From NCBI RefSeq assembly GCF_019186805.1, contig NZ_CP066783.1, positions 2,431,501 to 2,495,500 of the forward strand: 64,000 bases of DNA, read 5' to 3'. Each line of letters starts with the position of its first letter. Within the stretch, counting starts at the first letter, position 1. The notes below the pieces were generated by a model, which did not search any database, was not told where the DNA came from, and was given only the letters and a program-made list of their open reading frames with translations. The stretch is from Comamonas fluminis. GTDB taxonomy: Bacteria > Pseudomonadota > Gammaproteobacteria > Burkholderiales > Burkholderiaceae_C. A program made the position numbers and the translations under genes. Positions 1 to 64,000 of the stretch are shown piece after piece.

Positions 1-969
1 TACTGGAAGCTGAATAACGGTAATCAGACAAATTTCTTGTCTGCCGAGGATGCATGCATTGCGGGTCGTTACGACAACACGATTACGTTTGTAAGTGTCC
101 AAATGATGGATGGGGGGACTTGGGCCTACTGCAATGCAAAGTGGCCTTTTGGCACTGTTTATCAGTATCAAATTTTTCGGCAGCAGCAATCAAACTGTCC
201 CGCTGGGCATTATGTAGATCAGGGCATCTGTACCCCTTCTAAGCCACTTACAAAAATGACAGAGCAAGAAATCCTCGACTGGATTGCTGCTCGTGATGGC
301 TGGCCCACATCTGCTACGCGTGCAATAGCGCAAATGTCCGCAGACCCTCGCGTAGAGCCATTAATTCAGACGGGCACGCCGAATATCACAGGCCCTTTCA
401 AGATTCAGGAAACGCCGACAGTTCGCACGTTTTCAGAGCCTAAGCCTGGTGTTGCTGGGCAGACTCAGTCAGTCACTGAAACCAAGCAAAAAACCGTTGG
501 CTTGGACTATGCCGATAACAAGGTGAAGGCCACGACAACGGAAACAAAGCAGCGTGTTGTCGATGGTGTCGCAGAGCCAGAAGACACGACTCAGAAAGAT
601 CCTGAAAACGACTTTCTCGTCTGCGGCCTGCCCAATACACCTGCATGCCGAATTGAAGAAAAGGGCACTCCTGAGCCTGTCGAAGACACGGCACAAAAGG
701 ACGCTGAGCGGGTGCACAAGCCGCTTGATGATCTTCTCAAAGATCCCAAGAGCGTCCTGCCAAGCTTCCCAACGATCAACTGGACATTTCGCCTGCCATC
801 TGGCTGCGCGCCTCTGAGCATTCCTGCCTTCTCACCGTTCCTGCAGGAAATCGACGTCTGTCAGTTCCAGCCCATCTTTCACGACATCATGAGCATGATC
901 TGGGTGGGCGGGGCTTTGTTCGGTGCCATCGGCACTTTCTGGCGCAACGTGTTTGCGAAAGCGGGGTAA
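1..969 (+). CDS. TspB/pIII-like filamentous phage minor coat protein (5' end outside window)
   Basis: The reading frame is open from base 1, so the gene begins upstream of the window; a TTG at 37 is only an internal codon. About 322 residues are visible. The middle is a low-complexity Thr/Lys/Glu/Pro-rich linker (roughly residues 140-240). The C-terminus has a Cys-containing segment (CAPLSIPAFSPF, then VCQFQPIFHDI) and one hydrophobic helix followed by basic residues, the layout of the TspB / pIII-like adsorption proteins of Neisseria-, Ralstonia- and Xanthomonas-type filamentous phages. By family knowledge it would be anchored in the inner membrane and placed at the virion tip for host binding and release. 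It lies 3 bp before a DUF2523 gene and then zot, the standard inovirus order, which supports the call. Alternative: a TspB-like protein of a decayed prophage. Confidence 0.75.
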   Translation, partial: YWKLNNGNQTNFLSAEDACIAGRYDNTITFVSVQMMDGGTWAYCNAKWPFGTVYQYQIFRQQQSNCPAGHYVDQGICTPSKPLTKMTEQEILDWIAARDGWPTSATRAIAQMSADPRVEPLIQTGTPNITGPFKIQETPTVRTFSEPKPGVAGQTQSVTETKQKTVGLDYADNKVKATTTETKQRVVDGVAEPEDTTQKDPENDFLVCGLPNTPACRIEEKGTPEPVEDTAQKDAERVHKPLDDLLKDPKSVLPSFPTINWTFRLPSGCAPLSIPAFSPFLQEIDVCQFQPIFHDIMSMIWVGGALFGAIGTFWRNVFAKAG

Positions 970-972
970 GCC

Positions 973-1293
973 ATGCCAGTGTTTGCAGCGTTTATTGGTT
1001 CTATCGGCATGGGGGTTTACAACCTCCTGGTGGCCTTGGTCGGCGTCCGTCTTGCTATGCGAGTTGCGGCCGTCATATCGTTGGCAACGATCTACACGGC
1101 CTGCGTGATCTACTTCAGCACCATCATCGTGCCTTGGCTGGAAGCGCTTTTCATGAGCGGCTACGGCCAGCTGCTGGGCCTGCTGTTCCCGCCTATCTCC
1201 GGTACCGTCCTGGCCGGCCTCGGCGCTTACTGGACTTGCGTTGCTGGCGCGCAGTACGTCGGCAACCTGATGAAAATCGCCATAGGGAAATGA
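973..1293 (+). CDS. DUF2523-type minor coat protein (pVI-like)
   Basis: A 106-residue, very hydrophobic protein with about three membrane segments (residues 5-30, 32-55 and 70-95) and a short basic tail. Size, hydrophobicity and position directly between the pIII-like gene and zot match the DUF2523 family, the functional counterpart of pVI in filamentous phages, which works with the adsorption protein at the virion end. ATG at 973 lies 3 bp after the upstream stop, and the stop is 1 bp before the zot start, so the genes are probably translated as a coupled unit. Confidence 0.75.
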   Translation: MPVFAAFIGSIGMGVYNLLVALVGVRLAMRVAAVISLATIYTACVIYFSTIIVPWLEALFMSGYGQLLGLLFPPISGTVLAGLGAYWTCVAGAQYVGNLMKIAIGK

Positions 1294-1294
1294 C

Positions 1295-2164
1295 ATGGCG
1301 GTCTACAGCGTTGAAGGCAAGCTCGGCACGGGCAAAACCAAGTTCGCGGTGTACCAGGCAGAGCAGGCTCTGCTTGCTGGCCGCCGTGTTGCGTCCAATG
1401 TGGATCTGAAGCCAGAGATCCTGAACCCGTGGAAGGCCTGTAGCTACGTGCGCTTGCCTGACAAGCCCACGGCTGAAGACTTTCTGGCAGCGGGCCACGG
1501 AAACCCAGATACCTACGACGAAAGCCGCAATGGTGTGCTGATCCTGGACGAGCTGGGCACCTGGTTGAACTCGCGCTCGTTCCAGGACAAGAGCAGAGCA
1601 GGGGTGATCGACTGGCTGATCCATGCGCGTAAATACGGCTGGGACGTCTTCTTGATCGTCCAGGACGCCACCATGATCGACAAGCAGGTGCGCGAAGCCC
1701 TCATTGAGTACCAGTGCCGCTGCATGAACCTGTCGCGGGTTCGTATCCCGTTCATTGGCAAGCTGCTGGGCTTCATGCACAAGCCATGGGGCTACCTGCC
1801 CAAAATGCACACGGTCACGGCCAGGACGGGTTATGGCCAGAACGCGATCATTGCGGAAAAGTGGCTCTACCGTGGCGACCACCTGCATGCCGCCTATGAC
1901 ACGCGGCAGATCTTCACCAGCGACTATCCGAACGGGCCGCACAGCGTGCTGGTGCCGTGGGAGTTTGAGCGTCGAAAGACCTCTGGCGAGATCTTTCGGG
2001 AAAGGTTGGAAACCTTTCTCGGGAGATTTCGCGCTCCGCCACTGGTCCGGCCTGCGCCGCGGCAACCAGGTCGCGCCATCACGCTGCTGCGCGATGTGGA
2101 CATGGACCCAGACCGCAAGGTGGAGCTGGCCCGCCGCTATTGGCAGGGGCAGGACTGGGCATGA
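1295..2164 (+). CDS. zot: Zot-family assembly ATPase (pI-like)
   Basis: A 289-residue protein with a P-loop near the start (GKLGTGKT, residues 8-15) and a Walker B-like GVLILDEL around residue 83, as in Zonular occludens toxin / phage pI proteins. These are inner-membrane ATPases that drive extrusion of filamentous virions. The N-terminal ATPase domain looks complete. The C-terminus is short, and I do not see the transmembrane helix and periplasmic tail of pI, so this may be a short variant or a truncated form. It follows the DUF2523 gene by 1 bp and overlaps the next ORF by an ATGA junction. Confidence 0.9.
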   Translation: MAVYSVEGKLGTGKTKFAVYQAEQALLAGRRVASNVDLKPEILNPWKACSYVRLPDKPTAEDFLAAGHGNPDTYDESRNGVLILDELGTWLNSRSFQDKSRAGVIDWLIHARKYGWDVFLIVQDATMIDKQVREALIEYQCRCMNLSRVRIPFIGKLLGFMHKPWGYLPKMHTVTARTGYGQNAIIAEKWLYRGDHLHAAYDTRQIFTSDYPNGPHSVLVPWEFERRKTSGEIFRERLETFLGRFRAPPLVRPAPRQPGRAITLLRDVDMDPDRKVELARRYWQGQDWA

Positions 2165-2451
2165 AGTCGCTCGCGATGGTGCTGGCCGTGTGGGTCGTTC
2201 TTGGCCTGGTGCAACTGGCGCAAGCTGAGCTGCCCGCTGGGTGCGTGAAAACCGCCAAGGCCTGCGACTGCTACAGCTCGCGGGGCAAGCGTGTCGAAGT
2301 CGCTCGCGATACGTGCCAGGTGGCGATGACTCCGGTGCCAGTCCCGCTAGCCGGTGGTGACCTGGACGCCATGTCTGTCAAGACCAAGCCGCAAGAGCCG
2401 GAGCGCTCGCCGTATGTCAAAGCGCCCATTCCCTGGCTGATTGAGCGATGA
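2161..2451 (+). CDS. small secreted protein of the filamentous phage operon
   Basis: A 96-residue ORF starting at the ATG of an ATGA overlap with the zot stop. Residues 1-23 form a clear Sec signal peptide ending in AQA. The mature part has four cysteines in a short segment (CVKTAKACDCYS, then CQVA), suggesting disulfides in the periplasm, followed by a Pro-rich tail. Genes directly after zot often encode small accessory assembly factors in inoviruses of this group, but I do not recognise the family. The coding case rests on tight coupling, the signal peptide and phage context. Confidence 0.6.
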   Translation: MKSLAMVLAVWVVLGLVQLAQAELPAGCVKTAKACDCYSSRGKRVEVARDTCQVAMTPVPVPLAGGDLDAMSVKTKPQEPERSPYVKAPIPWLIER

Positions 2452-2479
2452 GCTAGACTCCCGCCGACTGGAGGGGGCA

Positions 2480-2707
2480 ATGGCGATCGACACGCGGGAC
2501 TACTACAAAGACAAGCACAACCAGGCAGCGGGCTACATGGAAGGCTCGCCGCTTCGTCAAAGCATGGGCGAGGTCAAGGCTGGCCGACGTGCCCGCATTC
2601 GTGCCCGCCGCGACCAAGAAAACCGCAATGGCCTGCTGAGCTTCCTGCTGAAAATGGCCATTTTCATTGGCGCGGTCGTGTTCCTGGTCAAGTTCCTGAA
2701 GGCCTGA
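2480..2707 (+). CDS. small C-tail membrane protein, inovirus-associated
   Basis: ATG at 2480 is chosen because a strong ribosome site (GGAGGGGG) lies just before it; a longer reading from a TTG at 2441 has no such site. The 75-residue product has a highly basic centre (RRARIRARRDQ) and one C-terminal transmembrane helix (LLSFLLKMAIFIGAVVFLVKF). The family is not recognised. It is the last gene of the phage operon, and the hairpin-repeat region begins immediately after it. Confidence 0.5.
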   Translation: MAIDTRDYYKDKHNQAAGYMEGSPLRQSMGEVKAGRRARIRARRDQENRNGLLSFLLKMAIFIGAVVFLVKFLKA

Positions 2708-2729
2708 TGAGGCACTGAGTGAAGCCAGA

Positions 2730-2769
2730 GGATTTGGCCGGGGAAATCGCAGATTTTCTCGGGCAAACC
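2730..2769 (+). repeat. hairpin repeat copy 1 of 5
   Basis: Runs from GGATTTGG to the AAACC end. The outer stem pairs TTTGGCCG with CGGGCAAA (one mismatch). The inner stem pairs GGGGAAATC with GATTTTCTC (two G-U pairs) around a GCA loop. All five copies share GAGGATTT at the left end and AAACCGCA at the right end. Confidence 0.75.
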
Positions 2770-2852
2770 GCAGGGCGTAGCGCTGTTGGCGAGGGGCGAC
2801 TCCGTGCATGGCGCAGTGCAGCGGAAAAGTCACGAAAGTGTATAAAAACGCA

Positions 2853-2889
2853 TGTAATATTTACTACATATTATGTAGCATACATTACA
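2853..2889. promoter_or_regulatory. 37-bp nested palindrome
   Basis: Arms are perfectly symmetric about T2871: CTACATA/TATGTAG inner arms, five-base spacers, then TGTAAT/ATTACA outer arms. It is AT-rich inside GC-rich DNA and next to TATAAA- and TAATAT-like hexamers. It could be an operator for a phage regulator, part of a replication origin, or a diverged XerCD site (it contains ATTATGT, as dif does), but the dif match is weak. Confidence 0.45.
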
Positions 2890-2938
2890 AGACTGGCGCG
2901 GGGTTGAGTGGATTTTGCCACAGGTGAAAAAGGCTTGA

Positions 2939-2978
2939 GGATTTCGTCGGGGAAATCGCAGATTTTCACGATGAAACC
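2939..2978 (+). repeat. hairpin repeat copy 2 of 5
   Basis: The outer stem pairs TTTCGTCG with CGATGAAA (one G-U). The inner stem pairs GGGGAAATC with GATTTTCAC around a GCA loop. The inner stem equals copy 1 while the outer stem equals copy 5, so the two stems vary independently. Confidence 0.75.
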
Positions 2979-3051
2979 GCAGGGCCGCGCCTTGCACAGG
3001 CATGGTCTTGGCTGGGATTTCAGAGCGATAGCTGGGTGTCTGGAGGCTTGA

Positions 3052-3091
3052 GGATTTTGCCGGGGAGGTCGCAGACCTTCTCGGTGAAACC
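3052..3091 (+). repeat. hairpin repeat copy 3 of 5
   Basis: The outer stem pairs TTTTGCCG with CGGTGAAA. The inner stem pairs GGGGAGGTC with GACCTTCTC, a double compensatory change relative to copies 1 and 2 (AA/TT to GG/CC). The GCA loop is kept. Confidence 0.75.
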
Positions 3092-3173
3092 GCAGGGCCG
3101 GTGCCTGATAAGGCGCGGTCTTGGAGGTGCACTGCCGGGAGGCGGTAGCACCTGGTTGTCAGCGGTCATGGGA

Positions 3174-3215
3174 GGATTTCGCTGGGGAGACTGGAACAGT
3201 CTTCGCAGTGAAACC
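3174..3215 (+). repeat. hairpin repeat copy 4 of 5
   Basis: The outer stem pairs TTTCGCTG with CAGTGAAA. The inner stem pairs GGAGACTG with CAGTCTTC around a GAA loop. The CTG/CAG end of the outer stem is compensatory to TCG/CGA in copies 2 and 5. Confidence 0.75.
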
Positions 3216-3573
3216 GCAGCATGAAAGCAGGGCGATCAGCAAAAACATGGGAATGGGTCTGGGCTTGGCCCAGCTCTGAACGGATTTTGGAAACAGGCAC
3301 ACATGCGCGCATGCCTTGTTTGGGTGATTGCCGCATGCAGTTCGCCTCTTGTCGCGCAACATTCCCGGTGCCATGAGAGTCGTGGCCACCAGCGCGCCGG
3401 AGTTTGACCAGGTCGAGCCACATTTCCAGCAGCATGCCGCGTCCCGCAGCTCGCGCACAGCGCAGCACACATTCGGAGGGCGCAGCACCAGCTCGTGCAG
3501 AGCGTCACCCACTCGCTTGATAAACACGGCTGTTTGCGCGCAAGCGCTCCTGGAGCTGGCAGCGAAGAGTAGA

Positions 3574-3615
3574 GGATTTCGTCGGGGAGACTGGAACAGT
3601 CTTCACGATGAAACC
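3574..3615 (+). repeat. hairpin repeat copy 5 of 5
   Basis: The outer stem is as in copy 2 (TTTCGTCG/CGATGAAA), and the inner stem as in copy 4 (GGAGACTG/CAGTCTTC, GAA loop). It is separated from copy 4 by about 360 bp in which I see no gene. Confidence 0.75.
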
Positions 3616-3755
3616 GCATACCGCAGCGAGACCCTGCCGACAAGCATCGTCACGTACACCCCACGATGCACATGGCCGAAGGCCACAGGATCAAGGCTGT
3701 CCGCACCCGTATCCGGCTGTTTAGCGAAGGTGGCGCAAGCATGGTTCAGAAGTTG

Positions 3756-4112
3756 TTAGCCGATTTTGAAAACCGGCAGATTGGCTGGGCCAGAGTTCGA
3801 CCTGGTCAACTCATCTTCAAGGCGTGCGATGTAATCCAGTAGCCGCTTGTTCTTGCGCTCCAGGGCTTGCGCCTGGGCGAAGTATGTCGAGGTGCGCAGA
3901 CCTGATATTGACTCAATGTACTGAATGCCCCAGGTGGATTCCCAGAACAGCGCCAGATGGATCGCTCTGGGTGCCTGGCCGCGTGCGCGGTACTTGCGCA
4001 GCGTTGAGGGGGATATGTCAAGCAGCTTTGCCTTTTGCTCAATGCTGCCTGGCACGTTGTCAAGGACGTAGGAGAAGTGAGGGAGATGTGCGGGGTATGG
4101 TGCTCGAAACAT
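3756..4112 (-). CDS. phage-type helix-turn-helix protein
   Basis: A 118-residue protein read from ATG at 4112; an upstream TTG at 4130 is possible, and neither has a good ribosome site. Residues about 15-45 contain an HTH-like stretch (KAKLLDISPSTLRKYRARGQAP), followed by a conserved-looking WGIQYI segment and a C-terminal coiled coil (ALERKNKRLLDYIARLEDEL). It resembles small DNA-binding proteins found beside filamentous prophages of Xanthomonas and Ralstonia, so a regulator is likely. It lies opposite to the phage operon with an inverted repeat upstream. Confidence 0.55.
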   Translation of the reverse strand: MFRAPYPAHLPHFSYVLDNVPGSIEQKAKLLDISPSTLRKYRARGQAPRAIHLALFWESTWGIQYIESISGLRTSTYFAQAQALERKNKRLLDYIARLEDELTRSNSGPANLPVFKIG

Positions 4113-4195
4113 CACACGACGTTCGAGCAATCGTTATGCAAACTGGAACGATTGCAGGCTGAACAGCTTTTTCTTCAAACGAGCGATTAAACATA

Positions 4196-4210
4196 AGATA
4201 CATCGTATCT
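4196..4210. promoter_or_regulatory. inverted repeat upstream of the HTH gene
   Basis: A perfect AGATAC-ATC-GTATCT inverted repeat lies about 85 bp upstream of the HTH gene start in an AT-rich stretch. Position and symmetry fit an operator for that regulator, but binding is inferred. Confidence 0.35.
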
Positions 4211-4317
4211 AGTTAAACCTTAGGTCAGATCGAAGCCAGAACTGGCCACCAAAGCTGCAATTCCAAGCCTCCTCCGGGCCTGCCGAGCGATCAGCACAAC
4301 AGCCATGGCAAATGAGG

Positions 4318-5641
4318 GTGTGCAGAATTTTGTGTAAACGGACAATCCACCGCCGGCGCAAGCCGGCCTATCCGTAAGCACAATGAGCACCAAGAAACAC
4401 GACGTACCCGAAGAACTGCTGTCTGGCCTGCTGGCCAACTACAAGAAACCCGAAGACCTCATCGGCGAGAACGGCCTGCTCAAACAGTTGACCAAGCTGC
4501 TGGTGGAGCGAGCCCTGGACGCCGAACTGACCGAGCATCTGGGCCACGAACGCAACGAAGCGGTAGCCAACACCACTGGCAACACCCGCAATGGCAAGAG
4601 CAAGAAGACCCTCAAGGGCGATTTCGGCGAGTTGCCCATCGAGGTGCCACGTGACCGCCATGGCAGCTTCGAGCCCCAACTCATCCCCAAGCACCAGACC
4701 CGCTGGGCCGGCTTCGACGACAAAATCATCTCGCTGTACGCCCGCGGCATGACGGTGCGCGAGATACAGGCCCACCTAGAGGAGATGTACGGCACCGAGG
4801 TCTCGCCCAGCCTGATTTCCTCGGTGACCGACGCCGTGGCCGATGAGGTCAAGACCTGGCAAGCCCGCCCGCTCGATGCAATCTACCCCATCGTCTATCT
4901 GGACTGCATCCATGTGAAGGTGCGCGAGGGCGCTGTGCGGGTCAAGGCGGTGTACCTGGCCATCGGCATCACCATGACGGGCGAGAAGGAGGTGCTGGGC
5001 CTGTGGCTGGCGCAGACCGAGGGGGCCAAATTCTGGCTGCAGGTCGTGACCGAGCTGCGCAACCGGGGCGTGCATGACATCTTCATCGCCTGCGTCGATG
5101 GCCTCAAGGGCTTCCCTGAAGCCATTGAGGCCGTGTTTCCCAGGACAGTGGTTCAGTTGTGCATCGTGCACATGGTGCGCCACAGCCTGAACTACGTCTC
5201 GTGGAAGCGTCGCAAAGAAGTGGCCGCAGACCTGAGACGCATCTACACGGCCGCCACCGCCGAGGAGGCCGAGCTGATGCTCGGTGAATTCGAGCAGCGC
5301 TGGGATGCCGAGTACCTGCCCATCGGCCAGTCCTGGCGCAGGAACTGGAGCCGCTTGACCCCGTTCTTTGACTACCCGCCGGAAATCCGCAAGGTCATCT
5401 ACACCACCAATGCCATCGAGTCGGTGAACATGGGCCTGAGGAAGCTGACCAAGAACCGGGGCTCGTTCCCCAGCGACGAGGCGCTGACCAAGCTGTTCTA
5501 CCTGGCCCTGCGCAACATCAGCCAGAAGTGGACCATGCCCATCCGGGATTGGAAGGCTGCGCTGACCCGCTTTACCATTCAGTTCGGAGACCGCATTTCC
5601 ATCAATTGAAGTCCGAACCGTTTACACAAAAATTCGGACAC
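4318..5641 (+). mobile_element. IS256-family insertion sequence (1324 bp)
   Basis: The ends are imperfect 24-bp inverted repeats: 4318-4341 starts GTGTGCAGAA and ends GTGTAAACGG; the complement of 5618-5641 starts GTGTCCGAAT and ends GTGTAAACGG. The element encloses a single full-length transposase. I see no 8-9 bp target duplication in the flanks, which suggests rearrangement after insertion or a deletion next to the element. Confidence 0.85.
4383..5609 (+). CDS. IS256-family transposase
   Basis: A 408-residue DDE transposase of the usual IS256/IS1249-like (Mutator) length. Diagnostic stretches include TRNGKSKKTLKGDFGELPI near residue 68, the first catalytic Asp region VYLDCIHVKV (about 174), IACVDGLKGFPEAI (about 240, second Asp), and YTTNAIESVNMGLRK (about 345, catalytic Glu). 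The frame is intact from ATG at 4383 to the stop 8 bp before the right repeat, so the element is probably active or recently so. Confidence 0.93.
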   Translation: MSTKKHDVPEELLSGLLANYKKPEDLIGENGLLKQLTKLLVERALDAELTEHLGHERNEAVANTTGNTRNGKSKKTLKGDFGELPIEVPRDRHGSFEPQLIPKHQTRWAGFDDKIISLYARGMTVREIQAHLEEMYGTEVSPSLISSVTDAVADEVKTWQARPLDAIYPIVYLDCIHVKVREGAVRVKAVYLAIGITMTGEKEVLGLWLAQTEGAKFWLQVVTELRNRGVHDIFIACVDGLKGFPEAIEAVFPRTVVQLCIVHMVRHSLNYVSWKRRKEVAADLRRIYTAATAEEAELMLGEFEQRWDAEYLPIGQSWRRNWSRLTPFFDYPPEIRKVIYTTNAIESVNMGLRKLTKNRGSFPSDEALTKLFYLALRNISQKWTMPIRDWKAALTRFTIQFGDRISIN

Positions 5642-5645
5642 GCCC

Positions 5646-5696
5646 AATGCCGAGCTGGCCCAGTTGCGACAAGCGGCATCGACACCTTCAGTTTAG
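5646..5696 (+). pseudogene. C-terminal remnant of an interrupted gene
   Basis: Immediately right of the IS an open frame encodes NAELAQLRQAASTPSV and stops at 5694-5696. It reads like the helical C-terminal tail of a longer protein that the IS has separated from its start. No matching N-terminal half is evident to the left of the IS, consistent with the missing target duplication. Low confidence. Confidence 0.25.
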
Positions 5697-5703
5697 GCAC
5701 TGC

Positions 5704-5733
5704 TTAACATTTGTTAAGAACTTGCTATAGAAT
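5704..5733 (+). promoter_or_regulatory. sigma-70-type promoter for candidate small RNA
   Basis: TTAACA (5704-5709) and TATAGA (5726-5731) are separated by 16 bp in otherwise non-coding DNA. This is close to the -35/-10 consensus. The predicted start falls near 5738, at the beginning of a structured stretch ending in a terminator. Confidence 0.4.
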
Positions 5734-5737
5734 CGAC

Positions 5738-5792
5738 CCCAACACGGCCCCCTTCAGTGAAGTGCTCTGCACCAGCTGCTTGGGGGTTTTTC
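5738..5792 (+). ncRNA. candidate structured small RNA next to the abi gene
   Basis: About 55 nt between a plausible promoter and a T-run (5787-5791). Visible pairing: a closing stem CCCCC (5748-5752) with GGGGG (5782-5786), or CCCCAA (5737-5742) with TTGGGG; inside it the mini-hairpins CTTC-AGT-GAAG (5752-5762) and TGC-TCT-GCA (5763-5771). It has no ORF. It converges on the Abi_2 gene, whose stop is about 12 bp beyond. From memory, some AbiF-type HEPN toxins are reported to be neutralised by an adjacent RNA; whether this RNA does so is inference. Confidence 0.35.
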
Positions 5793-5803
5793 TTTGCCCG
5801 TGC

Positions 5804-6772
5804 TCAGCTAAGCAAATCTTGCCACTTTGGTACAACGCCCATGCCTTGCAGCGTCAAGCCCACATGGCGCAGGTCCGGGAAGCCATCCAACAATGCTGTC
5901 AGGCGCTGGCTCCATGATGACCCAGGATTGATGTGCTGCATCAGATGATGGCAGATACACAGCAGTAAAAACGGACGTGCCACCAGCTGCGCCTGCCCCT
6001 GGAAGGGGTCTAAAACGGGTGCAGAGCCCTTCTTGGGCAGCCTGGGTTGGTCTACCACGTTACGGTTCCATAGGCGGCTATGGTGGGCGCATACGTTGCG
6101 CAGGTAGTTCAGGCTGCGCAGCCAGCTGGCAAACACCTGCCCGTTGCCTGCGGGCAGGCCATAGCCCTGTGCGATTTGGTCCTGCTCCTGCGATGGCAAG
6201 CCCGAGAACAGCACAGACATGCTGCCAAAGTCCCAAACCTCGCATGCCACCCATATAGCCAGCGGCTGCCCGTATTTGTTCCGGTAGTGCTCAATGAACT
6301 TCTCACGCGATCGGCGAATCAGGTCATCGTGTTTGCTCAGCCATTCTTGGTGCTGAGTCAGCCCAGAACGCTTCAGCACCTGCGCGAAGTTCGGGTGGAA
6401 ATATGTTGCGTCCTGATAAGCAAATGCGCCCTTCTGCCCCAGCCGGTGAGACAAATCCACGCGCAGCGCGATCTCGATGCGCTCCAGGGCATCCAGAGCC
6501 AGCATGCGCAATCGTTTGTCAAACACATACAGGTCTGCCACATCCTTCAGTCGCGTCCCCGGCTTGAAGTCATCCAATACCTGCCGCTGGCCAGGTCTGC
6601 CACCTTGCGCAGCCTGCCACTGCCGCATGTCATACCAATAGCCTGACAACCGGTAGTACCCAATGCGTTCCAGATAGTCTTGCCCTTTGACAACGTCTGT
6701 AACGATCATGCCGCGCGCCTGCAGCTGGGCCAGTTGATCTGCAACACTAAGCCAAGGCTTTTGATAGCTCAC
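5804..6772 (-). CDS. Abi_2 (AbiD/AbiF-type) HEPN-domain abortive infection protein
   Basis: GTG at 6772 is preferred: a GGGAGG ribosome site lies 6 nt upstream, slightly too close to the alternative TTG at 6775. The 322-residue product starts with the typical KPWLSVADQLAQLQARGM motif and ERIGYYRLSGYW (about residues 37-48). Two RX4H HEPN-type motifs are visible, RVDLSH around residue 108 and RNVCAH around 250, the latter in the family signature LRNVCAHHSRLWNR. The family is a set of abortive-infection RNases related to the HEPN domains of Cas13. It is the last gene of a minus-strand defence cluster, 64 bp after a GmrSD-like gene, and may act on its own. Possible partner: the candidate RNA just beyond its stop. 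Confidence 0.88.
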   Translation of the reverse strand: MSYQKPWLSVADQLAQLQARGMIVTDVVKGQDYLERIGYYRLSGYWYDMRQWQAAQGGRPGQRQVLDDFKPGTRLKDVADLYVFDKRLRMLALDALERIEIALRVDLSHRLGQKGAFAYQDATYFHPNFAQVLKRSGLTQHQEWLSKHDDLIRRSREKFIEHYRNKYGQPLAIWVACEVWDFGSMSVLFSGLPSQEQDQIAQGYGLPAGNGQVFASWLRSLNYLRNVCAHHSRLWNRNVVDQPRLPKKGSAPVLDPFQGQAQLVARPFLLLCICHHLMQHINPGSSWSQRLTALLDGFPDLRHVGLTLQGMGVVPKWQDLLS

Positions 6773-6836
6773 CAAAAGCCTCCCTGCATCGACGATAGCA
6801 ACGTCCGACCTAAATCCAGGAAAAGGGGCATTTCAC

Positions 6837-8900
6837 TCACTCCACTGCCTCAACCGGCGCTGGAGCGCCGTTAATCAAGCCGTCAGCCGCAAAGGCAGCC
6901 TCCAACAGCCCGAGCATTTCCCGCTGATGTCTAAGCATGGCTCCGCCTGATGCCCACGCACTTTCAACCGAGAACGCCGAGTACATCGCCAAGGTCTTCA
7001 GGCTCTGACTCTGCTTTTCGCTCACCAGTTGCTTGAACTTGTCCTCCGGCCCTGAGTTGCCAAGGCGGGAGTTCATCGTATGACTGACCAGGCACAGATT
7101 ACCTAGAGCATGCAGATGGTCGTCATCCCACGAATTGCCCGTAAACAGCTCCGTCTGTGGGTGCAGGTGCTCCACTGAGCGGCGAGTGCTGGTGAAAGCA
7201 AAATCGCGCCACTCCTGCGCTCCCGGCTTGTCCTCATGCCTGGCCTGCAGCCAGAGCAAATAGTCCAGGAAATTGAAGTCCACCAGCCTAGCCCGCCCAT
7301 ACGTCAACTTGCTTGGCAGCGCCCTTACCAGTTCACTGTCCGGTCGATGGGGTTTAAAGAACTGTGTTGAACGGCGCACCAGTGCCTCATATGTCACTGG
7401 CTCAGGCCCGCCAGCGCCCTCCTCCAGCACAAAGGCCTTGGCCAACCCTTCCAGCGCCAGCAAAAACGCTGCGCCATCAATGGCTGTCTCAGCATCCTGC
7501 TGGTACAACCAGCGCAACACCCCTTGCAACCAGTGCTTACGCGTGGGCAGCATGTACGACACATGCAGCGCAGCCTGCAGCATTCGCAAGCGCTCTGCCC
7601 AGTCCTGGCCAGCATCATCAAAGGCGTTGACCCACAGCAACACGGCCTTGTCATTTCTGAACTTGCAGCGCTGCAATTGCCAGTGCTCCTCATCGCCTTG
7701 GCTGTCAACGCTGCTCTTAATCACATGCTGGTCCAGCAGAAACCGGCAGCGCAGCAACCTGAAGCCGAATTCCAGAATCTGATCCGCACCGCCACGCAGC
7801 AATGGCTCAAATGCCGTCAGCAAGTGTTTGTCGTCCAGCGGTGTGCTCTCAAATGCCTCACCCGGCATCATGGCCAGCACCTGCAGCAAGAAGTTGGGGA
7901 AGTTAATCACCGAGCCAAACTGGGCCTTGCTTTCCTCGTCCTCCTCATCGTCCCCTACCTGCGTGGCTACCAACTGCCCGCCAGCAATGCGAGGCCGGTC
8001 AGCAATCAGTTGCATCAATGATTTGGGCGCGGCTGTCGTCTCGTCAAGGCCACCAAAACACGCCACCAACTGCTGCGCATTTTTCACCAGCAGCAACCTG
8101 CCATCTGCAGCAAATATGCGCTTGCGCAAATCTGGCACGAACCCGGACTGCACCGACCTGTCCATCACAGCACAGGCATCCCACACCGTATGCAGCACCT
8201 TCATGGCCGCGTGCTCACCATGCTGCTGCAGCGCTCCCAGCAAACGAGCCTTCAGCACCTCGTGCTTAGCCAATTGCTCGCCGCGGTTGTTCATCACCTC
8301 GAAGTAGTGATTCAGGTCCGTTCGCGCGGGCAAATCCACCCGCAGCAGTTGAACGCGCTCCAGCAGGAAATGGGCAAACACCTTTCGGTGCGCTTCCGGC
8401 AACTCACGCAATAGACCCTCAATAATGGCTCGCCCTTCCCAGATGCTGCTTGCTCCGCTGGCATCGTCACCATCTGGTTTGTCCTTGGCCTGTGCTGCCG
8501 CCTGCAAAGGCTGCGCAAACACCGTCTTCAGCGCCTGACTCGAAGCCTCGCGGCACTCAAACTGCAAAGGCATGCGCGCCATCGCGCCTTCCAGCTCAGG
8601 GTACATGGCACGCAGCACTGACACCAGCAGGCTCAGCGTCGTCAGCCGCTGCTGGCCGTCCACCACCTCCCAGTGCTGATGCTGCTCGGTACGCCGCGCG
8701 TACACCACCAGAGTGCCGATGTAGTAGTCATGCACCAAATTCTGTGCATTGCGCTGGGCATAGTCGTTCACGTCGGCAATCAATTGACCGATCTCTCTCG
8801 CCCCCCAAGCATAGTTGCGCTGATACACAGGGATGGAATACAGCCCATCTGCCAGCACCTGCTGCACGGTCAGCAGTTGGGGCTCATGCTTGTTGTTCAT
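6837..8900 (-). CDS. DUF262-DUF1524 (GmrSD-like) restriction protein
   Basis: A 687-residue protein. The N-terminal DUF262 domain shows IPVYQRNYAWG (residues 23-33) and EVVDGQQRLTTLSLLV (about 78-93), a ParB/Srx-like fold thought to use nucleotides. The C-terminal part has the DUF1524 HNH-like signature SVEHLHPQT followed by LGNLCLVSHTMNSRLGN (about 575-625). The family includes GmrSD (type IV restriction of glucosylated hydroxymethylcytosine DNA), SspE and BrxU, all phage-defence nucleases that sense modified DNA. The ATG at 8900 overlaps the stop of the upstream DUF262 gene by 17 bp, indicating translational coupling and probably a joint function. Confidence 0.85.
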   Translation of the reverse strand: MNNKHEPQLLTVQQVLADGLYSIPVYQRNYAWGAREIGQLIADVNDYAQRNAQNLVHDYYIGTLVVYARRTEQHQHWEVVDGQQRLTTLSLLVSVLRAMYPELEGAMARMPLQFECREASSQALKTVFAQPLQAAAQAKDKPDGDDASGASSIWEGRAIIEGLLRELPEAHRKVFAHFLLERVQLLRVDLPARTDLNHYFEVMNNRGEQLAKHEVLKARLLGALQQHGEHAAMKVLHTVWDACAVMDRSVQSGFVPDLRKRIFAADGRLLLVKNAQQLVACFGGLDETTAAPKSLMQLIADRPRIAGGQLVATQVGDDEEDEESKAQFGSVINFPNFLLQVLAMMPGEAFESTPLDDKHLLTAFEPLLRGGADQILEFGFRLLRCRFLLDQHVIKSSVDSQGDEEHWQLQRCKFRNDKAVLLWVNAFDDAGQDWAERLRMLQAALHVSYMLPTRKHWLQGVLRWLYQQDAETAIDGAAFLLALEGLAKAFVLEEGAGGPEPVTYEALVRRSTQFFKPHRPDSELVRALPSKLTYGRARLVDFNFLDYLLWLQARHEDKPGAQEWRDFAFTSTRRSVEHLHPQTELFTGNSWDDDHLHALGNLCLVSHTMNSRLGNSGPEDKFKQLVSEKQSQSLKTLAMYSAFSVESAWASGGAMLRHQREMLGLLEAAFAADGLINGAPAPVEAVE

Positions 8901-10440
8901 GCTCTTCCTTCAGTGCACCTTGCCGCCAGTAGCCCAGCTTTTCCATCCAACCCTGCAACGCATCCAAGCCTTGTGATGGCGGCGTGCCGCGCTCGTAAAA
9001 GGCAGTGGGCAGCGAGATATTCAGGAACTCCTGCGGCGTGATTGCATCGCGCAGCACGGCAAACGGGTTGACCCCGCCCTCACTGGCAAATTTGTCCATG
9101 CTGCCCACCATCACCCGACGGTTGAGCAAGCGCGCATAAGCCCAGGCAAATGACAGCTCCACCGCCTGCGACAGCCCCTGCTCACCAAATTTGTCCACGT
9201 AGTACATCAGCAGCGCATCAAACACGGCGCGCACATGCGAGTCACCCTTGCGGTCACGCCCTGCATAGCGCCCCAGCGTCTCCAAGATGCCACGCGCGTC
9301 TTCAGCCAGTGCGTGCTCAAATTTTTGGGCCCAGGGAGGCAGCTTCCCCACTTCCTGCTTGTGATGAAAGCCCATGCTCCAGTAATGCTGCACCCAGTCA
9401 AAAAAGCGCAAGCCGTTGACCACAGGTGCATCAAGCTGACAGGGCCACACCTGCCCGCGCGTACCCGTATGGCTCTCCAGCAAATGCACCGCATCGTCCA
9501 GCATGCGCCACGCACGGCTCATGGGCGCGGCCGCACGGCTCTCCAGACTGATGCCTTTGAACACGCCCACATGCCGCTTGCCAAAATACTCGGCATCACG
9601 CCCACGGCTGCGCTGGCGGGTTTGAAACAGAAAACGAGCAAACAAGCGCTCTAGGTCGGGTTGCGAGCATCGCTCCCAAGCCTGCACGGCTTGCCCCTGT
9701 AACGCCAGCTCTGCCGGGCGCAACGCCCGCAGGTGAAAGGCCTTGAGCAAGTCATGCACGCACAACGGTTTGCCACGGCCGTTCTGTGCATCAAAAAACT
9801 GAAATGCCTCGGTCAGACTGTGCAACTGCACGCGCACCACCTCGCAGCGCTCCAGCAAAAACTCCACTTGCGCCTGCCCCCACTGCGCTTGCCGAATATG
9901 GCGTGCAATGGCCTGGTAGTTGGCCTGTACCTGCTGGTGCGACAAGGGACTGGGAAATTGCGGCTCAAACAGTTCCAGCGCTAATAACTCACGCTGCCAG
10001 GCTGGCTGCTGCTCTTCGGCAACTTCCCGGGCCGCAGCGCGCAAGGCATGCAGCACCAGCAGCAAAGTCACGGTGCGCTGCTGGCCGTCCACAATATGGT
10101 GCGATCTGCGCGCTGGCATGCCGCTTTGACCAGGCAGATCGACCGCCGACTCCACATGCACCACCACCGTGCCCATGCGGTAGCTGCTGGCCCCTTGCTC
10201 CTGTGCAGTGGCTTGGGTTTGCAACTCAATATCGCGCAGCAACTGCTGCACTTGCGGCAAGCCCCATTTGTAGGGACGCTGGTAGTCGGGAATGTTCAGT
10301 GCCTGGTCGCCAAGCCAGTCCTTGAGTTTGCAAATCTCAGCGCAAGCCTGCTGGGCCGAGATATGTGACAACTGAGCTTTCTCTGCTTCTGGTTCAGACA
10401 CATGTGCCTGCGAAACCGCCCTCTCGTTCATAAGCCCCAT
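8884..10440 (-). CDS. DUF262-only partner protein
   Basis: A 518-residue protein with the DUF262 motifs IPDYQRPYKW (about residues 49-58) and HHIVDGQQRTVTLLLVL (about 114-130). Its C-terminal half lacks the HxxP/HNH signature of DUF1524 and has no recognised nuclease motif. It sits directly upstream of, and overlaps, a second DUF262 protein that does carry DUF1524. One reading is a sensor or regulatory subunit paired with an effector; another is a diverged GmrS whose nuclease part was lost. It starts at ATG 10440 with a purine-rich upstream tract; a second ATG lies three codons on. Confidence 0.8.
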   Translation of the reverse strand: MGLMNERAVSQAHVSEPEAEKAQLSHISAQQACAEICKLKDWLGDQALNIPDYQRPYKWGLPQVQQLLRDIELQTQATAQEQGASSYRMGTVVVHVESAVDLPGQSGMPARRSHHIVDGQQRTVTLLLVLHALRAAAREVAEEQQPAWQRELLALELFEPQFPSPLSHQQVQANYQAIARHIRQAQWGQAQVEFLLERCEVVRVQLHSLTEAFQFFDAQNGRGKPLCVHDLLKAFHLRALRPAELALQGQAVQAWERCSQPDLERLFARFLFQTRQRSRGRDAEYFGKRHVGVFKGISLESRAAAPMSRAWRMLDDAVHLLESHTGTRGQVWPCQLDAPVVNGLRFFDWVQHYWSMGFHHKQEVGKLPPWAQKFEHALAEDARGILETLGRYAGRDRKGDSHVRAVFDALLMYYVDKFGEQGLSQAVELSFAWAYARLLNRRVMVGSMDKFASEGGVNPFAVLRDAITPQEFLNISLPTAFYERGTPPSQGLDALQGWMEKLGYWRQGALKEEHEQQA

Positions 10441-10584
10441 CTTTTTCTTTCTTGGTTATTTGGGATTGGCTGGTGATCTCCTCCGCCACCAAACGCACAT
10501 CACAGTCCCTAACTTACCAGCGTCACGCCTGTCAGGCGCTGCGGCAGAAGCATATTCAGCCCAGCACCTTGGCACAGTGCAGAT

Positions 10585-11505
10585 TCATACCCTGCCGTCT
10601 ACCGCATCACCTTCCAGAAATACATATTGCCGGTGGTATGCCAAATATGGCAAATGTTGAGGCTCCAACCGCTTACGCAAGCGCATTCCTGCCTCAATCC
10701 CCAGCAAAGCTGCATCGGCAACACGCAACTGGGGAGATAGAACGACCTCACCCTGCGCATCCAGCGTAATCAAGCCGCAATCGAAGGCTGCATCCCACTG
10801 TGCCGCCAGCAGCAAACCGTTGAACACACTGGTTTTCTCCTCCGGCGCAGAGGCTGCCCAGGGCTTGATATGTGAGGCGCGCAGCAAAGCGGCGTGCGAG
10901 ACACCAGAAATCGCACAAGCCCCATCCCAATACTGTTCCAGCGCCTGGCGAAAGCGGTCATGCCCCACACGGCGCGTAGTCAGAATGCTCGCATCTTGGC
11001 CCGGTGCTATGGCTACGGCAGAGCTACCCATTCCAAGATCGTGGCCCGGCACATGCGATGCATCCTGGCCAGCAACGCCCTCTGTGCTCAAGGCTTGTTC
11101 ATCCGGAGCTGCCTTAGCAGATGACTGAAGCTGAATCAGATCCCCCTCCGCCTTCACGTCTTGCTCTAACCACGCCAAACAACGCGAAAGCGCCGCTGAA
11201 CTGTCAAACGTCAGACCCACGCCATAGGGAATCGGCGTAGCTCCGGTATGCATGTGCTTGGGGAACAAGCCCATATTGCTGGAGTGAAAGTACTTCGCCC
11301 CCACTTCCACCCCATCTATGTGCAAGTCCTGCGCGCCAGAATGCGGGTGGGCCACCAGCACACTGGTGCCGCCCTTGCTTTGCAAATTCAGGTACAGCGG
11401 TAAGTCTGTGCCATTCTGGTAAGCCACCTTCTTCTTGGTGCGATTTTTTTCTTGATAACCACGGGCCAGCAGTATGGGCTCCACCACATCAACCGATAAA
11501 GACAT
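10585..11505 (-). CDS. HNH endonuclease with N-terminal recognition-like domain
   Basis: A 306-residue protein. The C-terminal half has an HNH_2-type core: CAISGVSHAALLRASHIKPWA (about residues 194-214) and NGLLLAAQWDAAFDCGLI (about 227-244), as in restriction HNH nucleases. The N-terminal ~100 residues form a separate globular-looking domain, joined by a low-complexity linker (about 120-170), and may recognise DNA or a modification. It lies between hsdS (105 bp gap) and the DUF262 pair (144 bp gap), all in one orientation. It may be an independent restriction enzyme or an accessory to the neighbouring systems. Confidence 0.75.
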   Translation of the reverse strand: MSLSVDVVEPILLARGYQEKNRTKKKVAYQNGTDLPLYLNLQSKGGTSVLVAHPHSGAQDLHIDGVEVGAKYFHSSNMGLFPKHMHTGATPIPYGVGLTFDSSAALSRCLAWLEQDVKAEGDLIQLQSSAKAAPDEQALSTEGVAGQDASHVPGHDLGMGSSAVAIAPGQDASILTTRRVGHDRFRQALEQYWDGACAISGVSHAALLRASHIKPWAASAPEEKTSVFNGLLLAAQWDAAFDCGLITLDAQGEVVLSPQLRVADAALLGIEAGMRLRKRLEPQHLPYLAYHRQYVFLEGDAVDGRV

Positions 11506-11610
11506 TCAAAAACTTTCGGGAAAAACCAAAGGCAACAGGACGCATTGCCCTGCCGCCGAAAACATAGCCTTGGTCACGTTGAGATCACGCAAAGGTCACA
11601 TGGATCGCCA

Positions 11611-13263
11611 TCAAGCCGCAGCCTGCTCCACCCACGCCTGCGCCAACAGTCCTTGGGTGTGGCGCGCCTGCGTGAGTTGATCGCGCAATTGCTGGCACAG
11701 AGCTCGCAATTCGTTCACGCGCGTGACGATGCGTGATTGCTCGGTGAGAGGTGGGAAAGCTACGACTATTGGATACACCTTTTTCCCAGATATAACTGGT
11801 TGCGCTGTTGCAGAGTCGTTCTCTTTTAAATTTGTAGCTCTCAACAGCCAATACAACCAACTCATATCTATAAAATTTTCTGAATATTTAGTAATGAAAG
11901 CATTATCAGTAACCCAAGCTTCTGAAGGGGTAACATGTACCGATCCACAGTAATATCCCACACGACCTATTACCAATGTAGGCTTGCTCACATTGGCCTT
12001 GTCATGATATCCATTAACTCCATTCCCCCCATAAACTGGAATAATCCCATCTTTCGCCATTTGTGCAGATGTAAGCCCATCACCTGAATTTATTCGAATC
12101 AAGCCCGCAAGCCTCACCCACTCCCACCCCAACGGCAGCACAAACGGTTTTTCCTCATCGCCAATCGCAGGCAACAGCGTATCCCGCTTGATTTTCCCTT
12201 CCGCAATCAAACGGTCTTTTTCGGTGCGAATTTTTTTCAGCAATTCGCTGGCAGGCTCATCGGTCGGGTCTTGCGGCACCAGCAGGCCGCGCACTGCGAG
12301 TTGGAGGATGGTTTGCTCCAGCGCATCAATGGCTTCGGGACGGTCCAGTAGCACATCAAAATGCGTGGCCACGCGCTGCCAGTTGTGGGCCAGCTCGGCA
12401 GCGTCTGCGCTTTGGGCCAGGCTGCCCAGCAGGGCTTGCAGCAATTGCTGATGCTGGATGGCTTCCAGTTGACCTTGAGCTTCCAGCGCATCGCAAAGCT
12501 GCATCAGGGATTCGACACGGGCGACGATGCGGGATTGTTCGGCGAGGGGTGGAAGTGGAAATGGTTTACTCTCGAAATAGCTACGCGGCAACCGCTTTTG
12601 CCCTGCGGAACCAGTCATAACCTCTTCACCATCCTTGAGAAATCCCGGCGTTTTCAGAAAAAGCAGAACGTATTTACGATCTATATCGCCTAGCGGCCGA
12701 ACAATATGAAGCTCTGTAGTTCCGGCCCCTATACCATTGCTTAAATTCTGAAATACTGTTGATTTTCCATTTTCAAAGCACGGTGTGATTTTTGCCACAC
12801 CCACATCACCTTCAGAAAATTGTGTAAATCCAGTTTTTATTTCTTGCCACAAACGAGTCTCTGATGCATGAGCCACCGAGAACTCCACAGGAATTGAGCT
12901 CATTTGCACAAATGAAGCCTTAACAGCATCTGCTTCCGAATTTCTTGGATTTATTAATCCAATCGTTTTAAGGTTTGACCACTCCCATCCCACCGGCAAT
13001 TCAAATGGAATTTCTTCTTCTATACTTAATGTAAGCGGCTTTTCTTTTTTAATCTTTCCCTCAGCCACCAGCCGCACTTTTTCTGCTTTGATGCGCTCCA
13101 GCAGCATGCTAGCCGGTTCCTCGCTCGCATCTTGTGGCACCAGTTTGCCCTGCACCGCCAGCGTCAAAATCAGCTCGCGCAGCTTTGCCACGCCCTGCGG
13201 CGCTTGCGCAATCACATCAAAATTAGAGAGCAGCTTGCGCGCACTATTGCTTGTTTTCAGCAT
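11611..13263 (-). CDS. hsdS: type I restriction-modification specificity subunit HsdS
   Basis: A 550-residue protein with two target-recognition domains, each preceded by the same pattern: LPVGWEWSNLKTIG (about residue 95) and LPLGWEWVRLAGLI (about 375), and followed by helical conserved regions (PPLAEQSRIVARVESLMQLCDALE and PPLTEQSRIVTRVNELRALCQQL). This is the usual HsdS duplication, defining a bipartite target sequence. Its recognition domains are more AT-rich than the neighbours, which is common for exchanged TRDs. It starts 42 bp after hsdM. Confidence 0.95.
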   Translation of the reverse strand: MLKTSNSARKLLSNFDVIAQAPQGVAKLRELILTLAVQGKLVPQDASEEPASMLLERIKAEKVRLVAEGKIKKEKPLTLSIEEEIPFELPVGWEWSNLKTIGLINPRNSEADAVKASFVQMSSIPVEFSVAHASETRLWQEIKTGFTQFSEGDVGVAKITPCFENGKSTVFQNLSNGIGAGTTELHIVRPLGDIDRKYVLLFLKTPGFLKDGEEVMTGSAGQKRLPRSYFESKPFPLPPLAEQSRIVARVESLMQLCDALEAQGQLEAIQHQQLLQALLGSLAQSADAAELAHNWQRVATHFDVLLDRPEAIDALEQTILQLAVRGLLVPQDPTDEPASELLKKIRTEKDRLIAEGKIKRDTLLPAIGDEEKPFVLPLGWEWVRLAGLIRINSGDGLTSAQMAKDGIIPVYGGNGVNGYHDKANVSKPTLVIGRVGYYCGSVHVTPSEAWVTDNAFITKYSENFIDMSWLYWLLRATNLKENDSATAQPVISGKKVYPIVVAFPPLTEQSRIVTRVNELRALCQQLRDQLTQARHTQGLLAQAWVEQAAA

Positions 13264-13305
13264 GTTTTAACCTTGAAACCCTTTATCTACGCACGCTAGT
13301 CGCTC

Positions 13306-15042
13306 TTAATTTTTCTCTGTCTCTGTGCTGTCGGCATCACCTGCAAGCGATTGCGCCAGCATGGCTTGGAGCTGGTTGCGCAGGTCTTGCGCCTTGGCCT
13401 GCAGTTGGCTGTAGGCAGCCAGTAGCTCGTCCGGGTCGTGGCTGACTTGCTCGGCCGCATGGGGATTTTTCTGGTCCAGATTGAACGTAGGCCAATAGAT
13501 AGCATCGCCAGCTTGCTGGGCCATATTGCTTGCCTGAGCAGCTTTCCTACTTTCCTCCGCCAAAGATTGGTGCTGCTGCTTAAGCTCAGCAAACGACTCC
13601 GTAATCTCTTTACCGTTTTCTTTCAGCTCATCTAATTGAAGCTTCACATCCGAGGCATCTGCTTTCAAACGCACAGAAAGTGATCGAAGTTTTTTCGCAT
13701 CCTCCCAGTGAGGAGTGGCCCGTTCTTTGGCATCGGCAATTTTTTCGCCGTAGTTCACCTTCCACGCTTGTTCGTTTTCCACACGGCTGGCAAAGCCGTC
13801 GGCAGCATTACCCCACCAGGCTTTCTCCACATCAAACTCTTCAATGCGGATGGGCTTGGTTTTGTTGTAGTTTTTGACGCCTTGCGGGTAGCGGTGCTCG
13901 TAGTACCAGACATGTTCGGTAGGCTGGCCCTTGGTGAAGAACAGCAGGTTGGTCTTGATGCCGGTATAGGGGTTGAACACGCCATTGGGCAGGCGCACGA
14001 TGGTGTGCAGATTGCACTCGTTGAGCAGCTTTTCTTTGATGCGGCTTTTGCTGCCTTCACCAAACAAGAAGCCATCGGGCAGCACCACGGCGGCGCGGCC
14101 ACCGTCTTTGAGCAGCTTCATGATGAGGATCATGAACAAGTCGGCCGTTTCACGGTTGCGCAGATCGGCCGGGAAACCGTCTTCAATACCGGGCTCTTCC
14201 GTGCCGCCAAAAGGTGGGTTGGTGAGGATGATGTCCACCTGATCGGCTTTGCCGTAATCGCGCAGCGGGCGGCTCAAGGTGTTGTCGTTCTTGATCTGGC
14301 TGGGCACTTCAATGCCGTGCAGCATCAGGTTGGTGACACACAGGCTGTGCGGCAGCGGCTTTTTCTCCACGCCGCGCACGGCGGTTTGCAGCAGCGCTTG
14401 CTGCTCGGGCGTTTGGGCCTGCTTGCGCAGTTGCTCAATAGCACACACCAGAAAGCCGCCGGTGCCGGTGGCGGGGTCCATCACTGTCTCTCCCAATTGG
14501 GGGTTGGTGATGTCCGTCATGAACTGGGTGACGGCGCGGGGCGTGTAGAACTCGCCCGCGTTGCCTGCCGCCTGCAGGTCTTTGAGCAGCTTTTCGTACA
14601 GGTCGTTGAACTGGTGGCGCTCTGCTTGGCGGTTGAAGTCGATCACCGCCAGCTTGTTGATGACCTGGCGCAGCAGGTGGCCGCTTTTCATGTAGTTGTA
14701 GGTGTCGTCAAACACGCTACGCAGCACATAGGCACGCGGGTTTTGCTCAATGCTGCCAGGCAGTTGCGCGAGCGTGGGTAGCAGCTCGTTATCGACAAAG
14801 CTCAGCAGCGCCTCGCCCGTCATGCCTTCTTCATCCGCAGCCCAGTCGCGCCAGCGCATGCCTGCGGGGATGGGGCTTTGGTAATTGTCCTGGGTGAATT
14901 CCAGCTCTTCTTCCAGCGCATCAAACACCTTCAGAAACAGCAGCCAGGTGAGCTGGGACAGACGCTGGGCATCACCGTCCACGCCGCTGTCCTGGCGCAT
15001 GATGTCTTGGATGGATTTGATTGTGGATGACAGGTTGGACAT
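13306..15042 (-). CDS. hsdM: type I restriction-modification DNA methyltransferase HsdM
   Basis: A 578-residue N6-adenine methyltransferase. It has an N-terminal HsdM_N helical domain, then AdoMet motif I (MDPATGTGGFLVCA, about residues 187-200) and catalytic motif IV NPPFGG (about 277). The C-terminal ~90 residues are a coiled coil rich in Gln/Ala. With HsdS it methylates the recognition site; with HsdR it forms the restriction complex. The ATG at 15042 lies 21 bp after the T-run of a strong terminator that follows hsdR, so expression depends on read-through or a nearby promoter. No clear ribosome site is seen. Confidence 0.95.
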   Translation of the reverse strand: MSNLSSTIKSIQDIMRQDSGVDGDAQRLSQLTWLLFLKVFDALEEELEFTQDNYQSPIPAGMRWRDWAADEEGMTGEALLSFVDNELLPTLAQLPGSIEQNPRAYVLRSVFDDTYNYMKSGHLLRQVINKLAVIDFNRQAERHQFNDLYEKLLKDLQAAGNAGEFYTPRAVTQFMTDITNPQLGETVMDPATGTGGFLVCAIEQLRKQAQTPEQQALLQTAVRGVEKKPLPHSLCVTNLMLHGIEVPSQIKNDNTLSRPLRDYGKADQVDIILTNPPFGGTEEPGIEDGFPADLRNRETADLFMILIMKLLKDGGRAAVVLPDGFLFGEGSKSRIKEKLLNECNLHTIVRLPNGVFNPYTGIKTNLLFFTKGQPTEHVWYYEHRYPQGVKNYNKTKPIRIEEFDVEKAWWGNAADGFASRVENEQAWKVNYGEKIADAKERATPHWEDAKKLRSLSVRLKADASDVKLQLDELKENGKEITESFAELKQQHQSLAEESRKAAQASNMAQQAGDAIYWPTFNLDQKNPHAAEQVSHDPDELLAAYSQLQAKAQDLRNQLQAMLAQSLAGDADSTETEKN

Positions 15043-15063
15043 GCTGCGAACTTCGAATATCTG

Positions 15064-15105
15064 AAAAAAAATGCTGCCAGCACTTATGAATCAAGCGCTG
15101 GCAGC
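15064..15105 (-). terminator. Rho-independent terminator between hsdR and hsdM
   Basis: On the minus strand a perfect 9-bp stem, GCTGCCAGC (15105-15097) with GCTGGCAGC (15081-15073), has a 15-nt loop and is followed by AT and about seven T. It lies after the hsdR stop and just before the hsdM start. Part of it overlaps a copy of the dispersed host repeat. Confidence 0.75.
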
Positions 15106-15117
15106 TATCTATTTTGA
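15086..15117 (+). repeat. dispersed GCGCT..GCAGCTATC repeat, copy A
   Basis: Contains TCAAGCGCTGGCAGCTATCT, matching the core seen at several chromosomal sites in the window. Here it forms part of the hsdR terminator. Confidence 0.5.
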
Positions 15118-15121
15118 AGGT

Positions 15122-17731
15122 TTAAGACTGGGCAGACGAGCCAGTTGGGTAAATGGCCTGACCCAGTTGTGCCATGGCAGCCTGGTAGTTCTGCTTGCTG
15201 CCGCCAAAGCTTTTCATCAACTCTACATTGCTGCCCATTTGTGTGAAGGGCTGCACCTTCAGGATGTCGTTATTTTCAATGGCAAAGATGCCCTCATCGG
15301 CATATTTGTCAATCAACGCATCCAGCACCTTGCGGGCGGTGTCGCCATATTTGGCGTAGATGCCGTCGTCAGCCAGCTTTTGCTTGGCGCGCTTGGCGCG
15401 TTCGCTGCGGGTGAGCATGGGCTGGTCGTAGGCCACATGCAGCAGCACGTCGAAGGGGTCGGCACCTTGCAGACTGCTGCCATCACCTTTTTCCAATGCC
15501 AGCTCTTCCGCCAGCACATCCAGCAGCACGCCGTGGTGTTGCAGCTCTTCGATCAAGGCTTGCTTGCGATCCGCACCGCTCCAGGCTTGCAGAAAGGCAT
15601 CCAGTGAGTCGTATTTTTTGGCCAGGTTGATGCGAGTGAAGTCGCGCAGGCTCTCGGTGACAAGCTTGCCATTGGCATCAAGGTACTGAATGCGTTCACG
15701 GGCAATAGCGACAGTGACGCGATCGCTGATCTTGTATTTACGGGGCTTTTCCGGGTCGCCCGTCAAGTCACCACCGGAGCCGTCGCCACCATAAACACCG
15801 GCAGGATCCTTGGTGGAGCCACCTGTTGTCGGCGTGCTGCCATCAGCACCTTCGTCTGAGCCAGGCAGCCCACTTTCACCATCAATGACTGCGCCTTCTT
15901 CCCCATCCGGCGTTTCGTCAGGTGTTGGCGGCACCACATCATCGTCGCCTGTGGACTTGTAGATTTGCACGGGCTCGCCATCAAAGTCTTTGTCAGCAAA
16001 CAGCTCTGTGGCGCGCTTGAAATCGAGAATGGTGAAGAACTGTTTGCCATGCTCTTCGTTTAAGCGCGTACCACGCCCAATGATTTGCTTGAACAGCGTC
16101 ATGGACTTGATGTTCTGGTCCAGCACCACCAGCTTGCAGGTTTGCGCATCCACGCCAGTGCTCATTAGCTTGCTGGTGACTGCAATCACAGGGTCTGCAC
16201 TGTCAGGATCAATGAAGTTGTCCAGCTCGCGCTTGCCAACCTCGTTGTCTCCGGTGATTTGCATCACGTATTTGTGGCGGGCAGCACAGAGGTCTTTGTT
16301 GGCTTCAGCCAAAGCAGCAGTCATGCGCTGGGCATGATCTACGTCTTCGCAGAACACAATGGTTTTGGCGTTGCGGTCTGTGCCCTTGAGGTACTGAGTG
16401 ATCTTGTCGGCCACCACACGGTCACGCAGACCCAACACCAGGTTGCGGTTCATGTCCGAGGCGTTGTAGATGCGGTCTTCAATGAGGTTGCCGTTGTCAT
16501 CCTTCATACCTTTGGGCGGGCGCCAGCCAAAGGTATCGCGATCCAAATCAACGCGCACCACTTTGTACGGTGCCAGAAAGCCGTCTTCAATGCCTTGCTT
16601 GAGGGTATATGTATAGACGGGCTCGCCAAAGTAATAGGAGTTGGAAGCGTCTTCGGTTTCCTTGGGCGTGGCCGTCAGACCAACCTGCGTCGCGCTACCG
16701 AAGTAGTCAAGGATGTCGCGCCAGGCCGAGTCCTCGTTGGCGCTGCCACGGTGGCACTCGTCGATGATGATGAGATCGAAAAAATCCGGGCTGAACTGGC
16801 GAAACACGTCGTCCGCGCCCTTCCTGCCCGTGACTGCTTGATACAGGCCCAGGTAGACCTCATAGGATTTGTTGACTTGCTTGCCGCCCGTCAACTTCTT
16901 GCCCTTGGTGAGAGCCAGCTCCAGCTCTTCTACTGTGGTGGTGCCATCAGCATCAACACGCTCAATCCCCTTGGCATGCGGGCTGAGCTTGGCCATCGCG
17001 CCCTTGAAAGGCTTGAAGTCGCCAACCATGGTCTGATCAACGAGGATGTTGCGATCGGCCAGGAACAGGATGCGCTTCTTGGCACCGCTCTTGAGCAAGC
17101 GCCAGATGATCTGGAAGGCTGTGTAGGTTTTGCCGGTACCCGTGGCCATGACCAGCAGCACGCGGCTCTGCCCTGCGGCAATCGCCTCCAGAGCGCGGTT
17201 AATGGCATGCAACTGGTAGTAGCGTGGCACTCGGTTGCTATCGCCTTGGTGGTAGGCAAAGGCATTCACGGCGGTTTGCGCTGGCGTCCAGCCTTTCCAC
17301 TGTTGGTAGAGTGCCCACAGGAGTGCAGGCGATGGGAACTCCTCCATCGCAAGATTGGTGAGCAACTGCCCGTTGAAGAGCAACGTGGCGTCCCGGAACA
17401 CAAAGCCATCGCCGTTGCTGGCAAACGCAAAAGGAACGCCCATGCGCTCTGCGTACTCAGTGGCTTGCTGCACACCAGCGCCCACCGTATGACAGTTGTC
17501 CTTGGCCTCAACGATAGCGAGAGGCTGTCCAAACTGAAAGCACAACAAGTAATCAGCTCTTAGCGCCGACTGCTTATCACGCTGAGCTTTTTGTCCACGA
17601 ACGACAATTCGCCCCGGTGCAATGGTGTACTCACGATAGATCTGATCGACCTCGCTCCATCCAGCTTTCACTACAGCTGGGCTGATGAATTTCGCACAAA
17701 TATCGGCTTCACTGAGCTGCTTCTTGTCCAT
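15122..17731 (-). CDS. hsdR: type I restriction endonuclease/translocase HsdR
   Basis: An 869-residue protein. The N-terminal nuclease region shows a PD-(D/E)xK-like pattern (ADYLLCFQFGQPLAIVEAK, about residues 59-77). The helicase motor follows: Walker A VMATGTGKTYTA (about 196-207), motif II IDECHRGS (about 325), and motif VI QIIGRGTRLNEEHGK (about 535). A Gly/Asp-rich linker (about 600-670) precedes a C-terminal EcoEI_R-like domain. It translocates DNA and cuts when the HsdMS complex meets unmodified sites. It is the first gene of the cluster, 27 bp after a recombinase fragment; the order R-M-S with a terminator after R is notable. Confidence 0.95.
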   Translation of the reverse strand: MDKKQLSEADICAKFISPAVVKAGWSEVDQIYREYTIAPGRIVVRGQKAQRDKQSALRADYLLCFQFGQPLAIVEAKDNCHTVGAGVQQATEYAERMGVPFAFASNGDGFVFRDATLLFNGQLLTNLAMEEFPSPALLWALYQQWKGWTPAQTAVNAFAYHQGDSNRVPRYYQLHAINRALEAIAAGQSRVLLVMATGTGKTYTAFQIIWRLLKSGAKKRILFLADRNILVDQTMVGDFKPFKGAMAKLSPHAKGIERVDADGTTTVEELELALTKGKKLTGGKQVNKSYEVYLGLYQAVTGRKGADDVFRQFSPDFFDLIIIDECHRGSANEDSAWRDILDYFGSATQVGLTATPKETEDASNSYYFGEPVYTYTLKQGIEDGFLAPYKVVRVDLDRDTFGWRPPKGMKDDNGNLIEDRIYNASDMNRNLVLGLRDRVVADKITQYLKGTDRNAKTIVFCEDVDHAQRMTAALAEANKDLCAARHKYVMQITGDNEVGKRELDNFIDPDSADPVIAVTSKLMSTGVDAQTCKLVVLDQNIKSMTLFKQIIGRGTRLNEEHGKQFFTILDFKRATELFADKDFDGEPVQIYKSTGDDDVVPPTPDETPDGEEGAVIDGESGLPGSDEGADGSTPTTGGSTKDPAGVYGGDGSGGDLTGDPEKPRKYKISDRVTVAIARERIQYLDANGKLVTESLRDFTRINLAKKYDSLDAFLQAWSGADRKQALIEELQHHGVLLDVLAEELALEKGDGSSLQGADPFDVLLHVAYDQPMLTRSERAKRAKQKLADDGIYAKYGDTARKVLDALIDKYADEGIFAIENNDILKVQPFTQMGSNVELMKSFGGSKQNYQAAMAQLGQAIYPTGSSAQS

Positions 17732-17758
17732 GCCATCCCCGTGTCTCTATTAAGATGA

Positions 17759-18226
17759 TTATGGCTGCGATGTAATGCTGTCCTTACATTCAACACCCGA
17801 ACTTGAATTCGCAAGCCTTCCCAGCAAAATCTGCAGTTGTCGCAGTGACCACGCCCCACCTCTTGGTGCAGATAATCCCAGCCCATTTAGCTCTGCCACC
17901 ATGTTTCGCTGGCTCATGCCCTGCGCTTGGAAACCGGCAATCACGCTCCTGAATCTGGCAGCAAACGCAACGGCGGCGTCTTGGCGCGAGTTGTTCAAGG
18001 CCGACAGATTCGCACCACCAGCACCGCCAAGCACGACACCTCTTGCCTTTGCTGCCGCCAACGCCGCCTTGGTGCGCTGACTGATACGCCGTCCTTCAAA
18101 CTCTGCAAAGTTGGCCATGCTGACCAGCACCATGCGCCCTTCCGGTGTTGCCGGGTTCACATCCGGTAGGTCGGCAAAACAGATCGTGACCTTGCTGGTG
18201 TCTATGACTTCAAGGAAGAAGCGCAC
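17759..18226 (-). pseudogene. serine recombinase/resolvase, 5' end lost at the IS3 element
   Basis: The frame continues to the IS boundary; the visible product begins RFFLEVIDTSKVTICFADLPDV and contains FAEFEGRRISQRTKAALAAAKARG, the late part of a resolvase catalytic domain and its long E helix, then a C-terminal HTH (GMSQRNMVAELNGLGLSAPRGGAWS). About 60 N-terminal residues including the catalytic serine are absent, so it is non-functional. The sequence is cut exactly where the IS inverted repeat starts (18227). Confidence 0.85.
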
Positions 18227-18289
18227 TGAATCGCCCCGGGTTTTCTAGACACTTCTGAGCCTCAATCCCGAGGCCCAATAGGAGGTGCC

Positions 18290-18568
18290 ATGAGTAAGCC
18301 TAAATATCCAGACGAATTCAAGATCGAAGCCATCAAGCAGATCACACAACGAGGCCACAAGGTCGCTGACGTGTCACAGCGCCTTGGCGTTAGTCAACAT
18401 AGCCTGTATCAGTGGCTGAAGACGCATTCAGGGCCTCCCGCAGAGCGACAAGCTCAACTTACGCAGACAGAAGAGTTGCGCAGACTAAAGTCCGAGCTCA
18501 AGCGTGTGACCGAGGAGCGTGACATCCTAAAAAAGGCCGCAGCGTACTTTGCCAAGCAGCTCGGGTGA
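18290..18568 (+). CDS. IS3-family transposase OrfA
   Basis: A 92-residue protein with an N-terminal HTH (YPDEFKIEAIKQITQ, then VADVSQRLGVSQHSLYQWLK) and a C-terminal leucine-zipper-like helix (LRRLKSELKRVTEERDILKKA), the standard OrfA layout. ATG at 18290 is preceded by an AGGAGG ribosome site. A run of six A followed by G at 18529-18535 is the usual slippery site for making the OrfAB fusion. The stop overlaps the OrfB GTG start. Confidence 0.93.
   Translation: MSKPKYPDEFKIEAIKQITQRGHKVADVSQRLGVSQHSLYQWLKTHSGPPAERQAQLTQTEELRRLKSELKRVTEERDILKKAAAYFAKQLG
18529..18535 (+). promoter_or_regulatory. programmed -1 frameshift site (A6G)
   Basis: An AAAAAAG heptamer lies in the OrfA helix-coding region upstream of its stop, in the position where IS3 elements shift into OrfB to make the fused transposase. 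Confidence 0.6.
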
Positions 18569-19440
18569 AGTACGCATTTATTCAGAAACATGAGCACGAA
18601 TACAGCATTCGTAGCATGTGCAAAGTCATGGTGGTACATCCCAGCGGGTATTACGCTTGGAAAGCTGAACCCGTCAGCCCACGGGCTCGGGATGATCTGC
18701 GACTGCAAGGTTTGCTCAAACAAGCCTGGCTTGAAAGTGGTGGTGTGTACGGCTACCGCAAGCTCACACTGGACATGCGGGATCTGGGAGAGCGCTGCGG
18801 TAAACACCGCGTGGCCCGTTTGCTCAAGCTCCAAGGGCTGCGTTCGCAAACGGGATACCGGCGCCGCCCTGGGATGCGCGGAGGCAAGCCCGCCATAGTT
18901 GCCCCTAACCACCTGCAGCGCCGCTTCGCTGTGGATGAGCCCAATCAATCGTGGGTGACCGACATCACGTACATCCGCACTCACGAGGGATGGCTGTACC
19001 TGGCAGTGGTGGTTGATCTGTTCTCCCGTCTGGTCGTGGGCTGGTCCATGGGCAGCCGCATCGATACCGACTTGGTACTCGATGCACTACTGATGGCTCT
19101 GTGGCGTCGTCGACCTGATCAGGCGGTCATGGTGCATTCGGATCAGGGAAGTCAGTTCACCGGGCATGACTGGCAGGACTTCCTACGAGATCACAACCTA
19201 GTCTCCAGCATGAGTCGCCGCGGTAACTGTCATGACAACGCAGTGGCCGAGAGCTTCTTCCAGTTGCTCAAGCGCGAGCGAATTCGTCGCCAGATCTACA
19301 CGTCGCGCGAGGACGCAAGGGCAGATATCTTCAACTACATCGAGATGTTCTACAACCCAAAAAGGCGTCACGGCACTGCAGGAGATATTTCTCCGATAGA
19401 GTTCGAGAAACGCCATTCCCAACGGCTTAAAAGTGTCTAG
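18565..19440 (+). CDS. IS3-family transposase OrfB (DDE integrase)
   Basis: A 291-residue protein with an rve-type catalytic core: first Asp in VTDITYI (about residue 131), second in VHSDQGSQF (about 192), and Glu in NAVAESFFQLLKRERI (about 228). It has an HTH_21-like N-terminal region (GVYGYRKLTLDMRD). The frame is intact and overlaps OrfA by 4 bp from a GTG. In vivo the active enzyme is expected to be the OrfAB frameshift product. Confidence 0.93.
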   Translation: MKYAFIQKHEHEYSIRSMCKVMVVHPSGYYAWKAEPVSPRARDDLRLQGLLKQAWLESGGVYGYRKLTLDMRDLGERCGKHRVARLLKLQGLRSQTGYRRRPGMRGGKPAIVAPNHLQRRFAVDEPNQSWVTDITYIRTHEGWLYLAVVVDLFSRLVVGWSMGSRIDTDLVLDALLMALWRRRPDQAVMVHSDQGSQFTGHDWQDFLRDHNLVSSMSRRGNCHDNAVAESFFQLLKRERIRRQIYTSREDARADIFNYIEMFYNPKRRHGTAGDISPIEFEKRHSQRLKSV

Positions 19441-19458
19441 GGAATCCGGGGCGATTCA

Positions 19459-19977
19459 TTCCCGTACATCGTCTTCAAAATAGAATTTTAAAAATCCTGT
19501 CTGTCTAGTTATTTCGAATCGGGCTGTCAAAACCTTGGGAACAATGGCAACTTCTACCTCATCCCCATAGTATCCTAGCCCTATATCCTGCTCAAGGTCA
19601 TCTATGATCCACCCATCAAGCCTTTCTGAGTGAATATAAAAAGGATAGTTTCTGTCGCACATCATCCGGGATATCTCCGTGATATCGGAGCCCAGAAGAT
19701 TTGCTAATTCAGGCAGTTTTATATAGCCCGTAGATAAAAGCTCGGGTAGAGCTTCTTTAATTTTTTCGGAATCCATGAATGAGAGCTGATGCAAGGTTCT
19801 GTGCCATCTCGCTCTGATGTCCGAAGCAATGATCTTGGAGACTACCGGCTTTCGACTTCCAGTGGAGAAGTGAAGCTCGGTCTTGCCGACGATCGATTGG
19901 AGACGCTTGGGCACGTACATCCGAATCGCATAGATGCCGCTTGGACGGCGATAGATCTGATCCATCTCGTAGAACAC
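19459..19977 (-). pseudogene. tyrosine integrase N-terminal fragment, cut by IS3
   Basis: ATG at 19977 starts a product whose first 60 residues (IYRRPSGIYAIRMYVPKRLQ, then GKTELHFSTGSRK and ARWHRTLHQL) match the N-terminal DUF6538/arm-binding part of phage- and island-type integrases. The frame is truncated at the IS right end, whose TGA supplies the stop; the catalytic Arg...Tyr domain is missing. The gene lies 75 bp from the 3' end of a tRNA-Gly gene and points away from it, the normal arrangement for an integrase at its attachment site. Confidence 0.75.
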
Positions 19978-20052
19978 TCTCGTAGTAGTGCTTACGAAAC
20001 TGGCACCTTCAAACCGAAGCAGCCATTATAAATCAATGACTTGCATGCGATT

Positions 20053-20126
20053 TGGAGCGGGCGATGGGAATCGAACCCACGTTATTTGCTTGGGAAGCAA
20101 GAGTCCTACCATTGAACGACGCCCGC
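20053..20126 (-). tRNA. tRNA-Gly (anticodon CCC)
   Basis: The minus strand folds as a tRNA: acceptor GCGGGCG/CGCCCGC, anticodon arm TTGC-TTCCCAA-GCAA (anticodon CCC), T-arm GTGGG-TTCGATT-CCCAT, discriminator T and an encoded CCA at 20055-20053. It closely resembles Escherichia coli tRNA-Gly(CCC). It is the likely integration site of the island to its left. Confidence 0.95.
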
Positions 20127-20606
20127 ATGCTGGCATTTACCCAGAATGCGCCTTGCAAAAATGCTGCTCTGCAAGCGATTGCTTCAATCCTACATCAAGC
20201 TTTGCAGGGTTCCAGGAAAAAAACGTTCGATACCGCGATTTTTTGCCCCTGACTTTCCCTTGGGCGACGCCCTTCCGTGACTTTGTTAGGGGCACTTTGG
20301 GATGCTAGGCAGTGCCACAAATCACACGGGTAAAATTGTGCAGGATCAAACAGTCTGCAACATTGGCTGCTGCAAGTGATGTAGCACTTGCGCCATGCGC
20401 CACCTGCGACTGCAGGTTTTATGCCCATAGCACTTTGGGCAATGATCCCAACTACTTACCGACTTGCTGCCACACCAATCCTGCCCTGCACGGGCTTGCT
20501 TCATGATGCCGATCTGCTTTTGCGCTATTGCCTTGCCCCCTGCCTTGCCCGAACCCGGTGCAGCAGTACTGGCGGCTAAGGCTGCTGCAGATCGCAAGGA
20601 GGTGGC
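20127..20606. other. intergenic region between tRNA-Gly and ctaA
   Basis: About 480 bp. It must hold the tRNA-Gly promoter (minus strand) and the ctaA promoter. An open frame ending at 20610 (from about 20503, tail [14 protein letters not shown]) overlaps the ctaA ATG in an ATGA junction and could be the end of a tiny upstream ORF, but I am not convinced. An inverted repeat GCCCCTGAC/GTTAGGGGC spans 20245-20293 and is of unknown significance. Confidence 0.4.
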
Positions 20607-21773
20607 ATGAACGCGCAGCCGCTCTATGACCTGGCGCCCGTGCTGGAGTTGATGGCTTTCGGCCTGCTGCTGGCACTGGGGCCACTGTGCTGGGTATGGT
20701 GGCGCAATCGCGGCACAGGGCCCAGCCGGCGGCTGCAGGCCCTGTGTGTGCTGACGCTGTTTCTGACTTTTGATCTGGTGCTGTTTGGTGCGTTTACGCG
20801 GCTGACGGATTCCGGTCTCGGCTGCCCCGACTGGCCCGGCTGCTACGGCACATCAAGCCCTGTGCTGGCGCACGCCCAGATCTCTGAAGCCCAGGCCGCC
20901 ATGCCGACTGGCCCTGTCACGCATGGCAAGGCATGGGTGGAGATGATTCACCGCTATCTGGCCACCACGGTGGGCGTGCTCATTATTGCAATGACCGTCA
21001 TGTCCTGGCAACAGGCGCTGGCCGCCCGCCGCGCTGGCAGGCCAGAAGAAGCCCGAGGTGCGATGAGCCCCTGGTGGCCCACATTCACGCTGATCTGGGT
21101 GTGCATGCAAGGTGCACTGGGCGCGTGGACAGTGACCTGGAAGCTGTTCCCAGCCATTGTCACCTTGCACTTGCTGGGTGGCACGGGCCTGCTGGCCTTG
21201 CTGGCCATTCCTGCATCGGCCATGAGTCTGAAGCAGGCGGGCCAATGGCCTGCTTTGATTGGCAAAGGCGTGCGCGCAGCCCTGTGGGTCTGCCTCGTGC
21301 TGCTGGTGGTTCAGGTCAGCCTGGGCGGCTGGGTAAGCACGAATTACGCGGTGCTGGCCTGCTCTACCTTCCCGACCTGCCAGGGAAGCTGGTGGCCTGC
21401 TATGGATTTTGCGCAAGCCCTGCAGATCTGGCGCCCGCTGGGTCTGCTGGCAGATGGCAACAGCATCAGCTTTGAAGCGCTGACTGCCATCCACTATACA
21501 CACCGGCTGATGGCCTATGTGGTGATCTTGGCACTGGCAGGTCTCTGGATGGCCATGGGCCATGCGCCCGCACTGTCCCGACAGCGCCGTCTGCTGGGAT
21601 TTTTTGCGGTGTTGCAAGTTTTAACGGGCCTGTCCAATGTGGTTCTGGACTGGCCTCTGGTTGCTGCTGTGCTTCACACCGGTGGAGCGGCAGCCCTGGT
21701 AACGATTGTGGTCTGGAGCCTTACCGCGACGCGGAGTGCTGTCAGCCCAACAACAACGCAGCGCCCGGCCTGA
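20607..21773 (+). CDS. ctaA: heme A synthase (COX15/CtaA family)
   Basis: A 388-residue membrane protein with about eight transmembrane segments. Family signatures are [22 protein letters not shown] near residue 55, an HRYLATTVG segment with a heme-ligand His near 115, and [12 protein letters not shown] near 297. It converts heme O to heme A for aa3-type cytochrome oxidase and acts after CyoE, the next gene. An AAGGAGG ribosome site precedes the ATG. Confidence 0.95.
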
Positions 21774-21798
21774 GGCACTGCGTACAAAGAGTGATTGC

Positions 21799-22704
21799 AT
21801 GAGTCAAAGTGAAGCCCTGTTAGATAGCAGCTCCCGCCTGAGTCAGTTCTATGCACTGACCAAGCCCCGCGTGGTGCAGCTGATTGTGTTCTGTGCGCTG
21901 ATTGGCATGGTGCTGGCCGTCCCCGGCTGGCCCACGCTGGCTCAGTGGCTACATATGGCCGAGGCCAGTGTCGGCATCTGGCTGGTTGCGGCAGCCGCTG
22001 CTGCCTTCAACTGCCTGGTAGAGCGCCATATCGACGCCAAGATGAAGCGCACCGCCTGGCGCCCCACGGCGCGTGGCGAGCTGTCCAGCCAGCATGCGCT
22101 GGCTTTCTCGGCCATCCTCTGCATGATTGGCGCCACGATTCTCTGGGTCTGCACCAATGCGCTGACCATGTGGCTGACGCTGGCCACGTTTGTGGGCTAT
22201 GCCGTCATCTATACCGTGGTGCTCAAGCCTGCCACGCCGCAAAATATTGTGATTGGCGGCGCATCGGGTGCCATGCCGCCCGTGCTGGGCTGGGCAGCCA
22301 TGACCGGTGAAGTCGGCCCAGAGGCGCTGATTCTGTTCCTCATCATCTTCCTGTGGACGCCGCCCCACTTCTGGGCACTGGCGCTGTACCGGGTGGATGA
22401 TTACCGCAAGTCTGGCCTGCCCATGCTGCCCGTGACCCATGGCAGCGAATACACGCGTTTGCAGATTTTGCTCTACACCATCGTGCTGTTTGCCGCTGGC
22501 CTGCTGCCCTTTATGTATGGCATGAGCAGCTGGCTGTATCTGTTTGCCGCGGTGGTGCTGGGCGCGGGCTTTGTGGGCTATGCGATTGCGCTGTACCGCA
22601 ATTACTCCGATGAGCTCTCGCGCCGCACGTTCCGCTTTTCGCTGATTCACCTGAGCCTGCTGTTTCTGGCCCTGCTGATTGATCACTATCTGTTCATGGG
22701 CTGA
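21799..22704 (+). CDS. cyoE: protoheme IX farnesyltransferase (heme O synthase)
   Basis: A 301-residue UbiA-family prenyltransferase. ATG at 21799 ([11 protein letters not shown]) is chosen over upstream starts inside ctaA. The first prenyl-binding region is [19 protein letters not shown] (about residues 70-88) and the second is [16 protein letters not shown] (about 198-213). Multiple transmembrane helices follow. It farnesylates heme B to heme O, the substrate of the preceding CtaA; the 25-bp gap suggests one operon. A terminator follows. Confidence 0.95.
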
Positions 22705-22727
22705 TTTTTCAGCGCTGTTCACACCCA

Positions 22728-22752
22728 AGCCCGGTTCTTCCGGGCTTTTTTT
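22728..22752 (+). terminator. Rho-independent terminator after cyoE
   Basis: AGCCCGG/CCGGGCT stem with a 5-nt TTCTT loop, followed by seven T. Confidence 0.85.
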
Positions 22753-22760
22753 GTGCTCGA

Positions 22761-22801
22761 AACGCTATCAAATAGTGAGCTCTCAGCGCATGCTTATCAA
22801 T
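22761..22801 (+). repeat. dispersed GCGCT/GCTATCAAA repeat, copy B
   Basis: Contains CGCTATCAAATAGTGAGCT then CAGCGCATGCTTATCAA, the longer form of the repeat family found at several sites in this window. Confidence 0.5.
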
Positions 22802-22841
22802 GGCCTGATGGCCATTTGATCTCAAACACAGAGTTCCCATG

Positions 22842-22872
22842 AAAAAGGCCAGCCCTTTGCAGAGCTGGCCTT
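22842..22872 (-). terminator. Rho-independent terminator after tsdA
   Basis: On the minus strand AAGGCCAGC and GCTGGCCTT pair around a 10-nt loop and end in TTTTTC, downstream of the tsdA stop. Confidence 0.8.
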
Positions 22873-22909
22873 GCATTGCGGGTCAGAGGCGCGTGAGCAC
22901 CCCTCGCTT

Positions 22910-23887
22910 TTACAGACCCTTGAGCAGCTTGCCGTTGACTTCCTTGCCGTACATGGAGTACTTGCCATGGTGCTTTTCAGCCGTGGCCTGCAGGTTGCCG
23001 TTGAAACGCGGATCCTGGCCACGCTCCTGGCTGTTGATGAAGGTTGCCACGTCCCAGGCTTCCTGATCGCTCAAAGTCGCATTGCCGTAGGGCATGTTGT
23101 TCTTGATGAAGTTGGCGGCCTTGTCGATGTCATGCATGCCAGCGCCCCAGTTATAGGAGTCCTTGCCCCACAGCGGCGGGAACACGGCGATGTCACCTGT
23201 GAACTGACCCTTGCCGTCTGCACCGTGGCACAGCGCGCACTTGGCTTCATAGACCTTGGCACCGGCTTCATAGGTCGGTGTTTCTTCAGGCTTGCCCGCC
23301 TTCTTGAAACCTGCGCCGGGCAGCTTCTCGCCCGTGGGGGCCTTCTGCGCCATCCAGTAAGCGTAAGACTCCAGCGCCACCAGAATGTCGTGACCGTCGT
23401 CGGGCGCCTTGCCATTCATGGAATACATGAAGCAGCCGCGCACGCGTTCGGCAAACGTGTCTACGTGGTCGGTCTTCTTGCGATAGGCCGGGTACATGGG
23501 GTAGGCGCCCCACATGGGAGCTGCGCCCTTGAGGCGGCCTGCATCCAGGTGGCAGTTGGTGCAGCTGAGCGGGTTACCCGAAAAGCCCACGGCATTGGCA
23601 GGCGTGCGGGTAAAGATGGCTTCACCGCGGCGCACCCACTCGCCCATGGGGCCTTCGGGGTAGTCCGTCGCACCTGGGGGCGCGAATTCGCCAGACTTGG
23701 CGGCAACGGGCACAGCCTTGGCATCAGCGACAGCAACTGCCACCTTGGCAGGCTCTTCAGCCTTCTTGGGGCTGCTGATGTTCATGCCGTACCACAGCGC
23801 GCCACCCAGACCTGCAAACATGCAGGCCACAACAGCGTATTCAGCCAGATTGGAAGACTTGGCCTTGTCTTGTGTTTCTTGGGACAT
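22910..23887 (-). CDS. tsdA: thiosulfate dehydrogenase, diheme cytochrome c (TsdA)
   Basis: ATG at 23887 is chosen over a longer frame because GAGGTAACC precedes it. The 325-residue protein has an N-terminal membrane anchor (YAVVACMFAGLGGALWYGM), then heme 1 CTNCH (about residue 114), the RGCFMYSMNG segment whose Cys is the unusual axial heme ligand of TsdA, and heme 2 CALCH (about 217) followed by FPPLWGKDSYNWGAGM. It oxidises thiosulfate to tetrathionate in the periplasm (and may work in reverse), passing electrons to its partner cytochrome. The partner gene ends 7 bp upstream. Confidence 0.85.
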   Translation of the reverse strand: MSQETQDKAKSSNLAEYAVVACMFAGLGGALWYGMNISSPKKAEEPAKVAVAVADAKAVPVAAKSGEFAPPGATDYPEGPMGEWVRRGEAIFTRTPANAVGFSGNPLSCTNCHLDAGRLKGAAPMWGAYPMYPAYRKKTDHVDTFAERVRGCFMYSMNGKAPDDGHDILVALESYAYWMAQKAPTGEKLPGAGFKKAGKPEETPTYEAGAKVYEAKCALCHGADGKGQFTGDIAVFPPLWGKDSYNWGAGMHDIDKAANFIKNNMPYGNATLSDQEAWDVATFINSQERGQDPRFNGNLQATAEKHHGKYSMYGKEVNGKLLKGL

Positions 23888-23894
23888 GGTTACC

Positions 23895-24614
23895 TCAGGG
23901 CTTGGCTGTCGTGGTGGCGGCTGCGGGGTTGTGCAAGCGCTGGTAGTAGGCGGCAACGGCCTTGATGTCTTCGGCCGTGAGCTTCTTGGCCACAGCGCCC
24001 ATCAGGCCCAGAGGACCGGCTTCGCGCTGCCCCTTGTTCCAGGCGTCAATCTGGGTCTGCATATAGTCGGCAGGCAGATGACCAATGGCGGGGAAATCCT
24101 TGCCCACACCCACGCCGCCAGGGCCGTGGCACTGCGCGCAGGCAGGAATGCCGTCCGCCCAGCGGCCACGCTCGACCAGCCATGCACCGCTATCGTCATC
24201 CTTGCCAGGCAAAGCACCGCGCACGGCCTTGATAGGCAGCTTCAGGCTGGAGTAGAAAGCCGCCACATCAGCGCGCTCCTGCTCGCTCAGCGCCTTAGCC
24301 ATGGGAGCCATCACCGCCGACTGACGGGCGCCCGCAGCCATCTGGTTGAGCTGGCGCTCCAGATAGCCAGCGTGCTGGCCGGCCAGCGCGGGAAAGCCTG
24401 CCTGGCCTTCGCCCTTGGCACCGTGGCAGGTGGCGCAGGCCGCTGCACCGCCCGCCGAGCCGGACTGTGCAATCTTTTCACCGGCAGCAGCGCTGCCTTT
24501 CAGTGCGGCCGTGGCGGCTGCAGGTTCTTGCGCCCAGGCGCTGGTCGCCATCAGCATGGAAATGCCGACAGCCACCCACGACCGGGGCAGAGTCTTTGTG
24601 TTCAAGCGGTTCAT
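23895..24614 (-). CDS. tsdB: diheme c4-type cytochrome, TsdB-like electron acceptor
   Basis: ATG at 24614 gives 239 residues with a signal peptide ending in SAWA; the upstream ATG at 24701 would add an unlikely leader. Two heme sites, CATCH (about residue 60) and CAQCH (about 158), sit in two tandem cytochrome c domains of cytochrome c4 type. With tsdA 7 bp downstream this matches tsdBA operons, in which TsdB takes electrons from TsdA and passes them to the respiratory chain. The gene name rests on context as well as sequence. Confidence 0.8.
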   Translation of the reverse strand: MNRLNTKTLPRSWVAVGISMLMATSAWAQEPAAATAALKGSAAAGEKIAQSGSAGGAAACATCHGAKGEGQAGFPALAGQHAGYLERQLNQMAAGARQSAVMAPMAKALSEQERADVAAFYSSLKLPIKAVRGALPGKDDDSGAWLVERGRWADGIPACAQCHGPGGVGVGKDFPAIGHLPADYMQTQIDAWNKGQREAGPLGLMGAVAKKLTAEDIKAVAAYYQRLHNPAAATTTAKP

Positions 24615-24782
24615 CTTGGGAATATGGATTGACGCGGCGCCCACTGCAAAAACAGCATGTGCAAGGCACCCGCGGCTGACCTTTGAAATCAGCGGCTCCA
24701 TGAGCGCTGACTGGACATTGCCCGAAGATAACGAGACGACATTAAGTAACAGTTAAACCTGCATCACCCCCCTTTGCATTTG

Positions 24783-25895
24783 TCATCTGCGTACTGGCAG
24801 CACCGACATCAGCGCAATCATGGCTTCGGCATGGCTACGCGTCTGGGTTTTTTCGTAAATCGCCCTGAGCTGGCTGCGGATGGTCGTAATCGACACCCCC
24901 AGCAGGGCCGAGCATTCGTCCGCATTGCGGCCCTGCAGCATGGCCTGCGCAACCGTGGCCTCCGCCTTGCTCAGACCAAACGATTGCCGCAATTGCGCAA
25001 GCCCGGCCTGAGCAGCATCCGGGCGCGAGCGAACCGTGACCATCAGCACCGCGTTGTCGAACACCGATTGCAAAGCCGTTGCTGGAAGATAGGCGATATT
25101 GAGAAACAGCCGATGTGCACAGAGTTGATTGAGCCCCCTGAGCGCCACGCTCTCGGCCTGACGCAACTTGCCAACGCGCTGCAGCGCTGCCTGCAACTGA
25201 GCGTTTTCCTGGGCATCTACCGCCACGAGATGCCCACCCACCAATTTCAGCTCTGCCGAACTTTTAATCAGACTTTCCGCATATTCATTGGCATAGACAA
25301 TTTTGCGCTCTCTATTTAGCGCAAACAGCGCCAGCCCCATATTGGCGGCAAGCTCATTGCCAATAGCGGCATTACGGTGCAAATGCTTTGATTCATGCCA
25401 TAAAGAAATCGATCGTCCCAGGTGATGCAGGATGCTCTGGGCATTTTCCTTATCCGCAGAGGAATACTCTTTCCGTTCGCTGGAGCGAAGTAATCCCAGC
25501 AGCAATCCATTATTATCTGGCGTTGCAAACTTGACGCCCATCAAATATCGAATACCAGCGGGTATTTGAAAATCCTGAAAAAACTCGCTTCGAGAAACAT
25601 ATTGATCGCTGAGGTGCTCCTGGCAAAGCACCAGTTGCCCTGTGCCCGCAGCATCCACCAGCGCCCGGCGTGGGTCTATGGCGGCGTAGTACTGCTCATA
25701 GATGCCAATGAGGGCATCCAGATTCATGCCTGGCGTATAGCTGGAGAGCGCAGGCATGTTCCGGCTTTCATCCCAGGTGTACATATGAAAGCAATCGGCA
25801 CCCAGAGTCTGTATGGTGCGCTGGAATGTCTCAAGAAAAAATTCATGGCGCATGGCCGATTCATAAAGATCACCAATCCTATGATCCGAAGACAT
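24783..25895 (-). CDS. LuxR-type transcriptional regulator
   Basis: A 370-residue protein. The N-terminal ~300 residues look like GAF/PAS-type sensory modules (FALNRERKIVYANEYAESLI around residue 195 is PAS-like). The C-terminus is a LuxR HTH: FGLSKAEATVAQAMLQGRNADECSALLGVSITTIRSQLRAIYEKT. The ligand is unknown. It lies upstream of tsdBA in the same direction, with a 168-bp gap, so it may control thiosulfate oxidation, or the divergent lipoprotein gene. Confidence 0.8.
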   Translation of the reverse strand: MSSDHRIGDLYESAMRHEFFLETFQRTIQTLGADCFHMYTWDESRNMPALSSYTPGMNLDALIGIYEQYYAAIDPRRALVDAAGTGQLVLCQEHLSDQYVSRSEFFQDFQIPAGIRYLMGVKFATPDNNGLLLGLLRSSERKEYSSADKENAQSILHHLGRSISLWHESKHLHRNAAIGNELAANMGLALFALNRERKIVYANEYAESLIKSSAELKLVGGHLVAVDAQENAQLQAALQRVGKLRQAESVALRGLNQLCAHRLFLNIAYLPATALQSVFDNAVLMVTVRSRPDAAQAGLAQLRQSFGLSKAEATVAQAMLQGRNADECSALLGVSITTIRSQLRAIYEKTQTRSHAEAMIALMSVLPVRR

Positions 25896-26050
25896 TTTCT
25901 ATTCCCTCTGAACTTTTATTTCAAATAAACTAAAACTCAAAAAATAAATCTAGACAATTCATTTAAAACTTTTTTCATTCATTTGAATGATGAACCTTTT
26001 TAAGATTTTTTTCAAAAATAAAAGCTCAGAAACATTTTGACGAGGCACTC

Positions 26051-27700
26051 ATGAAATACACAACAATAGCCCTCGCCGCGACTGCTTGCATGCTCAGCGC
26101 ATGCGGAGGCGGCGGTGACAGCTCAACATCAAAGACCTCCGATCCTTCGTCGGGCTCAGCCAGCTCCACGCTCAGCGGCGTTGTGGCCACAGGTCTCCCG
26201 CTGGTAGGTGCCAAGGTCAATGTCACCTGCAAGGCTGGCAGCGCAAGCGCCACTACAACAGCCAGCGGCAGCTACTCGGTCGACGCGTCGAGCCTGACGC
26301 TGCCTTGCGTTCTGGCTGCCGTCAGCGCAGACGGCAAAGTGGAACTGCATTCCGTCGTACCCGGAAGCGGCGCTGCCGGCACCGCAGTCACGTCCAATAT
26401 TTCCCCGCTTACCGATTTGCTGCTGGCCCAGTACAGCGGCACGACGGCAGCGCAGTTCATTGCCAGCTTCTCGGCCAGCACTGTCATCAACAGCAGCGAT
26501 ATCAAGGCCGCCCAGGCGGCACTGGTTACCGTGCTCAAAGGCTCTGGCGTTGACACTTCCACCATTGACGATCTGATCGGCGGCAAACTTGATGCAGGCA
26601 GCCACCAAGGCTATGACGCGGTTCTGGATACGCTGCAAAGCGTGATAGCCGCCGCTAGCACCACACTCAGCGAAGTGGGTGGGGCCATTGCCAGCAATGC
26701 GGCCAACCCCACCACAGCATCGGGCACCATCACCACCGTGCTGGCCCCTGCAAGCACGGCCTGCTCCACGCTCAAGAGCGGCGCTCACCGCATCATTGAT
26801 CTGGCCAGCGGCACCATGACGCCGGTCACCATTGACGCTGTCAATCTCACTGCCAGCATGAATGGCAGCAGCTACAAGCTCAGCAAGAATGCGGCCTGCG
26901 ACTTCACCCTGGACGACAGCGCCGGCACACGCGTGCTGGTGGCGCGCTCAGGCATGGCCAGCTGGACCAGTGGGAGCGCCAGCAGCGGCAAGGCGGCAGT
27001 CTCCATTCCGGCGCAGACCATGGACCCAGCCGCCGTCAATGGCACCTACAACTACGCCCTGCTCAGCGGCCCGTATCAGAACGAATTTGGCACCCACACT
27101 TACGCCAAGGGGGTGACAACCGCTGCCACCAATTGCGAAACTGGCGTGAGCAGCTGCACAGTAGATACCAACAGTCCTTATGGCCATCTGGTGGCCCGCG
27201 AGGATGGCGGTGCAGACTGGGTAGATGACGGCTCCGACAACAGCGCGGGCTTTCTCGCCTATGGGTTTACCAATGCGCAGGGCCGCTCCATCTGGCTGGT
27301 CAGCGTCAAGGAAAGCGGTGGCGGAGTCGGCGTTTTCGCTAGTCAGGCCAATGCCACCATTCCCGCCATTGACAGCGTCAGCACCTATAACCAGTTCACC
27401 ATCGACAAGAGCACAGGGTTGAGCGCCGTGACACAGGAAAGCTGGAAAGCGGCTTCCGTGAGCGACAAGACCCTGACGCGCTTGTTCAGCTCGGACAGCC
27501 ATACCGACGAGCTGACCTTCAACACGCCATACCAGGGCCTGCGCCACCGCCTGATCAATGCCTGCAAGACATCAACAGGGGCCAGCATGAGCTGCATGGC
27601 CAGCCTGCAGATGCCTTTGAGCGGCATCACGTTCTCGTGGAGCGCCGATGCCAGCCGCCAGCGCACCACGGTTTCCGTGACTACGCCAGAAGGCAGCTGA
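26051..27700 (+). CDS. outer-membrane lipoprotein of unknown function
   Basis: A 549-residue protein with a lipoprotein signal (lipobox LSAC, Cys at about residue 18) followed by GGGGDSS. Next comes a carboxypeptidase-regulatory-like beta domain (TLSGVVATGLPLVGAKVNVTC), then a helical segment and a long Ser/Thr/Ala-rich C-terminal region. Proteins of this layout are common and uncharacterised in Comamonadaceae. An AT-rich 155-bp region separates it from the divergent LuxR gene. No partner is evident. Confidence 0.75.
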   Translation: MKYTTIALAATACMLSACGGGGDSSTSKTSDPSSGSASSTLSGVVATGLPLVGAKVNVTCKAGSASATTTASGSYSVDASSLTLPCVLAAVSADGKVELHSVVPGSGAAGTAVTSNISPLTDLLLAQYSGTTAAQFIASFSASTVINSSDIKAAQAALVTVLKGSGVDTSTIDDLIGGKLDAGSHQGYDAVLDTLQSVIAAASTTLSEVGGAIASNAANPTTASGTITTVLAPASTACSTLKSGAHRIIDLASGTMTPVTIDAVNLTASMNGSSYKLSKNAACDFTLDDSAGTRVLVARSGMASWTSGSASSGKAAVSIPAQTMDPAAVNGTYNYALLSGPYQNEFGTHTYAKGVTTAATNCETGVSSCTVDTNSPYGHLVAREDGGADWVDDGSDNSAGFLAYGFTNAQGRSIWLVSVKESGGGVGVFASQANATIPAIDSVSTYNQFTIDKSTGLSAVTQESWKAASVSDKTLTRLFSSDSHTDELTFNTPYQGLRHRLINACKTSTGASMSCMASLQMPLSGITFSWSADASRQRTTVSVTTPEGS

Positions 27701-27717
27701 ACGTTTTTCAACCCGCT

Positions 27718-29493
27718 TCAGGCCTCTGCGCAGCCCACCACGGGCAAGTAGAGGCGCACAACCAGACCGGTGCAGTCCTTCTCAGGCTGCTCCGGTTTTT
27801 CCTGCGTCTGGGCAAGCCAGTCCTTGCGCGGCATCAGTTGCAAGGCACCGCCGCAGCACTGCGCAATGCGCTGCACAATGGCCAGCCCCAGGCCGCTGCC
27901 GTGGGACTGATGTGTCTTGCGCCAAAAGCGCTGCGTGGCAGCCGCACAGTCCTCCGCACTCAGGCCCGGCCCATGGTCCAGCACCAGCAACTCCACATAA
28001 CCGTGGGGCGCCGCAGGCTGCACTAAGGCCGATGGAAGCTGCATCACATGGCGCAGCCCCAGCAGCACGGGGTTCGCTGCCGCGTCTTGCCCCGCCAAAG
28101 TGCCATAGCGCAGCGCGTTTTCAATCAGGTTGCGCACTGCCGACACCAGCAATGGCTGCGGAACCCGCACGCGCAGATCTTCCAGCCGTGCATCCCCCTG
28201 GCGCTGCCCCGGCAACCAGGCCAGGCGCTGCAGGCCCGAAGGGATAGCGGCGGCAGCCAGCTCCCAGGCTTTTTCCACAGACTCCAGTGCGCATGCAGGC
28301 TCTGTGCCACACACTGCGGCCTTCGATGCCGCGCCGGATTCATCCACGGGCTGACAATCCAGCCGCGCCAGCAGCAGCAACTGCTCCAGCGTGTGCTGCA
28401 GGTGGTCCACGCCCTCTCCCGCGTGCAGCAAGGCCTCATTGGCCATCTGCCACTGCGGTGTCTGTGCCACCGGGTGCCATTGCCGCTCGCTGCCCGGCTG
28501 CTGCGACTCGCTGCGCACCATCTGCAACTGCCCCGCACTGTTCACCGCCATCTGCGCCACCTGTACATGGGTCTTGACCGCTGTCAGCGGTGTGCGCAGT
28601 TCATGGGCTGCATCATCACTCCAGCGACGTTCGCGCTCAATGGCGTTATGAACGCGCTGCAGCATGTCATTGATGGTCTGCACCAGTGGCGAAAGCTCTC
28701 TGACCTGCTGGCCCTGAGTGACTGGCGAATCATCACCAGGCGGCCTCTGGCCTAGCTCCTGGCGCAGCGATTCCAGCGGTTTCAAGCCTCTGCTCACCCC
28801 CCACCACATCAGCACCATGCTGACCAGCAGCGCCAGCACAAAGGGCAAGATGATGGTGTAGGCAAACCCATGCACCAGACCTTCGCGCACATCAATGCGG
28901 TCAGCAGTTGCAATGCGCACGCCGTGCTCTTCCAGCACATAGGTGCGCCACGGCCGCCCACCCTTGGTAATGGTGGAAAAACCCAGCGGCAAAGGCGCCT
29001 GAAAGCTGGGCGCACCGGCGGTACGCGCCAGCACCTTGGAGTCGTCCGCCTCGTCTCCGCCGCCAGCGCCGGAATCAGCGCCCTGCTCTGCAGGTTTGGC
29101 GGCTTTACCTGTGCGCGGTGCATGCAGGGGAGATGCAGGAATCAGTGCGGAATGGTTATCTCCAGACCTGGCCCCCGAGGCATCGCTCTCGGGTGCAGCG
29201 CTCTGCACCGGAGCAGTCTGCACCTCGCTGCGCAGCATGCTGACTTCACAGGCCACGCCATCGCGTGCCACCACGTTCAGCATGGGCCCCCAGTCCTTGG
29301 GTGTGGCGTTTTCCGGCTTGAACTGGTGAACAATGCCCGCCACCATGCGTGCCGACGCAATCAGGCGGTCATCGAGTACCGAGCGCAGCTCATGGCGCAT
29401 GCCTGCAAACATCCAGGCCGCCACACCGCCCCACAGAGTGCACAGAGCCAGACACAGCCAGACCAGCAGCCTTACCCGCAGACTGCGCATCAC
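27718..29493 (-). CDS. sensor histidine kinase, QseC-like
   Basis: A 591-residue protein: N-terminal transmembrane helix (about residues 7-29), a large periplasmic sensor with a low-complexity insert (about 95-155), second helix (about 215-235), HAMP, phosphoacceptor H-box DAAHELRTPLTAVKTH (about 293), N-box NLIENALRYG (about 460), then DHGPGLS and GSGLGLAIVQRIA. All key catalytic residues are present. The start overlaps the regulator stop by 4 bp, so the two are one operon. The stimulus is unknown. Confidence 0.88.
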   Translation of the reverse strand: MMRSLRVRLLVWLCLALCTLWGGVAAWMFAGMRHELRSVLDDRLIASARMVAGIVHQFKPENATPKDWGPMLNVVARDGVACEVSMLRSEVQTAPVQSAAPESDASGARSGDNHSALIPASPLHAPRTGKAAKPAEQGADSGAGGGDEADDSKVLARTAGAPSFQAPLPLGFSTITKGGRPWRTYVLEEHGVRIATADRIDVREGLVHGFAYTIILPFVLALLVSMVLMWWGVSRGLKPLESLRQELGQRPPGDDSPVTQGQQVRELSPLVQTINDMLQRVHNAIERERRWSDDAAHELRTPLTAVKTHVQVAQMAVNSAGQLQMVRSESQQPGSERQWHPVAQTPQWQMANEALLHAGEGVDHLQHTLEQLLLLARLDCQPVDESGAASKAAVCGTEPACALESVEKAWELAAAAIPSGLQRLAWLPGQRQGDARLEDLRVRVPQPLLVSAVRNLIENALRYGTLAGQDAAANPVLLGLRHVMQLPSALVQPAAPHGYVELLVLDHGPGLSAEDCAAATQRFWRKTHQSHGSGLGLAIVQRIAQCCGGALQLMPRKDWLAQTQEKPEQPEKDCTGLVVRLYLPVVGCAEA

Positions 29494-30155
29494 TGGGCTT
29501 CCTGATCCTGGCTGCGCCCCAGACGAAAGCCCACGCCGCGCACCGTCTCGACAATATCGGTGCCCAGCTTGCGGCGCAGATGGTGGACATGCACGTTCAC
29601 GGCATTGCTTTCCACATCCTGGCTATAGCCATAAAGACTGTCTCGCAGCTGCTCCATATTGAGCACACGCCCTGGCGACTGCAGCAAAGCCCGCAGCAGT
29701 GCCCATTCGCGGCGCGACAGATCGACCAGCCGCGCATCCCGCAGGGCACGGCCTGCCGCCAGATCCACCCGCACATCGCCCAGCACAATCCAGTCCACCG
29801 ACCGGCCCGCCGCGCGGCGCAGCAAGGCATGCAGGCGCGCTGCCAGCTCATGCAGATCAAAGGGTTTGACCAGCCCGGTCTGCAGACCTTCAATGCGCTG
29901 GCCCACGGCATCACGGGCTGTCAGCACCAGCACCGGCACCTCCACACCCTGCTTGCGCCAGCGCGCCAGCAGGTGCAGGCCGTCCTCATCGGGCAAACCC
30001 AGATCCAGCACACAGACGTCGAAGTGCGAAGACTTGATGGCAGCATCGGCCTGCGCGGCGCAACCCACCACATCCACACCGAAGCCCTGCAGTTGCAGGC
30101 CCGCCTTGACCCCGCTGGCCACCAAAGCGTTATCTTCTACCAACAGCACGTGCAT
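29490..30155 (-). CDS. OmpR/PhoB-type response regulator with shortened receiver loop
   Basis: A 221-residue protein: receiver domain with acidic pocket (VEDN), phosphoacceptor Asp in VLDLGLPDEDG (Asp about residue 51), Thr in VLTARD, and Lys in LVKPFD; then a winged-helix domain (LSRREWALLRALLQSPGRVLNMEQL, VNVHVHHLRRKLG, IETVRGVGFRL-like end). Relatives read GLDAGADDYLVKPFDL; here it is GLQTGLVKPFDL, so the four residues ADDY are missing in frame. The rest is QseB/PmrA-like. The gene precedes its kinase. Confidence 0.85.
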   Translation of the reverse strand: MHVLLVEDNALVASGVKAGLQLQGFGVDVVGCAAQADAAIKSSHFDVCVLDLGLPDEDGLHLLARWRKQGVEVPVLVLTARDAVGQRIEGLQTGLVKPFDLHELAARLHALLRRAAGRSVDWIVLGDVRVDLAAGRALRDARLVDLSRREWALLRALLQSPGRVLNMEQLRDSLYGYSQDVESNAVNVHVHHLRRKLGTDIVETVRGVGFRLGRSQDQEAQ

Positions 30156-30338
30156 TGTTTAACCCCTGAACTTGTGCTCACACCGGCGCTGATGCCGCGT
30201 ACAAGCCACTGTTCCATTTCCTGTTCGAAAAACGGGCAGCATGGCAGATTTATGTTTTTGCAGCGTTAACTCGCACTTAATCCCTTGCACTCAAGATTGC
30301 CGAGTCATTTCACAGGTTCAGCTCCCATCCCCTCATCC

Positions 30339-31838
30339 ATGCCTTTCATGCGCCCCTCGCGGCTTGCCGCCTGTGCCCTCCTGTCCGCCGCGCTGCTGGG
30401 CCTGGGTGCTGCGGCGCAAACCTTGCAAGTGCCGGGTCTGGTTTCCAGCAAGACTGCGCAAGCGGCCAGCAGCGCGCAGGATGTTTTGAGCGCAGATCAG
30501 GCCTTCGCCCTTATTGAACCAGCGCCAGGCGCTATCAAAAATGAGAATGACCAGCAGCATTTGCAGCTGCAGTGGCGCATTGCGCAAGGCTATTACCTCT
30601 ACCGCGACCAGATCAAGCTCACCGATGCGCAGGGCCAGCCGCTGCCATTGAACATTCCCCCGGGCGAAACCCTGAGCGACGCATTTTTTGGCACTGTGCA
30701 GGTGTTTCATGATGCGCTGAATGTGGGCGCCCCGCTGCCACAGCGCGCCGGGCAATGGCCGCTGCAGCTGCAATGGCAGGGCTGCGCCCATGCTGGCGTG
30801 TGCTACCCGCCACAGCGGCAAAGCATTGCTGCGCAGCAACTGGGCCTGGCAACGAATTCCACGGCAACCACTGCAATCACGGCAAGCACCGCAAGCACTG
30901 CAGGCACGCCGCCAGTCGCCCCGCCATCGCCGCCTTCGCCACCCTCGCTCCTGCAATCCCTGGCGCTGCCCGCCAGCGTTCTGATCGGGCCACTGGCCTT
31001 GCCCACCATGGCTGTGGCCGCATTTCTGGCACTGTTTCTGAGCCAGTGGTGGGCCAGACGCCAGCAGCAGCGCCACGCACAGCCCGTGGAATCGCTGCTG
31101 ATGCACGCCACGGTGCTAGGTTTGCTGGCAGCGCGCCTGGCCTATATCGCTCAATGGTGGCGGGAATACCTGCTGCCCGTGGCCCAGTCGCCCGCCCATG
31201 CTCTGGCGCTGATCGACATCCGTGACGGCGGCTGGAACCTCTGGGCGGGGCTTGTCGCCGCCCTGGCCTGGGTTATATGGCGCGCCCGCCACAACGCGGT
31301 GCTGCGCCGCAGCACGCTGCAGGCACTGGCGGCAGGCGCTTTCATTGTGATAGCTGCACACGCACTGCGGTATTGGGTTGAAGCGGAAAAACCTTCACTC
31401 CCCGCAATCAGCTTTGTCAATGCAGCCGCTGCATCCGTGGACCTGCGCAGCTACCAGGGCCAGCCTGTGGTCATCAACCTCTGGGCCACCTGGTGCCCAC
31501 CTTGCCGCCGTGAAATGCCGGTGCTGGCGCAAGCCCAGAAAGAGCACCCCGATATTCGCTTTGTCTGGGTCAACCAAGGGGAAAACGCGCAGACCGTTGT
31601 GCGCTATCTGCAGACCATGGCCCTGCCACCGGCGCAGGTGCTGCTGGACCCCGACCAACGCGCCAGCGCGCACTGGCAGCAGCGTGGCCTGCCGTCCACC
31701 TATTTCTATGACGCGCAAGGCGAGCTGCGCGGCACGCGCATGGGAGAGCTTTCCCGCGCCAGCCTGGCCGAGCAACTGGCCCGCATTGCCACTGCCAGGC
31801 CGGCATCCACAGACAACAACCAGAAAGGCCCCCAATGA
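30339..31838 (+). CDS. DsbD-alpha / Lgt-like membrane / TlpA thioredoxin fusion
   Basis: ATG at 30339 gives a signal peptide (RLAACALLSAALLGLGAAAQ) and 499 residues. An N-terminal domain (about 40-170) resembles DsbD-alpha, with QGYYLYRDQIKL and a GCAHAGVCYPP Cys pair. A Ser/Thr/Pro linker follows, then four hydrophobic segments (about 210-345) containing LAARLAYIAQWW and RDGGWNLWAGLVAAL, reminiscent of prolipoprotein diacylglyceryl transferase. A TlpA-like thioredoxin domain with WCPPC (about 388-392) ends the protein. Likely role: carrying reductant across the membrane to periplasmic DsbG, whose gene overlaps by ATGA. The central DsbD-beta (CcdA) domain is replaced. Confidence 0.75.
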   Translation: MPFMRPSRLAACALLSAALLGLGAAAQTLQVPGLVSSKTAQAASSAQDVLSADQAFALIEPAPGAIKNENDQQHLQLQWRIAQGYYLYRDQIKLTDAQGQPLPLNIPPGETLSDAFFGTVQVFHDALNVGAPLPQRAGQWPLQLQWQGCAHAGVCYPPQRQSIAAQQLGLATNSTATTAITASTASTAGTPPVAPPSPPSPPSLLQSLALPASVLIGPLALPTMAVAAFLALFLSQWWARRQQQRHAQPVESLLMHATVLGLLAARLAYIAQWWREYLLPVAQSPAHALALIDIRDGGWNLWAGLVAALAWVIWRARHNAVLRRSTLQALAAGAFIVIAAHALRYWVEAEKPSLPAISFVNAAAASVDLRSYQGQPVVINLWATWCPPCRREMPVLAQAQKEHPDIRFVWVNQGENAQTVVRYLQTMALPPAQVLLDPDQRASAHWQQRGLPSTYFYDAQGELRGTRMGELSRASLAEQLARIATARPASTDNNQKGPQ

Positions 31839-32683
31839 CCCGCATGCCAGCGCTGCTGCGCCCAACAGCCCGAAAACGATGGGCCTTGCTGGCTACGGCC
31901 TCCATCGCGCTGCTTGCCGGGGCCACTTTTACCGCAGCCACGCTGTCGTGGGCGGCATCCGGCGATCTGCCGTCCGACAAATTTCTGGCCGAGCAAGGCC
32001 TGACCGTGGTGGGCCCCATGCCAGCCGAAGGCGGGCTCAAGGCCTGGGCCGCCTACCGCGACCAGCAGCCCATTCCCATCTACCGCCTGCCAGACGGCAA
32101 GCACTGGGTGATTGGCACCGTGATTGATGCGCAGGGCAAGGACGTGAACGCCAAGGCGCTGCAGACTGCCGTGCAAAAGCCCATGGGCCAGCAGGCCTGG
32201 GCCGATCTGGAACGCACGCACTGGATAGGTGACGGCAAGCCCGATGCGCCGCTGATTGCCTATGTCTTTACCGACCCCAACTGCCCCTACTGCAACCGAC
32301 TGTGGCGCGAAGCGCGCCCCATGGTGCAGTCTGGCCAGCTACAGCTGCGCCATATTCTGGTAGCCGTGCTACGCCCCAGCAGCGAGGGCAAGGCAGCTGC
32401 CATTTTGCAGTCTGCATCGCCTGAACAAGCACTGGCCAGCCATGCGCAGGCCTATGCCAGCGCCCATGGAAAAAACCCCGACACTCTGGGCATTGCCGCA
32501 CTGCCGCGTATTCCACTCTCAGCCCGCGATGCACTGGCCAACAATGTCTCGCTGATGACTGCCATGGGCCTGCGTGCCACGCCCGCCACCGTCTGGAAAA
32601 ACGCGCAGGGCACGGTACAAATCCGCACCGGCATGCCTCCGGGCCTGCTTGATGAGGTGATGGGCAAGACGGCTGCCAAATAG
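31835..32683 (+). CDS. dsbG: thiol:disulfide interchange protein DsbG
   Basis: A 282-residue periplasmic protein with a signal/anchor helix (WALLATASIALLAGATFTAA), an N-terminal dimerisation domain and a thioredoxin domain with FTDPNCPYCNRLW (CPYC, about residues 150-153) and the cis-Pro loop ATPATVW. CPYC and length suit DsbG, which protects single cysteines from oxidation and isomerises disulfides. It must be kept reduced, fitting the overlapping upstream TlpA fusion. Confidence 0.85.
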   Translation: MTRMPALLRPTARKRWALLATASIALLAGATFTAATLSWAASGDLPSDKFLAEQGLTVVGPMPAEGGLKAWAAYRDQQPIPIYRLPDGKHWVIGTVIDAQGKDVNAKALQTAVQKPMGQQAWADLERTHWIGDGKPDAPLIAYVFTDPNCPYCNRLWREARPMVQSGQLQLRHILVAVLRPSSEGKAAAILQSASPEQALASHAQAYASAHGKNPDTLGIAALPRIPLSARDALANNVSLMTAMGLRATPATVWKNAQGTVQIRTGMPPGLLDEVMGKTAAK

Positions 32684-32734
32684 TCATGCAGCAGCTGCTG
32701 ATGTCATTGCGGTTAAACAGGCCTGAAGCCCATG

Positions 32735-32760
32735 CTGATAAAGCGCATGCAGCTATAGTC
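32735..32760 (+). repeat. dispersed GCGCT..GCAGCTAT repeat, copy C
   Basis: GATAAAGCGCATGCAGCTAT in the gap between dsbG and the next gene matches the family core. Confidence 0.45.
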
Positions 32761-32787
32761 TGCGTAGCAAACTAACGGATTTTCACC

Positions 32788-33138
32788 ATGACCCAAGCTG
32801 ACTGGACTCAACGGCTGCCCGCCCTCCAACCCGCCTCGCGTATCGTGCTGCACGCACCCAGCGCGCAAGCGCTGGCCCGCGCCCGGGGCAACTTCAAGAA
32901 TCTCAGCGCCGCCCAGCCCGATGCGCAGATCTGGATCGTCGTCAACGCCCAGGCCGTGCAGGCTGTGCTCGATGCCCCAGAGGACATGGGCCCGGCACTC
33001 AGCCAGGTGCTGCTGTGCCCCAACACCCTCAAAAACAACCAGCTCACCGCGCCCGCCCATATTCAGGTGCTGCCCATGGGCGCCGTGGAAGCCATTGCCC
33101 GCATGCAGCAAGATGGCTGGGTTTATATCCGCAGCTAA
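32788..33138 (+). CDS. DsrE-like small protein
   Basis: A 116-residue soluble protein. Alternating hydrophobic strands (SRIVLHAPS, QIWIVVNAQAVQAVL, HIQVLPMGAVEAIARMQQDGWVYIR) suggest a DsrE/F-type alpha/beta fold, and the LCPNTLKNNQL segment places a Cys where DsrE proteins keep one. The family is associated with sulfur relay, but the substrate here is unknown. Its neighbours are the redox genes upstream. Confidence 0.6.
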   Translation: MTQADWTQRLPALQPASRIVLHAPSAQALARARGNFKNLSAAQPDAQIWIVVNAQAVQAVLDAPEDMGPALSQVLLCPNTLKNNQLTAPAHIQVLPMGAVEAIARMQQDGWVYIRS

Positions 33139-33209
33139 TCAGCCCGAAATCAAGCTCGCAATCAAGCTCACATCAGGCCCGCATGCAGGGCAAGCCAAGG
33201 GCCACGGCC

Positions 33210-34334
33210 TCACACCGTGCCGTGCACCCAGGTCTGGCAATTGCCAATGCCGGTTGCACCTTCCACATCGTCGTGCAGGGCGATCAGGCAGTCCCGAAAC
33301 TGGTTGAGGCGCTGAACGCTTTCAGGGCTGCTGCAGTCGGCAAAGTATTCGCCTTCCAGATGTGATTCACCGCGCCACTGCCCGTGGTGGTGGCCTTCAA
33401 AGCCGTGGTACAGGCCCGCGCCCAGGTGAAAGCCGGTGTCGCCCAGCACCTGCACTCTGAGTTCCCGCACGCTGCCGTCTGCCAGCGTAATGGCCATGCT
33501 GCCGCCCAGCAGCCGCTGGTTGCGCGGGTCAAACTTCAGCTTCGGCTCCACCTTGCGCAGCAGTACTCGCCTGCCATCGGCATACTCAAAACCGCCCTGC
33601 ACACGCTCGTGGCTCCAGCCCTCGCCTGCATAGCGCAGCAGATACTGAAAAAATCCCCAGGTGCGTCCATCCGCGGCCTTGAAGCGCACAGGGCTCCACA
33701 GTGCAAAGATATGGGGTGCCAGCGCATCCATGGGGTCGGGCTGCACATCGCTGGCGGGCTGGCCCACACTGGGGCGCAGGCCCCATGAGTGGTCACGCGT
33801 CATCACCCAGTCACGCACCTCGATGCGGCGGCCTTGCAGCTCAATCCAGCCATCGGCGCAGCCAATCTGGTGATAGCGAATCTGGTCGGCACTGCGCCGG
33901 TAGCCCGTGGTCATGCGGCGGTCTTCGCGCTCCTCCACCACGCAGGGCAGCTCGCCCGTCAGCTCCAGCTCATAGCTCAGCGGCTGCACCTCGTTGGCCT
34001 GCATGCGAATGCGCACACGCTTGAGCGGCTCCAGCACCTCATACTCCAGCGGCCCGGCATTCACATCGTTGGGCGCGCTGGAAAGCGAGCGGCTGGCACG
34101 CACCGTCCACTGCTCCACACCGCGGCTGCAGCCGCCGTAGGCATCCACCACGTTGCGGTTCACATATTTGCCCATGCCAAAGTTGATGGACAGGCTTCCA
34201 TCCGGCGCGCAGACCATGCCGCAGACCTTTTCAGTCCACGAAAGATCGGACTGCAGCACGCTGGCATGGGTCTCGACGATCTGGTGGTTGAAGAACTCAT
34301 CGGCGGCCAGCAGCGGGCCAATGCTTGCACTCAT
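33210..34334 (-). CDS. AttH/CrtC-like beta-barrel protein (uncharacterised)
   Basis: ATG at 34334 (MSASIGPLLAADEFFNHQ) has GAGG eight bases upstream; longer starts to 34391 are possible. 374 residues, no signal peptide. Features include WTEKVCGMVCAPDGSLSINFGMGKY near the start and VMTRDHSWGLRPSVGQ around residue 180. RDxSWGxRP is shared with the divergent neighbour at 34424. The pattern resembles AttH/hydroxyneurosporene-synthase-like lipocalin-type barrels that bind hydrophobic ligands. Function unknown. Confidence 0.6.
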   Translation of the reverse strand: MSASIGPLLAADEFFNHQIVETHASVLQSDLSWTEKVCGMVCAPDGSLSINFGMGKYVNRNVVDAYGGCSRGVEQWTVRASRSLSSAPNDVNAGPLEYEVLEPLKRVRIRMQANEVQPLSYELELTGELPCVVEEREDRRMTTGYRRSADQIRYHQIGCADGWIELQGRRIEVRDWVMTRDHSWGLRPSVGQPASDVQPDPMDALAPHIFALWSPVRFKAADGRTWGFFQYLLRYAGEGWSHERVQGGFEYADGRRVLLRKVEPKLKFDPRNQRLLGGSMAITLADGSVRELRVQVLGDTGFHLGAGLYHGFEGHHHGQWRGESHLEGEYFADCSSPESVQRLNQFRDCLIALHDDVEGATGIGNCQTWVHGTV

Positions 34335-34423
34335 CGGGCAATCCTCGGGGGTGGAAATGCGCTGCATCTTGCGGCCCGGGCTTTGCGCCACTCATCGTCT
34401 CTTCAGACTAAGCAAAGGTCAGA

Positions 34424-35584
34424 GTGACGGCGCCCATGCCTTGGGCCAAGCTGCACGCCAACTCCACCTCTGCAAGCCATTCCTGCACGCCCATGCTGAC
34501 CCAAGCCGACGACTTCCCCATCCACCAGTTGCCTGAGCCCATTGCCACCGCAGGCACTGACCGCAACTTCTACGATCGCTATTACTTTCAGGGCTATGAC
34601 GCCGCGCAGGGCACCATGATTGGCGCCGCGCTGGGCGTCTACCCACATCTGGACCTGATCGACGCACACTTCATGATTCAGCAGGACGGCGTGCAGCACC
34701 GCGTTTTTGCCTCCAGACATCTGCGCAGCGAACGCATGGACCTGCAGGTCGGCCCCATCACGCTGCAGGTGCTCAAACCTTTGCAGCAGCTGCGCCTGCA
34801 AGTCAACGACGAGGCCCATGGCGTGCAGGCTGACCTCACCTTCAACGGCCTCAGCGCCCCCATTGAGGAGCCACGCTTTACCCACCGCGCAGGCCCGCGC
34901 ACCATCATGGACCTGACGCGCATGACGCAAAGCGGTCTGTGGGAAGGCTCCATCACCCTGAACAGCCAGCAGCAATCGGTCAGCCACTGGCGCGGCACAC
35001 GCGACCGCTCCTGGGGCGTGCGACCGCTGGGCGCACGCGATGGCCAGCCCGTACCCGATGCCGGGCCCACGCAGTGGTACTGGCTGTGGGTGCCCATGCA
35101 TTTTGAAGACCATCTGATGTTCTTCCATACGAATGACGATGCCCACGGCAATGGCTGGAACCGCAGCGCCGTTCTGGTGTCCCTGAAAGACCAGCAGCAG
35201 CACAAGCTGTATGACGTGCGCTTTGAGCCCAGCTATCGCCCCGGCACCCAGCAGATGGACCGCTGCAGCGTGCACGGAAAGCTGCCCGATGGCCGCCCGG
35301 TGCGCGTGGATCTGCATTGCGGCGAAATCGTGCCCAAGCAGGGCGAGGGCTACAGCCACCCCAGCTGGGGCCATGGCTTCTACCAAGGCCCGCTGGCCAC
35401 GCATTTCGAGCGTGTGGACACACGCAACTGGGCACTGAACGATCTGGCCAATGTGCACCGCCACGCCATGAGCAGTGCCAGCTTGCATATCGGTGACGAG
35501 CCTGCGCGCCAGGGCCAGGCCACGCTGGAGCAAATGCTGCTGGGCGAGCATGCGCCCTCTGGCTTTCCCCCACTTGGGCATTGA
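34424..35584 (+). CDS. AttH/CrtC-like protein, paralogue of the divergent neighbour
   Basis: 386 residues from a GTG at 34424 with AAAGG upstream; ATG at 34436 or 34493 are alternatives, the last beginning MLTQADDFPIHQL. It contains FYDRYYFQGYD near the start and RGTRDRSWGVRPLGARDGQ around residue 190, the motif shared with the divergent gene. The fold is probably the same. It is followed by an APH-type kinase 35 bp downstream, so the pair may act on one compound. Low certainty on substrate. Confidence 0.6.
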   Translation: MTAPMPWAKLHANSTSASHSCTPMLTQADDFPIHQLPEPIATAGTDRNFYDRYYFQGYDAAQGTMIGAALGVYPHLDLIDAHFMIQQDGVQHRVFASRHLRSERMDLQVGPITLQVLKPLQQLRLQVNDEAHGVQADLTFNGLSAPIEEPRFTHRAGPRTIMDLTRMTQSGLWEGSITLNSQQQSVSHWRGTRDRSWGVRPLGARDGQPVPDAGPTQWYWLWVPMHFEDHLMFFHTNDDAHGNGWNRSAVLVSLKDQQQHKLYDVRFEPSYRPGTQQMDRCSVHGKLPDGRPVRVDLHCGEIVPKQGEGYSHPSWGHGFYQGPLATHFERVDTRNWALNDLANVHRHAMSSASLHIGDEPARQGQATLEQMLLGEHAPSGFPPLGH

Positions 35585-35619
35585 ACCCCGGCAAAGAAAA
35601 ACAGAGAAGGAGACACACC

Positions 35620-36669
35620 ATGCTGCAAGACATGAATGAGCTGACACAGAAACTGAGCCAATGGCTGCGCGAACAAGGCCAGCCGCGCTGCGAGGTAACG
35701 CAACTGCGCCCCTCCTCGGGCGGATATTCCAACATCACACTGCTGGGCAGCTTCAGCACGCCCGATGGCAGGGATAGCCAAGAGGTTGTCGTGCGCATAC
35801 AGCCACAGACAGCCGCCGTCTATCCCGACTGCGATGTACGCGTTCAATACCGCACCATGGAGCTGCTGCAGTCCTCCGGCCTGCCCGTGCCCCGCCTCTA
35901 CGGACTGGAAACCGATGCCAGCGTTCTGGGCGCACCGTTTTTCATCATGGGCCGCATCGCCGGTCAGGTGCCCGCAGAAAACCCGCTCTACCACCTGGAA
36001 GGCTGGTTGCATGACCTCGATGATGCATCCATCCGCCAGCACTGGTTTGCCGGGCTGGATGCGGTGGCAGCCCTGCCCCGGCTGGACTGGAAGGCACAGG
36101 GCTTCTCGTTTCTGCTGCCGCCAGAGGGCATGACGCCGCTGCAGCAGCAGTTGGGCTATTACGAAGACATGCTGCGCTGGAGCGAATCCCTCTCCGGCCA
36201 GCGCTATGAATGGCTGCACCGGGGTCTGCAGTGGCTGCAGCGCAATCAGCCCGCCAATGAGCCCATGGCGCTGAGCTGGGGCGATGCCAAGATGGGAAAC
36301 TGCGTGTTCGACGGCGGCCAGCTCAGCGGCATGCTGGACTGGGAGCGCCCCGCCATTGCCAACCCGGTCGATGACCTGTCATGGTGGCTGATGCTGGATG
36401 AATCGCTATGCACCGGCTTTGGCCTGCCGCGTCTGGCTGGCTTGCCCAGCCGCGAAGAAAGCATTGCCTGGTGGGAAAAAGCCAGCGGCCACAGCGCGGC
36501 TGATCTGCCTTACTACGATGTGTTCTCCGCCTGGCGCTTCACGCTGGTGATGTCACGCATAGGCCATATCTTCACGCAGCGCGGCTGGGTCAGCGCTGAT
36601 GCGCAGATGGATCACAACAACGGCGGCAGCACACTGCTCAAGCGGCTTGCCGAGCAGCATGCTTTCTAA
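35620..36669 (+). CDS. APH-family phosphotransferase
   Basis: ATG at 35620 follows AAGGAG by 7 bp; a start at 35581 lacks this. 349 residues with the APH kinase signature: GGYSNITLLGSF (about 30), LSWGDAKMGNCVFD (about 220, catalytic Asp and Asn) and GMLDWERPAIANPVDDLSWW (about 239, metal Asp). Relatives phosphorylate small molecules and often sit beside acyl-CoA catabolism genes rather than acting as resistance enzymes. Substrate unknown; co-oriented with the AttH-like gene. Confidence 0.75.
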   Translation: MLQDMNELTQKLSQWLREQGQPRCEVTQLRPSSGGYSNITLLGSFSTPDGRDSQEVVVRIQPQTAAVYPDCDVRVQYRTMELLQSSGLPVPRLYGLETDASVLGAPFFIMGRIAGQVPAENPLYHLEGWLHDLDDASIRQHWFAGLDAVAALPRLDWKAQGFSFLLPPEGMTPLQQQLGYYEDMLRWSESLSGQRYEWLHRGLQWLQRNQPANEPMALSWGDAKMGNCVFDGGQLSGMLDWERPAIANPVDDLSWWLMLDESLCTGFGLPRLAGLPSREESIAWWEKASGHSAADLPYYDVFSAWRFTLVMSRIGHIFTQRGWVSADAQMDHNNGGSTLLKRLAEQHAF

Positions 36670-36680
36670 AGCACGAGCGC

Positions 36681-37733
36681 TTAAAGCCCCCAGTCCCTGA
36701 GCGAGGGCAGCGCCAGCTGCGTCGCGGCATAGCCTTCGTCGATGGACTCACGGCCCCGGTGAAAGTCCATCAGCCCGATATGCGACAGGCGCGGCGCAAT
36801 CAGCACCTCGGCCGGGTCTCCGGCCATGCGGCTGCGCGTGATGCGCATCTGCATGATGTTGACGCTGGCCATCACCACATTGACCAGCGAAGGCACGCGC
36901 GGCGAATCATCGTCCTCTTCCTCGCCGCCTTCCTTGCGCCCCATGCGCATAAAGGATGAAGACAGCGTCTTCACACTGGTCATGCTGCTTTTCCACTTGC
37001 CGCTCCAGCCCACGGGGGAAACCGGGCCCGGCCCCTCCTGCGGGCTGCTCTGCGCTTCTGAAGGTGCCACCGGCTCCTGCAGCTCTGCATGCAGCTGCGA
37101 AAGGTGAACCTCCCGCGTATGAATGCGCAGCTCGGTTTCGCTCATATCCACGGGCTTCATGTGCTTGCGCATGATGTCCGCGTTCAGATCGACGGCAATG
37201 ACGATGTCGGCCCCCATGGCTCTGGCCAGAGAGACCGGCACAGGGTTGACCAGGCCGCCATCCACCAGCAAGCGCCCTTCGTGGCTCACCGGCGTAAACA
37301 GGCCCGGCAGCGCAATCGAGGCGCGCACGGCTTCGGCAATCGAGCCCTTGCGCATCCAGACTTCAGCGCCCGTCTGCAGATCGGTGGCCACGCAGCCGAA
37401 GGGCGCGCCCAGCTCCTCCATGGTTTCCTGCACAAAGTTTTCGCGCCAGAAGTCGATGATCTTCTCGCCCTTGAGCAAGCCGCCGCCCAGGTTGAAGTCC
37501 ATGAAGCCAAAGACCTTGCGCTTGCCCAGGCCCAGCACCCATTCCTCGAAACCATCCATCTCACCAGCGGCGTAGGTGGCCCCCACCAGCGAACCAATCG
37601 AGGTGCCGCAGATGATGTCCGGGCTCACGCCCGCTTCACGCAGCGCATGCAGCACGCCAAAATGCGCCCAGCCACGGGCCGAGCCACTGCCCAGCGCTAG
37701 TCCGACAATCGGTTTACGTCGCAACTTGTTCAT
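36681..37733 (-). CDS. patatin-like phospholipase (RssA type)
   Basis: 350 residues with the patatin signatures: oxyanion loop GSGSARGWAHFG (about residue 15), nucleophile GTSIG (about 43) and catalytic dyad DGGLVNP (about 157). An acidic linker and a C-terminal region with a second polar segment follow. Serine lipase acting on membrane lipids by family; in this class the physiological substrate is usually unknown. It lies next to ligA in the same orientation with 34 bp between. Confidence 0.85.
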   Translation of the reverse strand: MNKLRRKPIVGLALGSGSARGWAHFGVLHALREAGVSPDIICGTSIGSLVGATYAAGEMDGFEEWVLGLGKRKVFGFMDFNLGGGLLKGEKIIDFWRENFVQETMEELGAPFGCVATDLQTGAEVWMRKGSIAEAVRASIALPGLFTPVSHEGRLLVDGGLVNPVPVSLARAMGADIVIAVDLNADIMRKHMKPVDMSETELRIHTREVHLSQLHAELQEPVAPSEAQSSPQEGPGPVSPVGWSGKWKSSMTSVKTLSSSFMRMGRKEGGEEEDDDSPRVPSLVNVVMASVNIMQMRITRSRMAGDPAEVLIAPRLSHIGLMDFHRGRESIDEGYAATQLALPSLRDWGL

Positions 37734-37767
37734 GCCTGCTTTCTAGCGCACGGAGCGCAGGGAAAAA

Positions 37768-39921
<2,154 letters not shown>

Positions 39922-40017
39922 TCAAGTGTGGCTTACGCAAATCAGGTTCTGGCAAGAAGGCTGGCTTCATAGCGCGGCCCTCGTTGAATGCTTGCGTAAG
40001 TCCTGTAAAGGTTTGAT

Positions 40018-40042
40018 ATAAAAAAGGCCAACAATGTTGGCC
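40018..40042 (-). terminator. Rho-independent terminator after zipA
   Basis: Minus strand GGCCAAC-ATT-GTTGGCC followed by six T, between the zipA stop and the ligA start. Confidence 0.85.
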
Positions 40043-40050
40043 CTGTTTTC

Positions 40051-41382
40051 TTAGCTGAACAATCTGCGCGCCAGCAAGGAGCCGGCTGACAGCTCCCGGC
40101 TGTCAAGCTTGTCGTAGAGCAGCTCCAGATCATGCTGAATCGGGTCCAGCGCCGACACTGGCAGCAAATAGCCGTTCTGGTCGCACAGCACGCCGTCCAT
40201 GGTCTGGCACAGCTGTTCAGCCACCTGGCGCAGACGCGCAAACGGCTGCTGACCACGCGGCACCTGGGCCACATCCAGGCTCACCAGGAATTCACGCACC
40301 ACAGACTGATCCAGATCGTCGCCCAGCGCCGCCTGCGGGTCGTAGCTCAGCACCAGCACGGGCGGCAGATTGGCGATGGGCGAAGCCATCTGCATGCGGC
40401 CCGGCATGGCGCTGGACACAAAGCCCAGACGCTGCGCGTTTTGCTGCACATAGCCTGCGCTCCACGATGCCTGACGGGCGCGCAGCATGAAACTCAGCTG
40501 CGCATCGTGCTCACCGGCAAACTGGTCCAGCTCGCGGGCACGCGAGACTTCGTTGAGCATATCGGGCACATCGGCCATGGCGCCCAGCGCATCGGCAAAG
40601 CGCTGCACCTTGGTGACGAACTCGGAAAACTCGATTTCGTTGAGCGAGCCCGTCCGGTTGGCCAGCTGCACGCCAGCCTGAAAGCCCAGATAGGCGTGGC
40701 CCGCCTGCAGCGGCTCCCACTGCTTGCTGTCCTTGTTCATGCCTTCGATGGCAAAAGGCTTGTTGCCCGCACGGCGGGTGCTGGGCTGGGCCTGCAGCGC
40801 CACTTCGCCGGGCACGATCTGGGCCACGGTGATGGGCGCAATGGCGTCGATCAGCGCATCCAGATGGCCACGACGCTCCAGCGATGGGGCGGGTGCAATC
40901 GCGGGAATTTCGGCCAGGGGCGCTTCACTGAGCACAGGCTCCTGGCGTGATGCAGCCGCCTGCTCGGTCACGGCAGCAATGGCCGCATCGGTGCGCTGCT
41001 TGGAGGCTTGATCTTGCACATCACCAGACTCGGTCGCATCGCTCTGGGCCTGCGCGGCCAGACGCTGCTGATCTTCCTGCGCCACGAGGCGGGCCAGCTC
41101 GGCATCGGCCTCGGCAAAACGGCCCTCGGGCATTTGCACAGGCTCGGCGCCGGGAACGGCCTTGCCGAAATCTCCCAGCACGGGTTCATGCTGGTATTTG
41201 GTCAGATCGGCGCCATGGCCCACGGTATCCATGCCGGGCTCATGACGTGCGGGATCGGCACTCTCTTCCTGAGGTTCGGACCGGCGCGGTGCATTGCGGC
41301 GCGAGGACCAGGAGTTGTAGGCAACGATCAGCGCCAACAGAACCACACCCAGGACGGCCAGACTGATTTGCAAGTTACTCAT
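40051..41382 (-). CDS. zipA: cell division protein ZipA-like
   Basis: 443 residues: one N-terminal transmembrane helix (LQISLAVLGVVLLALIVAY), a long acidic and Gln/Ala-rich linker (about 30-170), and a C-terminal FtsZ-binding domain ending in VSALDPIQHDLELLYDKLDSRELSAGSLLARRLFS. This is the layout of ZipA, which anchors FtsZ at the division septum. The family diverges strongly outside the C-terminal domain. It lies 41 bp after smc in the same direction. Confidence 0.85.
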   Translation of the reverse strand: MSNLQISLAVLGVVLLALIVAYNSWSSRRNAPRRSEPQEESADPARHEPGMDTVGHGADLTKYQHEPVLGDFGKAVPGAEPVQMPEGRFAEADAELARLVAQEDQQRLAAQAQSDATESGDVQDQASKQRTDAAIAAVTEQAAASRQEPVLSEAPLAEIPAIAPAPSLERRGHLDALIDAIAPITVAQIVPGEVALQAQPSTRRAGNKPFAIEGMNKDSKQWEPLQAGHAYLGFQAGVQLANRTGSLNEIEFSEFVTKVQRFADALGAMADVPDMLNEVSRARELDQFAGEHDAQLSFMLRARQASWSAGYVQQNAQRLGFVSSAMPGRMQMASPIANLPPVLVLSYDPQAALGDDLDQSVVREFLVSLDVAQVPRGQQPFARLRQVAEQLCQTMDGVLCDQNGYLLPVSALDPIQHDLELLYDKLDSRELSAGSLLARRLFS

Positions 41383-41423
41383 GTCAGAAAACGATTTTTT
41401 CCAGAATATTTGGACGACATGGC

Positions 41424-44400
41424 TCAGGATAGCTCAGCCATGGACAGCGCGGACTCCATGTCCACCGCAACAATTCGTGAAACGCCCTGCTCCTGCATGG
41501 TCACACCAATCAGTTGCTCGGCCATTTCCATGGCGATCTTGTTGTGACTGATGAACAGAAACTGGGTTCCCTTGCTCATGCTGTAGACCAGCTTGGCATA
41601 GCGTTCGGTATTGGCATCATCCAGCGGTGCGTCCACCTCATCGAGCAGACAGAACGGCGCGGGATTGAGCTGGAAGATGGCAAACACCAGCGCAATCGCG
41701 GTCAGTGCTTTTTCGCCACCCGACAGCAGGTGAATGGTCTGGTTCTTCTTGCCGGGCGGCTGGGCAATCACCTGCACGCCCGCATCCAGAATTTCGTCGC
41801 CGGTAATCACCAGCTTGGCCTGCCCGCCGCCAAACAGCTCGGGGAACATGCGGCCAAAGTGGCGGTTGACGATGTCGAAGGTGCCGGTCAGCAGGTCACG
41901 CGTTTCGGCGTCAATCTTGCGGATGGCCTCTTCCAGCGTGTTCATGGCCTTGGTCAGGTCATCCATCTGCGCATCGAGGAAGGTCTTGCGCTCGCGCGCC
42001 AGCGTCAGCTCGTCAAGCGCGGCCAGATTCACCGCACCCAGCGCCTGAATTTCGCGGTGCAGACGGTCGATTTCGCCCTGCAGGCCGTGCATGCGCACAT
42101 TGCCCTCGGCAATCGACTGGGCCACGGCGGCCAGATCGGCCTCGGCTTCGGTCAGCAAATTGCTGTACTGTTCCAGGCCCAGGCGCGCGGCCTGTTCCTT
42201 GAGCTGAAATTCGGTGATGCGCTGACGCAGCGGATCCAGCGCCTTTTCCAGACTCTGACGGCGCTCATCGCTGGCACGCAGCTTGTTGGTCAGGTCTTCG
42301 TATTCGCTGCGGCGCTCGGCCACATCTTTTTCGCGCTGCATCTTCAAGTCCAGCGCATCCTGCAGACCGCCCTGCGCAGCGGCGTCTGACAGACGGGCCA
42401 GCTCATCCTGAGCGCGCTGCTGCTCTTCGGCCAGCGACTTGGCCTGCTGGCTGGCAGTTTCAATGGTGCGCGACAGCTCGGCGCGGCGCGCATGCAGGGT
42501 GCGCTGCGAGAAAGTGGCTTCCTGCGCCTGGCGCTCCAGCGCACGCAGTTGCTCGCGTGACTCGTTCAGGCGGCGCTCGGACTCCAGCACACGGTCGCCC
42601 AGTTGGGCGTGGCGCTCCTGGCTATCGGCCAGTTGCATGTCCAGCTCTTCAAAGCGGGCCTCGGCAGAGACTTTGCGCTCTTCGATATCGCCCAGTTGTG
42701 CTTCGACTTCGGACAGATCTGCCGAAATCTGCGCATTGCGGGCACGGGCCTGCTCGGCCAGTTGCGACAGTCTCAGGGTTTCAACCTGCAGTTCATGCGC
42801 ACGGCCCTGTGATTCCGTCGCTTCCCGGCGCGCAGACACCAGACGCTGGGACGCATCGGCATAAGCACTTTCGGCACGCACCAGCGCCGAGCGCGATTCA
42901 TCGGCAATCAGCGACTGGGCACGCACCTCTTTTTCAAGGTGTTCAATTTCCTGGGCCCGCGCCAGCAGGCCCGACTGCTCGGAATCCTGCGCATAAAACG
43001 TCACGCTGTGCGCGGTGACGGCGTGGCCCGTAGGCACGTAAATGGTTTCACCTGCCTGCAAGTCAGCCCGCTTGGCCAGGGCTTCATCCAGCGTGGGTGC
43101 CGTGTAGCAGCCCGAGAGCCAATCGACCAGCACGGCGCGCAGACCTGCGTCATTGACCTTGAGCAGATCTGACAGGGCCGCAAAACGGCTGCCAAGCGCT
43201 GCACCTGCCGCTTGTGGCGGGCTGAAGAACGCCAGGCGCGCAGGCGGAGCATCCTGCCCGCCACTGCCCAGAAAGCCGCGCACCATATCAAGGCGGCCCA
43301 CTTCCAGCGCCCCCAGTCGCTCACGCAGCGCGGCTTCTAGTGCATTTTCCCAGCCGCCTTCAATGGCGATGCGGCTCCACAGCCCTTGCAGCCCGTCCAG
43401 ACCATGCTTGGCCAGCCAGGGCTGGAGCTTGCCATCGGTCTTGACCTTTTCCTGCAAGGCCTTGAGCGCTTCGAGGCGAGCCGACAGATCAGCGTGGCGG
43501 CTGTTTTCAGCATTCACCGTCTGCTGGCGCGTGCGGCGGTCTTCATCGAGCTGCGGCACACTGTCCTGCAGCTCGTTGAGCACGGCATCGGCCATCTCGG
43601 CCAGCTCCTGCGCTTCGGCCAACTGGGTTTGCAGATTGTTCAGCCGGGCTTCGTCAGGCGTTTCCAGCGCATTGCGATCGGCACGCAAGCGCTCAAAGCG
43701 GGTTTCAAACTGGCGGCGCTGCTCGTCCAGACTGCGCTGCTCGGCGGCCAGCACTTGAATCTGTTGCTGCACCTGCACCACAGAGTTGCGCTGGTCTGCA
43801 TCCGCCTTCTGCGCCTTGTGCAGCGCGTCTTCCAGATCAGGCAGGCGGGCGCTTTGCTCTTCGAGCTGAGCGGCCAACATCTCGGCCTGCTCCTCGGCGT
43901 CCATGCCCGCGCCTTCGATGTTCTCGATTTCGCCCTGCGCTTCTTCGCTGCGGCTGCTCCACAGCAAAAGCTGTTCGGCCAGCTGCTGCAGGCGCTGCTG
44001 CACACGCTGGCGGCCTTCGACCACATAGCGAATTTCGGCTTCCAGCTTGCCCACTTCCGCCGTGGCTTCGTACAGCTTGCTTTGCGCCTGATTGACATGG
44101 TCGCTGGCGTCGTAGTGCGCCTGGCGCAGGGTTTCCAGTCCGCTTTCGTTGTTGCGGATATCGGCCATGCGCTCTTCAAGCTCATTGACGACCTTCAGGC
44201 CCTCAACCCGCACGCGGTCCTGCTCGGCTTCGGCTTCGGCACGCTTCATGAACCACAGCTGGTGCTGCTTGAGCGTGACCTGGCTGTTTAAGCCGTTGTA
44301 CTTGGCTGCAACTTCGGCTTGCTTCTCAAGCTTGTCAAGGTTGGCGTTGAGTTCGCGAAGAATATCTTCCACACGGGTGAGGTTTTCGGTCGTGGCCGAA

Positions 44401-44951
44401 AGGCGGTTTTCCGTCTCACGCCTGCGCTCCTTGTATTTGGATACCCCAGCCGCTTCTTCCAGAAACAGTCGCAGCTCTTCCGGGCGCGACTCAATGATGC
44501 GGCTGATCGTGCCCTGACCAATGATGGCGTAGGCACGCGGGCCAAGGCCGGTGCCCAGAAACACGTCCTGCACGTCACGGCGACGCACGGGCTGGTTATT
44601 GATGAAATAGCTGCTGTTGCCTTCGCGCGTGAGCACGCGCTTGACGGCAATCTCGCCAAACTGGCCCCACTGGCCACCGGCACGGTGGTCGCTGTTGTCA
44701 AACGTCAGCTCCACGCTGGCGCGGCTGGACGGTTTGCGGTGGGTGGTGCCGTTGAAGATGACGTCCTGCATGGACTCGCCGCGCAACTCGCTGGCCTTGC
44801 TCTCGCCCAGCACCCAGCGCACCGCGTCCATGATGTTGGACTTGCCGCAGCCGTTGGGGCCGACCACACCCACCATCTGCCCGGGCAGGATGAAGTTGGT
44901 GGGTTCTGCAAAGGATTTGAAGCCGGAGAGCTTGATGGAATTCAGGCGCAC
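41424..44951 (-). CDS. smc: chromosome segregation protein SMC
   Basis: An 1175-residue SMC. N-terminal Walker A GPNGCGKSNIMDAVRW (about residue 32), two long coiled coils flanking a hinge (about 520-660, containing GLQGLWSRI, YVPTGHAVTAHSV), and a C-terminal head with signature LSGGEKALTAIALVFAIF and Walker B FCLLDEVDAPLDDAN. It loads on DNA with ScpAB to organise and segregate the chromosome. Length and order are typical. Confidence 0.97.
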   Translation of the reverse strand: MRLNSIKLSGFKSFAEPTNFILPGQMVGVVGPNGCGKSNIMDAVRWVLGESKASELRGESMQDVIFNGTTHRKPSSRASVELTFDNSDHRAGGQWGQFGEIAVKRVLTREGNSSYFINNQPVRRRDVQDVFLGTGLGPRAYAIIGQGTISRIIESRPEELRLFLEEAAGVSKYKERRRETENRLSATTENLTRVEDILRELNANLDKLEKQAEVAAKYNGLNSQVTLKQHQLWFMKRAEAEAEQDRVRVEGLKVVNELEERMADIRNNESGLETLRQAHYDASDHVNQAQSKLYEATAEVGKLEAEIRYVVEGRQRVQQRLQQLAEQLLLWSSRSEEAQGEIENIEGAGMDAEEQAEMLAAQLEEQSARLPDLEDALHKAQKADADQRNSVVQVQQQIQVLAAEQRSLDEQRRQFETRFERLRADRNALETPDEARLNNLQTQLAEAQELAEMADAVLNELQDSVPQLDEDRRTRQQTVNAENSRHADLSARLEALKALQEKVKTDGKLQPWLAKHGLDGLQGLWSRIAIEGGWENALEAALRERLGALEVGRLDMVRGFLGSGGQDAPPARLAFFSPPQAAGAALGSRFAALSDLLKVNDAGLRAVLVDWLSGCYTAPTLDEALAKRADLQAGETIYVPTGHAVTAHSVTFYAQDSEQSGLLARAQEIEHLEKEVRAQSLIADESRSALVRAESAYADASQRLVSARREATESQGRAHELQVETLRLSQLAEQARARNAQISADLSEVEAQLGDIEERKVSAEARFEELDMQLADSQERHAQLGDRVLESERRLNESREQLRALERQAQEATFSQRTLHARRAELSRTIETASQQAKSLAEEQQRAQDELARLSDAAAQGGLQDALDLKMQREKDVAERRSEYEDLTNKLRASDERRQSLEKALDPLRQRITEFQLKEQAARLGLEQYSNLLTEAEADLAAVAQSIAEGNVRMHGLQGEIDRLHREIQALGAVNLAALDELTLARERKTFLDAQMDDLTKAMNTLEEAIRKIDAETRDLLTGTFDIVNRHFGRMFPELFGGGQAKLVITGDEILDAGVQVIAQPPGKKNQTIHLLSGGEKALTAIALVFAIFQLNPAPFCLLDEVDAPLDDANTERYAKLVYSMSKGTQFLFISHNKIAMEMAEQLIGVTMQEQGVSRIVAVDMESALSMAELS

Positions 44952-45130
44952 GGTGTCAGAGTCAGTCCAGGGGCGGCAACAGGTTGAGAGTTCAAAGCCA
45001 GAAACGGCAAAAACCGGTCGCGCAGGCGCAAAGCTTGAGAAAACTCAAGCCTTGCTCGCAACCGATGACAGGCCAGAATCATAACGCGCCCTGTCAGCCA
45101 TCACGCCAACTTTGCTGCATCTGCGCAAAC

Positions 45131-45158
45131 CATAGCGGCCAGCGCTTGACTATCAAGG
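45131..45158 (-). repeat. dispersed repeat, copy E
   Basis: Minus strand reads CTTGATAGTCAAGCGCTGGCCGCTATG, a variant of the family core, in the smc-ynfA gap. Confidence 0.4.
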
Positions 45159-45183
45159 GCTTTGAGCCGTTTTTTCAGCCCAT

Positions 45184-45513
45184 TCAGCTACGCGGCTGAA
45201 AGGCGATCAGCCCCACGCCCAGCAGGCATACGGCCACGCCTGCCATGTCCCAGCCGCTGGGGCGCACACCATCAACCAGCCACAGCCAGATCAAAGCCAC
45301 GCTGATATAGACCCCGCCATAGGCTGCATAAATACGGCCCGAGGCCGAGGGGTGCAGCGTGAGCAGCCACACAAAAGCCACCAGACTGAGTGCTGCGGGC
45401 AGCAGCAGCCAGACACTGGCGCCCTGCTTGAGCCAGAGCCAGGGCAGATAGCAGCCCAGAATTTCGGCCACGGCGGTGATCGCAAACAGCGACAGGGTCT
45501 TGATTTCAGTCAC
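45184..45513 (-). CDS. ynfA: YnfA/UPF0060 membrane protein
   Basis: 109 residues with four hydrophobic helices and the family-typical segments [33 protein letters not shown] and [25 protein letters not shown]. Small inner-membrane family related in fold to small multidrug exporters. Substrate unproven. Monocistronic. Confidence 0.92.
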
Positions 45514-45619
45514 AGCAAATCTTCAGAGGAAAAGGCCGGCCCAAGCCACGCCAGGCCGGATATTCTCGCTGCACTCCAGTCCCCAGCAGACTGTGAGCCC
45601 TCTTTAGCCGCCAATGCCG

Positions 45620-48600
45620 TCAGCGCATGGACGCCGGGCTGAGCGCCGGGGCGCTGGAGCCTGGCACATTCCCCTCGGTCACCAGACGCTCGAAATCCAG
45701 CGGGGGAACGGCGGGACTCATCAGATAGCCCTGCCATGCATAGCAGCGTATGCCTTCCAGAAAGCGGCACTGCGCCAGCGTTTCCACGCCCTCGGCAATG
45801 ACTTCCAGACTCAGACTCTTGGCCAGGGCCACGATGGTGCGCGCAATGGCCGCATCGTTGGGGTCGGTCAGCACATCGCGCACAAAGCTGCGGTCGATCT
45901 TGAGCTGATCGAGCGGCAGGCGCTTGAGATAGGCCAGCGAGGAATAACCAGTGCCAAAGTCATCGAGCGAAAAGCCAATGCCGTAAGACTTGAGCCGCGC
46001 CATCTTGGCAATGGTGCTGTCCACATCGGTCACCAGCATGCCTTCTGTCAGCTCCAGCTTGAGCTTGCGCGCATCCGCGCCATGCTCGGCCAGGGCCTTG
46101 AGCACCTGATCCACAAACCCCGGCTGCAAAAACTGGCTGGGGCTGACGTTGACCGACAGCACCAGCTGGCCAAAGCGCGGGTGCTGGGCCCAGCAGGCCA
46201 GTTGGTGGCAAGCGGCCTGCAGCACCCATTCGCCCAGCGGCAGGATGAAGCCGGTTTCCTCGGCCAGCGGGATGAACTGCGCAGGGGGTACATAACCGCG
46301 TTCCGGGTGCTTCCAGCGCAGCAGGGCTTCGGCCCCGGTAATGCGGCCTATTTCCACCTGGGGCTGATAGAACAGCTCAAACTGACCAGCATCCAGCCCG
46401 GCACGCATATCGTGCTCCAGCGCACGACGTTCCTTAAGGGCGGACTGCAGCTGCGGATCGAAGAAGCAGCGCGTATTGCGCCCCTGGCTCTTGGCCTGGT
46501 ACATGGCCATTTCTGCGCGGCGCAGCACTTCTTCCACCGTCAGTGGCAGGCCGCCAAACAGGCTCAGGCCCATGCTGACGGTGATCTTGCGCGGAATACC
46601 GGCAATTTCCATGGACTCGCGCAGCTCATGCATCCAGTGCTTGGCTTCATGCTCCAGCCGGGCTGCGGCAGCCACCGGGTCGGTACCCAGGTCTTCCAGC
46701 AGCACCACAAAATCATCGCCCCCCTGGCGCGCCATGCTGGCGCCAGCGGGCAGCAAGGCCTTGATGCGCTGGCTCATGACCACCAGCAGCTGATCGCCCT
46801 GTTCCAGCCCATAGGCCTCGTTGAAGGCCTTGAAATTATCAATATCCAGCAGCACCACGCCACCGAAATGCTGGCGCAGCATGCTGGTCTCCAGCGCCTG
46901 CTGCAAACGGTCGGCCATCAGGCGGCGGTTGGGCAGATCGGTCAGCGCATCGTAGAAAGCCAGACGTTTGGCTTCCTGCTCCGCTGCCTTGCGCAGGCTC
47001 TGGTCCTGCAGGACCAAGAGGCAGCCATCGTCCTGCACCACGCCCGAGACCAGAACCGAGCGGCGCTGACCATCCACACCCAGCAGCTGCATTTCCTGCG
47101 AATCAATGGTGTAGGCGCCAGGCGAGCCAACCTGCACATTCCAGGCTTCGGTTTCCAGAGACGACAGCAGGCTTTTCTCCGCCTTCAGTGCGGCGCGGGC
47201 TTTTTCCTGGGCGCTTTGCCAGCGTTGCACCACGCGCTCGTGTTCTGCTGCGTCGGGGTACATCCGCTGCCACCATTGCGCTGAGCTGGTTTCCGGCAAG
47301 GCCGCCTGCCCTGCCAGCCGCAAAAATTCTTCGTTCCAGTAGACAAAGCGCCCATCCAGGTCTTCCATGACCAGACCCACAGGCAGTCTCTGCATCAGAT
47401 TGCGCAACTGCTGATGGCCCTCGCGCTCCATCTGCTCAAAGCGCTTTCGGCCACTGATGTCCTGCACCAGCAGCAGCACACGCTGCTCGCCACTTGAATC
47501 CTTGAGAAATGCAGTCAGCTCGACCCACAGCAGCTCGCCGGTGCGGGCGCGCAGGCAAAACTCCCCACCCGCATGCGAAAACTGCTGCAGATGGTTCACA
47601 TCCATCAGCGTGGCGCATGAGGCACGGTCTTCGGGCACCACCAGCTCAAGCACATTGCGCGCCAGCAGCTCTGACTCTGCATATCCGGTCAGGCGGCAGT
47701 AATGGGGGTTGGCCTTGAGAATGCTGTGGCTGGACAGTTCCAGCTCAACCACGCCCAGCGCCGCCTGCTCGCACATGGCGTGAAAGCGGGCATCGCTTTG
47801 CTGGCGTGCCTGCTTGGAGGAGTGAATGCGCTGCAGCCAGCCTGCACGGGTCTGCCACCAGCCGGAAAAGCCCAGCGCAAAAGCCAGCCCCGCCAAGGTG
47901 CCCAGGGCAAAAATTGCCCACGGCAATGCTTTTTCCAGCCAGGTCACCGCATCAGGAACAGGCTTGAACTGCAGCAGCCAGACCCGGTCATACGCACGCA
48001 TGGTGCGCTCCAGCGCCGCCGTTTGCGCAAAGCTTTTCTGATTGGCGCTCTGCGCCCATAAGGGGCCGGTATAAAGAGTGCTCTCCGTCAGCGCCTTTGC
48101 CGTCTGCGCACCGGTGGCCGGGCCCAGGTCCATCAAGCGCATGGCCACATGCGGATAGACGCTGGCGGGCAGCAGATTGCGGGCGAAATCCGGCAAGATC
48201 AAACTGGCATTCACAATGCCCAGCAACTGCGGTGCCGCGTTGCTGTTTCTGTCCTGAGGGGCAAATACCGGCAGGCGCAGCAAGACGCCCAGCGGGCTGT
48301 CCGCTACCTGATAGAGGTGATAAGCGCCAGAGACGCTGATGGTCTGACTCTTCCACGCCGACTGCAAAGACTGCCAGGCGACCGATGGCTGGCGCGCGTT
48401 GCTGCCGCTCAGCATTTCATTGCCCTTGTACGGCCAGACGGCAGACACCTCAAAGTTGAAAGGCGGCTCTCCAGCTTCGGCCTGCGGATTGGGTTCTGTG
48501 ACCCGCGTCAAGCTCAAGGCCTGCAATCCGTGCAATCGCACTTGTGACAGCGCATGGTGCGCCTGCTCGGCAAACAGTTGCTGGCTTTCGTCCGCTTCGC

Positions 48601-48835
48601 CTTGCAAGGACAGCGCCACCTGCTCCAGCACTTCCCGGTATGCCTGCAGCCGCTGCTGCAGCATCTGCACGGTTTGCTCGGCACTGCTGTCCAGCCTTTG
48701 CCCCGCCCGGTTCTGCATATTGCTGTGTACCAGCCAGCCGCCCAGTGCTCCGCAGCCCACACCCAGAGCCAGCGCCGTGAAAGCGAGCCCGAAACGGCGT
48801 GTCTTCAACGATGAACGAAGAACAGAACGCGACAT
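45620..48835 (-). CDS. CHASE/PAS-GGDEF-EAL cyclic-di-GMP signalling protein
   Basis: 1071 residues. N-terminal transmembrane helix and a CHASE-like periplasmic sensor (about 30-300), a second helix, two PAS regions (about 350-560), a GGDEF domain whose active-site motif reads GGDDF (about 700), and a C-terminal EAL domain with EALLRW, DDFGTGYSSLAYLKRLPLDQLKIDRSF and VIAEGVETL. The EAL motifs needed for phosphodiesterase activity look intact. The Glu-to-Asp change in GGDEF may weaken cyclase activity. Confidence 0.9.
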   Translation of the reverse strand: MSRSVLRSSLKTRRFGLAFTALALGVGCGALGGWLVHSNMQNRAGQRLDSSAEQTVQMLQQRLQAYREVLEQVALSLQGEADESQQLFAEQAHHALSQVRLHGLQALSLTRVTEPNPQAEAGEPPFNFEVSAVWPYKGNEMLSGSNARQPSVAWQSLQSAWKSQTISVSGAYHLYQVADSPLGVLLRLPVFAPQDRNSNAAPQLLGIVNASLILPDFARNLLPASVYPHVAMRLMDLGPATGAQTAKALTESTLYTGPLWAQSANQKSFAQTAALERTMRAYDRVWLLQFKPVPDAVTWLEKALPWAIFALGTLAGLAFALGFSGWWQTRAGWLQRIHSSKQARQQSDARFHAMCEQAALGVVELELSSHSILKANPHYCRLTGYAESELLARNVLELVVPEDRASCATLMDVNHLQQFSHAGGEFCLRARTGELLWVELTAFLKDSSGEQRVLLLVQDISGRKRFEQMEREGHQQLRNLMQRLPVGLVMEDLDGRFVYWNEEFLRLAGQAALPETSSAQWWQRMYPDAAEHERVVQRWQSAQEKARAALKAEKSLLSSLETEAWNVQVGSPGAYTIDSQEMQLLGVDGQRRSVLVSGVVQDDGCLLVLQDQSLRKAAEQEAKRLAFYDALTDLPNRRLMADRLQQALETSMLRQHFGGVVLLDIDNFKAFNEAYGLEQGDQLLVVMSQRIKALLPAGASMARQGGDDFVVLLEDLGTDPVAAAARLEHEAKHWMHELRESMEIAGIPRKITVSMGLSLFGGLPLTVEEVLRRAEMAMYQAKSQGRNTRCFFDPQLQSALKERRALEHDMRAGLDAGQFELFYQPQVEIGRITGAEALLRWKHPERGYVPPAQFIPLAEETGFILPLGEWVLQAACHQLACWAQHPRFGQLVLSVNVSPSQFLQPGFVDQVLKALAEHGADARKLKLELTEGMLVTDVDSTIAKMARLKSYGIGFSLDDFGTGYSSLAYLKRLPLDQLKIDRSFVRDVLTDPNDAAIARTIVALAKSLSLEVIAEGVETLAQCRFLEGIRCYAWQGYLMSPAVPPLDFERLVTEGNVPGSSAPALSPASMR

Positions 48836-49253
48836 GCAAAAACCAGAGGGAAGCTGAATGGGAAAACCACCTGTTCTGCCATCACCGCCAGCAAGCCAGC
48901 ACCCGGTGAGCCAATACAGAACACTGATGACTAGTGTGTAGGAAGCTGCTTACATATCCAAGACATTTACGTGCTCGTGTTTACCCTCGGGGCTCTCGAT
49001 GACTCACTCTGGACCCTCAATGAAATCACCTCCCAGCACAGAACATTCGTGCGGAAAGTGCTGCAAAATCAAGAGCATTTCGCCCCCAATTTCCTTGATG
49101 AATGTCAATTTTTGTCAACATTGGAAACGACTACAAACTGCTACCAGAACGCACAAAATAATTCATGGAGTGTTTGTTTTAAGCAACAATCAGCAAGCCT
49201 GAAAAGACCCTGGAACGCCTAGCGTGATTGGGCCCAACACCATCCCCCGCACC
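48836..49253. other. intergenic region
   Basis: About 420 bp between divergent genes. A short open frame (48971-49222) has no ribosome site and a composition unlike the neighbours, so I do not call it. The AT-rich stretch near 49080-49180 probably holds the promoter for the flavodoxin-like gene. Confidence 0.4.
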
Positions 49254-49754
49254 ATGACCTGCTCCCACCACCTGCTCATCGTCTATCACACACTCACCGG
49301 CGGCAGCCTGCAGATGGCGCAGGCCGCCGCCGAAGGTGCGCAAATGGAATCAGGGGTCAATGTGCAACTGCTGCACGCCTCGCAGGCCAGTGCATCACAC
49401 CTGCTGGGCGCGCAGGGCTATCTGTTTGCCACGCCGGAAAACCTGGCAGCCATCAGCGGCGTCATGAAGGATTTTTTTGACCGCAGCTACTACGGCGCGC
49501 TGGACCGTATTCAGGGCCGCCCCTATGCCAGCCTGATCTGCGCGGGCAGTGATGGGCACAATGCAGCCCGGCAGATGGAGCGCATCTGCACGGGCTGGCG
49601 GCTCAAGCCTGTGGCCGAGCCGCTGATTGTCTGCACCCATGCCCAGACGCCCGAAGCCATACTCGCGCCCAAACACATTCCCGAAGCCGAGCTTCAGCGC
49701 TGCCGCGAACTGGGCCAGTCCATGGCGGCAGGTCTGCTCATGGGAATCTTCTGA
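49254..49754 (+). CDS. flavodoxin-fold NAD(P)H-dependent oxidoreductase-like protein
   Basis: ATG at 49254 (MTCSHHLLIVYHTLTGGS) is preferred over 49224. 166 residues, flavodoxin-like: FMN phosphate loop YHTLTGGS near the start, GYLFATPENLAAISGVMKDFFDRSYYG and SLICAGSDGHNAARQM later. It probably binds FMN and reduces quinones or similar compounds, but substrate is unknown. It is followed 24 bp downstream by a prepilin peptidase gene. Confidence 0.75.
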   Translation: MTCSHHLLIVYHTLTGGSLQMAQAAAEGAQMESGVNVQLLHASQASASHLLGAQGYLFATPENLAAISGVMKDFFDRSYYGALDRIQGRPYASLICAGSDGHNAARQMERICTGWRLKPVAEPLIVCTHAQTPEAILAPKHIPEAELQRCRELGQSMAAGLLMGIF

Positions 49755-49778
49755 CTTCACCCGCTTGCAGACCCCTTG

Positions 49779-50474
49779 ATGACTTTTTCAACCACCGCCC
49801 TGCTGGGCGCTCTTCTGTGCGGCCTGCTTGCCCTGCTGCTGGCGCCGCTGGTGTTTCGCATTCCCCAGCGCCTGACCCAGCAATGGGTTCGTGAAATCAA
49901 CGAATACACCGATATGGAGCTGAGCGGGTTGCAGCCTGAGGCCAGCCCCTTGAGCCGCCCGCAGGCCGCTCTGCTGATCGCCGCAGCTGCGCTGCTGAGC
50001 TATGCAGCGCTTGCCATCAAGGGCCTGAACCCCGAAGGGGTAGCGCTCAGCCTTTATTTTCTGGGCATGCTGCTACTGGTTGCTATCAATATCAAAGTTC
50101 TGCTGCTGCCCGATATCGTCGTGCAGCCCATGCTGTGGGCTGGTTTGCTCTACCACGCCTATGCAGGATCAGCTCCAGCGCATATCTATGGCGCTGCCAT
50201 TGGCTATCTGGCCCCTTTTCTGCTGGCGCTGCTGATGCAGAAGCTGGCGCGCAGCGAGTTCCTGGGCCGAGGTGACTTCAAAGCCATGGCCATGGCGGGT
50301 GCCTGGCTTGGTGCAGCGGGCATGCCGCTGTTTTTTGCGGGCTTCGTCGCCGGTTTTGTGGTCTGGGCAACAGCGGTATGGCTGGCACGCAATAAAGCCC
50401 GCTGCTTTGTCAGCACCGGCCCCGCCCATCTGGCAGGCGCATTGACCGCGGTGTTCACCCCCTTGCTGGCATAA
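49779..50474 (+). CDS. A24 prepilin-peptidase-like membrane aspartyl protease
   Basis: 231 residues, about six transmembrane segments, with the GxGD aspartyl motif in SEFLGRGDFKAMAMAGAWLGA (about residue 162) and a second Asp in LLPDIVVQPMLWAG (about 113). The N-terminal cytoplasmic CxxC methylase domain of PilD is absent, as in TadV/CpaA-type peptidases. It could process Tad/Flp pilins, but no pilus genes are in the window. Confidence 0.75.
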   Translation: MTFSTTALLGALLCGLLALLLAPLVFRIPQRLTQQWVREINEYTDMELSGLQPEASPLSRPQAALLIAAAALLSYAALAIKGLNPEGVALSLYFLGMLLLVAINIKVLLLPDIVVQPMLWAGLLYHAYAGSAPAHIYGAAIGYLAPFLLALLMQKLARSEFLGRGDFKAMAMAGAWLGAAGMPLFFAGFVAGFVVWATAVWLARNKARCFVSTGPAHLAGALTAVFTPLLA

Positions 50475-50481
50475 GCCAGCC

Positions 50482-50520
50482 AAAAAAATCCCGCAGGGCG
50501 CAGGCCTTGCGGGATTTCTT
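50482..50520. terminator. bidirectional terminator between convergent genes
   Basis: AAATCCCGCA (486-495 of the 50-kb block) and TGCGGGATTT pair perfectly, with A-rich and T-rich tails on the two sides. It ends transcripts of the prepilin peptidase gene (+) and prfH (-). Confidence 0.85.
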
Positions 50521-50523
50521 CTA

Positions 50524-51117
50524 TCAGCCACGCATCAGCTTCACAGGCTTGCCGCGCTCCACCTGCCAGTGCTGCTGGCTGCGCTGGCGGGCCGATTGCT
50601 GCAGCCCTTCTTGCTGCCGCTGCGCCAGCTTCAGCGCAATCAGCTCACGCGCCAGGCGCTTGTTAGCGTGCTGGCTGCGCTCGGTCATCACTTTCACCGC
50701 AATGCCACTGCCCACATGCACGGCATGCACTGCCGAATCCGTGGTGTTGACATGCTGGCCGCCTTTGCCAGAGGCGCGGCAGGCCTGAAAGATGATTTCA
50801 CCTTCGTGCGGCAGCGCCTCAGGAGCCTCGCAGCGCTGCACGGCCACAAACCAGTTCTTGCGCGGGTGATACGGCCTGAACGGGCTGGCAAACACCCATT
50901 GAATGGTGCCCAGCCATTCAGCCAGCCACAGCGGCATGGATTCCGCATCCACGCGCAGCAGCGCGGATTTGCAACCGGCTGCAGTGGGCAGCTCTTCCAG
51001 AATTTGCATGACCGTGCCCTCACGTTCGGCGCAGCGCAGCAGCTCTCGCAAAGTCAGGCGCGCAGCATGTTCGCACTCGGCAGGGCCATGCGCAGCCGTA
51101 ATCTGAATCAGCAGCAT
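50524..51117 (-). CDS. prfH: peptide chain release factor-like protein PrfH
   Basis: 197 residues with the GGQ motif in ACRASGKGGQHVNTTDSAVHAVHV (about residue 111) and a basic C-terminus, but no full release-factor decoding domain. By family knowledge PrfH acts on ribosomes cleaved at the 16S decoding centre, freeing stalled peptide before RtcB ligates the rRNA. The start overlaps the rtcB stop by 10 bp, the usual rtcB-prfH pairing. Confidence 0.92.
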   Translation of the reverse strand: MLLIQITAAHGPAECEHAARLTLRELLRCAEREGTVMQILEELPTAAGCKSALLRVDAESMPLWLAEWLGTIQWVFASPFRPYHPRKNWFVAVQRCEAPEALPHEGEIIFQACRASGKGGQHVNTTDSAVHAVHVGSGIAVKVMTERSQHANKRLARELIALKLAQRQQEGLQQSARQRSQQHWQVERGKPVKLMRG

Positions 51118-52262
51118 TGCATGGCTCCTTTCTTGTACGTCAGCAACGGCTTCAGCCGTGCCACCAGCGTCAAAAGACCGGCTTCCTGCAAGCTGGCAAC
51201 CACGCCATCCACATCTTTGTAGGCCTGCGGGGCTTCCTCGTAGATCAGCTCGCGGTCGGCGCAGACCACCGTGCTGTCAAAACGCGTCTGCTGCAGATCG
51301 GTCAGCGAAAACCTGGGCCTGAGCCTGCCCATGCAGTCCGAACGCGCCCATTTACGGCCCGCACCGTGGGCCAGCGAATGCAGAGCCTCGTCGCGGTCTG
51401 CGGCTGGGCGCACCAGATAGCTGTAGTCACCACGCGAGCCGGGAATGACCACCAACCCCTCATCGGCAGGCGTTGCGCCCTTGCGGTGCAAAAAGCCCTG
51501 CTGCCCGCGCCAGTCATGGCGCTGCACATGGTTGTGGCTGATATCCAGCACCTGACGCAGCTCCACCCGCAAGGCCTTGGCCATGCGCTGCGCAATCATG
51601 CGGCGGTTGAGCTGGGCATAGGCAATCGCCGCCTCGTGCTGCTGCCAGTAGGCGTCAGCCTCGGGGCTGGCTGCGGCCAGACCTCCGTGGTTGAAACGCT
51701 CTACATGCTCACGCAAGATGGCACCGCCCAGCCCGCGCGAGCCGCTATGCACCATCAGATAAACGCACTTTTTATCCAGCGCACTCTCTTCATAGAGTGT
51801 GTCCACAGCCTGCAGCTCGGCAAAGTGATTGCCCCCGCCAATCGTGCCCAGGCTTTGCAGCAAGGCATCGGCCGTGGCCACGCCGCTGCGCTGCGCCAGC
51901 GCCTGCAAACCGGCCCTATCGACCTCGTCCAGCAAGACCCCGGGCAGCGGCCCGTCAATCACGCCCAGCGCTTTTTCCAGCTTGCTGGGCGATGTCTTGT
52001 GCGCCTTCAGGCTGGTGGCGTGCAGCGCCATGCCACAGCCAATATCGCCGCCGACCAGTGCCGGATAAAAGCGTTCTGTTGAAAAAAATGCAGCCCCCAC
52101 CGGATAGCCGCGCCCCGGGTGCAGATCAGGCAGCCCGACGGCTGCACGAATGCCCTGCAAATTGCGGGCGGTGGTGTGGAGTTGCTCGATGGCAGCGCTT
52201 TCCATCCAGACGCTGCGGTTGGCGAACACCTGAACATAGGTGTCCATCAAAGAATTGCCCAT
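51108..52262 (-). CDS. rtcB: RNA-splicing ligase RtcB (PrfH-associated type)
   Basis: 384 residues. Motifs: VGGDIGCGMALHA (about residue 75, metal-binding Cys), GTIGGGNHFAEL (about 145), SGSRGLGGAI, DISHNHVQRH (about 245), and SLAHGAGRKWARS with the guanylylated His (about 305). It joins 2',3'-cyclic phosphate to 5'-OH ends using GTP and Mn. Paired with prfH it would repair colicin-type damage to 16S rRNA. ATG at 52262 or 52247 (MDTYVQVFANRSVW). Confidence 0.93.
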   Translation of the reverse strand: MGNSLMDTYVQVFANRSVWMESAAIEQLHTTARNLQGIRAAVGLPDLHPGRGYPVGAAFFSTERFYPALVGGDIGCGMALHATSLKAHKTSPSKLEKALGVIDGPLPGVLLDEVDRAGLQALAQRSGVATADALLQSLGTIGGGNHFAELQAVDTLYEESALDKKCVYLMVHSGSRGLGGAILREHVERFNHGGLAAASPEADAYWQQHEAAIAYAQLNRRMIAQRMAKALRVELRQVLDISHNHVQRHDWRGQQGFLHRKGATPADEGLVVIPGSRGDYSYLVRPAADRDEALHSLAHGAGRKWARSDCMGRLRPRFSLTDLQQTRFDSTVVCADRELIYEEAPQAYKDVDGVVASLQEAGLLTLVARLKPLLTYKKGAMQCC

Positions 52263-52447
52263 TGATTGGCCTTTGAATCAAACGTGTCTTGAACGGCTGC
52301 GCACGGCGCAGCCGCGAGGTGCATGAAGACATGCAGCAGTCGCAAAACGTCTGATTCAAAGCGTCTGAATCAAAGCAACGCGCAGCAAACAGCCTGCCTG
52401 CTTGGGGCAAGGTATCTAGCTGCAGCGTGAAAAAAGGCGCTAAAGGC

Positions 52448-52489
52448 TCAGGCGTTCACGGCTGCAAAGGGCGTTGTCAGATGGGACAT
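52448..52489 (-). CDS. 13-codon leader ORF upstream of rtcB
   Basis: On the minus strand AGGAGAAAGCC precedes ATG and the product MSHLTTPFAAVNA. The ribosome site is the best in the region. The ORF lies about 185 bp upstream of rtcB in the same direction. It may be a leader peptide, possibly sensing ribosome state, or a real small protein. No evidence of attenuation hairpins directly after it. Confidence 0.4.
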   Translation of the reverse strand: MSHLTTPFAAVNA

Positions 52490-52588
52490 GGCTTTCTCCT
52501 TTGCGTGAATAGGGATGGTGGCGCTGCAGCGCAGTGAAAACGGCTGCAGGCTTGAAGGTTGGCGATTCTAGGGACGAGCCATTGCCAA

Positions 52589-52604
52589 AGCAAATGCTTC
52601 GCCT
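52589..52604 (-). promoter_or_regulatory. possible sigma-54 promoter for the rtcB operon
   Basis: Minus strand reads AGGCGAAGCATTTGCT: GG and GC separated by 10 bases, with TTGC at the -12 end. RtcB operons are often controlled by RtcR and sigma-54. The -24 half matches the consensus poorly and no rtcR gene is in the window. Confidence 0.25.
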
Positions 52605-52666
52605 GCATTTCAGCTGCATCTGTGGCTTGTTGCATACAGTGTGCAGCCAGCCCGAATTACTACGGT

Positions 52667-52693
52667 ATTCATAGCTAGCAGCGCAATACAGAC
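52667..52693 (-). repeat. dispersed repeat, copy F
   Basis: Minus strand reads GTCTGTATTGCGCTGCTAGC then TATGAAT, a variant of the family. CGCAATACAGAC also occurs near 39012 in ligA. Confidence 0.35.
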
Positions 52694-52804
52694 AATCACC
52701 AGAGGCCATTCACACCAAATATTGCAACTCACTTGCGCTGGCAAGCCTGCCCGGCGGGCGATCTCCACTACCATCAAAACCCTGTACTTCACGCCTTCCT
52801 CAGC

Positions 52805-53602
52805 ATGAGCGAACAGCCTCAATCTCAGAACCCTCAGCCCCCTCAGAGCCTGACCTTGCAGCAACTGCTGGCCCATACCCTGGCCGAGCTGGGCATTGAA
52901 ACTCAGGAACAAAGCGAGCGCCTGCTGCTGGACGACGGCCTGCAACTGGCGCCGCATATGGTGGACATGGCCGCGCAGTCCAATGGCAGCTGGCGCACCA
53001 GCACGGTGATAGAGGTCTATCACCCGCTGATCGAAGATGTGCTGTTTGAGTATCAGCACAGCGCAGGCGCCTCGCAGCTGGCCGCACTGCATGAGGGCTT
53101 CAACACCTGGGCGCGCATGGATCTGGTCACGCTGCGCGATGCCGTGCAACCCGAGCTGGAGCGCCCATCGCTGGGCCTGGGATATACCGATGAAGCCACG
53201 GGCGAGGCCTATCAGCGCCAGGTGGTGCTGGGCCCAACCGGGCACTATCAGCAGCAGCCGCCTGAAGAGAAAAAGGCTTGCCCCATCCATGCAGGCAGCG
53301 AGGATGAGAGCGCAGAGGAAGAAACAGAAACAGAAGCCGAAGAAAGCGAGCACGACTTCTGCCCCTGCTGCCTGTTTACCAACAGCATGCAAGCCTTCGC
53401 CGATCTGCTCAAAAGCCGCGAATTTCTGGGCGTGCGCCTGTATGCCGCCCGCGATGCGCAAGGCGAAGTCAGCGCCGATTGCCGTGTTAACGGCCATGAC
53501 TTTCCAGCAGCCCTGCCCTATCTGCAGGCCTATGCGCAAAGCTGGCCGCAGGCGGGGCTGGAGTTTCGCAAGCAGTACGTCATCATCCGTAACCAGCCCT
53601 AA
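52805..53602 (+). CDS. DUF6348-like protein
   Basis: ATG at 52805 (MSEQPQSQNPQPPQ) is preferred over 52733. 265 residues: Pro/Gln-rich start, a globular region (LAHTLAELGIETQEQSERLLLDDGLQ), an acidic Glu-rich linker (about 160-195), then HDFCPCCLFTNSMQAFADLL with a Cys cluster (about residue 200). I recall this pattern from DUF6348, unverified. It overlaps the next ORF by TAATG, so translation is coupled. Function unknown. Confidence 0.6.
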   Translation: MSEQPQSQNPQPPQSLTLQQLLAHTLAELGIETQEQSERLLLDDGLQLAPHMVDMAAQSNGSWRTSTVIEVYHPLIEDVLFEYQHSAGASQLAALHEGFNTWARMDLVTLRDAVQPELERPSLGLGYTDEATGEAYQRQVVLGPTGHYQQQPPEEKKACPIHAGSEDESAEEETETEAEESEHDFCPCCLFTNSMQAFADLLKSREFLGVRLYAARDAQGEVSADCRVNGHDFPAALPYLQAYAQSWPQAGLEFRKQYVIIRNQP

Positions 53603-53877
53603 TGAACAGCGCCCAGTTGAGCCGAATCCTTACCGTGCTGGCCGAGATGCAGGCGGGCGACTGTGATGCCGCACAACTGGCCGATGCGCTGCGCGGCAAT
53701 GTCCGGGCCATGGAAGGTCTGCCCTACGACCCACGGCGGCAACTGGAATATCTGGCCGATGCTTTGCAGCAAGCAGCCGAGCTGCAAGCCGATGGTTTTG
53801 AATCAGCCTTGCCAGATTTACTGAAGCAACTGCAGCAATGGCTGCACGCCTATGAACAGTCAACCCCCTCACTCTGA
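53602..53877 (+). CDS. small helical protein of unknown function
   Basis: 91 residues, almost entirely helical and acidic (MNSAQLSRILTVLAEMQAG, LEYLADALQQAAELQADGFE). Its ATG overlaps the preceding stop, and its end overlaps the next ORF by 26 bp. Family not recognised. It reads like a partner or immunity-type small protein, but that is a guess. Confidence 0.6.
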   Translation: MNSAQLSRILTVLAEMQAGDCDAAQLADALRGNVRAMEGLPYDPRRQLEYLADALQQAAELQADGFESALPDLLKQLQQWLHAYEQSTPSL

Positions 53878-54244
53878 CCTGGCGGCCATGCAAGCCGCCC
53901 AGCGCCAGCGCACCCTGAACGCCTTGCTTCAGGTCACTGCGGGGCAGGCGGATGTCTGCTGCGCCCCACTCAATGGCTTTGGCATGTTTGGCTGGGTCTA
54001 CGAAGGCGGCGCCAGCACGGGGGATGGCAGTGCCGTCATGCAAGGAGATCTGAACTACGGACTGCACTATCTGGGCCACATGATGGATCAGGGCTTTGAG
54101 ACCGCTTTTGCCGTGGTGCAAAGCAGCCAGCCGCTGCTGGTTTGTCTCAAGACCTGGGAGCCCGGCGAGCCAGAACCCGAATGGCCCGCGCAGAACTGGA
54201 GCCAGATTTACCGCCACGCACAGGAGGACAGCCATGGCTTTTGA
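53852..54244 (+). CDS. hypothetical protein of the coupled cluster
   Basis: 130 residues. VCCAPLNGFGMFGWVYEGG, HYLGHMMDQGFETAFAVVQSS and KTWEPGEPEPEWPAQNWSQIY look like an alpha/beta globular domain. No recognised family. It overlaps the upstream ORF by 26 bp and the downstream ORF by 11 bp, so all are translated together. Confidence 0.65.
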   Translation: MNSQPPHSDLAAMQAAQRQRTLNALLQVTAGQADVCCAPLNGFGMFGWVYEGGASTGDGSAVMQGDLNYGLHYLGHMMDQGFETAFAVVQSSQPLLVCLKTWEPGEPEPEWPAQNWSQIYRHAQEDSHGF

Positions 54245-54551
54245 CCTCATGGTGGGCACCGGCTTTCGGGTGAAAGACCGGCCCAGCATCGTCGGCGCCA
54301 TTGAACTTGATGAGCTGCCGGAGTTCAGCCGGCTGCTCAAGCGCTCTGACTCGTTCTTTCTGCACCGTATCTCCAACCTGTTTGACGACCAGCAGTTTTC
54401 GCTGGCCGAAGTCGATCAGGCGCTGGGCGATTTGCTGCCGCTGCTGACCCAGGCCATGCCGGATGCCGAGCGCGCCCTGCTGCACAAGCTGATTGCGGTG
54501 CTGGCTTTTGCCCAGCGCCAGCAGTTGCCGCTGTTCGGTGTAGCCGACTGA
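54234..54551 (+). CDS. hypothetical protein of the coupled cluster
   Basis: ATG at 54234 follows AGGAGG by 5 bp; longer frames are artefacts. 105 residues: FDLMVGTGFRVKDRPSIVGAI, then DSFFLHRISNLFDD and helices rich in Leu/Ala (LLTQAMPDAERALLHKLIAVLAFAQRQQ). Family not recognised. Confidence 0.65.
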   Translation: MAFDLMVGTGFRVKDRPSIVGAIELDELPEFSRLLKRSDSFFLHRISNLFDDQQFSLAEVDQALGDLLPLLTQAMPDAERALLHKLIAVLAFAQRQQLPLFGVAD

Positions 54552-54596
54552 TGCATACAGCAGAAAAAACAGCCATAACCACCCCAAACCCATCAT

Positions 54597-54628
54597 ATAT
54601 AAGCGCTAGCAGCTATCAAATTTGATAA
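54597..54628 (+). repeat. dispersed repeat, copy G
   Basis: ATAAGCGCTAGCAGCTATCA then AATTTGATA, the clearest copy in the window. It separates the coupled cluster from the DUF6138-like gene. Confidence 0.5.
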
Positions 54629-54660
54629 CTCATTCGCTCCAGATTTCTGTACACCACCGT

Positions 54661-56067
54661 ATGAGCAAGAAAAACTATTTCGTCTTTCACGAGATCGCCC
54701 AGGACCCCAAGGTTCAGGCTTTGTTCGACAGCGCTGTGGCCCAGATTGCCAGCGGCAATTCATCTAGGCTCAACAAGCACTACCCCATCGGCGTGATGGT
54801 GGATGGCCAGAAGCTGCTGGGCAGCTCGGTGATGGAGTACCGGCTGAGCCAGGAAAGCCTGACCGACTTTCATTACGAGCAGTTGCGCGACTTCTGCGAA
54901 AAAATGCGCCTGCTGCTGGGCTGGAACGAGATCGACTATCAGCTGCGCCAATGGGTGGAGCAAAACCTGCGCGATCCTTTCTTCTTCGACGAAGCCGATG
55001 ACTTCATCTACAAGGAATGGAAGCTCAAGCCGGACGTTGGCCCCATCCAGCTGCCAGAGGAAGCGTTCCGCTTTGCCTGCGATATCGCCATCAGCTACCT
55101 CAAATACGGCCCCAGCTATGCCAGCGTCACGGCCAACGAGATTTTTGACTGGGTGACGCAGCTGGGCTCTGACCTGCCAGCGCAGCTCAAAAAGCACGGC
55201 ACGGGCGATCTGCCCAAGGCGCTGGCGCAATGGAAGGGACAGGGTGCCAGTGCCACGGCCAACGACGCGCTGGCCGTGATTCGCATTACCCAGAAAGAGG
55301 AAAGCGAAGCCGCCTATGGCCAGGTGCTGGACTATCTGACTGAGCTGCTGAGCACCACCAGCTTCCCCCGCTCGTATGCGATTGAGTTTCGCGGGCCAGC
55401 CAAGACGTTTCTGCCCATCAAGGGCCTGCCCAAAAAAGGTGTGCACCAGCTCTTTGCCAGCGCCGCGGCCTACCCCGGCCTGCACGAAAAAATGGCGGCC
55501 TATGCGCGTGCCGCCATCAGCGAATTCGACTGGTACCAGAACCTGGAAGGCGAAGACTGCGCCATGCCCGGCAGCTTTGCCGTGTTTGCGCTGGCGCTGG
55601 CAGACACGCGGTTTGCACCGCTGGTGCTGGACTATCTGCACACCGTAGATGGAGAGCACCAGTCCCTGCACGGCCAATTTGTCGAGGCCTATATCGACCA
55701 GCATGGCTTTACCGAAACCGCCATCGCTTACCTGCTGGCCTGCGCGGGCAATATCCAGCACCTGCGCCACCGCAAAACCTACCCGGCGCTGATGGCCAAT
55801 GCGGCCAGCCTCGGCGCTTTGCTGAAGGCGCGCCAGCAGCACATCAGCGATACCCCCTCGGCCAATGCCGCCCTGCGCGCTGCGCTGGAAAGCCGCAGTG
55901 CGGCGGAATCTGCCTTTCAGGAAGCGCGCAACACGCTGTGGGGAGAGGCCGCCAGCAAGGATGGCGGCAAACGCCTGATCAGCGAAGCCACGCCAGAGCT
56001 GCGCACGCTGTATGAGCAGCTGTTTGCACCTATTGCGGCGCCCATTGCTGCGCGCAAGCTGCCCTGA
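54661..56067 (+). CDS. DUF6138-like protein
   Basis: ATG at 54661 (MSKKNYFVFHEIAQDPKVQ) gives 468 residues. A first region (about 1-150) contains LGWNEIDYQLRQWVEQNLRDPFFF; a long helical region follows (QGYLLACAGNIQHLRHRKTYP near 365). The overall pattern recalls DUF6138, unverified. It is 109 bp after the coupled genes, separated by a dispersed repeat, so it may be a separate unit. Confidence 0.65.
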   Translation: MSKKNYFVFHEIAQDPKVQALFDSAVAQIASGNSSRLNKHYPIGVMVDGQKLLGSSVMEYRLSQESLTDFHYEQLRDFCEKMRLLLGWNEIDYQLRQWVEQNLRDPFFFDEADDFIYKEWKLKPDVGPIQLPEEAFRFACDIAISYLKYGPSYASVTANEIFDWVTQLGSDLPAQLKKHGTGDLPKALAQWKGQGASATANDALAVIRITQKEESEAAYGQVLDYLTELLSTTSFPRSYAIEFRGPAKTFLPIKGLPKKGVHQLFASAAAYPGLHEKMAAYARAAISEFDWYQNLEGEDCAMPGSFAVFALALADTRFAPLVLDYLHTVDGEHQSLHGQFVEAYIDQHGFTETAIAYLLACAGNIQHLRHRKTYPALMANAASLGALLKARQQHISDTPSANAALRAALESRSAAESAFQEARNTLWGEAASKDGGKRLISEATPELRTLYEQLFAPIAAPIAARKLP

Positions 56068-56094
56068 CTCATATCAACCGCCCCGAGCGTTCCA

Positions 56095-56706
56095 TCAGCC
56101 ATTGCATTCGCGCAGCGGATCAAAGCCGGTCTTGTCCTTTTCTGAAATCGCCCGCAGGACTTTGCAAGGCACGCCTGCGGCAATCACCATGGGCGCAATA
56201 TCGGCAGTCACCACGCTGCCAGAGCCGATGATGGTTCCTTCGCCAATCGTCACGCCGGGGTTGATGTGCACGCCCGCACCAATCCAGACGCGGTGACCAA
56301 TCCGAACCGGCTTGGCAAAGCAGGCACCCGCAGCGCGCTCCAGCGGGTCTATGGCGTGGTTGGAGGTGTAGATGCCCACACGCGGGGCCAGCAGCACATG
56401 GTCGCCGATATAGATGCCGCCGCCGTCCAGCATCACGCAGTCAAAGTTGGCGTAGAAGTTGTCGCCAATATGGATATTGCGGCCGAACTCGCAGCGAAAC
56501 GTGGGCTCGAAATGCACGTTTTTCCCCACGCTTCCCAGCAGCCGCTTCAAGATCGCCTCCCTCTGGGCACCGGTCTGCGCAAAGGAATGGTTGTACTCAT
56601 TGGTCAGCAGCACGGCGCTTTGGCGCGCTGCTATCAGCTCGGCACTGAGGTCGTTGTACATGCGCCCGCTGCGGATATGGGCAAACTGGGTTTCGAGATC
56701 AGGCAT
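56095..56706 (-). CDS. maltose/galactoside O-acetyltransferase-like (LbH)
   Basis: ATG at 56706 (MPDLETQFAHIRSGRMYND). 203 residues: LbetaH hexapeptide-repeat fold (NIHIGDNFYANFDCVMLDGGGIYIGDHVLLAPRVGIYTSNHAIDPLER, then VWIGAGVHINPGVTIGEGTIIGSGSVVT), with catalytic His in SNHAID. Probably an acetyl-CoA-dependent sugar O-acetyltransferase. Convergent with the DUF6138-like gene. Confidence 0.88.
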   Translation of the reverse strand: MPDLETQFAHIRSGRMYNDLSAELIAARQSAVLLTNEYNHSFAQTGAQREAILKRLLGSVGKNVHFEPTFRCEFGRNIHIGDNFYANFDCVMLDGGGIYIGDHVLLAPRVGIYTSNHAIDPLERAAGACFAKPVRIGHRVWIGAGVHINPGVTIGEGTIIGSGSVVTADIAPMVIAAGVPCKVLRAISEKDKTGFDPLRECNG

Positions 56707-56796
56707 CGCGCTGGCATCCTTGAGAATTTTCAATAACCATAGCGCAACTCGCTTGCCAGCACTGGGCTTCAAGGTCTTTTGATGGATTGCGCTGGC

Positions 56797-57540
56797 TTAT
56801 GTCAGGTTCAAACCGCCATCCGAAAGCAGGATTTCGCCGGTCAGATAGCTGGATGCCACCAGCATGGACACCGCCTGTGCAATGTCCTCAGGGCTGGCTG
56901 CGCGCCGCATGGGAGAGCGCTCTCGCCACAAGGCCTGCGCAGCCGTCCAGTCGGCCGTCAAAGGCGTATCAACCAGCCCGGGCGCCACGGCGTTCACACG
57001 AATTTCCGGCGCCAGCGAAACGGCAAGCAAGCGCGTGGTGTGATTGAGCGCCGCCTTGGTCGCGGCATAGGGAATGGAAGCGCCCTTGGGCCGCACCCCG
57101 GCGTGCGAGCTGACATTGATCACGCAGGCGGGCGTGCCCGAAGCGGCCGAGGCCCGCAGCGCGGGTTCAGCCTCGGCCACAATGCGAAACGGTGCAATCA
57201 CGTTGACCTCATGCAGCTCGCGCCAGATATCGGGGGTGGCGGCCTGCAGATCGGCATGCGGCAGCACGCGGCTAATGCCTGCGTTGTTCACCACCACATC
57301 CAGCCGCCCCCATTGCGCCACGGCTTGCTGCACCAGCCGCACCCGGTCTGCATCCACCGCCAGATCCGCCTGAATATAGACAGCCTGCCCCAGCTCCCGC
57401 GCCAGGGCTGCGCCCACCTCGACCGAGCTGCGTGAATGCAAGACGACGGCGTAACCATCCTTTGACAGGCGGCGCGCAATCGCCTCGCCAATGCCAGAAG
57501 TGGAACCTGTGACCAGAGCAACGCGTTGGGGTGAATGCAT
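56797..57540 (-). CDS. short-chain dehydrogenase/reductase
   Basis: ATG at 57540 (MHSPQRVALVTGSTSGIG). 247 residues of classical SDR type: NAD(P) loop TGSTSGIG, NNAG motif, catalytic Ser in INVSSHAG and YAATKAAL. Last gene of the co-oriented acyl-CoA cluster (carboxyltransferase, ligase, SDR), so it may reduce or oxidise an acyl-CoA intermediate. Confidence 0.9.
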   Translation of the reverse strand: MHSPQRVALVTGSTSGIGEAIARRLSKDGYAVVLHSRSSVEVGAALARELGQAVYIQADLAVDADRVRLVQQAVAQWGRLDVVVNNAGISRVLPHADLQAATPDIWRELHEVNVIAPFRIVAEAEPALRASAASGTPACVINVSSHAGVRPKGASIPYAATKAALNHTTRLLAVSLAPEIRVNAVAPGLVDTPLTADWTAAQALWRERSPMRRAASPEDIAQAVSMLVASSYLTGEILLSDGGLNLT

Positions 57541-57602
57541 CGAAATCAAAACTTGTTCAAAGACTTGCAATGTAGCCGCACCCGGCGTTGCACCTGGTTC
57601 AC

Positions 57603-59351
57603 CTATTGCGGCTGGCAGCGGGCCTGCAACTGATGCCGCAGCACTTTGCCACTGGCATTGCGCGGCAGCTCATCGACAAAGACAAACTGCTGGGGAATTT
57701 TGTAGGCCGCCAGCCTTTGCGCCAGATGGGCCTGCAGCAGCGCTTGGGCAATAGGCGTGCCGCTGCGTGGCACAACGGCCATCACCAGTTTTTCGCCCAG
57801 CCGGTCATCCGGCACGCTAAAAGCTGCGGCATCGGCCACCTCTGCCATCTCCACCATCGCAGATTCGACCTCTGAGCACGAAATGTTTTCGCCGCCCGAG
57901 ATGACGATGTTCTTCTTGCGGTCCACCACATGCAGATAGCCATGCGCATCCAGCCGCCCGATATCGCCGCTTCTGAGCCAGCCGCCCTGCAGCATGTCTG
58001 CCGTGGCTTCCTCCAGCCCGCAATACTGGCTCATCAGCATCGCGCCGCCAATCAGCACTTCGCCCTCCTGGTTCGGCGCCACAACCTCACCCAGCTCATC
58101 CACAATCTGGATATCGACAGAAGGTAGCACCCGCCCGGCAGCAGTCAGGTGCCGGGCCAGCTCATCGCCGCCAATGGCGCAGATCGTGCCGCCGCACTCC
58201 GTCATGCCATAGCCAATGCCCAGCACCGCATCGGGGAAGGCGCTGGCAATGTCCTTGAGCAGGCCTGGCGCAAACACCTGGCCGCCCGCACCGATCGACA
58301 GCAGCGATTGCAGCCTGTGGCCGCCCCGGTCCAGGCGCAGCAAATCCCAGTACATGGCAGGCGCACCGGCAAAGGCGGCGACCTTTTCCTGCTCGATCAG
58401 CGCCAGCGCGGTTTCGGCATTCCATCTGGACAGCAGCACCACCTTGGCGCCACGCATCAGCCCCGACAGAAACACGGCATAGCAGCCGCTGACGTGAAAG
58501 AGCGGAAACGCCAGCAAAGACGCCGATTGCTGGTGGGCCGTATCGGCAAAAATGGCGCTGCCGCGCCTGGCGGCAATATGCTGGGCCATCAGCGCGCCGG
58601 AAAGCTGAATGTGCATGAGCGCAGTCATGACCGCACGCTGGTCAAACAGCGCCGCTTTGGAGCGCCCCGTGGTGCCAGAGGTAAACATGATGAGCGCATC
58701 GTCCTCCGGGCGCATGGCCACAGGCTCAAGCTGGGCGTTTTCCCAGCCTTTGCTTGCCTCTGCAAAATCGATATGGCTTGCATCCAGCCCTGCTTCATCG
58801 CTCACCACAATCATGGTGCGGCCAGCGCATGCGCCCAGTTGCTGCGCGCGGCGTGCATCGGCCAGAACCACCGTGGTCTGGGTGTCATCCAGCGCCTGCG
58901 CCAGCTCGGGCACCGATCCCCGGCTGTTGACCAGCACCGCCGTCGCGCCCATGGCGGTGACGGCTATAAAGGCAATCATCCATTCCGGGCGGTTGCTCAT
59001 GACAATCGCAATGCGCTGGCCTTGCGGGGGCTTGTTTGCACTCAGCTCTTTGAGAAATGCCCCCAGCGCTGCGGCTTTGCCCAGCACTTCGGCATAGCTC
59101 AGTTGCGCGCCTTCGCTAACGATCATGGTGCGCGGCGCAAACTGGGCGGCCATGCGGTAGATATCCGCAAAGCTTTGCGGCCCGTTGCAGAACACGCGCC
59201 GTGCAAAGCCCCGAATGGTCTGGGTCTGCATCTCAAAAGGCGCACCGGATGCCGTCAGCGTGGCCAGCAGCGCATCGCCGCTGCGGCGCAGGGAATGATC
59301 GTCCATGGGGTTCTCCACTTGGGTGGTTTCAGTGTTCATCACTGCGCTCAT
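57603..59351 (-). CDS. acyl-CoA synthetase (AMP-forming)
   Basis: ATG at 59351 makes an ATGA overlap with the carboxyltransferase stop. 582 residues with ALIMFTSGTTGRSKAALFDQ (about residue 202, AMP motif), GIGYGMTECGG (about 380) and RSGDIGRLDAHGYLHVVDRKKNIVISGGENISCSEVE (about 450), and the C-terminal PRNASGKVLR Lys. It activates a carboxylic acid as its CoA ester; substrate unknown. Confidence 0.93.
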   Translation of the reverse strand: MSAVMNTETTQVENPMDDHSLRRSGDALLATLTASGAPFEMQTQTIRGFARRVFCNGPQSFADIYRMAAQFAPRTMIVSEGAQLSYAEVLGKAAALGAFLKELSANKPPQGQRIAIVMSNRPEWMIAFIAVTAMGATAVLVNSRGSVPELAQALDDTQTTVVLADARRAQQLGACAGRTMIVVSDEAGLDASHIDFAEASKGWENAQLEPVAMRPEDDALIMFTSGTTGRSKAALFDQRAVMTALMHIQLSGALMAQHIAARRGSAIFADTAHQQSASLLAFPLFHVSGCYAVFLSGLMRGAKVVLLSRWNAETALALIEQEKVAAFAGAPAMYWDLLRLDRGGHRLQSLLSIGAGGQVFAPGLLKDIASAFPDAVLGIGYGMTECGGTICAIGGDELARHLTAAGRVLPSVDIQIVDELGEVVAPNQEGEVLIGGAMLMSQYCGLEEATADMLQGGWLRSGDIGRLDAHGYLHVVDRKKNIVISGGENISCSEVESAMVEMAEVADAAAFSVPDDRLGEKLVMAVVPRSGTPIAQALLQAHLAQRLAAYKIPQQFVFVDELPRNASGKVLRHQLQARCQPQ

Positions 59352-60868
59352 GGCGTGATACCGGATGCCTGACGCGGCTCGCACGCCCCGCCCAGCCGCC
59401 CTGCGCTGAGGTTCAGGCCACGCAGAAGCGCATTGCGCAAGTCCCGGGGGTCGATGATGTCGTCATAGACCATGCGGTCTGCAATCTGGTAGGAGCCGCC
59501 CAGTTGCTCGGCCTCAATCCGGGCCCGCGTGGCCTCATCGAGCTTGGATGAATCTGCGCTGCTGGCAACGGGGGACGAGCCCAGCGTGACCGCCGGAAAC
59601 GCCAGGCTCAGCGTCTGCCCGTCAAACGGGTTCATGGCCATGATGGACGAGCCAAAGCCAAAGGCCTTGCGCAGGGTGACATGCAGCTTGGGCACGCGCA
59701 GGCGGCGCTGCGCCACAAACATGCGGGCAGCATGGCGCAGCGCGCCCGACTGCTCGGCCCTTGTGCCGCCCATTACGCCGGGGTTGTCGGCCAGAAAGAT
59801 CACCGGCAGATGAAACGCGCCCGCCACATCCATGAAATGCGTGGCCTTGTCTGCTCCATCGGCGTCAATCGTGCCAGCCATCACGCTGGGGTCGTTGGCC
59901 ACAATGGCCACGCTGTGGCCACCCAGCCGCGCCAGCGCCACCACCACCGAGGCGCCAAACTTGGGCTGAATCTCCAGCAAGCTGCCCTCGTCCACCATCA
60001 GCTCCAGCACCCTGCGCATGCGATAGGGCCTGCGAGAGTTGGGGCTGACCATGTCCAGAATGGCATCCAGCCTGCGCTCGCCCACATCACCCTCGGTCTT
60101 GCGCGCGGGTCGCTCCCAGGCATTGAGCGGGAAGTACGACAGATAGCGCCGCGCCAGGTCAATGGCCGCCTCGTCATCTGCACACAGGTTGTGCGCCACG
60201 CCGGATACCGCCACATGCACCTGCGGACCGCCCAGCTGTTCCTTGGTCACCACCTCGCCTGTAGCGGCCTTGACCAGCGGCGGGCCTGCGGCAAACATGG
60301 ACGAGTTCTCAGTCATCACCACAAAGTCCGACATGGGCGCCGTCAGCGCGCCATGGCCTGCGGCTGCGCCCATGACTAGGCAGACAATCGGCACCTGACC
60401 CGACAGATCGGCCAGCCCCTGAAGATCATTGGGGCGGCGGCCCGCATGGGAATTGGTCAGCCGATGGCCAGCACCTTCCAGCATGAAGATCAGCGGCACC
60501 CGCTCCTGCGCGGCCAGCTGGGTCAGGCGGTAGCGCTTGTCCGCTGCGCCGTCGCCAATAGAGCCACCCAGCACCGTGAAGTCTTCAGCCGCCGCCAGCG
60601 CGGGGCGGCCATCGATCTCGCCAAAGCCTGCCACCAGCGCATCGGCGGGCACGGGCGCCTGACCATCGCCCGCCATGCTGCCGACAAAAGCGCCCAGCTC
60701 CACAAAGCTGCCCATGTCAAACAGTTGCATCAGCCGCTGGCGCGCATCCTGCTTGCCGCTGCTGCGGTGGCGCTGCACCCGCTCCTCGCCCCCCATGGCC
60801 TGCGCAGCTTCGCGGCGCTGCTGCAGGTTCTGCAAGATGGCGCCCCACTCCTCATGTTCCGTACCCAT
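59348..60868 (-). CDS. acyl-CoA carboxylase carboxyltransferase subunit
   Basis: 506 residues, two carboxyltransferase domains: N-terminal part with ALAAAEDFTVLGGSIGDGAADK and CLVMGAAAGHGALTAPMSDF, and C-terminal part with FLADNPGVMGGTRAEQSGALRHAARM and AFGFGSSIMAMNPFDGQ. It is a biotin-dependent carboxyltransferase beta-type subunit. No biotin carboxylase is in the window, so the partner lies elsewhere or the protein acts as a decarboxylase-like enzyme. Confidence 0.88.
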   Translation of the reverse strand: MGTEHEEWGAILQNLQQRREAAQAMGGEERVQRHRSSGKQDARQRLMQLFDMGSFVELGAFVGSMAGDGQAPVPADALVAGFGEIDGRPALAAAEDFTVLGGSIGDGAADKRYRLTQLAAQERVPLIFMLEGAGHRLTNSHAGRRPNDLQGLADLSGQVPIVCLVMGAAAGHGALTAPMSDFVVMTENSSMFAAGPPLVKAATGEVVTKEQLGGPQVHVAVSGVAHNLCADDEAAIDLARRYLSYFPLNAWERPARKTEGDVGERRLDAILDMVSPNSRRPYRMRRVLELMVDEGSLLEIQPKFGASVVVALARLGGHSVAIVANDPSVMAGTIDADGADKATHFMDVAGAFHLPVIFLADNPGVMGGTRAEQSGALRHAARMFVAQRRLRVPKLHVTLRKAFGFGSSIMAMNPFDGQTLSLAFPAVTLGSSPVASSADSSKLDEATRARIEAEQLGGSYQIADRMVYDDIIDPRDLRNALLRGLNLSAGRLGGACEPRQASGITP

Positions 60869-60912
60869 TGCTCTGTCTCCGTTGTCGTTGTATGGCGGGC
60901 TTTCCGCACAGA

Positions 60913-60929
60913 TGTAGTCAATGACTACA
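60913..60929. promoter_or_regulatory. 17-bp TetR operator
   Basis: Perfect palindrome TGTAGTCA-A-TGACTACA between divergent genes. A TATACA -10-like hexamer at 60939 follows on the plus strand, so binding would block the tetR promoter and likely the carboxyltransferase promoter. Confidence 0.65.
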
Positions 60930-60985
60930 GTCGCTTTTTATACAATGTGACAACTTGCGTCAAGCGATGTTCTAAGGAGACGGCA

Positions 60986-61594
60986 TTGGATATTTCGGAA
61001 GACGGCCCAGACCCAGCCACCATGAAGGCCAAGCCCATGGGGGCGACCGAGGTGCGCCAGTCCATCCTCGACGCAGCCCTCAAACTCATGAGCAAGCAAG
61101 GCAATACCGACGTGGCCTTGCGCGAGATTGCACGCGAAGCCAATGTCAACCACGGCCTGGTGCACCGCCACTTCGGTACCCGCCAGGATGTGCTGATCGC
61201 GGCGCTGCAGCGCCACTCCGAAATCGGGGCCGACTATCTGCAGGACGCCGCCAATATCGACACCGCCATCGACAAGCTCTGGTCGCACCCCAATATGACG
61301 GAGAGCGCCAGGCTGATGGCCAGCGCCCTGCTGGGCGGTGTGTCGCCGCAATCCATTGCCGAAGGCCATGCCCTGCGCAAGCTGGAGCAACTGCTGCAAG
61401 CCGGTGATGCCAGCGCAAGCCCGGCCGAAACCACGGCCCGCGCCGTAGCGCTGTCATGCCTGACTCTGGGCTGGGGCGTGTTTGGCCACTACCTCACCGC
61501 CGTGGCGCAGGATTCAGACCCTGAGCAATTGCGCGCCAATGTGCTGGAGGTGCTGCATGCAATGGCTCGCCCGCCGCAGGTCAGCGGCAGCTAG
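60986..61594 (+). CDS. TetR-family regulator of the acyl-CoA cluster
   Basis: The TTG at 60986 has AAGGAGA 6 bp upstream, so it is preferred over ATG 61022. 202 residues with an N-terminal TetR HTH (TEVRQSILDAALKLMSKQGN, LREIAREANVNHGLVHRHFGTRQDVL) and a ligand-binding C-terminus. It most likely represses the divergent carboxyltransferase-ligase-SDR genes through the palindrome between them; the ligand may be an acyl-CoA. Confidence 0.85.
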   Translation: MDISEDGPDPATMKAKPMGATEVRQSILDAALKLMSKQGNTDVALREIAREANVNHGLVHRHFGTRQDVLIAALQRHSEIGADYLQDAANIDTAIDKLWSHPNMTESARLMASALLGGVSPQSIAEGHALRKLEQLLQAGDASASPAETTARAVALSCLTLGWGVFGHYLTAVAQDSDPEQLRANVLEVLHAMARPPQVSGS

Positions 61595-61602
61595 CAAAAC
61601 AT

Positions 61603-62721
61603 TCAAAAGCCAGCGCTGGCGCGCTCTCTGCGCAAAACCACCCGGTACTTCTGGGCCAGCTTGCGGTCATCAAACTGCTCGTGCACGGCCACCAGCTTTT
61701 CCAGCAAATTCCAGTGCATGTTTTTCATGCCCATGGTCAGTGATTTGGCCCAGGCGTAGACCTGCGCGGCGGCGTCCTGATGGGATTCTTTGGCCGCCAG
61801 CACAAAGTCCAGATATTGCTCCGCAATAAACCGACCCATTCCCAGCCTGCGCCAGTCCTTGAAATGGTGCTTCAAAGATTGCAGCGCTTCGATGCAGCTC
61901 AGGGCCTGCGGCAAATCGCCGTTTTGCAGATGCAGGCCCACCAGTTCTTTGAGCCGGGACGCTCGATTCCAGTCCTGGGTCTCCAACGCCAGCAAAGCCC
62001 GCTGGGCTTCAATCATGCCGCCCAGACAGTTGAGGCTGCGCTGCCAGGAAAGCCATTGGCTCCAGCCTTCGGCCGTTGGCTCAAAGGCTGTAGCGTGCCA
62101 CTCGTGAACCTTGCTTTCGGCCAGTTCGTGCTCACCCAGTTCCAGCAGAAACTCAACCTCAGCGCCCAGACTGCGAAACACGATTTCGTCGGGATAGCGA
62201 CGGCTCTGCCGCGCCCGCCATTGCTCAAGGTCTTGCTCTGAAATTTTGCATTGCTCAGGCCTTGTGCCCAGATAGTCATAAAAGGCCTCGCGCAGATCGC
62301 CATCCAGCAGCGCTGCAGCGGCATAGCTTTGCGCAATGCCCGCGCTGGCCAGATATTCCACATCCAGCCCGCAGTGCGTATCGAAATTGGCACGCTTGGC
62401 GTTGATAAACAGCGGCAAGTGCCGGGTATCTTGATAGCGGGCCAGCAGGCTGCAAGCCAGCTCCAGCGTGGGGTACAGGCCTTGAAACGCTTCCATGCGG
62501 TGGCGCTCTGTTTCAGCCTGCAGCAAGGGCACCAGCAAGGCTTCGTCACCCGCCTCACGGCTGCATTGCAGTGCCAGCAGCAGGCGATAGCGCTTGGCTT
62601 CGTGCGCGTCATACCGACCGCCATCTGCGGTGGTCACGGGTCCAAAAAGATAAGCGTCCAGTGATTGCTGCCCCTGGCGAATGGCTTTCAGATGTTCAAA
62701 GTATTCGTTCAGCAATTGCAT
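61603..62721 (-). CDS. hypothetical protein
   Basis: ATG at 62721 (MQLLNEYFEHLKAIRQGQQ); the upstream frame to 63063 runs through the TetR gene and is not real. 372 residues, alpha-helical throughout (ADGGRYDAHEAKRYRLLLALQ, LLARYQDTRHLPLFI, ECKISEQDLE-like runs), perhaps TPR-like repeats. No recognised family. The last codons overlap nothing; convergent with the TetR gene. Confidence 0.65.
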   Translation of the reverse strand: MQLLNEYFEHLKAIRQGQQSLDAYLFGPVTTADGGRYDAHEAKRYRLLLALQCSREAGDEALLVPLLQAETERHRMEAFQGLYPTLELACSLLARYQDTRHLPLFINAKRANFDTHCGLDVEYLASAGIAQSYAAAALLDGDLREAFYDYLGTRPEQCKISEQDLEQWRARQSRRYPDEIVFRSLGAEVEFLLELGEHELAESKVHEWHATAFEPTAEGWSQWLSWQRSLNCLGGMIEAQRALLALETQDWNRASRLKELVGLHLQNGDLPQALSCIEALQSLKHHFKDWRRLGMGRFIAEQYLDFVLAAKESHQDAAAQVYAWAKSLTMGMKNMHWNLLEKLVAVHEQFDDRKLAQKYRVVLRRERASAGF

Positions 62722-62750
62722 GGGTGGCCTTTCCAATACGTCTGGCTGGC

Positions 62751-63344
62751 TCAGGCTTTCCAGCCTTGCAGCATCAAATCCAGTGCCTGCAGCGCTTCGT
62801 CCAGTCGCTGCGGCGGGGCATTTTCTTCGGCAATCCAGAAGGCGGCCTCTACGAGGCAGCCATTGAGCAATCTGGCCAGCGCGGGGGCACTGGCCTGCAC
62901 GACCACGCCCTGGTCCATGAGCTGCTGCAAAAAGCTGGCGATAAACGCAATGCATTGCTGGTGCTGCTGGCCCTGGTCGGTCCCCGTCAGCACCGAGCGC
63001 GCATCCTGCAGCACGATGCGGCGAATTTCCGCCTCTTGGGCCATGGCCAGATAGGCGCGGCAATAGGCCAGAAAGCCCAGCCAGGGGTCTTGATGAGCGC
63101 GCAGCACCAAGTCCAGCCGCGCATCCATCTCCGCGTCCATCTGCGCCACCACGGCGGCCAGCAGCCCCGGCTTGCCACCAAAGTGGTGATAGAGCGCGCC
63201 ACGGGTCAGCCCAGCCTGTGCGGTCAACTCGTCCATGGATGCCTGCGCATAGCCATGCAGGGCAAAAGCCTCTCGGGCAGCGGCAATCAGCTTGGCCCGC
63301 GTGGCCTCAATCATGCTGGCGCGACTCTGGCGAACCTGGGCCAT
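62751..63344 (-). CDS. TetR-family regulator of the MFS gene
   Basis: 197 residues with TetR HTH (TRAKLIAAAREAFALHGYAQASMDELTAQAGLTRGALYHHFGGKPGLLAAV). C-terminal ligand domain. Divergent from the MFS transporter with matching operators between them, so a drug- or solute-responsive repressor of that transporter is likely. Confidence 0.9.
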   Translation of the reverse strand: MAQVRQSRASMIEATRAKLIAAAREAFALHGYAQASMDELTAQAGLTRGALYHHFGGKPGLLAAVVAQMDAEMDARLDLVLRAHQDPWLGFLAYCRAYLAMAQEAEIRRIVLQDARSVLTGTDQGQQHQQCIAFIASFLQQLMDQGVVVQASAPALARLLNGCLVEAAFWIAEENAPPQRLDEALQALDLMLQGWKA

Positions 63345-63366
63345 GGCGAACTCTCCACATCATTCA

Positions 63367-63381
63367 CATACAAATCGTATG
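63367..63381. promoter_or_regulatory. TetR operator copy 1
   Basis: CATAC-AAATC-GTATG inverted repeat just upstream of the tetR start. Same arms as the second copy at 63424. Confidence 0.65.
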
Positions 63382-63423
63382 CCAATCATACGCCGCACCC
63401 GTTGCCCCCTACAATGCAACTCA

Positions 63424-63438
63424 CATACGCAATGTATG
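63424..63438. promoter_or_regulatory. TetR operator copy 2
   Basis: CATAC-GCAAT-GTATG inverted repeat, 26 bp before the MFS start. Two copies of one motif in a divergent TetR-MFS region strongly suggest shared control. Confidence 0.65.
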
Positions 63439-63463
63439 CGAATAGCTTTCTTCCGAGGTTTTG

Positions 63464-64000
63464 ATGCTCCACGCTTACCGCAGCCTGTTCACCGCACCGG
63501 GCAGTGCAGGCTTTGTGCTTGCCGGACTGCTGGCCCGCCTGCCCCTGTCCATGACGGGTATTGGCCTTATCACCATGCTCGCGCAGCAGCGCGGCTCGTA
63601 CACGCTGGCGGGCGTGGCATCGGCATGCTTTGCGCTGTCGATTGCCGTGCTTGCGCCGCGCATCTCGGCCCTGGTGGACAGGCACGGGCAGTCCAGAGTG
63701 CTGCCGTTTGCGGCAGCCTGCAGCGCCTTGTCCATGCTGGCGCTGCTGGCCTGCGCGCACTGGCAGGGGCCCGACTGGCTGCTGCTGATACTGGCGGCCA
63801 TGGTGGGTAGCCTGCCCAGCATGCCCGCCATGGTGCGCGCCCGCTGGACGGTGATTTACAGCGGCACGCCCCAGCTCAAGACCGCGTTTGCGCTGGAAGG
63901 CGTGCTGGACGATATGGCCTTTATCGTCGGCCCGCCGCTGTCGGTGGGCCTGAGCATGTGGCTGTTTCCCGAAGCCGGGCCGCTGGCCGCAGCGCTGTTT
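63464..64000 (+). CDS. MFS transporter (3' end outside window)
   Basis: ATG at 63464 (MLHAYRSLFTAPGSAGFVLAG) and 179 codons to the window edge. Several transmembrane helices (FVLAGLLARLPLSMTGIGLITML, LAGVASACFALSIAVLAPRI, LPFAAACSALSMLALLACA, LLLILAAMVGSLPSMPAMVRARW). The first part of a major facilitator family exporter. Substrate unknown. Confidence 0.8.
   Translation, partial: MLHAYRSLFTAPGSAGFVLAGLLARLPLSMTGIGLITMLAQQRGSYTLAGVASACFALSIAVLAPRISALVDRHGQSRVLPFAAACSALSMLALLACAHWQGPDWLLLILAAMVGSLPSMPAMVRARWTVIYSGTPQLKTAFALEGVLDDMAFIVGPPLSVGLSMWLFPEAGPLAAALF

What the first reader, a model, noticed from the sequence alone, without database searches (positions are those of the whole stretch)
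2730..3615. Five copies of a hairpin with compensatory base changes after the filamentous prophage genes
Seen directly: at 2730, 2939, 3052, 3174 and 3574 a unit of about 40 nt recurs on the same strand, with fixed ends (GAGGATTT and AAACCGCA) and variable arms. The arms change in pairs: inner stem AAATC/GATTT, AGGTC/GACCT, GACTG/CAGTC; outer stem end TCG/CGA, CCG/CGG, CTG/CAG. The two stems are reshuffled independently between copies. Such covariation implies selection for the fold in RNA or single-stranded DNA. No ORF or T-run explains them. Options: inovirus packaging or origin hairpins (ssDNA), a multi-copy ncRNA, or REP-type elements. I do not recognise the family.
Basis: partly seen in the sequence, partly recalled or inferred. 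Interest (0 to 1): 0.8.

Follow-up and report, generated by a model that had tools for sequence, protein, structure and literature searches.

The report
Repeated packaging-type DNA hairpins in inovirus
Five hairpins that keep their shape through matched base changes lie in the kilobase behind the assembly genes of a filamentous prophage, and they are likely repeated packaging signals of its single-stranded DNA, a signal that in the model phages f1 and IKe is one hairpin in the same place.

Summary
Five units of 45-47 nt lie at window 2728-3618, and the searches found no sixth in the genome. Seven related inovirus contigs carry 1-3 copies each. Over 22 units, 94.7% of cells pair (0 of 500 shuffles) and 12 of 21 pairs change on both sides (4 of 500). 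G-T pairs outnumber A-C 47 to 1 on the coding strand, so a single strand is what matters. The 22 apical loops are GNA (21) or GNNA (1), a kind of cap known to be stable in DNA. I found no terminator, promoter, Rfam or dispersed-repeat explanation. A GNA/GNNA-capped hairpin in the same place is the packaging signal of f1 and the annotated morphogenetic signal of IKe. I read the array as a multi-copy packaging-type signal on virion ssDNA (0.48). The main rival is a complementary-strand origin. Reader and function are not shown.

The parts
2723..2777 (+). hairpin copy 1 (core 2728-2772; C(GCA)G loop), 21 nt after the preceding ORF
2932..2986 (+). hairpin copy 2 (core 2937-2981; C(GCA)G loop)
3045..3099 (+). 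hairpin copy 3 (core 3050-3094; C(GCA)G loop)
3166..3224 (+). hairpin copy 4 (core 3172-3218; G(GAA)C loop); the copy with a counterpart in all 8 arrays compared (window included)
3567..3623 (+). hairpin copy 5 (core 3572-3618; G(GAA)C loop), beyond the conserved intergenic block
3330..3555 (+). intergenic block between copies 4 and 5, in parts conserved in the alignment with 7 relatives; similar stretches seen by eye in L214, L287, L290; possibly the replication origin region (inferred)
973..1293 (+). ORF of the structural module in the place of gene VI (97% identical in L138; no family match)
1295..2164 (+). Zot/pI assembly ATPase (Pfam Zot 1.7e-23; 45-48% to Ff/IKe gene I over about three quarters of its length)
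2441..2707 (+). last ORF before the array (no family match; hydrophobic stretch near its end, seen by eye)
3756..4130 (-). helix-turn-helix regulator-like ORF of the prophage (MerR/HTH_17, below cut-off)
4190..4203 (+). right copy of the 14-nt direct repeat that probably bounds the prophage (left copy at L006:5590, outside the window); dif-like
   Evidence: dif likeness is recalled

Best explanation
The five copies are hairpins selected as single-strand structures on the coding (predicted virion) strand of a filamentous prophage, likely a multi-copy form of the packaging signal that f1 and IKe carry once in the same place. Shown: the fold, its covariation, the strand bias, the GNA/GNNA loops, the place behind the assembly genes, and strong matches only in prophages of this type in what was searched. 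Inferred: after rolling-circle replication the phage's ssDNA-binding protein would coat the genome and leave hairpins exposed; one or more of the copies would be recognised by the assembly/tip complex and start extrusion. Inferred: the readers need the fixed parts (GA/GCA internal loop, bulged A, GGGGA/TTC, GNA cap) and tolerate any paired arms, so the arms drift in pairs and are swapped between copies. Inferred: extra copies give redundancy, or an advantage when several inoviruses compete for packaging.
For: Fold and covariation: 22 units from 8 inovirus genomes, 94.7% of 399 cells paired and covariation score 0.442 (0/500 shuffles for both), 12 of 21 pairs with changes on both sides (4/500). 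Strand: G-T 47 vs A-C 1 in 19 distinct units; DNA folding -12.5 to -16.5 kcal/mol on the coding strand vs -6.8 to -8.9 on the complement for the five window copies. DNA-type cap: loops are GNA in 21 of 22 units and GNNA in 1. Place: the first hairpin starts 7-35 nt after an upstream ORF in 7 of 10 genomes. Model phages: the hairpin at the gene IV stop of f1, and that of If1, has a C(GCA)G cap; the IKe hairpin annotated 'pot. transcription termination, morphogenetic signal' and that of PEar1 have C(GCNA)G caps. The f1 hairpin is the packaging signal: the published deletion primers in PMC9667628 remove its 5' arm up to the loop (passages; my comparison with the f1 record). In 57 other inovirus contigs GNA:TNC:other is 22:2:35 for triloop hairpins, vs 4:2:65 in 116 other viral contigs (Fisher 6.5e-6; strand binomial 3.6e-5). 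Mode of evolution: between f1 and IKe the minus-origin hairpin is identical (29/29) while the packaging hairpin is at shuffled background (25/56); free, paired arms resemble the packaging case. Confinement: no match outside the array in its own genome at E up to 1 and no strong one in the 398 other family genomes drawn.
Against: Model packaging signals are single; here 1-5 copies. The hairpin family sits beside at least two assembly modules (Ff-like zot in window and L138; another zot type in L019, L096, L100, L109, L133) and beside different Reps (Phage_CRI in the window, REP_ORF2-G2P in L138), so no single phage protein explains the fixed parts. In 3 of 10 genomes the first copy is 107-178 nt from the last long ORF. 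Copy 4, the only one with a counterpart in all 8, is the one next to the conserved block, where an origin could lie. In one search one measure, further pair types, is no higher than in shuffles (200/500). A GNA cap is not specific: the f1/IKe minus-origin hairpin 2 also has C(GTA)G. With stems scored loosely (G-T and A-C both allowed) the GNA excess shrinks to 40:11:187 vs 26:28:435. Two related phages lack the cap: L290 has an unrelated hairpin array in the same slot with other loops, and L289 a TGTA loop. The single divergent copy of L287 folds only weakly (z -1.6, 14 of 200 shuffles as good). No experiment.
Confidence: 0.48

Rival explanations
1. The hairpins are complementary-strand (minus-strand) origins: after infection or rolling-circle replication the host RNA polymerase or primase would recognise the hairpins in the viral strand and lay down a primer. 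Several copies would speed conversion to double-stranded DNA.
For: The same hairpin family accompanies different assembly modules and different Reps, as expected for a host reader. Copy 4 has a counterpart in all 8 genomes beside the conserved block. The f1/IKe minus-origin hairpin 2 also has a C(GTA)G cap.
Against: In f1, IKe and PEar1 that origin hairpin is conserved as sequence (29/29; not in If1 or fs2), whereas here the arms are free and only pairing is kept. No sigma-70-like promoter site by consensus scan. The first copy starts 7-35 nt behind an upstream ORF, the packaging-signal place, in 7 of 10 genomes. No strong copies in the 398 other family genomes drawn, where some might be expected if other ssDNA elements of these hosts used the same host signal.
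Confidence: 0.27
2. RNA-level elements: hairpins in the 3' end of the late transcript that would stabilise the mRNA, bind a regulator or slow transcription.
For: The functional strand is also the mRNA strand. RNA folds are strong. [quoted passage not shown]
Against: No terminator-like and no promoter-like site by consensus scan. No Rfam match even at E up to 1. GNA triloops are described as a stable family in DNA, with the GNRA tetraloop as the RNA counterpart (PMC5815330, passages); the same paper calls the motif portable between polymers, so this is not exclusive.
Confidence: 0.13
3. Selfish or recombination elements: REP/BIME-like repeats, integron-type sites or attachment hairpins that spread inside inovirus intergenic regions without serving the phage.
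For: Variable copy number (1-5) and stem swapping between copies.
Against: Not dispersed: all 5 genomic copies found lie in this array. The probable prophage-bounding repeat is elsewhere. One copy is kept in all 8 genomes compared at the same place.
Confidence: 0.07

Closest known systems
Packaging (morphogenetic) signal of Ff and IKe filamentous phages
   Same: long hairpin on the coding strand, behind the assembly genes, GNA or GNNA cap closed by C-G, an outer stem separated by an internal loop, shape kept while sequence changes
   Different: 1-5 copies instead of one; fixed motifs (GAGGATTT, GGGGA, TTC, AAACCGCA) kept across different assembly modules; G(GAA)C cap in copies 4 and 5; packaging not tested
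Minus-strand origin hairpins of f1/IKe
   Same: ssDNA hairpin in the same intergenic region; hairpin 2 has a C(GTA)G cap
   Different: the known one is conserved as sequence (29/29 between f1 and IKe); here the arms are free; no promoter-like site found
Hairpin array of L290 (IMGVR_UViG_3300011890_000030)
   Same: same slot before a similar conserved block; 3 repeats about 143 nt apart whose third copy keeps pairing through many changes
   Different: unrelated sequence, two hairpins per repeat, no GNA caps
REP/BIME elements (recalled)
   Same: short imperfect palindromes with conserved ends in several copies
   Different: not dispersed in the host genome; found in one prophage type

Membership tests
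Filamentous-phage packaging signal | hairpin acting on the virion (coding) strand | tested here: met
   G-T 47 vs A-C 1 in 19 distinct units; coding strand folds better than complement in 5 of 5 window copies; that the coding strand is the virion strand is inferred from homology
Filamentous-phage packaging signal | lies in the intergenic region directly behind the assembly genes | tested here: met
   first copy 7-35 nt behind an upstream ORF in 7 of 10 genomes, 107-178 nt behind the last long ORF in 3 of 10
Filamentous-phage packaging signal | needed in cis for packaging | not testable with these tools
   needs an experiment
Filamentous-phage packaging signal | recognised by the phage's own tip/assembly proteins | tested here: inconclusive
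   hairpin family is shared across different assembly modules, which speaks against a module-specific reader; binding not tested
Filamentous-phage packaging signal | single copy (as in the model phages; usual, perhaps not defining) | tested here: not met
   1 to 5 copies in 8 genomes
Minus-strand origin (Ff/IKe type) | sequence conserved between phages of related hosts | tested here: not met
   arms vary with compensation; f1 vs IKe origin hairpin 29/29 identical
Minus-strand origin (Ff/IKe type) | primes complementary-strand synthesis by host RNA polymerase | not testable with these tools
   needs an experiment
Intrinsic terminator | T-run after the stem | tested here: not met
   0 terminator-like sites in 2650-4250
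REP/BIME elements | many copies dispersed between genes of the host genome | tested here: not met
   5 copies, all in the array
Rfam RNA families | match to a covariance model | tested here: not met
   none here at gathering threshold or at E up to 1 in 2600-4250

The most novel reading that the evidence does not exclude
Inoviruses use a general 'shape code' for packaging: a long virion-strand hairpin with a GNA cap. One lineage has multiplied it into arrays whose paired arms are swapped and re-armed, so several packaging starts coexist on one genome and can move between phages with different assembly modules, read by a shared or host-encoded factor.
Probability: 0.3. Interest if true: 0.78.

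Novelty: new variant of a known kind. Interest (0 to 1): 0.6.

Why it matters
Packaging signals of filamentous phages are worked out mainly for the E. coli phages (recalled). A structure rule (long coding-strand hairpin, GNA cap, behind the assembly genes) would let them be predicted in many inoviruses, and arrays of covarying copies give natural variants that show which parts are read.

Tried and rejected
Rejected: chance repeat; REP dispersal; terminator or promoter (consensus scan only); Rfam family; attachment-site hairpin (the probable bounding repeat is elsewhere). Weak model matches in other genomes were taken as chance: 5 of 399 genomes in the family search (21-25 bits) and 7 of 399 in the order search (23-28 bits). 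The 13 loci put through (five family loci, seven order loci and L276 of G405) gave no match to the window's zot or rep. This check is weak, because L276, a true array, gave none either (it belongs to the other zot type). Only L279, L281, L282 and L285 were read gene by gene, and they looked like host genes. The genome-collection scan gave 56 stretches with one match each. These and 18 other pattern-hit loci score at most 19.2 bits with the model. The pattern in family genomes hit two others besides the own genome; these two (L127, L128) gave no model match at E up to 0.1. Genome scans with the model score only part of the first-look candidates (150 of 2307; 13 per genome; 99 per genome), so weak copies can be missed. 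Nucleotide comparison of 2700-3660 with phage and plasmid records found nothing. 'GNA = packaging signal only' was tried and dropped, because the minus-origin hairpin has it too. Upstream/downstream-of-zot counts are not used as a main argument, because some contigs may be circular. In one search, L222, L225, L228, L237 and L271 were left out of the 57-contig set as repeats of contigs already held, the eight array genomes were left out too, and L212 and L214 (divergent, array-like) were kept in. The 116 other viral contigs are pattern hits and were not checked for hidden inoviruses. Thresholds 8, 9 and 10 were run: GNA:TNC:other 22:2:35, 14:1:18, 8:1:11 against 4:2:65, 0:1:23, 0:0:12 (Fisher 6.5e-6, 1.2e-4, 0.014). 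One search, with the array family included, gives the same trend and is not used for the test.

Full report
Observation. Behind its last structural/assembly ORFs (973-1293 in the place of gene VI, Zot/pI 1295-2164, two small ORFs to 2707) lie five units of 45-47 nt at 2728, 2937, 3050, 3172 and 3572, all on +. In the whole genome (4.9 Mb) the pattern with both fixed ends occurs five times, all here, and its reversed control never. The covariance model finds the same five and no others at E up to 1 (150 of 2307 first-look candidates were scored).

Structure. Each unit folds into one hairpin: an outer stem just outside the fixed ends, an internal loop GA/GCA, GG-CC, a bulged A, TTT-AAA, four free pairs, a G-C pair, one mismatch, GGA-TTC, four free pairs, and a three- or four-base cap. 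Over 22 units from eight genomes (19 distinct), 94.7% of 399 cells form standard pairs against 81.0% in shuffles and the covariation score is 0.442 against 0.175 (0 of 500 shuffles reach either). Twelve of 21 pairs change on both sides (4 of 500), while the number of further pair types is no higher than in shuffles (22 against 21.1; 200 of 500). The slid versions fall to 53% or less. The shuffles do not remove relatedness. Whole stem-loops seem to have been swapped between copies (copy 5 has copy 2's outer and copy 4's inner stem), so the number of independent events is lower than the cell counts.

Which strand and which polymer. Within the structure G-T pairs outnumber A-C pairs 47 to 1, and the five window copies fold better on the coding strand than on the complement with DNA parameters. 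So a single strand is read, not the duplex. By homology with Ff phages (Zot 45-48% identical to gene I over about three quarters of its length; Rep with the G2P domain Phage_CRI) the coding strand is predicted to be the virion strand; the ICTV profile calls inovirus genomes (+) ssDNA (PMC8491893, passages). The caps are GCA, GTA or GAA in 21 of 22 units and GCCA in one. d(GNA) triloops closed by C-G are described as a stable DNA family (PMC5815330, passages). Copies 4 and 5, and their counterparts, have GAA closed by G-C instead, which that paper finds less stable for d(GCA).

Surroundings. A 14-nt dif-like direct repeat at L006:5590 and window 4190 probably bounds the prophage (the likeness to dif is recalled). 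Behind copy 4 comes an intergenic block that is in parts conserved in the seven relatives; similar stretches were seen by eye in L214, L287 and L290. Beyond the prophage edge are a Mutator-family transposase, an Abi_2 gene and two GmrSD-type genes.

Relatives. Strong matches (66-82 bits) were found in seven viral contigs besides the window: L019, L096, L100 and L109 with 3 copies each, L133 and L138 with 2, L132 with 1 (22 units with the window's 5; these are also the units the model was built from). Of 53 genomes of the genus, the window's own and one other, G405, have strong matches. The 3-kb stretch of G405 around its array is contained letter for letter in L100, so it is the same prophage, not a further one. 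In 399 family genomes (own included) only the own genome has strong matches; five others had 21-25 bits. In 399 genomes of the order seven others had 23-28 bits. The four of these read in detail lay in what looked like host genes. Divergent likenesses: L214 has three (13.7-19.1 bits), L287 one that begins 9 nt after the zot match (15.2 bits; weak fold, z -1.6), and L212 one that the model does not support (8.6 bits, E 1.8) but that has the same plan by folding. L290, whose Rep is 81% identical to the window's (same contig as L208), carries in the same slot an unrelated array of three repeats about 143 nt apart whose third copy keeps its long stem through many paired changes.

Comparison with known signals. 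The first hairpin behind gene IV of f1, and that of If1, has a C(GCA)G cap. The IKe hairpin annotated as 'pot. transcription termination, morphogenetic signal' and that of PEar1 have GCNA caps closed by C-G; fs2 gave no such hairpin in the stretch folded. That the f1 hairpin is the packaging signal follows from PMC9667628 (passages), whose deletion primers remove its 5' arm up to the loop (my comparison with the fetched f1 record). PMC10175506 and PMC10480500 (passages) describe the packaging signal as a hairpin, or supposed to be one, left exposed by pV and recognised by the pVII/pIX tip. The cap is not specific to packaging: the minus-origin hairpin 2 of f1 and IKe has C(GTA)G.

General test of the cap. 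In 57 inovirus contigs outside the eight array genomes, deduplicated triloop hairpins with Watson-Crick stems of score 8 or more have GNA:TNC:other = 22:2:35. In 116 other viral contigs they have 4:2:65 (Fisher 6.5e-6; GNA against its strand mirror TNC, binomial 3.6e-5). At scores 9 and 10 the trend holds with fewer cases. With loose stems it weakens (40:11:187 vs 26:28:435).

Packaging or strand conversion. For packaging: the place (first copy 7-35 nt after an upstream ORF in 7 of 10 genomes, 107-178 nt after the last long ORF in 3 of 10; the starts in L212 and L214 were set by eye) and the way it evolves. Between f1 and IKe the minus-origin hairpin is identical in 29 of 29 positions, while the packaging hairpin matches at 25 of 56, the level of shuffled sequence (mean 25.2, maximum 28; ungapped). 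PEar1, close to IKe, keeps 43 of 56 and 29 of 29; If1 and fs2 keep neither. Free but paired arms fit the packaging case. Against it: the hairpin family goes with two zot types and with different Reps (window plus L100, L109, L132 share Rep; window plus L138 share the assembly module; L138's Rep hits another Pfam family), and copy 4, with a counterpart in all eight, lies next to the conserved block. A host reader, hence a minus-strand origin, remains a serious rival. I put packaging at 0.48, strand conversion at 0.27, RNA function at 0.13 and selfish or recombination elements at 0.07.

Print record. Searches for filamentous phage/inovirus with packaging signal, hairpin, intergenic region or repeat (20 of 38, 3 of 3, 0, 2 of 2, 15 of 18 and 15 of 32 papers were listed) showed no paper, by title and start of abstract, that describes hairpin arrays in inoviruses. 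The library lacks most subscription papers, so this is weak evidence of novelty.

Noticed in passing
L290:7536-7929: A second inovirus has an unrelated array of three repeats about 143 nt apart, each with two hairpins, in the same slot before a similar conserved block; the third copy keeps pairing through many changes.
   Followed up: partly
window 1980-2040 and L138:8504-8564: Inside zot, the covariance model finds a weak likeness (21.2 and 14.9 bits) to the hairpin on the coding strand.
   Followed up: no
window 2846-2890: An A+T-rich palindrome between copies 1 and 2. A part of it also stands before the first copy in L100; its nine-base core was not found in nine other related contigs. Function unknown.
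   Followed up: partly
window 3259-3273: A short hairpin with the stem CTGGGC/GCCCAG just behind copy 4 in six of the eight array genomes, window included (one with a broken pair); its loops differ and are not GNA.
   Followed up: partly
window 4313-5646: Insertion element with a Mutator-family transposase (PF00872, 2.3e-120) and inverted ends just outside the prophage edge.
   Followed up: partly
window 5804-10440: Abi_2 gene and two GmrSD-type genes on the minus strand beside the prophage: a possible defence cluster.
   Followed up: no
L019:1350-1949, L109:1-600: Several related inoviruses carry a serine resolvase gene behind the array, where the window prophage has a small regulator-like ORF.
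   Followed up: partly
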